Position numbers and translations under genes: made by a program. Under the pieces are notes generated by a model that saw nothing but the letters and a program-made list of their open reading frames with translations, had not been told where the DNA came from and made no database searches. A stretch of 38,780 nucleotides of DNA from Hyphomonadaceae bacterium (GTDB lineage: Bacteria; Pseudomonadota; Alphaproteobacteria; Caulobacterales; Aquidulcibacteraceae). Below are positions 1 to 38,780 of the stretch, one piece after another (the stretch's first letter is position 1; each line of letters begins with the position of its first letter). Location of the stretch: contig JAPUEP010000212.1 of NCBI GenBank assembly GCA_027492515.1, forward strand, positions 1-38,780, written 5' to 3'.

Positions 1-114
1 ATCATTCATTTTCTCATGGGGCATTTGGGGTTTAACGTCACAAGCAATTAAATTTTGCGCATTGGCATTAATTCCGATTAAAAGCGATAAAAATATTAGA
101 TGATTTGCTTTCAT
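1..114 (-). CDS. Secreted protein, N-terminus only (cut by window edge)
   Basis: Reading the minus strand from the ATG at 114 gives 38 residues with no stop before the window edge. They begin MKANHLIFLSLLIGINANAQ, a short basic start, a hydrophobic core and an Ala-Asn-Ala site before Gln, which is a typical Sec/signal peptidase I signal. The mature part starts NLIACDVKPQMPHEKMND and holds one cysteine. A G-rich tract (GGGGGC) lies about 7 nt upstream of the ATG. The acs terminator at 174-199 lies between this gene and acs, so it is probably transcribed separately. The visible part is too short to name a family; a periplasmic protein is all that can be said. Confidence 0.6.
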   Translation of the reverse strand, partial: MKANHLIFLSLLIGINANAQNLIACDVKPQMPHEKMND

Positions 115-173
115 ATAAGCCCCCAAGATTTTGCCTCTTTATTTTGATATTTTGTCATTTTGATGGCGTCAAT

Positions 174-199
174 AAAAAAGCCACCCAAGAGGGTGGCTT
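174..199 (-). terminator. Rho-independent terminator of acs
   Basis: On the minus strand a perfect 7-bp stem GCCACCC/GGGTGGC (plus positions 180-186 and 191-197) closes a 4-nt loop and is followed by six U residues. It lies 22 nt past the acs stop codon. Confidence 0.9.
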
Positions 200-221
200 A
201 ATTATCCAAAGGGAGTTTGAA

Positions 222-2159
222 TTACTTTTTGTTTTGGCGATTTTCAATCAAATCATCAACAACGCTTGGATCCGCCAATGTTGAAGTGTCACCCAAGGCA
301 CCAAAATCATCTTCGGCAATTTTACGCAAAATACGGCGCATAATTTTACCAGAGCGGGTTTTTGGAAGGCCAATAACCGCAAATTGAATTTTATCAGGGG
401 TTGCGATTGGGCCAATATGTTGGCGAACCCATGCCACCAATTCTTTGCGCAATTCTTCGGATGGTTCATCACCAGTATTAAGGGTTACATAAGCATAAAT
501 ACCCTGCCCCTTAATATCATGCGGATAGCCAACCACCGCAGCCTCGGCAACTTTACCATGTGATACAAGTGCTGATTCAACCTCTGCTGTACCCATACGG
601 TGACCAGAAACATTGATAACATCATCCACACGACCAGTAATCCAATAATAGCCATCTTCATCACGGCGCGCACCGTCACCAGTGAAATAATTACCACGAT
701 AAGTCGTGAAATAAGTTTCAAAGAAACGATAATGGTCATTATAAATCGTGCGCATTTGACCAGGCCAAGAATCTTTAATGATAAGATTGCCTTCGGTTGC
801 ACCTTCAAGTTCTTTGCCTTCGGCATCAACCAATGCAGGTTGAACACCAAAGAATGGTAAGGTCGCAGAACCCGGTTTCAAATCGGTTGCACCAGCAAGC
901 GGTGTAATCATTGCACCACCAGTTTCAGTTTGCCACCAAGTATCAACGATTGGGCAGCGGCTATCGCCAACCACTTCATAATACCAACGCCATGCTTCTG
1001 GGTTAATTGGTTCACCAACTGAACCCATAACACGAAGGGTTGCACGTGAAGTTTTCTTAACTGGCGCATCGCCATCACGCATAAGGGCGCGAATTGCAGT
1101 TGGCGCAGTATAGAAAATATTGACTTTATGCTTGTCAATCACTTGCCAGAAGCGTGAAGCATCAGGGTAAGATGGAACACCTTCAAACATCAATGTTGTC
1201 GCGCCATTCGCAAGTGGGCCATAGACAATATAAGAATGCCCAGTTACCCAACCCACATCCGCCGTACACCAATAAATATCGCCTTCTTGATAATCGAACA
1301 CATATTTATGGGTCAAAGATGCATGAAGCAAATAGCCGCCAGTTGTATGCAAAACACCTTTTGGCTTACCAGTTGAGCCAGAGGTATAAAGAATGAAAAG
1401 CGGAGTTTCAGCAGGATAAGCAATTGGTTCGCATTTTGGTGAAACATATTTTGACGCATCATCATAATAAACGTCGCGCCCTTCAACCATATTAACTTCG
1501 CCGCCAGTGCGTTTAACAACCAAAATATGCTCTAATACTGGGCACATTCCTGCGGCAATATCTGCATTGGCTTTAAGCGGGATGGCTTTACCGCCACGCA
1601 TTGAATAATCAGAAGTGATAAGAAGTTTAGAATCGCAATCTTCAATACGCTGCGCCAGTGATTCAGGAGAGAAACCACCAAATACGATTGAGTGAATTGC
1701 ACCAATTCGCGTACAAGCAAGCATTGCGAATGCCGCTTCTGGAATCATTGGCAAATAAATTGTTACGCGGTCACCCTTATGAACATTCAAAGAGCGTAAG
1801 GTGTTGGCCCATTTACAAACTTCTGTATGAAGCTGCTTGTAAGTATAAGTTTTTGCTTCATCTGGATTGTCACCTTCCCAAATGATTGCGATTTGGTCGC
1901 CGCGTGTTTCAAGGTGGCGGTCGATGCAATTGTAAGAAACGTTAATCTCACCATCTTTGAACCATTCAATACCGAAAGTATCTTCATCAAAAGAGGTTGA
2001 TTTGATTTGGGTTGGCTCTTTGAACCAATCAAGTGATTTTGCCTGTTCTGCCCAGAATGCATCGGGATTAGTGATGGATTCTTTATACATTTGTTCGTAT
2101 TTGGCTTTGTTAATGTGTGCTTTTGCGGCAAGCTCGGCTGGTGGCGCGTATTTTGTCAT
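222..2159 (-). CDS. acs: Acetyl-coenzyme A synthetase (AMP-forming)
   Basis: Activates acetate to acetyl-CoA through acetyl-AMP in the cytoplasm. The 645-residue length is normal for Acs. Visible are the N-terminal Acs segment, the adenylate-forming P-loop [11 protein letters not shown] near residue 260, the WWQTETGG core motif, and the C-terminal [11 protein letters not shown] motif, in which Lys605 is the catalytic lysine whose acetylation controls the enzyme in this family. The start ATG at 2159 has a GAGGAAA ribosome-binding site about 9 nt upstream. The gene is divergent from the creatininase-family gene and ends in its own terminator, so it is probably monocistronic. Confidence 0.97.
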
Positions 2160-2321
2160 TTATAGTTTCCTCAAACCTTTATCGATTGGGTGCATTTGCT
2201 CAAAAAGCCCGCCCATAGTCAATTACGACTTTCGTGCAAAAACACTAAAATGAAAAATTTTCTTTGTAATGTGTATCATTTTTGAAATTTCACGATAAAA
2301 AACGACAAAGGGGTTTTGAAA

Positions 2322-3068
2322 ATGTATCTATCGGCGGCAACATGGCAAGAAATCGACGCGCGTATTAAATCTGGTAAAAAATCAATTATTATCCCAATCG
2401 GCTCGCACGAACAGCATGGCCCAACTGGCCTTATTGGAACTGACGCAATGTGCCCACAGATTATTTTGGATGAGGCGCAAAAACAAGCCGACATTCTAAT
2501 CGGCCCCAATTTTGGCGTTGGTCAGGCGCAGCATCACATGGCATTTGCAGGTTCAATGACTTTGCGCCCAAGCACGATGATTGCCACAATTGTTGATTGG
2601 ACAAATTCACTTGCCCATCATGGCTTTACCCATATTTATTGGCTTAATGGGCATGGCGGAAATTGCGCGACTATTAATGCGGCATTTTCTGAAACCTATC
2701 ATCAATATTCAATGAAAGGTGAAAATGCGCCTTTTAAGCATATGCTTATGAATTGGTGGGAATTACCGGGGATTACCAAATTTTGCATGGACCTATTCCC
2801 AATCGGTCACGGAAGCCATGCCACGGCATCCGAAGTTGCCCTTACATATTGGCGCTTTAAAGAACGCGAAACATTAAACCAATTAAAACTTGAACCCAAA
2901 ATCGCACCAAACGGCAGCATTCGCGATGCACTTGATTATCGCAAACAATTTCCAGATGGCAGAATTGGTTCAGACCCAACCACCGCAACAATTGAATTGG
3001 GTGGCAAGATTGTTGATGCAAGTGTTAAGGCATTATTGGAAAGCTTTGGGGATTTTGAAAAAGTCTAA
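2322..3068 (+). CDS. Creatininase-family amidohydrolase
   Basis: A 248-residue protein of the creatininase (creatinine amidohydrolase) fold, which groups metal-dependent amidohydrolases and the mycofactocin protein MftE. The metal-binding signature IPIGSHEQHGPTGLIGTD, the LNGHGGN loop and the late GHGSHATASEVA motif are all present, so the active site looks intact. The ATG at 2322 is chosen over the in-frame TTG at 2316 because AAAGGGG (2307-2313) sits 8 nt before the ATG and only 2 nt before the TTG. The 3' end overlaps the convergent transglycosylase gene by 4 nt. No creatine or mycofactocin genes are nearby, so the substrate is unknown. Confidence 0.88.
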   Translation: MYLSAATWQEIDARIKSGKKSIIIPIGSHEQHGPTGLIGTDAMCPQIILDEAQKQADILIGPNFGVGQAQHHMAFAGSMTLRPSTMIATIVDWTNSLAHHGFTHIYWLNGHGGNCATINAAFSETYHQYSMKGENAPFKHMLMNWWELPGITKFCMDLFPIGHGSHATASEVALTYWRFKERETLNQLKLEPKIAPNGSIRDALDYRKQFPDGRIGSDPTTATIELGGKIVDASVKALLESFGDFEKV

Positions 3069-4438
3069 TTCTTTTTAGGCCATTTCATTTTTACTGGCAT
3101 TCCGTTTTCGCCATCTGGGTTTTCAATCACGACATTTGCGGGGTCGATTTTCTTGACCGAGCTTGCATATTCAATATTTGGATTGGTTGGAACAATTCCC
3201 ATTGCAAAGCGCATATCATTTAATGCCTTTGCATTTACGTATCCATCCGCCAAAAGGCCGCGTGATTTTTGAAATGATTGTAATGCGGCACGGGTTTTTG
3301 AACCCGCCTGCCCATCGGCATCACCATTTAAAAGGCCAAGTTTGATAAGGTAATTTTGAACCTCAATTGTATTGGTTCGGCTAAGCGGTGGATCGCTTAC
3401 GGGCCAATCTGTCGGAAGGCTTCCATGCCCTGCGATAATATCCGCCAAAAAAGCCACGCTTAAGGAATAAGAATCAGAGGCATTATAAGCGCGTATCGCA
3501 TTATAATTTGCCCCAACAAGGAAAATTGGCCCATTTGCACCCGCAGGTATCAGGAGACGTGATTGCCAATCATCATTTGCACCAACAAATTCCCCACTAA
3601 TCCCATTTTGCTTCCAAAAAGAAAGTGGGCGCATTTGACCATCGGCAAGTGTGAAATCAAATTTATCGGATGCTTTGACCTTTATTCCCCAAGGCTCATT
3701 ATTTTGCCAACCAGATAATTTTAGGAAATTCATCGTTGATGCCAATGCATCGATTTGGTTATTCCAAATATCGCGATTGCCGTCTTTATCGCCATCAATC
3801 GCCTTTGTAAGGTATGATGATGGCATGAATTGCGTGTGCCCCATTGCCCCCGCCCATGAACCAATTAATTGTTCACGGGTGGCATAATTATTTTTCAAAA
3901 TATCGGCAATTGCCAATAATTCGGTTTCACCTAATTGCGTGCGACGCCCTTTATAGGCAAAGGTTGCAAGTGCGCGCACCACATCAACATTACCCTTATT
4001 CGTGCCATAGGCGGTTTCCATTCCCCAAATTGAAATTGCAAATTCAAGTGGAACACCAGTTTTCATCGAAATATCAGATAATTTATCGATATTTTGAACG
4101 TATTTTTCTTTACCAATTTGAATTCTTTGCGAATTAACTGCCGAATTAATATATTGCCAAACCGGTTTTACAAATTCTGGCTGCGCCTCATTAAGGGCAA
4201 TAGTTTGCGAATTTGGGGTTAGATTATTAAGCATCCCCTCTATAATTGATGGATCTTTTTTTGCGCCATTTACTGCACGCGATGCAAAATCTGTGCGCCA
4301 ATTGTCAAAATCAATATTGCCAGAAGTTTTAAATTCAGGTGGCACATAAGGCCCTTGCGGTGTTTGCGCGCAGGCTGTGAAGGATAAAACACCCGCCAAA
4401 ATAGTTGCGCCTAAAAACATAAAGGATTTGTGTGACAT
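3065..4438 (-). CDS. Lytic murein transglycosylase, MltB-like, with peptidoglycan-binding domain
   Basis: A 457-residue exported enzyme that cleaves the MurNAc-GlcNAc bond of peptidoglycan to give 1,6-anhydro ends. It has an N-terminal signal (about residues 1-23) with a marginal lipobox FTAC at Cys23, so it may be a lipoprotein or be cleaved after ACA. The SLT_2/MltB-type domain spans roughly residues 40-340, with the likely catalytic Glu141 in IWGMETAYG and the SWAGAMGHTQFMPSSYL motif. A PG_binding_1-like domain follows at about residues 350-410. It starts 5 nt after the stop of the unknown gene at 4444-4992, so the two are probably co-transcribed. It converges on the creatininase gene with a 4-nt stop overlap. 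Confidence 0.93.
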   Translation of the reverse strand: MSHKSFMFLGATILAGVLSFTACAQTPQGPYVPPEFKTSGNIDFDNWRTDFASRAVNGAKKDPSIIEGMLNNLTPNSQTIALNEAQPEFVKPVWQYINSAVNSQRIQIGKEKYVQNIDKLSDISMKTGVPLEFAISIWGMETAYGTNKGNVDVVRALATFAYKGRRTQLGETELLAIADILKNNYATREQLIGSWAGAMGHTQFMPSSYLTKAIDGDKDGNRDIWNNQIDALASTMNFLKLSGWQNNEPWGIKVKASDKFDFTLADGQMRPLSFWKQNGISGEFVGANDDWQSRLLIPAGANGPIFLVGANYNAIRAYNASDSYSLSVAFLADIIAGHGSLPTDWPVSDPPLSRTNTIEVQNYLIKLGLLNGDADGQAGSKTRAALQSFQKSRGLLADGYVNAKALNDMRFAMGIVPTNPNIEYASSVKKIDPANVVIENPDGENGMPVKMKWPKKN

Positions 4439-4443
4439 AATTC

Positions 4444-4992
4444 TTATCCAAGTTTCATTGCAAGTGCTTGCAATTCAATTCCATGTTCTTCGCCCTCTGT
4501 GGCAGGGTTTATAACAATTGCATCAATTGGGGTTGGTGATGCTGGAAAATTTATAATAATTGGCGTGATTTTTGGTGGCATCTTTGCATTTTGCCAAATT
4601 ATTTTATCGCCAGATTTAAGGCCAATTGCAATTTCTTTGGCTTCCTGATGGCTCATAGGTTGGCAAAGAATTACAATTTTAACCGATTTATTTGGGGTTT
4701 TTGCAATTGTAGAAGCGCCAAATTGATAAACAATTGCAGGCTTTTCATCAAATTTTTTGAGGGCAATCATATGCGGGCCCGCCCCGCCACCTGGAACTTT
4801 TTCGGCGCGTGTAAAGGCAAAACCATCGGCCCAAAAACCATTATTCAAATCTTTTGGGCTTATAATTAAAACTTCACCAATTTGTTTGGCATCAATTGCG
4901 TGCGGTTTCTTGTGCGCGCCAATATTTATTGAAGCATAAATCATGATTATTGCCACCAATGCAGCAATGGGGAAGAAGATTTTATCTTTCAT
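4444..4992 (-). CDS. Unknown membrane-anchored protein upstream of the lytic transglycosylase
   Basis: A 182-residue protein I do not recognise. Residues 5-24 (about FFPIAALVAIIMIYASINIG) form one hydrophobic segment, either a signal anchor or an uncleaved signal, leaving a soluble exported domain. That domain has a Gly-rich VPGGGAGPH loop, a single Cys in the middle (VILCQP) and a proline- and isoleucine-rich C-terminal half, consistent with a beta-rich fold. The stop is 5 nt from the transglycosylase start, implying one transcript and possibly a shared envelope role. That role is inferred from position only. Confidence 0.75.
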   Translation of the reverse strand: MKDKIFFPIAALVAIIMIYASINIGAHKKPHAIDAKQIGEVLIISPKDLNNGFWADGFAFTRAEKVPGGGAGPHMIALKKFDEKPAIVYQFGASTIAKTPNKSVKIVILCQPMSHQEAKEIAIGLKSGDKIIWQNAKMPPKITPIIINFPASPTPIDAIVINPATEGEEHGIELQALAMKLG

Positions 4993-5049
4993 AAAACCTT
5001 AATGCCCCATTTTTCATGATTTTAGAAGTGAAAATAATGCAATAAAACT

Positions 5050-5838
5050 TTATTTTTCTTCGCGCCATTTAAGCCAAACGGAAAAAATACGTGGGCCATC
5101 AATTAAATAACGTTTCCAAAGGCGTTTTGGCTCACTCAAAAGGCGATATAACCATTCAAGACGCAATTGTTGCATTATTTGCGGCGCACGCTTGGCGCGC
5201 CCTGCCAAAAAGTCCATTGATGCACCAACACAAAGACCAATTCCTTTGGCATTTTCATATTTCATTGCCGCTTCACAAACCAATTCTTGTTGTGGCGAAC
5301 CAACACATACAAAATGATATTTTGCTGGACTATTGGCAATAAATTTGCCCGCTTCATCAAGCGCATCAGGTTTATTTTTAAGCCCCATTGGTGGTTCATG
5401 CCAATGAACTTTTACGCCATATTTATTTTGCAAAAATTCAACAATTTCGGCATCGCCGCCAATTAAAGTAATATCATCGCCAGATTTAATTACATCATTC
5501 ATAAGGCTTGCCGTCAAATCAGAACCAGGGCAAGCGGGCAAATCAAAGCCTGAAAATTTGGCAAATAATTCCAAGATTCGGCTATCTGAAACATTCATCC
5601 ACGAATTTTCATAAATGTGCTTATAGCTATCATCTTTTGAAAGGCGGGCGAAATGATCAACATTTGGGGTGATTAAAAAGCCAAATTTTTCATCTGAATT
5701 TGCCTTTTGAACAACACGTTCCAAAAGTTGATTTGCATCTAGTGGCGTGAAAACTACACCCAAAAAATCAACATTACGCGCATTATCACGGCGATCTAAT
5801 AAAAGGGAATTATCATCCATCAAAGTAATTTGTGTCAT
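5050..5838 (-). CDS. WecG/TagA/CpsF-family glycosyltransferase
   Basis: A 262-residue enzyme of the family that transfers N-acetylmannosamine-type sugars to a lipid-linked acceptor in enterobacterial common antigen, teichoic acid or exopolysaccharide synthesis. Family features seen are ITPNVDHFARL, where members have a (T)xN(x)D/E(H) pattern, the FSGFDLPACPGSDL segment, FVCVGSPQQE (family GxPxQE) and CVGASMDFLAGRAKRAP (family VGxxFDxxxGxxxRAP). The C-terminal LEWLYRLLSEPKRLWKRYL matches the conserved Trp-Leu-Tyr-Arg-Leu tail, thought to contact the membrane. It stands alone without other polysaccharide genes, and its acceptor cannot be told from the window. The start at 5838 gives the usual family length. 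Confidence 0.92.
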   Translation of the reverse strand: MTQITLMDDNSLLLDRRDNARNVDFLGVVFTPLDANQLLERVVQKANSDEKFGFLITPNVDHFARLSKDDSYKHIYENSWMNVSDSRILELFAKFSGFDLPACPGSDLTASLMNDVIKSGDDITLIGGDAEIVEFLQNKYGVKVHWHEPPMGLKNKPDALDEAGKFIANSPAKYHFVCVGSPQQELVCEAAMKYENAKGIGLCVGASMDFLAGRAKRAPQIMQQLRLEWLYRLLSEPKRLWKRYLIDGPRIFSVWLKWREEK

Positions 5839-5871
5839 GCCATATTAAACCACAAATTGATTTAATTTTGA

Positions 5872-7629
5872 TTACTTTGCTTTGAAAAACCTATGCGGCG
5901 TAACAAGATTTCTAATTTCATCTTCAAAAGGTGATGGTTCGTAATAAATTTCACAAGCAATCAATTCGGCCAAAATTAAAGCCAATGAAAAGCCGCGTGA
6001 GCCCAATGCACCAAGTGTGAAAAGATTATTTTCATTATAAATTGGACCCGCGATTGGGCGCATATCATCAGAAACTACGCGCATTGATGCCCGCGCATCT
6101 AATTCATTTTCGTCAATATTATTCGCCAAATCTGGCAAAAATTCTGATAATATTTTTATATTTTCAAGATTTGCATCATTTGAAACTTGTGGGATTTTGG
6201 ATAATTCACAAACTTCGAAAGTTGCACCAAATAGAAACCCATCTTCAAATGGTACGCTATAGCCACTTGCGGCACGTGGTATATTATCGTCACAATATTT
6301 TTGCTTGGTAATGCTTACCTGCCCCATTCGCCCCGTAATTGGTAAAGCGTCAAACAAAAACCTATTAATGCCATGACCATTGGCAAGAATTACAATATCG
6401 GCGACATATTCAACATTTTGCGCATCAAACAAATGCCATTTTTCGCCATCAAATTTGATTGATTTAATATCAGCCTCAATGATTGAATTTTTGCCACGTA
6501 AATTTTCACATAATTTTGATGGATATGCCATTGCCCCTTTATGGATTAAATAATCATCTTCAATTTGAAGCAATTCATCATCAATTGGGTTTTGTGATTT
6601 GAAGATTTTATATTTTTCAATATCGCGTTTTGATTTGGCAAATTCTTTTATGATTGTTTTGTCAAAACCATTTTTTTCAAATGCTTCCAATTCGCGAATG
6701 GCATAAAGATAGGCAAGTTTAAACAATCTTGCTTCGGCTGTATCTTGCCTATCGATACGTGGCATTATAAGGCCGCGTGGATTGTTTGACGCTTTATGTT
6801 CGCCCTTTCTATCATTATCGAAAATTTCAATATCTGCGCCGCGCTTTTTTAGGGCATAATATAATGCAGACCCCGCAATACCACCGCCTATAATTGCAAT
6901 TTTTGCGGGTAGTTTTGGTAATTCTTGTATATTTGATGCTTTAGGCCATGCTTCTAATCGTTCACGCTTGGAACCAAAACCTTCGCATTTTTTATGTTCA
7001 AAACCTGCGGCCTCAAGGCCATCACGAACAATTTTTGCAACACTATATGTTGCGACACGACCATCGGGTTTAATTAAGCGTGCAACTTGGGAAAATATAT
7101 TATCATTCCAAAAATCAGGGTTCGACCTTGGGGCAAAGCCATCAAGAAACCACGCATCAGCTTTAAAATTTTGCTTTTGCATTGTTTCATTGGCATCGCC
7201 GATAATAATGTTCAAAGACGTTTGTTCATCAAGCCATATTCTTTGCAAACCAGATGTTGCAATCGGCCATTTTGACAATAATTTTTGCGCGTCATTATTT
7301 AATTGTGGCCATTTTGATAAAGCCTTTTGGGCAATTTCCTTGGTCATAAGGAATTTTTCAAAAGTATAGAAATGCAATATTGAATTTGGTTTTCTATTTT
7401 TTTGCCATTCTTGCCAAACCACAAGAAAGTTTAGGCCAGTTCCAAAACCAGTTTCGCCAATTATTATATTTTTTTGATTGGCAAATTTTTCATATAAATT
7501 ACAAGCTTTGATAAAAACCTCTAGGGTTTCATCAAGCCCACCTGATTTTGAATAATATGAATCACCAAAATCTAGGTTTATTGGAATATTATTTTCGTCA
7601 AATTCAATATGTGGCGTTAAGATTGACAA
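5872..7629 (-). CDS. mnmC: Bifunctional tRNA wobble-uridine modification protein MnmC
   Basis: Completes mnm5(s2)U34 in tRNA: the FAD domain removes the carboxymethyl group and the methyltransferase domain methylates the product. The N-terminal methyltransferase (MnmC2-type, about residues 1-220) shows GETGFGTGLNFLV and DAWFLDGFAPRSNPDFW. The C-terminal FAD oxidoreductase shows the Rossmann motif IAIIGGGIAGSALYYALKKR and the closing GALGSRGFSLALILAEL. I place the start at the TTG at 7629 (585 residues), preceded by AGGTG. The longer frame from 7686 would translate the terminator of the upstream lipoprotein gene as its first 19 residues. No in-frame ATG lies near the N-terminus. Little room remains for a separate promoter, so expression may depend on read-through. 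Confidence 0.93.
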   Translation of the reverse strand: MSILTPHIEFDENNIPINLDFGDSYYSKSGGLDETLEVFIKACNLYEKFANQKNIIIGETGFGTGLNFLVVWQEWQKNRKPNSILHFYTFEKFLMTKEIAQKALSKWPQLNNDAQKLLSKWPIATSGLQRIWLDEQTSLNIIIGDANETMQKQNFKADAWFLDGFAPRSNPDFWNDNIFSQVARLIKPDGRVATYSVAKIVRDGLEAAGFEHKKCEGFGSKRERLEAWPKASNIQELPKLPAKIAIIGGGIAGSALYYALKKRGADIEIFDNDRKGEHKASNNPRGLIMPRIDRQDTAEARLFKLAYLYAIRELEAFEKNGFDKTIIKEFAKSKRDIEKYKIFKSQNPIDDELLQIEDDYLIHKGAMAYPSKLCENLRGKNSIIEADIKSIKFDGEKWHLFDAQNVEYVADIVILANGHGINRFLFDALPITGRMGQVSITKQKYCDDNIPRAASGYSVPFEDGFLFGATFEVCELSKIPQVSNDANLENIKILSEFLPDLANNIDENELDARASMRVVSDDMRPIAGPIYNENNLFTLGALGSRGFSLALILAELIACEIYYEPSPFEDEIRNLVTPHRFFKAK

Positions 7630-7650
7630 TTTACACCTAAAAAATATCCC

Positions 7651-7683
7651 AAAAAAGCAAAAGGCCGCCCCGAAGGACGGCCT
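7651..7683 (-). terminator. UUCG-loop rho-independent terminator of the small lipoprotein gene
   Basis: On the minus strand AGGCCGUCC and GGGCGGCCU (plus 7675-7683 and 7662-7670) pair over 9 bp with one G-U, closing a UUCG tetraloop. U-rich sequence UUUUGCUUUUUU follows. It lies 22 nt past the lipoprotein stop and 22 nt before the mnmC start. Confidence 0.9.
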
Positions 7684-7704
7684 CAAAACCTTTAGTTGTC
7701 GCTA

Positions 7705-7965
7705 TTAGTGAACAACGTTAGTTACAGCATTAGTAGCGTCAGCGCCTGCAGCAGCAACAGTGTTAGTTGCTTCAGAAGCAGTAGCAGCAACAGCATTAGT
7801 AGCGTCAGCACCAGCAGCAGCAACAGTGTTAGTTGCGTCAGCAGCTACGTTTGCAACAGAGTTAGTTGCGTCAGCAGCAACGTTAGCAGCAGTATCAGCA
7901 GGTTTGCCGCAAGCAGCAACGCCAAGAAGGGCTACAACAGCAGTAGCAGCGAAAATCTTTTTCAT
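7705..7965 (-). CDS. Small alanine-rich lipoprotein with 11-residue repeats
   Basis: An 86-residue protein. MKKIFAATAVVALLGVAAC is a lipoprotein signal with lipobox GVAAC and Cys19 as the lipidated residue. The mature part is almost wholly five 11-residue units (residues 30-84) of the pattern (A/G)ADATN(x)VAxx, rich in Ala, Asp, Asn, Thr and Val. Such spacing would suit a helical, right-handed coiled coil, reminiscent in concept of the alanine-zipper of Lpp and of entericidins, but I cannot assign it to either. The ATG at 7965 is chosen because GAGGA lies 8 nt upstream; the TTG at 7980 has none. A strong UUCG terminator suggests high expression. Confidence 0.82.
   Translation of the reverse strand: MKKIFAATAVVALLGVAACGKPADTAANVAADATNSVANVAADATNTVAAAGADATNAVAATASEATNTVAAAGADATNAVTNVVH
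7714..7878 (-). repeat. Five in-frame 33-bp tandem repeats inside the lipoprotein gene
   Basis: Five units of 33 bp encode AADATNSVANV, AADATNTVAAA, GADATNAVAAT, ASEATNTVAAA and GADATNAVTNV in order. The units are diverged but clearly related at the DNA level (recurring GCAACAGTGTTAGTTGC on the plus strand). Confidence 0.9.
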
Positions 7966-8446
7966 TGAAAACATCCTCAATATTTAGTTTCTCTGCGAGC
8001 CCCTAAAAATTGCACGCATTAATGCCGATTTAGCGGAAATTGACAATCGCGCAAGCCCCAAAATCATCAATTAATGCGCGCGCATTTATGCATTTTTGCA
8101 TAGCTTTACCATTGGTTTGCCAAGAAAAAGGCATAGCTTGTAAAAAAGATTAAGTTTTCTTCATGTACAATCGGTCAAATATTGTCATTTTTTTATTTTA
8201 ATTCAAACACTTAAACCGAAACAGAGCTTTGCCACAATATTGATTTGAAAAAATTTTCATAGTTTTTTTGTGGTTAATAATTGCGTAACGATTACGGTTT
8301 CAATAGCTAATTTGCATTACAATTATGTGTAATTTTTTTTCAATTAATCGCGATTGTCTGAAATAATAGCAAAATCAAAGCGCAAACAGGCAAGAATCAA
8401 ACTTACCAATGATTAAATCTAAATAGGCAAAAGGCTTATTTAAAAC
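7966..8446. other. Gene-free AT-rich intergenic region between the lipoprotein gene and motA
   Basis: About 480 bp with no open frame that looks coding on either strand. It must hold the minus-strand promoter of the lipoprotein gene near 7990-8060, although I cannot point to a convincing -35/-10 pair. A weak hairpin at 8421-8441 (AAATAAGC/GCCTATTT with one mismatch on the minus strand) lies just past the motA stop and might act as its terminator. The direct repeat GCATAGCTT occurs twice near 8100-8140. Confidence 0.5.
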
Positions 8447-9313
8447 CTAATCATTAGGCAATTGACCGATTGCTTCTTCTAGTTTTGCAAAACTTGGTTG
8501 CAAAGAGCTTGGAACTGAACCACGACCAATTTCAACCGAAACTTGTGCCGCATTGCCGTGTAAATGTGCAACTAAAACATCTTGAATGATTTTATAGAAC
8601 TGACCTTCTTCGTCCACAACTGAACCAAGGCGCGCAGCAATTGGCGCAATTAAGCCATAGGCCATGAAAACGCCCAAGAATGTACCAACCAATGCGTGAC
8701 CAATCATACCACCCAAAACAGCAGGTGGTTCTGTGATTGCACCCATTGTTTTAATAATACCCAAAACCGCCGCAACGATACCAAGCGCTGGCAAACCATC
8801 GGCAAGATTTTGAATAGCATGGGCAGGTGAATGCGCTTCATGGTGATGCTTTTCTAATTGCTTTTCCATGTTGTTTTCAACTTGATGCGGGTCATCAAGG
8901 TTCATTGTCATCATACGCAAAGTATCACAAATCAAATCAGTAACGTGGTGATCTTTGGCAATTTTTGGATAGCGTGAGAAAATTGGGCTGTCATGTGGTT
9001 TTTCGATATGCGCCTCTAGTGCTACCACGCCTTTTGATTTCATCAATTTTGTAAGTGAAAATAAAAGTAGCAATAAATCTTGGTAATCTTGCTTTTTCCA
9101 TTTCGGGCCGCTGGCAACTTTACCAAAGCCTGCACCCACGCCTTTTAGCGTGTCCATGGAATTACCGACAACCATCGCGCCGATACCAGAACCAAGAATA
9201 ATAACCAATTCCATTGGCGCAGCTTCAATAACTGCATCAAGCTGACCGCCCGCAGCAATGAAGCCACCGAAAACTGTCGCAAATACTAAAACAACACCAA
9301 TTGCAAAGAACAT
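8447..9313 (-). CDS. motA: Flagellar motor stator protein MotA
   Basis: A 288-residue inner-membrane stator subunit that, with MotB, couples proton flow to flagellar rotation. Hydrophobic segments lie at about residues 1-22 and 33-52, and the paired C-terminal membrane helices contain the conserved proline region LADGLPALGIVAAVLGIIKTM and GTFLGVFMAYGLIAPIA. The large cytoplasmic loop between them (about residues 60-170) is charged, with a His-rich stretch EKHHHEAHSPAH. Length and order fit MotA rather than ExbB/TolQ; a true TolQ is present separately. No motB or other flagellar gene is adjacent. The nearest motility-linked gene is the TipF-like protein about 6 kb away on the same strand. Confidence 0.95.
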   Translation of the reverse strand: MFFAIGVVLVFATVFGGFIAAGGQLDAVIEAAPMELVIILGSGIGAMVVGNSMDTLKGVGAGFGKVASGPKWKKQDYQDLLLLLFSLTKLMKSKGVVALEAHIEKPHDSPIFSRYPKIAKDHHVTDLICDTLRMMTMNLDDPHQVENNMEKQLEKHHHEAHSPAHAIQNLADGLPALGIVAAVLGIIKTMGAITEPPAVLGGMIGHALVGTFLGVFMAYGLIAPIAARLGSVVDEEGQFYKIIQDVLVAHLHGNAAQVSVEIGRGSVPSSLQPSFAKLEEAIGQLPND

Positions 9314-9424
9314 TCAAACACCATCTAATGAATTATTGTCATTCATTTAAACCCGAAGGATTAACATCAAGTAGAAATAAGATGAACAAAATCTTTATTT
9401 TTGGCTATTTTTGCACAAAAGCGT

Positions 9425-10567
9425 TTATAAAAAATGATTATCGATTAATTTTTCTAAAAAATTAATGCATTTTGCGATTTCGTTTACTTCAATGAATTCA
9501 TTTGGTTGGTGCGCTTGTAATATTGAACCAGGGCCGCAAATTACTGCATTAAGCCATGCGCGCTGGAATAGGCCTGCTTCGGCGGCATAGGCAACGCCAA
9601 AGACGTCATTATCGCCAGTAATTTGGCGACAGATATTTTCAGAATTTGAATTAGCCTCAAATTTAAGGCCCGGCGTATTTGACCGTCTTGTCATTATCGC
9701 GCCGCCATTAGGTGCACGTTTTTTAATTGCAACATCAATTTGCGCAACTTTTTGGGCAATTTTATCAATCAATATTGAATTATCAAAATCAGGCTCGCAA
9801 CGAATATCAAATAAGAAACGGCAATGATGGGCCAAAATATTTACCGCTGTACCGCCTTCAATTATCCCAACGCTTAAAGTTGCGCCATCTGGTTCAAAAA
9901 TACTATTTGGGTTTTTAATTGAATTTGAAAGCTCTTTAATGAACGTAAGTAAATCAATGGCTTCCATAATTGCCGAAACCCCTTGGTCGGGGCGGCTTGA
10001 ATGGGCTTCATGGCCTGTGATTTCAATCTTGAAGGTTGAAATTGATTTATGCGCAGAAACAACTTTCATATTTGTTGGTTCGCCAACAATTACGGCATCG
10101 ATTTTTGGAAAATTATTTGCCAATTCATCAACCATTGACGGCGCGCCAAGGCATCCAACTTCCTCATCATATGAAAGGGCAAAATAAATTGGGCGCTTTA
10201 AATTTTCGCGCGCAATCCTTGGAACCATCGCCAAAAAACACGCCGAAAAAGCCTTCATATCGGCTGTTCCGCGACCATATAATTTATCGCCAATTTGCGT
10301 TAGCTCAAATGGATTTGTATTCCAAATCTGATCATCAATAGGCACAACATCGGAATGACCAGATAAAACAATGCCGCCATCAATATCGGGGCCAAAGGCA
10401 ATTATCAAATTGGCCTTATTATTATCTTGATTATAAATGCGTTTTGTGCGTGCGCCATAAGAAACACAATATTCTTCGAACCAATCAATTAATTTAAGAT
10501 TTGAATCGCGCGAAACAGTTTCAAACGCGATTAAAGTTTTTAAAATATCAATTGCTTGATTTTGCAT
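9425..10567 (-). CDS. argE: Acetylornithine deacetylase
   Basis: Hydrolyses N-acetylornithine to ornithine in arginine synthesis; M20 metallopeptidase family, cytoplasmic. Metal and catalytic motifs are LSGHSDVVP (His71), GRGTADMKAF with the bridging Asp, YDEEVGCLG with the catalytic Glu pair, VGEPTNMKVV, and the last metal histidine in LQAHQPNEF. The 380-residue length and the dimerisation insert match ArgE rather than DapE. It starts 2 nt after the stop of the FKBP lipoprotein gene, so it is in the ilvA-fkbp-argE transcript. The window also encodes ArgJ, which can make ornithine by acetyl transfer, so the two enzymes overlap in function. Confidence 0.9.
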   Translation of the reverse strand: MQNQAIDILKTLIAFETVSRDSNLKLIDWFEEYCVSYGARTKRIYNQDNNKANLIIAFGPDIDGGIVLSGHSDVVPIDDQIWNTNPFELTQIGDKLYGRGTADMKAFSACFLAMVPRIARENLKRPIYFALSYDEEVGCLGAPSMVDELANNFPKIDAVIVGEPTNMKVVSAHKSISTFKIEITGHEAHSSRPDQGVSAIMEAIDLLTFIKELSNSIKNPNSIFEPDGATLSVGIIEGGTAVNILAHHCRFLFDIRCEPDFDNSILIDKIAQKVAQIDVAIKKRAPNGGAIMTRRSNTPGLKFEANSNSENICRQITGDNDVFGVAYAAEAGLFQRAWLNAVICGPGSILQAHQPNEFIEVNEIAKCINFLEKLIDNHFL

Positions 10568-10569
10568 TA

Positions 10570-11178
10570 TTAGTGATTCTTAATTTCACCCTCTGGGATT
10601 TTGCCATCGATAGAATTAGTGATTTCATTACTAACTTCACCGCCAACATTATCAGCGCCAACAACAGATTCAAGGCGCATTTTAAAAATAAGCAAAGAAT
10701 TTGGCGGAATTTCGCAAGGCCTATCAGCTTCACCGCAACCCATTGGCATACCAACAGGGCCATAACCAAGTTTCGGATGCACCCAAATTGTCCATTCATC
10801 ACCAGGGCGCATTAATTGTAATGCCTCTGTCCATGCTGGAATTAATTGTGAAACAGGGAATTCAGCGGCAACACCGCGTTCATATGAAGAATCAAAAACT
10901 TTGCCATTTGCAAGTTTACCTTCATAATTAACGCGAACCATTGAATCATAAGATGGCGACTTACCATCAGGCTTACCCTTATTGATGACCATATATTGAA
11001 GGCCACTTTTTGTGGTTAAAACCCCAGTTTGCGCCTGATTTTGCGCAAGAAAATTATCGGCATCTTGAAGATTTTTTGTAGCCTCAGGCGAAGCAATTAT
11101 TTCATCTTTTTTTGAACACGAAATTACGCCAAAACCTAAACCTAATAATAAAGCAAAAGCACCAAATTTTCTTATCAT
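10570..11178 (-). CDS. FKBP-type peptidyl-prolyl isomerase, lipoprotein
   Basis: A 202-residue exported proline isomerase. The start is placed at the ATG at 11178, where AAAGG lies 7 nt upstream; the frame continues to 11256 but that extension would overlap ilvA. Residues 1-20 (MIRKFGAFALLLGLGFGVIS) form a lipoprotein signal with lipobox VISC. The FKBP domain covers the C-terminal half: SMVRVNYEGKLANGKVFDSS, FPVSQLIPAWTEALQLMRPG and the closing IPPNSLLIFKMRLESV. A short insert before the last strands carries two cysteines (CGEADRPC) that could form a disulfide in the periplasm. It sits between ilvA (13-nt gap) and argE (2-nt gap), an unrelated context. Confidence 0.9.
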   Translation of the reverse strand: MIRKFGAFALLLGLGFGVISCSKKDEIIASPEATKNLQDADNFLAQNQAQTGVLTTKSGLQYMVINKGKPDGKSPSYDSMVRVNYEGKLANGKVFDSSYERGVAAEFPVSQLIPAWTEALQLMRPGDEWTIWVHPKLGYGPVGMPMGCGEADRPCEIPPNSLLIFKMRLESVVGADNVGGEVSNEITNSIDGKIPEGEIKNH

Positions 11179-11191
11179 TTTAAAACCTTTG

Positions 11192-12406
11192 TTATGCGCG
11201 TGGTGGATAACCAATTCGCGTAAGTGCATCGATAATTTCTTGTGTATGTAATGCATCGCGGCTTTCGACCATTATGTCAAACTCTGCGCCCTTTGCAGGA
11301 ACATCAAGGGCAAGACGATTATGGGCAACCTCAATAATATTACCGCCTGTATCGCCAATTGTTTTTGATACAAGCGCCAAAAGACCAGGGCGATCATCGC
11401 CAACAATTCTTAACCGAACGATACGCTGTTCACGAACTAAAGAACGCGTAAGAACACTTGCCAAAAGGCGCGGGTCGATATTTCCGCCCGACAAAATAAG
11501 GCCAATTTTCTTACCAGAGAATTTTTCAGGATAAGCAAGCAATGCCGCAAGACCCGCCGCGCCCGCACCTTCGGCAACCGTTTTTTCAACATTGCAATAA
11601 AGGGTTACGGCCTGTTCCATATCGGCCTCTTCAACTGGAAGAACTTCTTTTACAAGCTCGCGGCAAATATCGGTTGGGATTTGCCCAACATATTTAACGG
11701 CAATACCCTCTGCGATGGTTTGGCCTTCGCATTTAACATCTTTTATTTGGCGAAGCGCCGCATCCATTGACGGATACATCGCAGGTTCAACCCCAACAAT
11801 TTCAATCGCTGGATTAATTGCTTTTGCGGCAACTGCCACACCACCAATTAGACCGCCACCGCCAACAGGAACGATTAGACATTCTAAATCTGCATAATCT
11901 TCAAGCATTTCAAGCCCGATTGTTCCCTGCCCTGCAACCACCAATGCATCATCATATGGTGGAATGAACACAAGATTTTCCTTGTCGCATAATTCATGCG
12001 CATAATCTGATGCTTCAACAAGGCTTTGACCGTGAATAATTACGCGTGCGCCGTGGCGTCTTGTATGTTCAACTTTTGTAAAAGGTGTGCCATTTGGCAT
12101 TACAATTGTTGCAGGAACGCCAAGGCGTGCCGCATGATATGCAACACCTTGCGCATGGTTTCCCGCGCTCATGGCAATAACGCCGCGTTTTCTTTCATCT
12201 TCATTGAGGTTTAAAAGGCGATTTAATGCCCCGCGCTCTTTGAAAGATGCAGTGAATTGGAAGTTTTCAAACTTAACCCAAACCTGTGCACCCGTTATTT
12301 CGGATAAGGTTTTAGAATAAGATAATGGCGTGCGTGATATTTGCCCCGCAATTAATTTTTGGGCGGCGCGTATATCATCAATAGTTACTGGTAATTTTGT
12401 GCTCAT
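11192..12406 (-). CDS. ilvA: Threonine ammonia-lyase (threonine dehydratase) with C-terminal ACT domain
   Basis: PLP enzyme that deaminates threonine to 2-oxobutanoate, the first step towards isoleucine. The PLP lysine is Lys56 in FTASFKERGA, the phosphate-binding glycine loop is VPVGGGGLIGG, and SAGNHAQGVAYHA is typical of the family. The last 75 or so residues (from RIVRLRIVGDDRPGLLALVS) are an ACT-type regulatory domain. At 404 residues it is the medium-length form rather than the 510-residue E. coli IlvA with two ACT-like domains, so catabolic use or different feedback control is possible. It is first in a tight cluster with the FKBP lipoprotein and argE. Confidence 0.93.
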   Translation of the reverse strand: MSTKLPVTIDDIRAAQKLIAGQISRTPLSYSKTLSEITGAQVWVKFENFQFTASFKERGALNRLLNLNEDERKRGVIAMSAGNHAQGVAYHAARLGVPATIVMPNGTPFTKVEHTRRHGARVIIHGQSLVEASDYAHELCDKENLVFIPPYDDALVVAGQGTIGLEMLEDYADLECLIVPVGGGGLIGGVAVAAKAINPAIEIVGVEPAMYPSMDAALRQIKDVKCEGQTIAEGIAVKYVGQIPTDICRELVKEVLPVEEADMEQAVTLYCNVEKTVAEGAGAAGLAALLAYPEKFSGKKIGLILSGGNIDPRLLASVLTRSLVREQRIVRLRIVGDDRPGLLALVSKTIGDTGGNIIEVAHNRLALDVPAKGAEFDIMVESRDALHTQEIIDALTRIGYPPRA

Positions 12407-12473
12407 AGATGCGTGTGACTTAGCTATTTATGCCCGCAAAAGCAACAAACAAACTACAATTTACTGATAACAA

Positions 12474-12962
12474 TTAAAGTTTGTGTATGTGTGGATAATG
12501 ATGATTTAAAATCTTGTGATAGATTATTCCACTCAAGACCAATAAAACAGAACTAATGATAACCGCAATCAAAACATATATAATGTCCAAATGATGCGTT
12601 ATTATCATCAATAATGCCAAACCGCCGCCAGGTGGATGCATAACACCAAATAGCATCATAAATAAAATTGCCACACCAACCGCAACACTAAAACCAAGCG
12701 CGCTATCGCCAAAAATTTTATATGCCAAAATCCCGCTTAATGCGGCAATAATATTGCCAATAATTACGTTTGCAGGTTGTGAATATGGGCTAAAAGGGGC
12801 GCCAAATACCAATGCCGCACTTGCCCCAATCGGGGCAAATATTGCGATATTGATATTAAGATTATGCCCTAAATATTTGCTTGAAATCGCGATAATAAAT
12901 ATCGCAATAAATGCACCTATCGCGGCAGTTATAGCGTGTGTGGCATGATGAAATAATTTCAT
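12474..12962 (-). CDS. HPP-family integral membrane protein
   Basis: A 162-residue protein with four or five hydrophobic segments. The family signature MHPPGGGLALLM (about residues 108-120) is present, together with APIGASAALVFGAPFSPYSQP and NVIIGNIIAALSG, which are the other conserved blocks of HPP proteins. Plant chloroplast and cyanobacterial members have been linked to nitrite transport, but function in proteobacteria is not settled. Its start codon overlaps the stop of the antiporter gene (TAATG), so translation is probably coupled and the two membrane proteins may work together. Confidence 0.9.
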   Translation of the reverse strand: MKLFHHATHAITAAIGAFIAIFIIAISSKYLGHNLNINIAIFAPIGASAALVFGAPFSPYSQPANVIIGNIIAALSGILAYKIFGDSALGFSVAVGVAILFMMLFGVMHPPGGGLALLMIITHHLDIIYVLIAVIISSVLLVLSGIIYHKILNHHYPHIHKL

Positions 12963-14164
12963 TAATTATTTTCTTCAATCGCTTTTAATTTTGGCGTTAC
13001 CATTGGAATTGATAACATCGTACTCATGACCGCCATAAGTAAGGTTGCGGTAAAGGTTTCATTGGTGATGATTTGTTTATCCAAAAGGATATTTACAAAA
13101 ATAATCATGATCAATGCTTTAGTTTGCAATAGCCATCCTATTATCGATGCCTCACCCTTTTTCCATTTAAGGATTTTACCCGCAATTTGAACGCCAAATA
13201 GTTTCCCGCTTACTGATGCCAACAATAATAAGAATGCGGCGCCAAATACCATTAATCCGCCAACATCCCATTGTGTCCTAAGCCCTGTCGATAAAAAGAA
13301 TACAGGCATTATCGCAAGTAAAATATGCGAACGGAACAAATCCATTTTTTCTTGATTAAACCATTTGGCATCCAAAATTGCGCCCGCCAAAAATGCACCA
13401 ACCATAAAATGAAGCCCTGACCAATCGGCGGCAAAACCACTTGCGGCAAGCCAGATAAGGGCGATATACCATCGGTCTTGCTCTTGAATTTTTGCCATTA
13501 ATTTGCGCATTAAATATGCGGCAATTGCAAAACCCACCAAATAGCCTGCTTGGCGACCAACCCTATTCCAATCAAGAAGGATTATCGCCAAAACACCCCA
13601 AATCATAATGTCATCAAGGCTTGCGTAACGCAAAATCCGCTGTCCCAATGGTTTACGTAGAATTTCAAGTTTTTCCATGAATAAAACTAAGATTGGCAAG
13701 GCGGTAACTGCACATGCCATACCTATTCCAAGGATGAATTGCCATTCTTTACCCTTAGGGCCAATCCAATTCGAATTTATTTTAAGCATAATTAATGCGG
13801 CAATCGCACCAAAAACCAAAGGAACACCAAGCGCAAGCCCTGCAGTTATTGAGCTTTCACGGCGATTTTCCCATGCTTTTTCAATATCAAGTTCGATACC
13901 TGCCACAAAGACAAATATCATAACGGCCCACCATGCCACGCCATTTAACGCGCCAATAACTTTTGGATTGAAAACAAATTCATAATATTGGGGAAAAACA
14001 TGCCCCAAAATACCAGGGCCAAGCAAAATGCCACCAATAATCTGAACCACCACAAGCGGCGCATAATAATCAGTTTTAAAAACACGCCATACCAAATATG
14101 GCACGGTGAAAATAATTAGCATTGCGATTAAATAAATCTCGCTTAATGACATCTCTGGTGCCAT
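12962..14164 (-). CDS. CPA2-type monovalent cation/proton antiporter
   Basis: A 400-residue protein with 11-13 predicted membrane helices, of the Na+/H+ exchanger (KefB/NapA-like, CPA2) family. Motifs include GGILLGPGILG near residue 45, FVAGIELDIE (family G(L/I)ELD), CAVTALPILVLFME, and ASLDDIMIWG, where a conserved acidic pair site lies in this family. There is no cytosolic TrkA-N domain, so it is the short form. Its stop overlaps the HPP start by 1 nt, and the HAD gene ends 9 nt upstream, so it belongs to a three-gene transcript. Ion specificity cannot be read from sequence. Confidence 0.92.
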   Translation of the reverse strand: MAPEMSLSEIYLIAMLIIFTVPYLVWRVFKTDYYAPLVVVQIIGGILLGPGILGHVFPQYYEFVFNPKVIGALNGVAWWAVMIFVFVAGIELDIEKAWENRRESSITAGLALGVPLVFGAIAALIMLKINSNWIGPKGKEWQFILGIGMACAVTALPILVLFMEKLEILRKPLGQRILRYASLDDIMIWGVLAIILLDWNRVGRQAGYLVGFAIAAYLMRKLMAKIQEQDRWYIALIWLAASGFAADWSGLHFMVGAFLAGAILDAKWFNQEKMDLFRSHILLAIMPVFFLSTGLRTQWDVGGLMVFGAAFLLLLASVSGKLFGVQIAGKILKWKKGEASIIGWLLQTKALIMIIFVNILLDKQIITNETFTATLLMAVMSTMLSIPMVTPKLKAIEENN

Positions 14165-14173
14165 TTTTGCCCC

Positions 14174-15028
14174 CTATTTTAGGAATTCCATCCCATATTT
14201 AGCTTTTAGACCCGCATTTTCTAAGAATGCTTGGGTTTTTGTGGCACTTAGGCCATTTTCATCCTTCATATCATTGGCATGAATACCATCAGCGATAAAG
14301 AGGCAATCATAATTTTGATTATTCGCCCCCAATACATCGGTTTTCAAACCATCACCAATACAAAGAATTTTTGAATTATCAGGCGTATAACCCAATAATT
14401 TTGTGGCTTCTTTCAAAACCATCTCATAAATTGGCGCATGTGGTTTTCCCGCCATTACGACTTTGCCGCCCAATTCTTCATATATATCGGCAAGTGCGCC
14501 GCCGCATGGAATGATTTTATCGCCATGTTGCACCATTTTATCAGGGTTCGCGCAAATAAACGGAAGATTATGTTTTACCAATTGTGCTAATTCACCACGA
14601 TAGCTTTCGGCGCTTTCGTTCAAATCATCACGTGGGCCGGTGCAAATAATATATTGCGCCTTTTCAATATCAACATAATCAACACCAATTGCGTCAAAGA
14701 AAATATCATCTTTTGGCGGCCCCAAACGATAGGCAGATTGCCCATATTCGCGCGCAGTCATTATTGTTGCATCACCCGAAGTTACAATTGCATCATAACA
14801 TGAATTATCAATATCCATTGTTTGCAATTGCGGTGGAATATGCGGGCTTGGGCGTGGTGAATTTGAGATTAAAACAACTTTTTTACCCAATTCACGAAAT
14901 GCCTTAAGGGCAATAAGTGCATTTGGGAATTGGCTACGTCCATTGTGGATTACGCCCCAAATATCGCAAAAAATTGCGTCATATTGATTTGAAATTTGCG
15001 CTAGAGTGTCGATTATTTTTATTTGCAT
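14174..15028 (-). CDS. HAD-superfamily hydrolase, class IIA (TIGR01459 type)
   Basis: A 284-residue cytoplasmic phosphatase-like protein. Motif I is FCDIWGVIHNG, with the first Asp as nucleophile and Trp in place of the usual second-turn residue, a pattern typical of the alphaproteobacterial TIGR01459 subgroup. Motif II is VLISNSPRPS, the motif III lysine is in VVMAGKPHAPIYEMVL, and motif IV is ILCIGDGLKTDVLGA. The class IIA cap lies between motifs II and III. I set the start at the ATG at 15028; the frame opens at a TTG at 15043 without a better ribosome-binding site. Natural substrate unknown, and the neighbours do not tell. Confidence 0.9.
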   Translation of the reverse strand: MQIKIIDTLAQISNQYDAIFCDIWGVIHNGRSQFPNALIALKAFRELGKKVVLISNSPRPSPHIPPQLQTMDIDNSCYDAIVTSGDATIMTAREYGQSAYRLGPPKDDIFFDAIGVDYVDIEKAQYIICTGPRDDLNESAESYRGELAQLVKHNLPFICANPDKMVQHGDKIIPCGGALADIYEELGGKVVMAGKPHAPIYEMVLKEATKLLGYTPDNSKILCIGDGLKTDVLGANNQNYDCLFIADGIHANDMKDENGLSATKTQAFLENAGLKAKYGMEFLK

Positions 15029-15080
15029 AATGCCATTTAGCAATATTAAGCAAATTCAAAAAGCCCTATAATGTAATTAT

Positions 15081-16316
15081 TTAAGCCACATGTCGGCGTA
15101 ATGGCGTTTGGATTTGTTCCCCGCCTTGGATATATTCCATTTCTGGCTTTGGCATTCCAAATAACATGCCTTGGGCAAATCCTAAATCAAGCTCAAGGAT
15201 TTCAACGATTGTACGCTCGCTTTCAACGCGGTCAGCGATTAAATCAACGCCATAGCGTGCGAATAATGATGCAACATCGCCTGCGTCAAATTCACGTGCA
15301 AGGCCAGTAATTGGGCGAACATTTTGGCGAACCAATTGTTCAACCAATCTTTCGCCTGCGATTTTAACATAACGAACACCCATGCGTTCAAGTTTGCGCA
15401 AATCAAGATCAACACTATCACAACGATCTATTGAAAATCTAAAGCCCAAATCAAACAAACGCCCCATATTGCGTTCGGCAGTCATTGATAATCTATCAAA
15501 TGCATCGCGGGTTAATTCAAAAATTATAGAGCCTGATAAATCGCGGTTTTCGCGCAAGAAATCAATAAATTGACCAAAGAAAGTTTCATCCGCCAAAGAG
15601 GTTGGCGATAAATTGCAAAATAAAGAAATTCTTTTATCGCGTTTCACCATTTTGCGCGCAAGATGCACAGATTTTAACAATAACATATTGTCGATTTCGG
15701 CAACTAAACCTGAATGTTCTGCAACGCGCAAAAATTCACCCGGCAAAATTAAATTGCCTGAATTATCACGAAGGCGTGTATAGCATTCATAAAACGCAAT
15801 GCGGCGCTGTGGCAAGGAAACAATAGGCTGTAGATGAAGTTCAACCCGATTTCCTTCGATTGAATCTTTTACTGTTTGCAACAAATTACGCTCTGAACGG
15901 CGCGGCGCGGCAGTCGGATTGGCAATTTTTTGTGCTTGGGCTTTTTGCATACGTGATGCAAATTCAGATATGCCGATTGCAATATCCCTAAGTTCGCTTG
16001 TTATTTTTTCTTCACGTGCGCGAACTTCATCATAAATTTCAGCTTTGAATTTTTCTAAATCTTCGGCTTGTTTGGCTTGGATAGAAGAAATTTCATTGAA
16101 TTTATTTTCAATTTTTTGTGCTTCCTGCTTTGATAGTTTGGCTTTGCGCGGTGAAAGCCCAACATGCAAAAGCCCGCAACCAAGCATAAACATTCCGCCC
16201 AAACAGCCAGAAATAACAATCGAATAATCATACATATAATAGGCTGTGGCACCTAAACCGACACCAATACCCATATAGGCTATGATTAGAACTAAATTTA
16301 CTGCCAGACCGAACAA
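15081..16316 (-). CDS. tipF: TipF-like membrane protein with degenerate EAL domain
   Basis: A 411-residue protein with two hydrophobic segments (about residues 5-25 and 30-52), a charged coiled-coil stretch (about 60-130) and a C-terminal EAL-type domain (about 145-395). This order matches Caulobacter TipF, a c-di-GMP-binding flagellar assembly factor at the pole. The EAL active site is degenerate: the EAL triad reads ECY (177-179), the usual DDFG reads DRCD (297-300), KID reads KIA (318-320), and AEGVE reads ADRVE. Phosphodiesterase activity is therefore unlikely, and a c-di-GMP receptor role is more plausible. The start is a TTG at 16316 with GGAG 6 nt upstream. The TipF name is an inference from architecture. 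Confidence 0.75.
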   Translation of the reverse strand: MFGLAVNLVLIIAYMGIGVGLGATAYYMYDYSIVISGCLGGMFMLGCGLLHVGLSPRKAKLSKQEAQKIENKFNEISSIQAKQAEDLEKFKAEIYDEVRAREEKITSELRDIAIGISEFASRMQKAQAQKIANPTAAPRRSERNLLQTVKDSIEGNRVELHLQPIVSLPQRRIAFYECYTRLRDNSGNLILPGEFLRVAEHSGLVAEIDNMLLLKSVHLARKMVKRDKRISLFCNLSPTSLADETFFGQFIDFLRENRDLSGSIIFELTRDAFDRLSMTAERNMGRLFDLGFRFSIDRCDSVDLDLRKLERMGVRYVKIAGERLVEQLVRQNVRPITGLAREFDAGDVASLFARYGVDLIADRVESERTIVEILELDLGFAQGMLFGMPKPEMEYIQGGEQIQTPLRRHVA

Positions 16317-16410
16317 GTCACACTCCGCCCATTGGGAAAACTACAAATTAAGTTTTTGGCAGATTTGGTTAATGGAGTTTTAATTTTTAAAACTTTGTTG
16401 CATTAAATGC

Positions 16411-16596
16411 TTAGTTTTCAGTATCTTCAGCATTAGAAGTTTCAATAGAAATCCCGCGCTTTTTCAAAGCTTCCATAATTAGGATTTCCATTTGCGCATT
16501 AGTTGAACGAAGTTCAGACGCCGCAAGCCTTTCCACTGCCGCCATTGTTTTGGGGCTTATACGCAATAGGAAAGGCTTTCTAGGTTTCGCGGCCAT
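16411..16596 (-). CDS. Arc-like ribbon-helix-helix DNA-binding protein
   Basis: A 61-residue protein with a basic start (MAAKPRKPFLLRIS), a strand PFLLRI, and two helices around PKTMAAVERLAASELRS and TNAQMEILIMEALKKRG. This is the ribbon-helix-helix pattern of Arc/MetJ/HicB-tail regulators, which act as dimers on palindromic operators. It starts 9 nt after the stop of the SPFH gene and is surely co-transcribed with it. I infer that it represses this operon through the 30-bp palindrome at 17512-17541. Small RHH proteins also occur as antitoxins, but no toxin-like gene is here. Confidence 0.85.
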   Translation of the reverse strand: MAAKPRKPFLLRISPKTMAAVERLAASELRSTNAQMEILIMEALKKRGISIETSNAEDTEN

Positions 16597-16605
16597 TTTT
16601 ATAAC

Positions 16606-17496
16606 CTAATAAATTGTACCAGTATTAAGAACAGGTTGCGCATCCTTATCAGAGCAAAGAACCACAAGAAGGTTTGCAACCATTTGCGCTTTGCGTTCTT
16701 CATCAAGATTTACAACGCCGCGGTCTGATAATTGTTGCAAAGCTTGTTCAACCATACCGACCGCACCATTTACAATCAAAGTCCGCGCCGCAATTACCGC
16801 TTGTGCTTGTTGGCGTTTTAACATTGCACCCGCAATTTCTTGGGCATAGGCAAGGTGTGAAATACGCGCTTCATCAACCATCATACCGCCAACATCAAGG
16901 CGTGCATTCAAGCGTTCGCCAAGTAGTTCGGCTACTTCTTCGGCATGACCACGTAAAGTTAATTCGCCTTCAACTGCATGATCATATGAATAATGCGCGG
17001 CAATATCACGAAGCGCAGTATCAATTTCAATACGGCAGAAGCTTTCATAAGAATCAACATCAAACAAAGCCTGTGCACTATCTTTTACGCGCCAAACCAC
17101 ATTTGCAGCAATTTCAATTGGATTTCCGTCTTTATCATTCACTTTCAAAGTGTCAGAAGTAACGTTGCGAACCCGCATAGATATTTTTTTGCGTGTTATC
17201 CAAGGAAATACCCAACGCAAACCTTGCGCCCTATCTGTGCCTTGATATTCGCCAAACATTAATAGTGCAAACGCTTCATTTGGCTGAATAGAATAAAAGC
17301 CAGACAAGCCTAAAACACCCAATACAAGAACAATTATACCAACAAAAATGAATGCTTCATCGCCTTTAGAAACAAACATAAAAATTGAAATTAAAATTGC
17401 CGCTAGGAAAATTATGAACAAAGGAACACCTGGAATAGATGCACCCTGACGTTCTTGTGTTCTGTTTATTGCCTTTATTGGATTATTTTGTGTCAT
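16606..17496 (-). CDS. SPFH/Band 7 (prohibitin-like) membrane protein
   Basis: A 296-residue protein. Two hydrophobic segments (about residues 25-45 and 50-70) are followed by an SPFH domain beginning GFYSIQPNEAFALLMFGEYQG and running through LRWVFPWITRKKISMRVRN and ANVVWRVKDSAQALFDVDSY. A helical region with VDEARISHLAYAQEIAGAML and an Ala/Gln-rich stretch follows, as in other flotillin/slipin-type proteins that assemble into membrane rings and organise proteases or lipids. The start ATG at 17496 has AGGAGGG close by; a TTG directly before it (17499) is less likely. It forms an operon with the RHH regulator at 16411. The cellular role is unknown. Confidence 0.9.
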   Translation of the reverse strand: MTQNNPIKAINRTQERQGASIPGVPLFIIFLAAILISIFMFVSKGDEAFIFVGIIVLVLGVLGLSGFYSIQPNEAFALLMFGEYQGTDRAQGLRWVFPWITRKKISMRVRNVTSDTLKVNDKDGNPIEIAANVVWRVKDSAQALFDVDSYESFCRIEIDTALRDIAAHYSYDHAVEGELTLRGHAEEVAELLGERLNARLDVGGMMVDEARISHLAYAQEIAGAMLKRQQAQAVIAARTLIVNGAVGMVEQALQQLSDRGVVNLDEERKAQMVANLLVVLCSDKDAQPVLNTGTIY

Positions 17497-17511
17497 CAAA
17501 CCCTCCTGAGT

Positions 17512-17549
17512 TGATATAAAAATGATATCAATTTTATATCATGTGTCAA
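17512..17549 (-). promoter_or_regulatory. Promoter and palindromic operator of the SPFH-RHH operon
   Basis: Plus positions 17512-17541 form a 30-bp palindrome with one mismatched pair: arms TGATATAAAA (17512-17521) and TTTTATATCA (17532-17541) flank a central TGATATCA (17523-17530), all on one axis. On the minus strand a -35 box TTGACA (17544-17549) and a -10 box TATCAT (17522-17527) are 16 nt apart, so the palindrome covers the -10 box and the spacer. The repeated half-sites, about one helical turn apart, suit an RHH repressor, which the operon itself encodes. Confidence 0.7.
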
Positions 17550-17640
17550 GCTTTTTTGAATTTTTGCCTAAATTGTTTGATTTTACGCGCAAAACCATTA
17601 TTAAGCGCAATATAAATTCGAATTTAAAAAGAGTATAAAA

Positions 17641-20562
17641 GTGACCGAAACCACAGAAAAACGCGATTATAAAAAAACTATCTTTTTGCCAGACACTGCA
17701 TTCCCAATGCGCGCAGGTTTACCACAAAAAGAAGCAGAGATTATTGGGCGTTGGGGTTCAACCACCGAATATAAAAAAATTCGTGAAGCATCAAAAGCGC
17801 GCCCTAAATGGGTTCTTCATGATGGCCCTCCTTATGCCAATGGCGCGATGCATATTGGGCATGCTTTGAACAATATTCTTAAAGACTTTATGGTTCGCTC
17901 TAAACAAATGGCGGGCTTTGATGTTGATTATATCCCTGGATGGGATTGTCACGGCCTTCCGATTGAATGGAAAGTTGAAGAAGAATTCCGCGCAAAAGGG
18001 CGCGATAAAAAAGAAATCTCTGCGATTGAATTTCGTAAAGCGTGCCGCGAATATGCAAAAAAATGGGTTGAAATCCAAAAAGCTGACCGTATTCGCATGG
18101 GCGTAATTGGTGATTGGGATAATCCATACCTTACCATGAATTATAATGCCGAGGCCGTGATTGAACGCGAATTTTTAAACGTTGTTAAAAACGGCCTTGT
18201 ATTCCGCGGTTCAAAACCAATCATGTGGTCACCAGTTGAACGCACATCATTGGCAGAAGCCGAAGTTGAATATCAAGAGAAGGTTTCACCAGCAATTTGG
18301 GTGAAATTCCCGATTGTTTCAGGTGGGCCAGAGGGCACATTTGTAATTATCTGGACAACAACACCTTGGACAATTCCTGCCAATCGCGCAATTTCTTATA
18401 GTTCAAAAATTGCCTATGGCCTTTATTCAATTGATGGCATCGAAGAAGGTTTGGAATTCACACCATTTGCAACAATTGGTGATAAAATTGTTATTGCCGA
18501 TGCATTGGCAGAGGGCATTTTCGCAAACGCCAAAGTGGCAAAATATACACGCCTTAATGATGTAAAACCTGAAGGCATTATCTGTGCGCATCCATTGAAA
18601 AACTGGGCTGATGCAAATGGTGGTTATCAGTTTAATGTGCCAATGCTTGCTGGCGATCATGTAACCGATGATGCGGGTACTGGCTTTGTGCATACTGCGC
18701 CGTCGCATGGTGCGGACGATTATTTGGTTTGGATGAAATCAGGCCTACCGCAATCTGAAATCCCATTCACGGTTGATGAAGAAGGCCGCCTTACCAAAGA
18801 AGCACCAGGGTTTGAGGGTGCGTTGGTTATGCGTATCGAAGGTAGTGCCAAAGATATTGGTAAAGAGGGTGATGCCAATCCACGCGTTTTGGATGCTTTG
18901 AAGGCCACTGGCAACCTTCTTGCAATGGGTCGCCTTAAACACCAATATCCACATTCATGGCGCTCTAAAGCACCAATTATTTTCCGCAATACGCCGCAAT
19001 GGTTTATTGCAATGGACAAGCCAGTTGATGCACTTAATGGCGAAACTTTACGCCAAGTTGCATTGCGCGAAATCAACAAAACTGATTGGGGCGGCGATAG
19101 CCATAAGGCGCGCATCGAAACAATGGTTAAAGATCGCCCTGATTGGCTTATTTCACGCCAACGCGCATGGGGCGTTCCACTTGCATTATTCGTTCACAAA
19201 GAAACCAACGAAGTTTTGAAAGACGAAGAAGTAAATTCACACATCGTTAGCGCAATGGAAAAAGAAGGTGCGGACGCATGGTATGCCCGCCCCGCTTCTG
19301 ATTTCTTAGGCGATAAATATAATGCCAATGATTATGAACAAGTTCATGATATTTTGGACGTTTGGTTTGATTCTGGCTCAACCCATGCCTTCACACTTGA
19401 AACCCGTGACACACTTCCGCGCCCTGCCGATATGTATCTTGAAGGAACAGATCAACATCGTGGTTGGTTCCAATCTTCATTGCTTGAATGCTGTGCAACG
19501 CGCGGTGTTGCACCATATAAAGCGGTTCGCACACATGGTTTCACGGTTGATGATAAGGGCCGTAAAATGTCCAAATCTTTGGGCAATGGTATGGAGCCAC
19601 AAGATATCGCAAAATCAAATGGTATTGAGATTTTGCGCGTTCTATTTGCCGCCGCCGATTACACCCAAGAATTGGCACTTGGCAAAACCATGATTGACCA
19701 AGCAAGTGAGACTTATCGCAAATTGCGTAACACAATTCGCTATATGCTTGCTTCTATCAAAGATTTCAAACCTGAAAACAAAGTTGCGCATTCTGATTTG
19801 CCATTCCTTGAACAATGGGTTTTTGCACGCGCAGCAGAGGTTGATAAAGAAGTTCGCGCTGCATATGCCGATTTTGATTTCAAACGCGCATTATCGGCGA
19901 TTGCCGATTTTGCGAATTTGGATTTATCGGCATTTTACGTCGATGTGCGCAAAGACACGCTTTATTGCGACCCATTAAATTCAAAAAAACGCCGCGCCGC
20001 GCAAAGTGTTTTAAGTGAATTATTTGGTCTTTTCCTTGGCTGGCTTGCACCAATTTGCCCATTCACTACCGAAGAAGCATGGCTAACGCTTTACCCTGAA
20101 TTGCCAAGCATTCACCACCAAACTTGGAATGACATTCCAAAAGAATGGGAAAATGACGCGACCTTGAGCCGCATGGAAAAACTTCGCGCTTTGCGTAAAG
20201 CAGTAACCGGTGCGCTTGAATTAAAACGTGCAGCCAAGGAAATTGGCTCATCTTTAGAGGCCGCACCAAAAGTTTATTTAAACAATGCCGAAATCGAAAA
20301 CGCATTGGGGGATGAAGATTTGGCAGAATTATGCATCACATCAGGCATTGATTTAATCAAAGGCGATGCGCCAAATGACGTATTCACACTTGATGATGTC
20401 AAAGGTGTTGGTGTTGAATTTATTAGTGCCACTGGCGTTAAATGCGCCCGTTCTTGGAAATATTTTGACCCATCAAAAGCAAACCCGAATTACCCAGATA
20501 TTACCCCGCGCGATGCCGAGGCTGTAATGGAATGGGAAAAAGCAAATGGGGAAAGTGTTTGA
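17641..20562 (+). CDS. ileS: Isoleucyl-tRNA synthetase
   Basis: Charges tRNA-Ile. The 973-residue class I synthetase has the HIGH signature in [15 protein letters not shown] (near residue 70), an editing (CP1) domain with [12 protein letters not shown], and the KMSKS motif in [14 protein letters not shown] (near residue 640). The start is GTG at 17641. The C-terminus reads [11 protein letters not shown], so the Cys-x-x-Cys zinc ligands found in E. coli IleRS are not complete; loss of this zinc site appears in other alphaproteobacteria to my knowledge. It overlaps ccmC by 4 nt and probably leads the cytochrome c maturation operon. Confidence 0.97.
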
Positions 20563-21284
20563 TAAATTTCCTTGCCAATCCTGAACGCTTTATGCGCTTT
20601 TCCAAAATCGCAATGCCGATTTTTGGAATTTTGGCATTTGTTAGTTTGGTGATTGGCTATGTTTGGGCATTGGTTTATGCCCCTGCCGATTATCAACAAA
20701 TGGAAACCGCGCGCATAATGTTTATCCATGTGCCAAGTGCATGGGTGGCAACGGGCGCCTATGCGATGATGGCGATTGCCAGTATTGTTTTCCTTGTTTG
20801 GCGTCATAATTTGGCGGATTCTGCGGCCTTTGTTGGTGCAAAAATTGGCGCGGCCTTTACCGCGCTTTGCCTTATCACTGGTTCTATTTGGGGGCGCCCG
20901 ACTTGGGGGACATGGTGGGAATGGGATGGGCGTTTAACGTCGGTTTTGGTTTTATTCTTTATCTATCTTGGCTATTTGGCATTACGCGGAGCGATTTCAG
21001 ATCAAACAAAAGCTGCGAAAGCGGCGGCAATTTTATCGCTTGTGGGTTCGGTTAATATTGTTATTATTCGTTATTCGGTTGTTTGGTGGAATACACTTCA
21101 TCAACCTGCGGCAGTTATTCGCAAAGGTGGTTCAAGCCTTCACCCTGATTTGTTAAAGCCATTATTATTTAATGGTTTGGCATTCATGTTATTCTTTGGT
21201 TTTTTGATGCTTTTGAATTTGCGCACTGAAATTATTAAAAAGCGTATTTCATCAATCGAAACCCGCCTAACTTTGGAAAATTAG
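20559..21284 (+). CDS. ccmC: Heme delivery protein CcmC (cytochrome c maturation)
   Basis: An integral inner-membrane protein that presents heme to CcmE in the System I cytochrome c pathway. It has six hydrophobic segments and the tryptophan-rich heme motif [18 protein letters not shown], followed by a long helix and the histidine region [10 protein letters not shown] choose the TTG at 20559, whose TTGA overlaps the ileS stop and which has GGGGAAAG a few nt upstream. This start keeps the FLANPERF segment that is conserved at the N-terminus of alphaproteobacterial CcmC. An ATG at 20532 (inside ileS) and one at 20592 (cutting into the conserved segment) are alternatives. ccmA and ccmB, often next to ccmC, are not here. 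Confidence 0.93.
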
Positions 21285-21285
21285 T

Positions 21286-21477
21286 ATGAAGCCGCAATTT
21301 TCAAACTTTGCTGATTTTTTAAATATGGGCGGTCATGCAGACTATGTCTTTAGTGCATTTGGCATTTCAATTGCCCTTATTATTGGCCTTACAATTATGG
21401 GTTTTGTAAATGCGCAAAAAGCCAATGCGCGTTTAAAATCCCTTGAAGAATTGCGTCAAAAGGAAAATCAAAAGTGA
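21286..21477 (+). CDS. ccmD: Heme exporter protein CcmD
   Basis: A 63-residue single-pass membrane protein. Typical CcmD features are the MGGHADYVFSAFGISIA segment (family GxxxxYVxxxY/FG), one membrane helix, and a charged, coiled C-terminus ending in Lys/Glu/Gln. CcmD helps release holo-CcmE from the CcmABC complex. It lies 1 nt after ccmC, and its stop overlaps the GTG start of the next gene (GTGA). Confidence 0.92.
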   Translation: MKPQFSNFADFLNMGGHADYVFSAFGISIALIIGLTIMGFVNAQKANARLKSLEELRQKENQK

Positions 21478-21992
21478 AAAAGTTAAATCTATTCGCCTTT
21501 ATCCCTTTGGCAATTTTTATCGCGATTGGCGCGATGTTTCTTTGGGGCATGTATGGCAAACGCGTTTCCAAAGATGAAAGCCCGCTTATAGGCAAACCAT
21601 TACCCGCAATTTCAGGCGGCACATTAGATGGCGGCACAATTAATTTTGATAATACAAGTGGACAGCCATTAATATTAAACTTCTTTGCATCATGGTGCGC
21701 CCCTTGCCGCGATGAGCATAAGCAATTATTACAAATGGCGGGCGCAACCAAGGTTAAATTAATCGGTGTTGCTTATCGCGACGACCCAAAAGAAACCCGC
21801 AATTATATTGATGAACTTGGCAATCCATACACAGATATAATTATCGACCGTCAAGGTGGCATTGGTGCAAGCCTTGGGCTTTCTGGCGTTCCTGAAACTT
21901 ATATTGTGGGCGCGGATGGTATTATAAAATACAAACACAAAGGCCCGATTACGCCAAAAGATGCATCTGATTTACTGAAAAAAGCACAATAA
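21474..21992 (+). CDS. ccmG: Thiol:disulfide interchange protein CcmG/DsbE
   Basis: A 172-residue membrane-anchored thioredoxin-fold protein that keeps apocytochrome c or CcmH cysteines reduced in the periplasm. Residues 7-27 form the membrane anchor. The active-site motif is FFASWCAPCRDEHKQL (WCAPC), and GVPETYIV contains the cis-proline that is expected in CcmG. It starts with GTG overlapping the ccmD stop. The remaining System I genes (ccmABEFH) must be elsewhere. Confidence 0.94.
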   Translation: MKKLNLFAFIPLAIFIAIGAMFLWGMYGKRVSKDESPLIGKPLPAISGGTLDGGTINFDNTSGQPLILNFFASWCAPCRDEHKQLLQMAGATKVKLIGVAYRDDPKETRNYIDELGNPYTDIIIDRQGGIGASLGLSGVPETYIVGADGIIKYKHKGPITPKDASDLLKKAQ

Positions 21993-22029
21993 AAACTTTT
22001 TATTAATCAAAGCAAATCATGCTTTGAAC

Positions 22030-22263
22030 ATGAATAATATCGGCCCAAATCTTTTTCCCAATAATGCGCGCCCAAATGGCACTAATAATGGGCGCGAAAT
22101 TTTCCTAAAAGCACTTGAACAAGCACGCGCCGCGAAATCTGCGACACCACAAACCGAAGTTCAAAGCGCGTCGCAAAGTCAGAATGTCAATAATATAAAA
22201 ATCCCTGACGAGGCACCAAAAACCAATATTAGAAAAGGAATGGTACTCGATATTCGCGTTTAA
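22030..22263 (+). CDS. Unknown small soluble protein downstream of ccmG
   Basis: A 77-residue protein I do not recognise. Its first 20 residues are rich in Asn, Gly and Pro (MNNIGPNLFPNNARPNGTNN), then comes one amphipathic helix (REIFLKALEQARAAKSA), a polar linker, and a C-terminal KGMVLDIRV that looks like a fixed motif. There is no signal peptide or membrane segment. I use the ATG at 22030; a TTG at 22024 is in frame. No clear ribosome-binding site is visible. Instead a perfect 8-bp hairpin (22007-22027) ends 2 nt before the ATG. Codon use resembles the neighbours, so I think it is real. The link to cytochrome maturation is positional only. Confidence 0.6.
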   Translation: MNNIGPNLFPNNARPNGTNNGREIFLKALEQARAAKSATPQTEVQSASQSQNVNNIKIPDEAPKTNIRKGMVLDIRV

Positions 22264-22344
22264 CGCTCGATATTCACGCTAAAGTTGAATTTTTGTTGCC
22301 AAATTAAAAAATTAGTGTTCAAATATAAAAAAATTGAGGGACGG

Positions 22345-22782
22345 ATGGAAATAAACGCACAAAAAGTCTCCAAAAGGGAGCTTTCAGATATTCGGACTAT
22401 TCTTTTATCCGAAGGGCTTCCTGTTGAAACTGTCTTAAGTGCCCCAATCACATTCTTTCAATTAGTAACAGATACAGGCGCGCGAATTGGTTGGGGCGGG
22501 CTTGAAATTTATGATAATCATGCAGTTTTAAGATCCGTTGTTATACGAAGCGCGCTACGCAAAACTGGCGCAGGTAGTATTTTGGTAAAAGCCCTTATTC
22601 AAGAAGCCAAGGATGTTGGTTTGAAAAAAATCTGGCTTCTTACCAATAATGCCGAAAATTTCTTTGAAAAACTTGGCTTTCGCCATGCCCTTCGAACCGA
22701 TGCACCCAAAGCAATCCAATCCTGCGAAGAATTCACATGGCCCCACCACGACGTGGCCCATTGCATGAATATGAAGGTTTAA
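22345..22782 (+). CDS. GNAT-family N-acetyltransferase, ArsN2-like
   Basis: A 145-residue acetyltransferase. The acetyl-CoA binding region is around LRSVVIRSALRKTGAGSILV (family pattern R/QxxGxG/A), and IWLLTNNAENFFEKLGFRHA is the typical late strand-helix of the fold. The segment LPVETVLSAPITFF near the start, and the ending PKAIQSCEEFTW with the final cysteine, resemble ArsN2-type proteins that sit in arsenic-resistance operons. No ars gene is present in this window, so arsenic chemistry is not supported by context. The start ATG at 22345 has GAGGG 5-6 nt upstream, better than the earlier in-frame start at 22285. Confidence 0.8.
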   Translation: MEINAQKVSKRELSDIRTILLSEGLPVETVLSAPITFFQLVTDTGARIGWGGLEIYDNHAVLRSVVIRSALRKTGAGSILVKALIQEAKDVGLKKIWLLTNNAENFFEKLGFRHALRTDAPKAIQSCEEFTWPHHDVAHCMNMKV

Positions 22783-22929
22783 ATCACAAACCTGCAAATC
22801 CGTCTTGCTTTTAAACAATTTACCACTATTCAGACCTTGCATTTTTTATTTTTACGCAATCCAAAGCGTAACCACGCTGTAAATCCGCGAGCATTGAGCG
22901 AGCCAGCCCGCGTGGCGCCAAGAAAAAAG

Positions 22930-22954
22930 TGACGGCTTTGCCGTCAGTTTTTTT
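22930..22954. terminator. Bidirectional hairpin terminator just upstream of tRNA-Ser
   Basis: A perfect 7-bp stem TGACGGC/GCCGTCA (22930-22936, 22940-22946) has a 3-nt loop. It is followed on the plus strand by GTTTTTTT and, on the minus strand, by C and six T residues. It can end the plus transcript from the acetyltransferase gene and any minus-strand transcript from the nuclease side. Confidence 0.8.
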
Positions 22955-22971
22955 GAACGCAAATGAAAGAT

Positions 22972-23061
22972 GGGCAGGTGGCCGAGTGGTTGAAGGCGCA
23001 CGCTTGGAAAGCGTGTTTAGGCGCAAGTCTAACGAGGGTTCGAATCCCTCTCTGTCCGCCA
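22972..23061 (+). tRNA. tRNA-Ser (anticodon GGA)
   Basis: A 90-nt class II tRNA with encoded CCA. The acceptor stem pairs GGGCAGG (22972-22978) with TCTGTCC (23051-23057) using two G-U pairs. The anticodon stem CACGC/GCGTG encloses TTGGAAA, so the anticodon is GGA and it reads UCC/UCU. A long variable arm (around TTAGGCGCAAGTCTAA) and the T arm GAGGG-TTCGAAT-CCCTC complete it. The discriminator is G58 of the 23000 block (23058). Confidence 0.97.
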
Positions 23062-23186
23062 TTTATATATCTCACGCTTATATTCGCGGCACTCGTTAAT
23101 CACTCGTGCTATTCGCTCACCGCTCCGACGGGGCGCCGCACTCGCGGCGGAGTGCCGTTTGGCGCTTGGTGGGCCGACGGCTAAAA

Positions 23187-23221
23187 GGTTCGAAGTTTCT
23201 CCCCTTATGTCCGCCATTTAT
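23187..23221 (+). pseudogene. Degenerate copy of the tRNA-Ser 3' end
   Basis: GGTTCGAA (23187-23194) and TGTCCGCCATTTAT (23208-23221) repeat the T-loop and the acceptor end, CCA and first flanking bases of the tRNA-Ser gene (14 identical bases at 23053-23066). The distance between the blocks is 13 nt here but 8 nt in the tRNA, and the T stem is destroyed. The 120 bp between the two copies are GC-rich, with strong hairpins such as GCACTC/GAGTGC (23138-23155). Confidence 0.65.
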
Positions 23222-23224
23222 TTT

Positions 23225-24163
23225 TTACTTCAAAACCTCATTCAACATTTTCGCCAATCTTACGCCTGCTTTTTCCATCTGAACTTTGGAGATGTTTGAG
23301 GCGGTGGTTTCGTATTCTGGGGTTAGTTTGATTGGGGTGGTTTTGTTTTCGGCGTCGCAATGTGGGGTATTTGTATTAAGGTTATAGGCGGCGTTTTTTG
23401 AAAGTTCGAATGAATCGGCAGCCCAATCTTTTGGTGTGTCGGTTTGCCAATCTTTGATTTGTTGTTCGGTTATTTCATCATGCAGAATTTTGGCATAATC
23501 AGCGGCGCCCGCACCTTTGGTTAAAAGATTTACGGCCTGATAATCCCAAAATCCATGAAGGCGCATTGGGTCGTGGCTTGTTGGTGCAACCCAAACGCAA
23601 TTACCGCCATGATCTTCATTATCAGATGCATGAAGGGGTTGGTGAATATCGCCAACGAAATGGATAAGGAATTTTAGGGCAAACACTTGCTCGGCTGCGC
23701 TTGTTTTTGGGTCGGCAAGTTCGGCGGCAAATTGATTGATTTTATTTACCACACAATCTTGCGCAGGCGCGCCAACACTTGCAACGCCGCCTTTCAAATC
23801 TGTAATTGGGCAGACTTTTTCTTCTTGAGTTTCAACAAAATCCTTATCGCCGCTTGTTGAAAGTGGAATATCAACAAAATGCCATTCGCGGGTTCCAGTG
23901 TATGATGCACCATCTGGGCGGCCTGCATCGCGGTATTTATCGGCCCAAACCGAGCGCGAAACAAAATCTGGTTGGGTAAGTGTATCTGTATCTTGTGCAA
24001 GTATGGATTGGGCTTTTGCCTGCGCCGCAGGGGTCATATATGACCATGCAAGTGCGGCAATAATTTGATGCCCCGGATCACTCCAAGCGAAGGCATTTTG
24101 GCAATTTAGAGCACCGATTGAAATTGCGATTGCTAATTTGGTGCCAAGTTTTTTAATTGCCAT
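23225..24163 (-). CDS. Secreted S1/P1-type nuclease
   Basis: A 312-residue extracellular or periplasmic zinc nuclease for single-stranded nucleic acid. The signal peptide ends at ...NAFA, so the mature protein begins with Trp, as in S1/P1 nucleases where the N-terminal Trp binds zinc. Further metal ligands are in WSDPGHQIIAALA, LKFLIHFVGDIHQPLHASDN (HxxxDxHQPLH) and GFWDYQAV. The ATG at 24163 is chosen because GGAG lies 7 nt upstream; the ATG at 24175 lacks one and in fact supplies this ribosome-binding site. Two internal cysteine pairs may form disulfides. It stands alone next to the tRNA-Ser remnant, so acquisition by transfer is possible but not shown. Confidence 0.93.
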   Translation of the reverse strand: MAIKKLGTKLAIAISIGALNCQNAFAWSDPGHQIIAALAWSYMTPAAQAKAQSILAQDTDTLTQPDFVSRSVWADKYRDAGRPDGASYTGTREWHFVDIPLSTSGDKDFVETQEEKVCPITDLKGGVASVGAPAQDCVVNKINQFAAELADPKTSAAEQVFALKFLIHFVGDIHQPLHASDNEDHGGNCVWVAPTSHDPMRLHGFWDYQAVNLLTKGAGAADYAKILHDEITEQQIKDWQTDTPKDWAADSFELSKNAAYNLNTNTPHCDAENKTTPIKLTPEYETTASNISKVQMEKAGVRLAKMLNEVLK

Positions 24164-24237
24164 TTTTATCTCCATACTATTGTCAAAATCGCAATAATCT
24201 ATAGGAAAGGTTGGCGCAAATGAAATTTATTTAGTAA

Positions 24238-24759
24238 ATGACCGAAAATTCAAATCACGAACAATTCATGGCTATTGCAATTAAACTTGCAAAACAGGCC
24301 GAAGAAATTGGCGAAGTGCCAATTGGCGCATTAATTGTTGACGAAAATGATGAAATAATTTCCGAAGGTTTTAACTGCCCAATCAATGAACATGACCCAA
24401 GTGCACATGCCGAAATAATTGCAATTCGCCGCGCTGCAAAGAAAATTGAAAACTATAGGACTAAACCGAATTTGCGCCTTTATGTAACCCTTGAACCATG
24501 CACAATGTGCGCGGGGGCAATTTCATTTGCGCGTATCGAACATGTTATTTTTGGCGCTTATGATAAAAAGGGCGGGGCAGTTGTAAATGGCGCGCGCTTT
24601 TTTGATAGTGAAAATTGCCATTTTCGTCCAAAAATCACGCATGGGATATTGGACCACGATTGTTCCACAGTATTAACAGACTTAGTTGCACAGAAAGGGC
24701 GACAACAAGGGGGAAACCTTCGCAAATCACCCCAAATTATTAATTATTGTGTATTATAA
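24238..24759 (+). CDS. tadA: tRNA-specific adenosine deaminase TadA
   Basis: Converts A34 to inosine in the tRNA-Arg(ACG) wobble position. The 173-residue zinc deaminase has HAE (His57, Glu59) in SAHAEIIAIRRAA and the PCTMC motif (Cys88, Cys91) in LEPCTMCAGAISFARI. GEVPIGALIVD near residue 25 and FGAYDKKGGAV match TadA better than guanine deaminase. The C-terminal 15 residues (after VAQKGRQQGG) go slightly beyond the usual core and are of no clear function. It is divergent from the nuclease gene with a 74-bp gap that must hold both promoters. Confidence 0.93.
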   Translation: MTENSNHEQFMAIAIKLAKQAEEIGEVPIGALIVDENDEIISEGFNCPINEHDPSAHAEIIAIRRAAKKIENYRTKPNLRLYVTLEPCTMCAGAISFARIEHVIFGAYDKKGGAVVNGARFFDSENCHFRPKITHGILDHDCSTVLTDLVAQKGRQQGGNLRKSPQIINYCVL

Positions 24760-24778
24760 GCAAAATGCACTTGCTTAT
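24756..24778 (+). terminator. Hairpin overlapping the tadA stop, possible weak terminator
   Basis: Perfect 8-bp inverted repeat ATAAGCAA (24756-24763) and TTGCTTAT (24771-24778) with a 7-nt loop. It covers the tadA stop codon. No long U tract follows, so termination would be weak. Confidence 0.35.
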
Positions 24779-24804
24779 TCTTCACATATTGCGGACAATG
24801 AGCC

Positions 24805-25386
24805 ATGAAATTTGTTTTAAGAAATGCAAATATCAATGATATAGAAGGTCTTGCGGTCTGCTATTGCAATTGTATGCATGATACTTACCAATCAATCATC
24901 CCCCCTGAATCGCTTGAAGAAATAAACATTCAAAAAGCGATAAAGAAATTTCGCAACGAATTTGTCGAGCAAATTGCCGATTCCGATAAATCAATTTTCA
25001 TCATTGAAAATGAAGATAGGTCAATTACTGGCTTTTCAATTGCGGGCGCGGCGAAAACCCGTTCGGCGAAAACTTTGGGTGATGGCGAAATCTTCTTGCT
25101 TCATGTTGATCCAGAACATCAAGGTTATGGCCTTGGTAAGGCTTTGATGCTTGCCAATGCGCGTTGGCTTATAAGCCGTGGGCTTTTCACAGGCGGTGCA
25201 TGGGTTCATGAAGCTAATGATATTGGCATTCGCTTTTGTGAAGATTTGGGTGCGCGTATTTGTGGCAAAAAACGAAAAACTAAAAATAATTATACCCATA
25301 ATTTGGTTGCAATGTGCTGGGAAGATTTTTCACAAGTCGCCCAATTAGAAGCAGAAGTTCCAAATTGGGGTGGGTATGAGAGGTAG
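24805..25386 (+). CDS. GNAT-family N-acetyltransferase
   Basis: A 193-residue acetyltransferase with a full GNAT core: LLHVDPEHQGYGLGKALMLA carries the acetyl-CoA loop QGYGLG, and GAWVHEANDIGIRFCEDLGAR is the typical strand and helix after it. The N-terminal NANINDIEGLAVCYCNCM matches strand 1 and helix 1 of many small-molecule acetyltransferases. The acceptor substrate is unknown. It follows tadA by 45 bp and is probably co-transcribed through the weak hairpin. Confidence 0.9.
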   Translation: MKFVLRNANINDIEGLAVCYCNCMHDTYQSIIPPESLEEINIQKAIKKFRNEFVEQIADSDKSIFIIENEDRSITGFSIAGAAKTRSAKTLGDGEIFLLHVDPEHQGYGLGKALMLANARWLISRGLFTGGAWVHEANDIGIRFCEDLGARICGKKRKTKNNYTHNLVAMCWEDFSQVAQLEAEVPNWGGYER

Positions 25387-25389
25387 GGG

Positions 25390-25432
25390 CAAGTTTCCAC
25401 CCTCCTCGCTTCGCTCGTCACTCAGAAACTTG
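25390..25432. repeat. Inverted repeat after the GNAT gene
   Basis: Perfect 8-bp arms CAAGTTTC (25390-25397) and GAAACTTG (25425-25432) enclose 27 nt of pyrimidine-rich CG-containing sequence (CCTCGCTTCGCTCG). It starts 3 nt past the stop. It differs from the flanks in base composition and resembles a short intergenic palindromic element. Confidence 0.6.
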
Positions 25433-25446
25433 GATTTAAGCGGACA

Positions 25447-25480
25447 TTAAAAAATAAAAAGCGTGGTTTTTATTTTTTAA
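25447..25480. terminator. AT-only long hairpin between convergent genes
   Basis: Perfect 14-bp inverted repeat TTAAAAAATAAAAA (25447-25460) and TTTTTATTTTTTAA (25467-25480) with loop GCGTGG. Either strand offers a U-rich arm, so it may terminate the GNAT gene and the ogt gene from both sides, though a stem of only A-U pairs is weak. Confidence 0.5.
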
Positions 25481-25568
25481 CGGCATTGTTTTTTGAAAAT
25501 TTGCTATTGCAAATTTTGGTTCTTCGCCTTTTCCCAAAAGTCTGCAACTTTTTGGGGCTCATCACGGG

Positions 25569-26081
25569 CTAATATAATTGAAAATTGTTTTTTTGTTCTA
25601 ATTCTAATAGTTTTACTTTTGTGTCTATGCCGCCGCCAAAGCCTGTCATTGCGCCGTTTTTACCGATTACGCGATGGCAGGGGATTATTATTGCGATTGG
25701 GTTTTTGTTGTTGGCTTGACCGACCGCACGTAATGCTTTTGGTGAATTGGCGCGTGTGCATTGTTCTTGATAGGAACTGGTTTCGCCATATGGGATTTTT
25801 CGTAATTCATCCCATGATGCTTTTTGGAATGCCGTGCCTTCATAGATTAATTGCAAATCATCAAACGCATTTTTTGAACCTTTGAAATATTCATCCAATG
25901 CATTTTTGATTATGGGAATTAATTGGCTTTGTACTAATTCGATTTCTTTACCTATAAGTGATTTTGGCAAATCAAACCGGCTTTCACCAAAATGCAAAGC
26001 ATAAATCACGCCATTTGTATCAAATAAAAGGCTTAAAGCGCCAATTGGCGAATTATAATTTGCACAAAGAATCGTGTTCAT
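25569..26081 (-). CDS. ogt: Methylated-DNA--protein-cysteine S-methyltransferase
   Basis: A suicide repair protein that moves methyl groups from O6-methylguanine to its own cysteine. The 170-residue Ogt/AGT form has the acceptor Cys135 in IIIPCHRVIG, the helix-turn-helix with arginine finger in ALRAVGQANNKNP, and YGETSSYQEQ. There is no Ada regulatory domain. The ATG is at 26081. It is flanked on both sides by related hairpins (25533-25557 and 26096-26138). Transcribed on its own from upstream of 26090. Confidence 0.95.
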   Translation of the reverse strand: MNTILCANYNSPIGALSLLFDTNGVIYALHFGESRFDLPKSLIGKEIELVQSQLIPIIKNALDEYFKGSKNAFDDLQLIYEGTAFQKASWDELRKIPYGETSSYQEQCTRANSPKALRAVGQANNKNPIAIIIPCHRVIGKNGAMTGFGGGIDTKVKLLELEQKNNFQLY

Positions 26082-26095
26082 AGAACGAAACTAGA

Positions 26096-26138
26096 GCGTT
26101 TCCCAAAAAGTGTGAAGCGGTTTTTGGATAAGAAACGC
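26096..26138. repeat. Palindromic intergenic element upstream of ogt
   Basis: Nested perfect arms: GCGTTTC (26096-26102) with GAAACGC (26132-26138), and CCAAAAA (26103-26109) with TTTTTGG (26121-26127), around the loop GTGTGAAGCGG. It resembles short palindromes I recall as abundant in alphaproteobacterial intergenic DNA (memory, not checked). It may also shape the ogt leader. Confidence 0.7.
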
Positions 26139-26141
26139 GAT

Positions 26142-26186
26142 AAAAAAGAAACTAAATCCATTTCGATTTAATCGAAATGGATTTAG
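26142..26186 (-). terminator. Rho-independent terminator of corA (16-bp stem)
   Basis: Perfect 16-bp arms CTAAATCCATTTCGAT (26152-26167) and ATCGAAATGGATTTAG (26171-26186) close a 3-nt loop. On the minus strand it is followed by UUUCUUUUUU. The stem begins at the corA stop codon. Confidence 0.9.
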
Positions 26187-27148
26187 AACAGACGCGCATA
26201 TTTGGCAATTGCCAAAACTAAAATTGCCGAACCACCCATTGCAAGCAATGCATATTGCAAACCATGCGGCGTATTAAGAAAATCCCAATGCCCAAAATTC
26301 ATACCAAAAATTGATGAAATCAAAGTCGCAGGGGCAAAAAGCAAAGTTACCACCGCCATAAAATTCAATGCCCGCGATTGGCGTGCGCCCACAAGACCTA
26401 ATGTTGCATCCAAAAGGAAGGTCAAATCATTTGATTGCGCTTCACATTGCCTTTGTAAAGTTGAAATATCCAATAAAAAGCTTTTAAGTTTTTTGGCATC
26501 CAAATTATGTTCAGTTGCTTTTTGCAAAAGAAAATTAATCGCGCGCCCCAAATCAACCAAGCAATCACGCGAAAGCGCAAGGTTTGCACCCAATGCACCA
26601 AGTTTGCGCAATCTTGGTTCGGCCTTCAAAATTCGCCTATCGGCAATTGCAGGAAGTGAAACCACATCAAGTTCAATACCAATGCGCGCCAATAATTCAG
26701 ATTGGCGCTCTATAATCGCTTCAATGATTAATAAAAGCGCATCATTTGCCGTTTTTGCGCCGATTATTCGGGTTGAAGCGCGATTTTTCCCAACCTCAAG
26801 GGCACGCAATGGTGTTTCGTGAAAACTTATTAAAGTTCGCGGTGTTAAAACAAAACCAAGATACGATCTTTTATGACCAATCTGATTTTCAGGGGTTTTT
26901 GTAAGGCGTGATGGAATTGAAACCCCAAGATAAATATGCCCGTCTTCTTCATAAAAACGCGAAGAATCTTCAAGGGCGCGCATTTCATATTCATTTATAA
27001 TATCAATGCCAAAGCGCGTCTCAACCGCTTTTTCTTCTTCTTTTGTTGGGGCAATTATATCAATCCAAAGATTATCAAGATTTTGGATATTCTCAATACC
27101 TTCAAGGATTTTATCGGGCGATTTGGATTGATAGCATTTAATTGTCAA
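26183..27148 (-). CDS. CorA/ZntB-family metal ion transporter
   Basis: A 321-residue pentameric-type cation channel. A long soluble N-terminal domain (about residues 1-260, helix-rich in the second half) precedes two C-terminal membrane helices. The signature GMN is seen in SSIFGMNFGHWDF after the first helix, where Mg2+-type CorA proteins usually have YGMNF and acidic loop residues. The short loop and FGMN fit the ZntB branch as well as CorA, so substrate (Mg, Zn or Co) is open. It begins 1 nt after the purD stop, so the two are co-transcribed. Confidence 0.9.
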   Translation of the reverse strand: MTIKCYQSKSPDKILEGIENIQNLDNLWIDIIAPTKEEEKAVETRFGIDIINEYEMRALEDSSRFYEEDGHIYLGVSIPSRLTKTPENQIGHKRSYLGFVLTPRTLISFHETPLRALEVGKNRASTRIIGAKTANDALLLIIEAIIERQSELLARIGIELDVVSLPAIADRRILKAEPRLRKLGALGANLALSRDCLVDLGRAINFLLQKATEHNLDAKKLKSFLLDISTLQRQCEAQSNDLTFLLDATLGLVGARQSRALNFMAVVTLLFAPATLISSIFGMNFGHWDFLNTPHGLQYALLAMGGSAILVLAIAKYARLF

Positions 27149-27149
27149 T

Positions 27150-28424
27150 TTAGCTTTTCCGTTTCAATTCTTTTTGCCCAATATCTTTGCGGTAAAATAA
27201 AGATGGCGCATTGATTTTTCCAATCGCAGAATATGCATAATCAAGCGTTTTTTGCAAATCAGGCCCACAAGAAGTTACATTCAAAACCCGCCCGCCATTA
27301 GCGCGCAAAATATTGCCTTCATCCAATTTTGTACCCGCATGAAAAACCATTGTGTTTTCATCATTGGCTTTATCCAAGCCTTCAATAATGCCATTTTTCT
27401 CATAGGCATCAGGATAGCCATTGGCAGCCATAACAATTGTTGCCGCGCTTTTTATCGCGGGATTAATTGATAGTTTGGCATTTTTTTCAGTGGCAATATC
27501 AAACAAGCATTGGGCAAAGTCATCGCCCAAGAATTGCATCAAAATTTGACATTCAGGGTCGCCAAAACGACAATTATATTCAACAACGCGCGGATTGCCA
27601 TTTTCAATCATAAGGCCGACATATAAAACCCCATTATATGGGTTGTTTTCTTTTTTCATGCCTTCAATTGTTGGCATAACAATATCGCGCATTACGATTT
27701 CATGCACTTTATCATCAACCAAACTACTTGGCGCATAAGCGCCCATACCACCTGTATTGGGCCCTTTATCATCATCAAAAGCGCGTTTGTGATCTTGGCA
27801 AACCGGCAGTGCAATGGCGGTATTTTCATTACAAAGCACAAAGAAACTTGCTTCTTCGCCTTGCATAAATTCTTCGATTACAACTTCATTTGATGCATCG
27901 CCAAATTTGCCTGAAAGCATTTCATCAAGCTCAGTTAATGCGCTTGGTAAATCGGGTGCAATAATTACCCCCTTACCTGCCGCAAGGCCTGATGCTTTCA
28001 AAACATAAGGTGCGGAAAGCGACATTATGAATTCACTTGCATCCTCAATATCCGTAAAAACGCCGTATTTTGCGGTTGGAATATTATGGCGCGCCATAAA
28101 ATCTTTTGAAAATGCTTTTGAACTTTCAAGCTGTGCGGCGGCTTGGGATGGGCCAAAAGTTGCGATATTTAATGCGCGTAACCTATCCGCCAAACCCATT
28201 GAAAGCGGAATTTCAGGGCCAACAACCACCAAATCAATTTTCTCATCTTGGGCAAGTTTGATAAGGCCATCAATATCATCGGAGGCAACAGGTGCGCATT
28301 TTGCAATCTGCGCAATGCCAGGATTACCAGGGGCGCAAAGCAAATATTCAACATTTGCTGATTTAGAAAGCCGCCAAACCAATGCATGTTCACGACCACC
28401 GCCACCAATTACTAAAAACCGCAT
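27150..28424 (-). CDS. purD: Phosphoribosylamine--glycine ligase (GAR synthetase)
   Basis: Second step of purine synthesis: joins glycine to 5-phosphoribosylamine using ATP. The 424-residue length is standard. Features are the N-terminal VIGGGGREHALVWRL, the ATP-grasp region VLKASGLAAGKGVIIA, the loop DHKRAFDDDKGPNTGGMGAY, and the catalytic EYNCRFGDPECQ. It sits between mutT (68-bp gap) and corA (1-bp gap) in a minus-strand run that starts at argJ. Confidence 0.97.
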   Translation of the reverse strand: MRFLVIGGGGREHALVWRLSKSANVEYLLCAPGNPGIAQIAKCAPVASDDIDGLIKLAQDEKIDLVVVGPEIPLSMGLADRLRALNIATFGPSQAAAQLESSKAFSKDFMARHNIPTAKYGVFTDIEDASEFIMSLSAPYVLKASGLAAGKGVIIAPDLPSALTELDEMLSGKFGDASNEVVIEEFMQGEEASFFVLCNENTAIALPVCQDHKRAFDDDKGPNTGGMGAYAPSSLVDDKVHEIVMRDIVMPTIEGMKKENNPYNGVLYVGLMIENGNPRVVEYNCRFGDPECQILMQFLGDDFAQCLFDIATEKNAKLSINPAIKSAATIVMAANGYPDAYEKNGIIEGLDKANDENTMVFHAGTKLDEGNILRANGGRVLNVTSCGPDLQKTLDYAYSAIGKINAPSLFYRKDIGQKELKRKS

Positions 28425-28492
28425 CTGCCCACTCCAATTGTTGCGTGTGACTTAGCGGCTTTGGTGTGAAAATTAAAGCGAAAATGGCGTCT

Positions 28493-28900
28493 TTATTGCA
28501 AATAATTCTTTAAAAACTCAATTAATGAAATATCGGCGGGTGGCACTTTGAGATTGCATATTTCCTCAATTGTACAGAATTTAAGCTCTTGACCCTCAAG
28601 GGCGCGCGGCACGCCATCCCATTTTTTTAATTCCCATAAGGGCATAAGAATATGGAAATTTGGATAATTATGGGATGCAAAGCAAATTGGCTTTAAATCT
28701 TCTTCTTTGGCGATTATTCCCAATTCTTCGTTAAGTTCGCGAATAAGCGCCGCCTCTGGCATCTCACCACTTTCAACTTTACCGCCTGGAAATTCCCAAT
28801 AGCCGCCATATTCCTTACCCATTGGCCTTTTTGCCATCAAAACGCGGTTTTGATTATCAATCATGGCAACAGCCGCAACAAGTAAAAGTTTTTTGGTCAT
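28493..28900 (-). CDS. mutT: Nudix hydrolase MutT (8-oxo-dGTP diphosphatase)
   Basis: A 135-residue protein that cleans oxidised guanine nucleotides. It has a complete Nudix box, GKVESGE followed by 7 residues and RELNEELGI, and the MutT-like N-terminal VAAVAMIDNQNRVLMAKRP. WEFPGGK is typical of MutT. The start codon overlaps the argJ stop (TAATG), so translation is likely coupled. The argJ-mutT pairing is conserved in many alphaproteobacteria. Confidence 0.92.
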   Translation of the reverse strand: MTKKLLLVAAVAMIDNQNRVLMAKRPMGKEYGGYWEFPGGKVESGEMPEAALIRELNEELGIIAKEEDLKPICFASHNYPNFHILMPLWELKKWDGVPRALEGQELKFCTIEEICNLKVPPADISLIEFLKNYLQ

Positions 28901-30126
28901 TAACTTCTATAATCGCCGTTAATGCTAATATAGCCATGTGTTAAATCGCACGTATAGGCGGTGAATTTGCCATTGCCCATGCCAACATCAACCATAATTT
29001 CAATATTTGTGCCCGCCATTAATTTATTGATTTCATTTTCATCATAAATTGCCGCGCCACCATCTTTGGCAACCCATTGACCACAGAATTTTATTGACAA
29101 TTTATCGGCATTTATTGGTTCAAGGCATTTACCAACTGCCATTGCCACCCTGCCCCAATTGGCATCGCCGCCCGCGATTGCGGTTTTTACAAGTGGTGAA
29201 TTGGCAATTGCCATTGCAATAATTTTCGCCGAATTTTTCGAAACCGCGCCATCAACCTTAACCTCGATGAATTTTTGTGCGCCCTCGCCGTCTTTTACAA
29301 CTTGTAGTGCCAAATCAAGCATACATTCATTTAGCACATCGGCAAAAATGCCCGCTTGTGCGCTATTTTCAATGATTTCATTGCCTGCTTTATTGGTCGC
29401 AAAAACCAATAATGTGTCAGATGTTGAGGTATCTGAATCAACTGTAATCGCGTTAAATGTGGTTTCGACATATTGTGAAACCATATTTTGCAAAAGTGAT
29501 GATGAAATTTTGGCATCGGTAAAAATATAGACCAGCATTGTCGCCATATTTGGCGCAATCATGCCCGAACCTTTGGCAATGCCAGCAATATTTATTTTTT
29601 GCCCGTCAATTTCAATTGTTTTGCCAAAACCTTTTATGAAAGTATCAGTTGTGGCAATCGCTTTGGCAAGTTTTTCCCAATTAGGTGTATCCAAATTCGG
29701 CCAAATCGCATCAAGTTTTGAAGATATTAAATCCAATGCAACTGGAACGCCAATAACCCCTGTTGCCGATAAAAATATATTTTCAGGCTTTGCACCTGAT
29801 AGTGCGCAAAATTTTGCCAAAGTTGCATCATTTTTTGCAATGCCCGCCGCGCCAGTAAACGCATTGGAATTGCCCGCATTGACCACAAGCCCTTTTGCAA
29901 CGCCCGCCTTTAATGCATTGGCGCACCATTCAACATCGCAAGAGCGCGTGTTGGATTTTGTCAAAGCACCGCCGACAGATGCGCCATCTTCAAAACTTAC
30001 AACAAGTAAATCATCGCGCACCGATTTATACATTCCAAGCGAATAGGTTGCAGCTTTCATGCCAGCAATATTAGGAAGCACAGGAAATGAAGCGGGCGCC
30101 AAAGGCGAAATAGCAAGTTGTTTCAT
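28900..30126 (-). CDS. argJ: Bifunctional ornithine acetyltransferase/N-acetylglutamate synthase
   Basis: Recycles the acetyl group in arginine synthesis, from N-acetylornithine to glutamate. The precursor cleaves itself into two subunits before Thr in the motif MIAPNMATML (about residue 190), which is present. The N-terminal part has GASVGGALTKSNTRSCDVEW and NAGNSNAFTGAAG; the C-terminal part has GGDANWGRVAMAVGK. The ATG at 30126 follows a G-rich stretch; the frame opens at a TTG 9 nt earlier. The monocyclic pathway makes ArgE in this window partly redundant. It is divergent from secA. Confidence 0.95.
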   Translation of the reverse strand: MKQLAISPLAPASFPVLPNIAGMKAATYSLGMYKSVRDDLLVVSFEDGASVGGALTKSNTRSCDVEWCANALKAGVAKGLVVNAGNSNAFTGAAGIAKNDATLAKFCALSGAKPENIFLSATGVIGVPVALDLISSKLDAIWPNLDTPNWEKLAKAIATTDTFIKGFGKTIEIDGQKINIAGIAKGSGMIAPNMATMLVYIFTDAKISSSLLQNMVSQYVETTFNAITVDSDTSTSDTLLVFATNKAGNEIIENSAQAGIFADVLNECMLDLALQVVKDGEGAQKFIEVKVDGAVSKNSAKIIAMAIANSPLVKTAIAGGDANWGRVAMAVGKCLEPINADKLSIKFCGQWVAKDGGAAIYDENEINKLMAGTNIEIMVDVGMGNGKFTAYTCDLTHGYISINGDYRS

Positions 30127-30301
30127 GCCCCCCAATTATCGAAAAAAATCAAGATTTCAAACATTTTTAGCGCCAATATCGATTTTATGGCAAAATATGT
30201 CGCTTTTTTGCATAAAAACTATGCGCAAAACAGTAAGCTGACTTGCCAAATCGTTGACTAAAGCCGCTTTCATTCCTAATTGCACATCATAAGTTTTTGG
30301 C

Positions 30302-30345
30302 GCGCTGCAAAGATTGCAAAATTCATGCAATCGGGGCATTAGCGC
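30302..30345 (+). other. Possible stem-loop in the secA leader
   Basis: Inner arms GATTGC (30312-30317) and GCAATC (30327-30332), and outer arms GCGCT (30302-30306) and AGCGC (30341-30345), are both perfect, with unpaired bases between. It ends 29 nt before the secA start. Whether it acts in RNA or as a protein site is unknown. Confidence 0.35.
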
Positions 30346-30374
30346 TTTGATAAATTTTTCGCAAAGTTCAAAAT

Positions 30375-33134
30375 ATGTTAAATGCAATTAAAAAAATCTT
30401 TGGCACTTCTAATGACCGCAAGGTGAAATCACTTTTACAACGCGTTGAACAACGTATTACACCTTTAGAAGCAGGGCTTAAAAAATTATCTGATGCCGAA
30501 CTTGCGGCAAAAACTGGATATTTCAAAGAGAAATTGGCGCAAGGCGCAAAACTTGACGATATCATGGACGAGGCATTCGCAGTAGTCCGTGAGGCAGCCT
30601 TTAGAACTTTGGGGCAACGCCATTATGATGTGCAGCTTGTGGGCGGTATGGTTCTTAATTCTGGCGCGATTGCTGAAATGCGAACTGGTGAAGGTAAAAC
30701 CTTGGTGGCAACTGCCCCTGTTTATCTTAATGCCCTTACTGGAAAAGGCGCGCATGTTGTAACCGTGAATGATTATTTGGCAAAACGTGACGCCACATGG
30801 ATGGGGCAGGTTTACGGCTTCCTTGGAATGGAAACTGGTATTATTGTTCCAGGGCTTGAGGATTATGTGCGCCGTCAAGAATATGCAAAAGACATTACAT
30901 ATGCGACCAATAATGAATTGGGCTTTGATTATCTTCGCGATAATCTAAAATATTCACTTGATGAAATGAGCCAACGCGGACACAATTTCGCAATTGTCGA
31001 TGAGGTGGATTCAATCCTTATTGATGAAGCGCGTACGCCATTGATTATTTCAGGCCCAACCGATGATAAATCTGACCTTTATCGTAAAGTTGATGCGCTT
31101 ATCTATTCACTCGATAAAGAAGATTTCGAGCATGATGAAAAGCAAAAATCAGCCGTATTCACTGAACGCGGCTCTGAACACATTGAAGAATTATTGCAAG
31201 AAGCAGGTCTTTTGGAAGGCTCGCTTTATGAAATCGCCAATACTTCAATCGTTCACCATGCCAATCAGGCACTTCGCGCCCATGTGCTTTATCAGCGCGA
31301 TAAAGATTATATCGTAAATGATAGCGAAGTTGTTCTTATTGACGAATTCACAGGCCGCATGATGACAGGTCGTAGGCTTTCAGAAGGTCTTCACCAAGCC
31401 ATTGAAGCCAAGGAACAAGTTAATATTGAACCTGAAAACCAAACTTTGGCATCAATCACATTCCAAAATTATTTCCGCCTCTATGAAAAACTTGCGGGCA
31501 TGACTGGTACTGCACAAACAGAGGCGGCAGAATTTGAAGGCATTTACAATCTTCAAGTTATTGAAATCCCAACCAATCGCCCTGTTCAACGTATTGATGA
31601 TAACGACCTTGTTTATCAAACAGAGGCGGCAAAACACCGTGCAATTGTTAAAGATGTTGTGGCAACCCATACATTGGGTCAACCGATTTTGGTTGGTACT
31701 GCATCAATTGAAAAATCAGAAGAAATTTCAGAACTTCTAAAAGCCCAAGGCATTCCGCACAATGTTCTTAATGCCCGCTATCATGAAACAGAGGCGGAAA
31801 TTATTGCGGACGCGGGTGTTCCAGGTGCAGTAACAATCGCCACAAATATGGCGGGCCGTGGTACTGATATTCAGCTTGGCGGTAATTTTGAAATGCGCCT
31901 TCACAAAAAACAACGTGAGCGTGAGGCTGCATGGGGCCGCGCAATGACCCCTGATGAAATTGAAAAATTAAAATCTGAAATCCTGCCTGAAATTGAAGCG
32001 GCAAAACAAAAATCGCTTGAATTAGGTGGCCTATACGTTTTGGGTACGGAGCGTCATGAAAGCCGCCGTATCGATAATCAGCTTCGCGGTCGTACTGGTC
32101 GTCAAGGTGACCCTGGTCGTTCGCGCTTCTATTTATCTGCAGAAGATGATTTATTACGTATCTTTGGCGGCGACAGATTTAAAAACATCATGAGCGCGAT
32201 GAAGCTTGACGAAGATGAACCAATCGAAGAGCGTATGATGAATAAAGCGATGGAAATTGCACAAAAACGTGTTGAAGCGCGCAATTTCGAAATCCGCAAA
32301 AACCTTTTGAAATATGATGATGTTATCAATGATCAGCGTAAGCAAATCTTTGAAGAGCGTAAAGAATTTATGCGCGATGAAGATGTTTCTGAAACTATTG
32401 ATAATATGCGCCTTGATACGATTGATGAAATTTGTGATCGTTTCATGCCTGCAAAACTTCTTCCAGAGCAATGGGATGCAGATGGTTTACATGATGCAGT
32501 AAAAGAAGTTCTTGCGATTGACCTTCCTATTCATGAAATGATTGCCGCCGAAGGTATTGATGACAAAGATATTCGTGCGCAAATCACCAAAGCTGCCGAT
32601 GATTTATGGAATGAAAAAGTTTCATTAATTGGCGATGCAAAAGCGCGCGAAGTTGAAAAAGAAATCCTTCTTCGTACAATTGACCACAAATGGCGTGAGC
32701 ATTTGGTTACGGTTGATCATTTGCGTTCAGTTATCCACCTTCGTGGCTATGGTCAGCGCGACCCATTGATTGAATATAAAACTGAAGGCTTTACATTATT
32801 CCAAGTTATGCGCGATGAAATGCGTAATGACGTTACAAAAATCCTTCAAAACATTCAGGTTATGAACCAGCCAGAGCCGCAACCTGAAGTCATGCAATTT
32901 AATGCACAGGATATGGGCGCAAATATTGGCGATGGTTTCAAATCAAACCCACAATTATTTGCAAGCCATCCAAACCCTGAAACTGGCTTGGATGAAATGG
33001 GCGATACCCAAGATGATTTGGTTCATTCTGCCGAAGGCCCAATGCCACGCGCATGGCTTGAAACCCCACGCAATGGTGACTGTCCGTGTGGAAGTGGTAA
33101 GAAATTCAAACATTGCCATGGAAGACTTGCTTAA
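30375..33134 (+). CDS. secA: Preprotein translocase ATPase SecA
   Basis: Drives Sec-dependent export of unfolded proteins through SecYEG. The 919-residue protein has Walker A in [11 protein letters not shown] (near residue 100), [15 protein letters not shown] (Walker B, DEVD), the preprotein-binding and helical domains, motif VI in [13 protein letters not shown], and a C-terminal zinc-binding tail [14 protein letters not shown] that binds SecB and lipids. The ATG at 30375 gives [15 protein letters not shown], the usual SecA start. It is divergent from argJ with a 248-bp gap. The usual alphaproteobacterial neighbour, a parvulin-type isomerase between secA and argJ, is absent. Confidence 0.98.
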
Positions 33135-33150
33135 GCTAGCATACTTTCTG

Positions 33151-33286
33151 CTTCCCCATGAATGGGGAAGCTGGCACGCGAAGCGTGACTGAAGGGGTTG
33201 AAAACGCTTCAGTCACTTAACTAACGTAGTAGAAAACCCCTTCCGTCACGGGCTATGCCCGTGCCACCTTCCCCAATTTTGGGTAA
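33151..33286. repeat. Composite palindromic element with two inverted REP-like units (REPIN-like)
   Basis: Unit A (33164-33199) and unit B (33235-33274, reversed) share GGGGAAG-x-TGGCACG ... CGTGAC-x-GAAGGGGTT, so the element is a pair of inverted copies about 35 bp apart. Each half folds: CTTCCCCAT/ATGGGGAAG (33151-33170), GTGACTGAAG/CTTCAGTCAC (33185-33216), CACGGGC/GCCCGTG (33247-33263). It is far more GC-rich than its flanks and lies 17 bp past the secA stop. Such pairs of inverted short palindromes are typical of REPIN elements mobilised by RAYT transposases. Confidence 0.75.
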
Positions 33287-33367
33287 GGAGAAAGCTTTCC
33301 CAAATTTGCGCACAATATAGCTTTCACTTTAATTAAAAGCCATATACAAGGCCGTATGGAGATTATT

Positions 33368-33580
33368 ATGAGCAATCCTGATTGGAAAAAAGTAGAAGCG
33401 CATTTAAACAAAACTTTTGGCGGCAACGAATTAAAACTTAAAGCCCGCAAAGGTAATGATGATTCCGTTGAAGTCTATAAAGGCGATGACTTCCTTGGCC
33501 TTGTATATATTGACGAAGACGAAGGCGAAACATCATATATTTTCGAAATGGCCATTCTTGATATTGATTTAGAGGGTTAA
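33368..33580 (+). CDS. DUF3126-family small protein
   Basis: A 70-residue acidic protein of a family known mainly from alphaproteobacteria, function unknown. Recognisable are KVEAHLNKTFGGNELKLKAR, DDSVEVYKGDDFLGLVYID and the ending FEMAILDIDLE. A two-layer fold of one helix and several strands is likely. The ATG at 33368 is chosen because GGAG lies about 8 nt upstream; the ATG at 33356 holds that sequence. It is separated from secA by the palindromic element and from tolQ by 137 bp, so it is probably transcribed alone. Confidence 0.85.
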   Translation: MSNPDWKKVEAHLNKTFGGNELKLKARKGNDDSVEVYKGDDFLGLVYIDEDEGETSYIFEMAILDIDLEG

Positions 33581-33589
33581 TATCAAACA

Positions 33590-33646
33590 AAACCCATAAA
33601 ATTCAAACTCAATTACAGAGTTTTAAGGGTTTGGAAACATTTTTTT
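33590..33646 (+). terminator. Possible terminator after the DUF3126 gene
   Basis: Nested arms AAACCC (33590-33595) with GGGTTT (33627-33632) and AAACTC (33605-33610) with GAGTTT (33618-33623), followed after 7 nt by a run of seven T. The gap before the U run makes it a weak call. Confidence 0.35.
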
Positions 33647-33717
33647 AACCATAATTGCCACAAACACGCCCTAATTTATTATTAGATAAATATCAGACGC
33701 AATTTAAAGGTTTTAAA

Positions 33718-34395
33718 ATGGATCAATTCTCATTCGTCGCACTTTTTATGCGTGCCGATATAATCGTAAAAACTGTCATGATTGGCCTTGCACTTACTTC
33801 GGTTTGGTCATGGGCGGTGATGGTTGATAAGGCATTTGGTGTTAGACGCCTTGAAAATGGTGCGCGCCTTGTTGAAAACGCGCTTGCTGATGGGCGCTCT
33901 AATGAGATTATTGAGGAATTAAGCAAAAAGGGCGATGCAACCGCACGCATTATTGCAATTGGCCTTAATGAGGCACGCGCGGCACGCCGAACTGGCGCAA
34001 TGAATGAAGGTGCCGCAAGCCTTGCGATTGAACGCATGGAGCGCGTCATGAGTGCGCAAACCACGCGCGAACTTTCAAAAGCTGAACGCGGCCTTGGGGT
34101 TTTGGCAACAATTGGTTCTTCTGCAACCTTTATCGGCCTTTTTGGTACGGTTTGGGGCATTATGAATTCATTCCGCTCTATCGCGGCTTCTCATGATACA
34201 AATCTTGCCGTTGTTGCCCCTGGTATTGCCGAGGCTTTGTTTGCAACCGCGATGGGTCTTGTTGCCGCTATTCCTGCGGTAATTTTTTACAATTGGTTGA
34301 CTGGCTCAATTGATAGATATGCAACGCGTATTGAGGCATTGGTTGATGATGTAATCGCCCGTGCATCACGCAAATTCTATGATGGTGCGCAATAA
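33718..34395 (+). CDS. tolQ: Tol-Pal system motor protein TolQ
   Basis: Inner-membrane proton-channel subunit of the Tol motor that keeps the outer membrane tied to the cell at division. The 225-residue protein has three hydrophobic segments (about residues 15-35, 130-155 and 165-195), with LGVLATIGSSATFIGLFGTVWGIMNSF and EALFATAMGLVAAIPAVIFYN, characteristic of TolQ/ExbB. The ATG at 33718 with AAAGG 8 nt upstream is chosen over an in-frame TTG at 33655. Its stop overlaps the tolR start by 1 nt. First gene of the tol-pal operon. Confidence 0.97.
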   Translation: MDQFSFVALFMRADIIVKTVMIGLALTSVWSWAVMVDKAFGVRRLENGARLVENALADGRSNEIIEELSKKGDATARIIAIGLNEARAARRTGAMNEGAASLAIERMERVMSAQTTRELSKAERGLGVLATIGSSATFIGLFGTVWGIMNSFRSIAASHDTNLAVVAPGIAEALFATAMGLVAAIPAVIFYNWLTGSIDRYATRIEALVDDVIARASRKFYDGAQ

Positions 34396-34820
34396 TGGCG
34401 GGCGGCCTTAGAACCCGTCACGGCAAACGTCGCCGCCGCCTTATGGGCGAAATTAACGTTACACCATTTGTTGACGTTACATTGGTGCTTTTGATTATCT
34501 TTATGGTTGCCGCGCCATTATTAACCGTTGGCGTTCCTGTTGATTTACCAAAGACAGAGGCCAAATCATTACCCAATGATCAAGAGCCAATAAGCATTAC
34601 AGTATTAAATGATGGGCGCATTTTCCTTCAAAAAAGCGAAACCCAATTTGATAATTTATTGCCACAAATTCAGGCAATCGCAGGTTCTTCATTCGAAAGG
34701 CGCATATTCATTCGCGCCGATGGTGAGGCAGCCTATGGAAAAGTCATGCAAGTAATGGCGCGTGTTAATGCGGCTGGTTATCGCAATTTAGGTTTGGTCA
34801 CTGATCCAATTACAAAATGA
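34395..34820 (+). CDS. tolR: Tol-Pal system protein TolR
   Basis: A 141-residue single-pass protein of the ExbD/TolR family that works with TolQ. The membrane helix contains the proton-carrying aspartate in NVTPFVDVTLVLLIIFMV. The periplasmic domain (about residues 60-141) ends in the family fold with RADGEAAYGKVMQVMARV. Basic start GLRTRHGKRRRR is cytosolic. It overlaps tolQ (1 nt) and tolA (4 nt, ATGA), so the three are translationally coupled. Confidence 0.97.
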   Translation: MAGGLRTRHGKRRRRLMGEINVTPFVDVTLVLLIIFMVAAPLLTVGVPVDLPKTEAKSLPNDQEPISITVLNDGRIFLQKSETQFDNLLPQIQAIAGSSFERRIFIRADGEAAYGKVMQVMARVNAAGYRNLGLVTDPITK

Positions 34821-35761
34821 GATTGAAAGAATTAAATTCTTGGATAATTTCAATCGGCCTGCATGGATTATTATTTATGGCCGCTATTTTCACATGGAAA
34901 ACCAATAAGATAATAAATCCTGACCCATCGATTTCGGTTGATATCATTGCAGAAAATGCACAAGATATTGGCAATTCTGCGCAAATGGCGGATCAACAAA
35001 ACCAATTATCACAAGAAGAAAGCACAAATACCCCCCAATCACAAGCAAGTGAAATCGCCCCACCGCCGCCGCCGCCAAGTGAACCGATTATTCAACAAGC
35101 ACCAAAACCGATTGAAACCAGCGCCCCAAAACCTTTGGAGGCTTTGAAAGCTTTAATTTCAAAGCCACAACCAAAACCCGCGCCAACAATTCCAACGCCA
35201 AAACCTGCGCCAATTCAAAAAGCACCAACGCCGACACCGCAACCACAAACACCAATAAAAAAGGCGATTACTGCGCCGCAGAAAACAATTAGCAAAGCAC
35301 CAATACAAAATGATAATATTGATTATCGCTTTGACATTCCTGCTGCGCAAAAATCATCATCGGGCGTCAATTCGGGCGTTAAAAATGCGCCAAAGCTTAC
35401 TTCATCTGGTCAAACCTCAAAAGGGCAAGGTCAAGGTGCAGGTAAAAAGCTTCAATCAGGTCTTGAAAATGTTTTGCGTGACCAAGTTAAAAGATGTTGG
35501 GTTGAACCTGCCGATTTATCGGATAAACAAAGCCTTTTGGTTGAATTGCAAATTGAACTAAATGAAAATGGAACTTTAATGCGTGTTCCAAAACTAATTT
35601 ACCCAAATTCAAAATCAGGTGCTAGTGCATCTTTATTAGTTGCAATCGACAATGCAATTCGCGCAACCAAACAATGCGCACCCTATGTTTTGCCACCTGA
35701 TAGATATGCCGAATGGCAAAATTTCACTTTCCGCTTTGACCCGCAAAAATTAAGACATTAA
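34817..35761 (+). CDS. tolA: Tol-Pal system protein TolA
   Basis: Spans the periplasm and links the TolQR motor to Pal/TolB. The 314-residue protein has a membrane anchor (about residues 9-27, ISIGLHGLLFMAAIFTW), a long linker rich in Pro, Ala, Lys and Gln (about residues 65-170), and a C-terminal TolA/TonB-like domain (about 215-314) with VLRDQVKRCWVEPADLS and one more Cys near KQCAPYVLPP, probably a disulfide. The linker is Pro/Lys-rich and so more TonB-like than the Ala-rich helix of E. coli TolA. Confidence 0.92.
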   Translation: MRLKELNSWIISIGLHGLLFMAAIFTWKTNKIINPDPSISVDIIAENAQDIGNSAQMADQQNQLSQEESTNTPQSQASEIAPPPPPPSEPIIQQAPKPIETSAPKPLEALKALISKPQPKPAPTIPTPKPAPIQKAPTPTPQPQTPIKKAITAPQKTISKAPIQNDNIDYRFDIPAAQKSSSGVNSGVKNAPKLTSSGQTSKGQGQGAGKKLQSGLENVLRDQVKRCWVEPADLSDKQSLLVELQIELNENGTLMRVPKLIYPNSKSGASASLLVAIDNAIRATKQCAPYVLPPDRYAEWQNFTFRFDPQKLRH

Positions 35762-35838
35762 TTATGAATATTTAAGATTTACGCCTCAAAATAGCCAAGT
35801 TTCATATTTAACGATTACAATTTTGAAGAAAATATAAA

Positions 35839-37128
35839 ATGAAATTATTGAAATCTATTGCATTAGTTTTAATCGGTCTTGTGTTTTGCTTTACCGAAGC
35901 AAATGCGCAATTGGTGGTTAATGTCACCGAAGGGCAAAAGAAACTTATGCCAATTGCAATTGCCGATTTTGGCGGCCCAAAAGGCGCCGATATTGCTAGC
36001 GTTGTAAGAAGCGATTTAGACCGCAGTGGATTATTCAATATCCAAGATCCAAAAAGCTTTATTTCAAAAAATTATGATGTAAATCTTACGCCAAAATTTG
36101 CCGATTGGCGCGCCATTAATACCGAAGCATTGGTAATTGGCGGCGGCGCACAAAGCAAAAATATCTTAAAAGTCGAATTTAGGCTTTGGGATATTTATGG
36201 CGAAAGCCAAACTTTGGGCCTTGAATTTTCGTCAACCGATGAGAATTGGCGTCGTATCGCCCATAAAATTGCCGATGCAATTTATAAGCGCCTTACAGGC
36301 AATAGCGGTATGTTTGATAGTCGTGTGGTCTATGTTTCCGAAAGTGGCCCTAAAACAAATCGCGTAAAACGCCTTGCCCTTATGGATCAAGATGGCGCAA
36401 ATCCAAGTTATCTTACCGATGGCAGCGAAATGATTTTAAACCCACGCTTTAACGCGACTGGCCAACAAATTGTATATTCCGCCTTGACCGATAATGGTAT
36501 TCGCCTTTGGGTTTTTGATATTGAAACTGGGCGTAAAGAAGCAATAACAGGGGTTGGCAATATGGTTTTTGCGCCGCGCTTCTCCCCCGATGGGCAGTCA
36601 ATTGTTTTTTCTTCTGAAAGTAACGGTAATATCGATATTTGGGCAAAAAACCTTAAAAATGGTGGCTTGCAAAAGCTGACTTCGGATGCATCAATCGACA
36701 CATCACCTGCATTTTCGGCAGATCAAAAGCAAATAGTTTTCACTTCCGATAGATCAGGAAGCCCGCAAATTTATAAAATGAATAGCGATGGCTCAAATTC
36801 AAGGCGTATAAGCTTTGGGCAAGGGCAATATTCAACACCCGTATGGGCAAGTAATGGTGATTTAATCGCCTTTACCAAACAAATTAATGGTCAATTCCAA
36901 ATTGGCATCATGAAAAGCGATGGCAGCGGCGAAAAAATCCTTACCACTGCGTATCTAGTTGAAGGGCCAAGTTTTTCACCAAATGGCAAGGCAATAATTT
37001 TCGAAAAAGAAGATAGCCCCGGAAGCCAACCTGCATTATGGACAATCGATATTGATGGTTCAAACCTTAGAAAATTGACAAATAATTCTTATAGTTCTGA
37101 CCCAACATGGTCACCAATGTTAGAATAG
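35839..37128 (+). CDS. tolB: Tol-Pal system beta-propeller protein TolB
   Basis: Periplasmic protein that shuttles between TolA and Pal. Residues 1-25 are a signal peptide ending TEANA before QLVVNV. An N-terminal alpha/beta domain ([28 protein letters not shown]) precedes a six-bladed propeller with WD40-like PD40 repeats such as [38 protein letters not shown] and [17 protein letters not shown]. The length of 429 residues is standard. It is separated from tolA by 77 bp in which no clear terminator is seen, and from pal by 9 bp. Confidence 0.97.
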
Positions 37129-37137
37129 GAAAGCAAA

Positions 37138-37731
37138 ATGAAAAACGCTAAATTTCTCACTATTATGGGGGTCTTGCCATTATTGGCGCTTGGCGCTTGC
37201 GCAACAAAAGTTGACAAAAACGCATCTGCACCAATTGTTGCTTCAAATAATGAAGCGCAACCACTTGAAATGTCTGCACCGCCACCTGCCCCAATTACAT
37301 CGGCAAATGTTGATGCATCTGCAAGTACGGGAATGGATTATGCAACAGGTTCTAACAAAGGCTTTGAAGAAGCATCATCACGCTCAAGAATAAGCATTAT
37401 TGATATTGGTGACAGGGTTTATTTTGAAACTGATTCATATATCCTTACGGCAAAAGCACGTGAGATTTTGGCAAAACAGGCAAATTTCATTATGTCGCGC
37501 CCAAATGCCAAAGTATTAATTGCGGGCAATTGTGATGAACGTGGAACCCGCGAATATAATATTGCCCTTGGTGCAAGACGCGCCAATAGCGCACGTGATT
37601 ATCTTGTAAGCCTTGGGGTGAATTCTTCCCAAATTTCAACTGTTTCTTATGGTAAAGAGCGCCCGCTTGATGCGCGCCCATCAAATGATGGCTGGGCGGT
37701 TAATCGTAACGCACAAACAAAAATCCAATAG
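37138..37731 (+). CDS. pal: Peptidoglycan-associated lipoprotein Pal
   Basis: Outer-membrane lipoprotein that binds peptidoglycan. The signal ends in lipobox LGAC with Cys21 lipidated. A disordered linker (about residues 25-80) leads to an OmpA-like domain: VYFETDSYILTAKAREILAKQA, VLIAGNCDERGTREYNIALGARRA (meso-DAP contacts Asp and Arg) and VSYGKERPL. The 197-residue length is a little above E. coli Pal because of the longer linker. It lies between tolB and cpoB with short gaps. Confidence 0.97.
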   Translation: MKNAKFLTIMGVLPLLALGACATKVDKNASAPIVASNNEAQPLEMSAPPPAPITSANVDASASTGMDYATGSNKGFEEASSRSRISIIDIGDRVYFETDSYILTAKAREILAKQANFIMSRPNAKVLIAGNCDERGTREYNIALGARRANSARDYLVSLGVNSSQISTVSYGKERPLDARPSNDGWAVNRNAQTKIQ

Positions 37732-37746
37732 TAAAGGATTTTCACA

Positions 37747-38712
37747 ATGAATTTGCGTAAATTTTTGCAATTAAATATCCTTATCACGCCATTATTATTC
37801 ACTGGTTTGGGCGCGAATGTTAATGCGCAAAACGCACCAATTACTGCCGCCGCAGAAACCACCGCATCACGCGCATTAACGCGCCTTGATGAAATGGAAG
37901 TGCAAATCCGCACCCTTACCGATAGGATAGAGCGTTTGGAAGCTGATTTGGCGACACAAAAAGGTGAAAACCAAAGACTTGCAAAAATTATTGATGAAAA
38001 TAACGCAAAAATGATTGCAGCTGAAAAACCTGAAACTGATGCAGCAGCAAAAGATGAAGCGCCAATTCAAGAAGCTGCAAAAATTGAAGCCCCAAAAACT
38101 GAAGCTGCGATTACGCCAGCACCTGCGCCTGCACCAACTATTACCACCCCAAGTGTAAGCGCACCAATTGTAAGCGCGGCAAAAAAACCTGCGGCGCCAA
38201 TTACAAGTTCGCTTTCAAATACCAAAAAGATTGCCCCTGAAAAAGTTGCGGCAGTTGTTGTGCCACCACCTGCCCCTGTTAGTGCGCCGATTACTGCGCC
38301 AATTGCGCCAATTAAAAAGCCAGTTTTGGCGGCGCCTGCATATCTTGCCAATGCGCGTCTTGCGATACAAAATAGCGACCTTGACACTGCTTCAAACAAT
38401 TTAAAATCATTGCTTGAAAACCATAAGGATGCACCAGAGGCCGCAGAAGCAAGATGGCTATTGGGCGAAACTTATTTTGTTCAAGACGAATGGCTTGATG
38501 CCACCAAAACCTATATTGATTATCTAAAACTAAATAAAGAAGGGCCGCGCGTTCCCGATATTTTGATACGTCTTGCCTCCACTTATCGCGAGATGGATGT
38601 GCCTGACCAAAGGTGTAAAGCCTTAAAAGCCTACACATCACTTGCAAAAGCACCAAGCCCTGCATTAAAAGCACGTGCGCAGGATGAATTTGCCAAAGGT
38701 AATTGCCCGTAA
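37747..38712 (+). CDS. cpoB: Cell division coordinator CpoB (YbgF)
   Basis: Periplasmic Tol-Pal partner that coordinates outer-membrane constriction with peptidoglycan synthesis. The 321-residue protein has a signal peptide ending VNA before QN, a trimerising coiled coil (about residues 40-80, LDEMEVQIRTLTDRIERLEA), a Pro/Ala/Lys linker (about 90-195) and C-terminal tetratricopeptide repeats (about 200-318, ARWLLGETYFVQDEWLDATK). The linker is unusually long and repetitive in Ala-Pro compared with E. coli YbgF. Start 15 nt after pal; its stop abuts the next gene directly. Confidence 0.93.
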   Translation: MNLRKFLQLNILITPLLFTGLGANVNAQNAPITAAAETTASRALTRLDEMEVQIRTLTDRIERLEADLATQKGENQRLAKIIDENNAKMIAAEKPETDAAAKDEAPIQEAAKIEAPKTEAAITPAPAPAPTITTPSVSAPIVSAAKKPAAPITSSLSNTKKIAPEKVAAVVVPPPAPVSAPITAPIAPIKKPVLAAPAYLANARLAIQNSDLDTASNNLKSLLENHKDAPEAAEARWLLGETYFVQDEWLDATKTYIDYLKLNKEGPRVPDILIRLASTYREMDVPDQRCKALKAYTSLAKAPSPALKARAQDEFAKGNCP

Positions 38713-38780
38713 ATGCCAGATTTTGAAACCTTCAGGAATGAATTCAATTCAAAACTTGATATTTATCAAAAATCTTTTGG
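38713..38780 (+). CDS. tilS: Probable tRNA(Ile)-lysidine synthetase TilS, N-terminus only
   Basis: The ATG follows the cpoB stop with no gap, and 22 residues (MPDFETFRNEFNSKLDIYQK and two more) are read before the window ends. This short piece has no diagnostic motif; the SGGxDS ATP-binding loop of TilS would lie just beyond. The name rests on the common alphaproteobacterial order tol-pal-cpoB-tilS-ftsH, so it is an inference. Confidence 0.5.
   Translation, partial: MPDFETFRNEFNSKLDIYQKSF

Follow-up and report, generated by a model that had tools for sequence, protein, structure and literature searches.

In the Arc system of phage P22, which belongs to the MetJ/Arc ribbon-helix-helix (RHH) repressors, two Arc dimers occupy a 21-bp operator at the promoter, on subsites with a spacing of 11 bp. 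Operators that are well kept over distances as large as those described below are uncommon; the HrcA/CIRCE operator and the NrdR boxes are near-constant over many phyla and stand ahead of the same genes. To our knowledge, little is known about the control of bacterial SPFH scaffolds, and no published description of an SPFH-RHH module was found in the open-access literature. RHH dimers of the omega repressor, from the omega-epsilon-zeta module, polymerise on promoter rows of short repeats (PMC4803016). RHH autorepressors that act on repeated short sites are already known (Arc; omega, PMC4803016), and what appears to be new here is an SPFH-RHH case with unusually deep operator conservation.

The locus described here lies in a window of 38,780 nucleotides (the whole stretch of DNA that was analysed) and resembles Arc in that it encodes a small RHH protein, whose family profile matches over F-x-LR ... 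RS-N ... E-x-x-x-G. Unlike Arc, the system is chromosomal and paired with an SPFH gene, its subsite is TGATATCA, and it has up to three subsites. The omega repressor uses heptad repeats (NATCACN) at a toxin-antitoxin locus, whereas the SPFH-RHH operator consists of 8-bp palindromes at an 11-bp pitch. Like CIRCE and the NrdR boxes, this operator is kept across phyla before the same genes, but the regulator fold and the targets are different, and the SPFH-RHH site serves one operon.

Results

The coordinates of the operon, its promoter and the operator subsites are given in Table 1.

Table 1 Features of the SPFH-RHH locus in the window
Feature	Position	Strand	Remarks
-35 box TTGACA	17544..17549	-	CTTGAC/CTTGCA at a similar place in close orthologs
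Operator subsite 1	17534..17541	-	reads TGATATAA on the minus strand, 7/8 match to TGATATCA
Operator subsite 2, central, perfect TGATATCA	17523..17530	.	
-10 box TATCAT, TG ahead of it	17522..17527	-	mostly within the central operator site
Operator subsite 3	17512..17519	-	reads TTATATCA on the minus strand, 7/8 match to TGATATCA
Shine-Dalgarno AGGAGGG of the SPFH gene	17501..17507	-	sequence
SPFH/Band_7 membrane protein gene	16606..17496	-	Pfam Band_7 E 2.3e-23, 83.6 bits, cut-off 23.6
61-aa Arc-like ribbon-helix-helix protein gene, proposed repressor	16411..16596	-	Arc profile match

The SPFH protein scored far below the cut-off of the HflK/HflC models, and the gap between its stop and the RHH gene is 9 nt. 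The statement of the first-pass annotation that the second gene of the operon encodes a 61-residue RHH protein was borne out by the family profile. On the single sequence, the Pfam RHH_1 model stayed below threshold (14.6 vs 20.5 bits); a profile of 13 RHH relatives matched phage P22 Arc (1u9p, E 3.2e-8; 1arq, E 5.1e-4), in an alignment that covers both the F-x-LR strand and the RS-N helix start, and the Pfam Arc model matched 6/13 family members (best E 5.2e-5). Of the Arc strand residues Gln9, Asn11 and Arg13, the RHH protein keeps the Arg only (R12), and position 10 is mostly L/A/P. The tails of the family are variable past about residue 50. The AlphaFold2 model of the monomer reached a pTM of 0.38 and consisted of one long helix with no strand, and an RHH protein folds only as a dimer. 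No toxin family was found among the Pfam matches in the two-gene operon. Public labels of the RHH family are misleading and include 'PTS ascorbate transporter subunit IIC' and 'toxin-antitoxin system HicB family antitoxin' (L118:3995-4192; NZ_CP098495.1). A gene for an EAL-domain protein with an N-terminal membrane segment lies 94 nt behind the RHH gene (15081-16316, minus strand). The neighbouring EAL and ileS genes were considered as parts of the module and rejected, because L002, the closest of the fetched relatives, is the only one in which they adjoin the pair; the EAL gene is thus probably outside the module.

A 30-bp palindrome with 28 of 30 positions symmetric had been described upstream of the operon, and this was confirmed at 17512-17541 as a 15+15 inverted repeat in which 14/15 pairs are complementary; when the whole window was shuffled 100 times under a first-order Markov model, one shuffle contained a comparable 30-bp palindrome. 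The TGATATCA said to occupy its centre, with outer TGATAT/ATATCA on the same axis, was likewise seen at 17523-17530 and in the flanks, and the minus strand reads TGATATAA-aat-TGATATCA-ttt-TTATATCA over the palindrome and TTGACACATGATATAAAATTGATATCATTTTTATATCAACTCAGGAGGGTTTGATG over the operator/promoter region. As had also been proposed, the palindrome covers the -10 box of a TTGACA-16-TATCAT promoter (17549 to 17522, minus strand), which has 11/12 consensus matches and a 16-nt spacer. The three subsites span about -34 to +4 of this promoter, the array overlies the promoter spacer, the -10 box and the predicted start, and the leader before AGGAGGG is very short. The ATG at 17496, behind AGGAGGG, is a better SPFH start than the upstream TTG. 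The sole other copy of TGATATCA in the window (34939-34946) is missing from the genome-wide list of two-site arrays and is thus probably a chance occurrence. In the home genome, a two-site array with at most one mismatch occurs at this one place only, which suggests that its binder would be a dedicated one; a wider regulon in this genome was rejected on the same count, as there was no second array with at most one mismatch.

SPFH orthologs were present in 34 of 61 related genomes, and the RHH gene was present in the identical 34, adjoining SPFH on its downstream side in 30/30 fetched loci. Just upstream of SPFH, the exact TGATATCA was found in 27/30 close orthologs, and the remaining three kept 7/8 positions there (TGATATTA once and TGATATCG twice). 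A sequence-only operator model, built from 52 sites and used at a threshold of E<=0.01, matched 26/34 pair-bearing genomes, at the SPFH promoter, and 0/27 pair-less genomes (Fisher p 1.6e-10, which overstates independence because the relatives share descent). The best match in any pair-less genome had an E of 0.017, about chance for so many genomes, and the other matches of the model in relatives were weak (E>=0.017). The operator site is linked to the presence of the RHH gene, as in an autoregulated operon.

Searching 84,980 species genomes with the RHH protein alone yielded 80 loci, a set that includes near-duplicate Pedobacter and Undibacterium loci and whose counts carry no correction for shared ancestry. 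An SPFH gene lay on the same strand, upstream of the RHH gene, in 79 of the 80, and the exception (L067) is cut by a contig end. Among the 77 loci with usable upstream DNA, the promoter region of SPFH contained the exact TGATATCA in 71, at a density 167-fold that elsewhere in the same distant loci. Four of the six loci without the exact site kept 7/8 positions, and L076 and L105 had no operator in the searched upstream region; in Rhizobium (L120) the operator is degraded, with two 7/8 sites off pitch. The first-pass annotation had set conservation of the palindrome upstream of orthologous operons as a test, and the 8-mer is conserved there, being exact in 71/77 distant loci and kept at 7/8 or better in 30/30 close ones. 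Judged by their record titles, the loci come from nine phyla (Pseudomonadota, Bacteroidota, Acidobacteriota, Verrucomicrobiota, Armatimonadota, Actinomycetota, Bacillota, Planctomycetota and Cyanobacteriota), a spread that is independent of the near-duplicates, and plasmid-collection records add a tenth, Deinococcota. The exact site was also found in 5/8 further records that have SPFH. The module is patchy, with the RHH gene in 28/299 genomes sampled evenly across the home phylum.

In Burkholderiales and Bacteroidota, accessory genes separate SPFH and RHH in some loci. Genes found in this position encode a DUF1648-like protein (L051:2497-2994), uncharacterised probable membrane proteins (L071, 2477-2998; L075; L046, 712-3002), an ABC-2 exporter (L110:1047-3001) and an alpha/beta hydrolase, and the uncharacterised probable membrane proteins share a GGWGxR-like motif. 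On the Thermus thermophilus plasmid pTthSNM1-7c (L117:1900-4168), the last gene of an ABC-2 exporter operon encodes an RHH protein of this family; this locus has no SPFH gene nearby and no TGATATCA array.

Around the central site of 71 distant loci, TGATATCA-like 8-mers occurred at lags +11 and -11 only, with a mean match of 5.69/8 at +11, the position of subsite 3 (z 10.8), and 4.82/8 at -11, the position of subsite 1 (z 8.2), vs a background of 2.06 at other lags. At least one flank matched at 6/8 or better in 86% of the loci, and the quality of the left and right flanks was anticorrelated (r=-0.41), many loci having one good flank only. Arm complementarity beyond the central 8 bp was seen in only 32-66% of distant loci per pair. 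Together with the anticorrelated flanks, this rules out a single 30-bp palindrome as the unit. Thus, of the 'three-part palindromic operator' first described, the palindrome is real, but the conserved unit is the 8-bp site at an 11-bp pitch. The flanks vary independently of each other, so that the element consists of 8-bp sites placed in a row at intervals of one helical turn, and two such sites are probably enough. Acetoanaerobium has, behind TTGACA, two perfect sites at the 11-bp pitch. This pitch is also found in Parabacteroides, which has TAATATCA twice, and in Prevotella, which has two copies of TGATATTA; in each case the two copies share the same change, as a single protein reading the pair would lead one to expect. 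The layout is that of an Arc/MetJ-type operator, with short subsites repeated about one turn apart over the -10 box.

Discussion

Judging from sequence comparison, we consider it very likely that the SPFH-RHH operon is governed by a negative feedback loop, in which RHH dimers would cooperatively shut off their own promoter. The autoregulatory loop predicted by the first-pass annotation thereby gains support from the conservation of the site, its linkage to the RHH gene and a geometry that would suit Arc-like dimers. In the proposed mechanism, RHH dimers would bind the 8-bp TGATATCA sites 11 bp apart on the same face of the helix; neighbouring dimers would bind cooperatively, with the perfect central site as the nucleation point. 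Dimers bound at about -34 to +4 would keep RNA polymerase off the -10 box, and the operon would be turned on when the RHH level drops or the RHH protein is drawn away. Relief may come from simple dilution or titration of the RHH protein or, more speculatively, from its sequestration by SPFH or by clade-specific accessory membrane proteins.

Many dimeric regulators could use an 8-bp palindrome, and the palindrome might serve a different, unlinked transcription factor, with the RHH protein doing something else. We regard this as very unlikely, because the site tracks the SPFH-RHH pair over ten phyla, is absent (E<=0.01) in the 27 pair-less relatives and, unlike that of a global regulator, is unique in the home genome. 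It is exceedingly improbable that the repeat acts as a nucleic-acid structure (an RNA hairpin, an attenuator or a cruciform) and not as a protein site: the 14/15 complementary pairs in the window would suit such a structure, but in distant loci the outer arms are complementary in 32-66% per pair, left and right flank quality are negatively correlated (r=-0.41), and the central 8-mer keeps one sequence with no co-variation. In addition, the start predicted for the transcript lies on the downstream side of the central site and would leave most of the repeat untranscribed, which argues against an RNA structure. The central site as a simple -10 element was also rejected, as inspection by eye found that several Betaproteobacteria have a -10-like TATAGT/TAAAGT just before the central site and not inside it, and that the site persists in Bacteroidota, a phylum with other promoter elements.

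Control of the toxin-antitoxin kind, in which complex formation with the SPFH protein would alter the DNA binding of an antitoxin-type RHH repressor by conditional cooperativity or membrane sequestration, has in our judgement a very small chance of being correct. The gene order is opposite to that of most antitoxin-first pairs and the operon is without a toxin family, although the two-gene operon has the RHH gene second, one relative bears the NCBI label 'toxin-antitoxin system HicB family antitoxin', and the variable RHH tails after about residue 50 could be a contact region. The autorepression core is common to this reading and to the negative feedback loop that we favour.

A broader proposal, which we consider possible but doubtful, is that this is a bacteria-wide dedicated SPFH-RHH module with an operator near-unchanged over at least ten phyla, in which the RHH protein would sense the state of the membrane. 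Such sensing might work, for example, through contact of the RHH protein with the SPFH scaffold or with those accessory membrane proteins whose genes lie between the two in some clades. The deep conservation of the operator suggests that the dosage of the SPFH protein matters. Kept together with its operator over about ten phyla, the two-gene module offers a candidate repressor that is amenable to direct test, and the operator motif could be used to annotate many small proteins now called 'HicB/Arc family' or 'hypothetical'. The module may also provide a route to the signal that induces this SPFH family.
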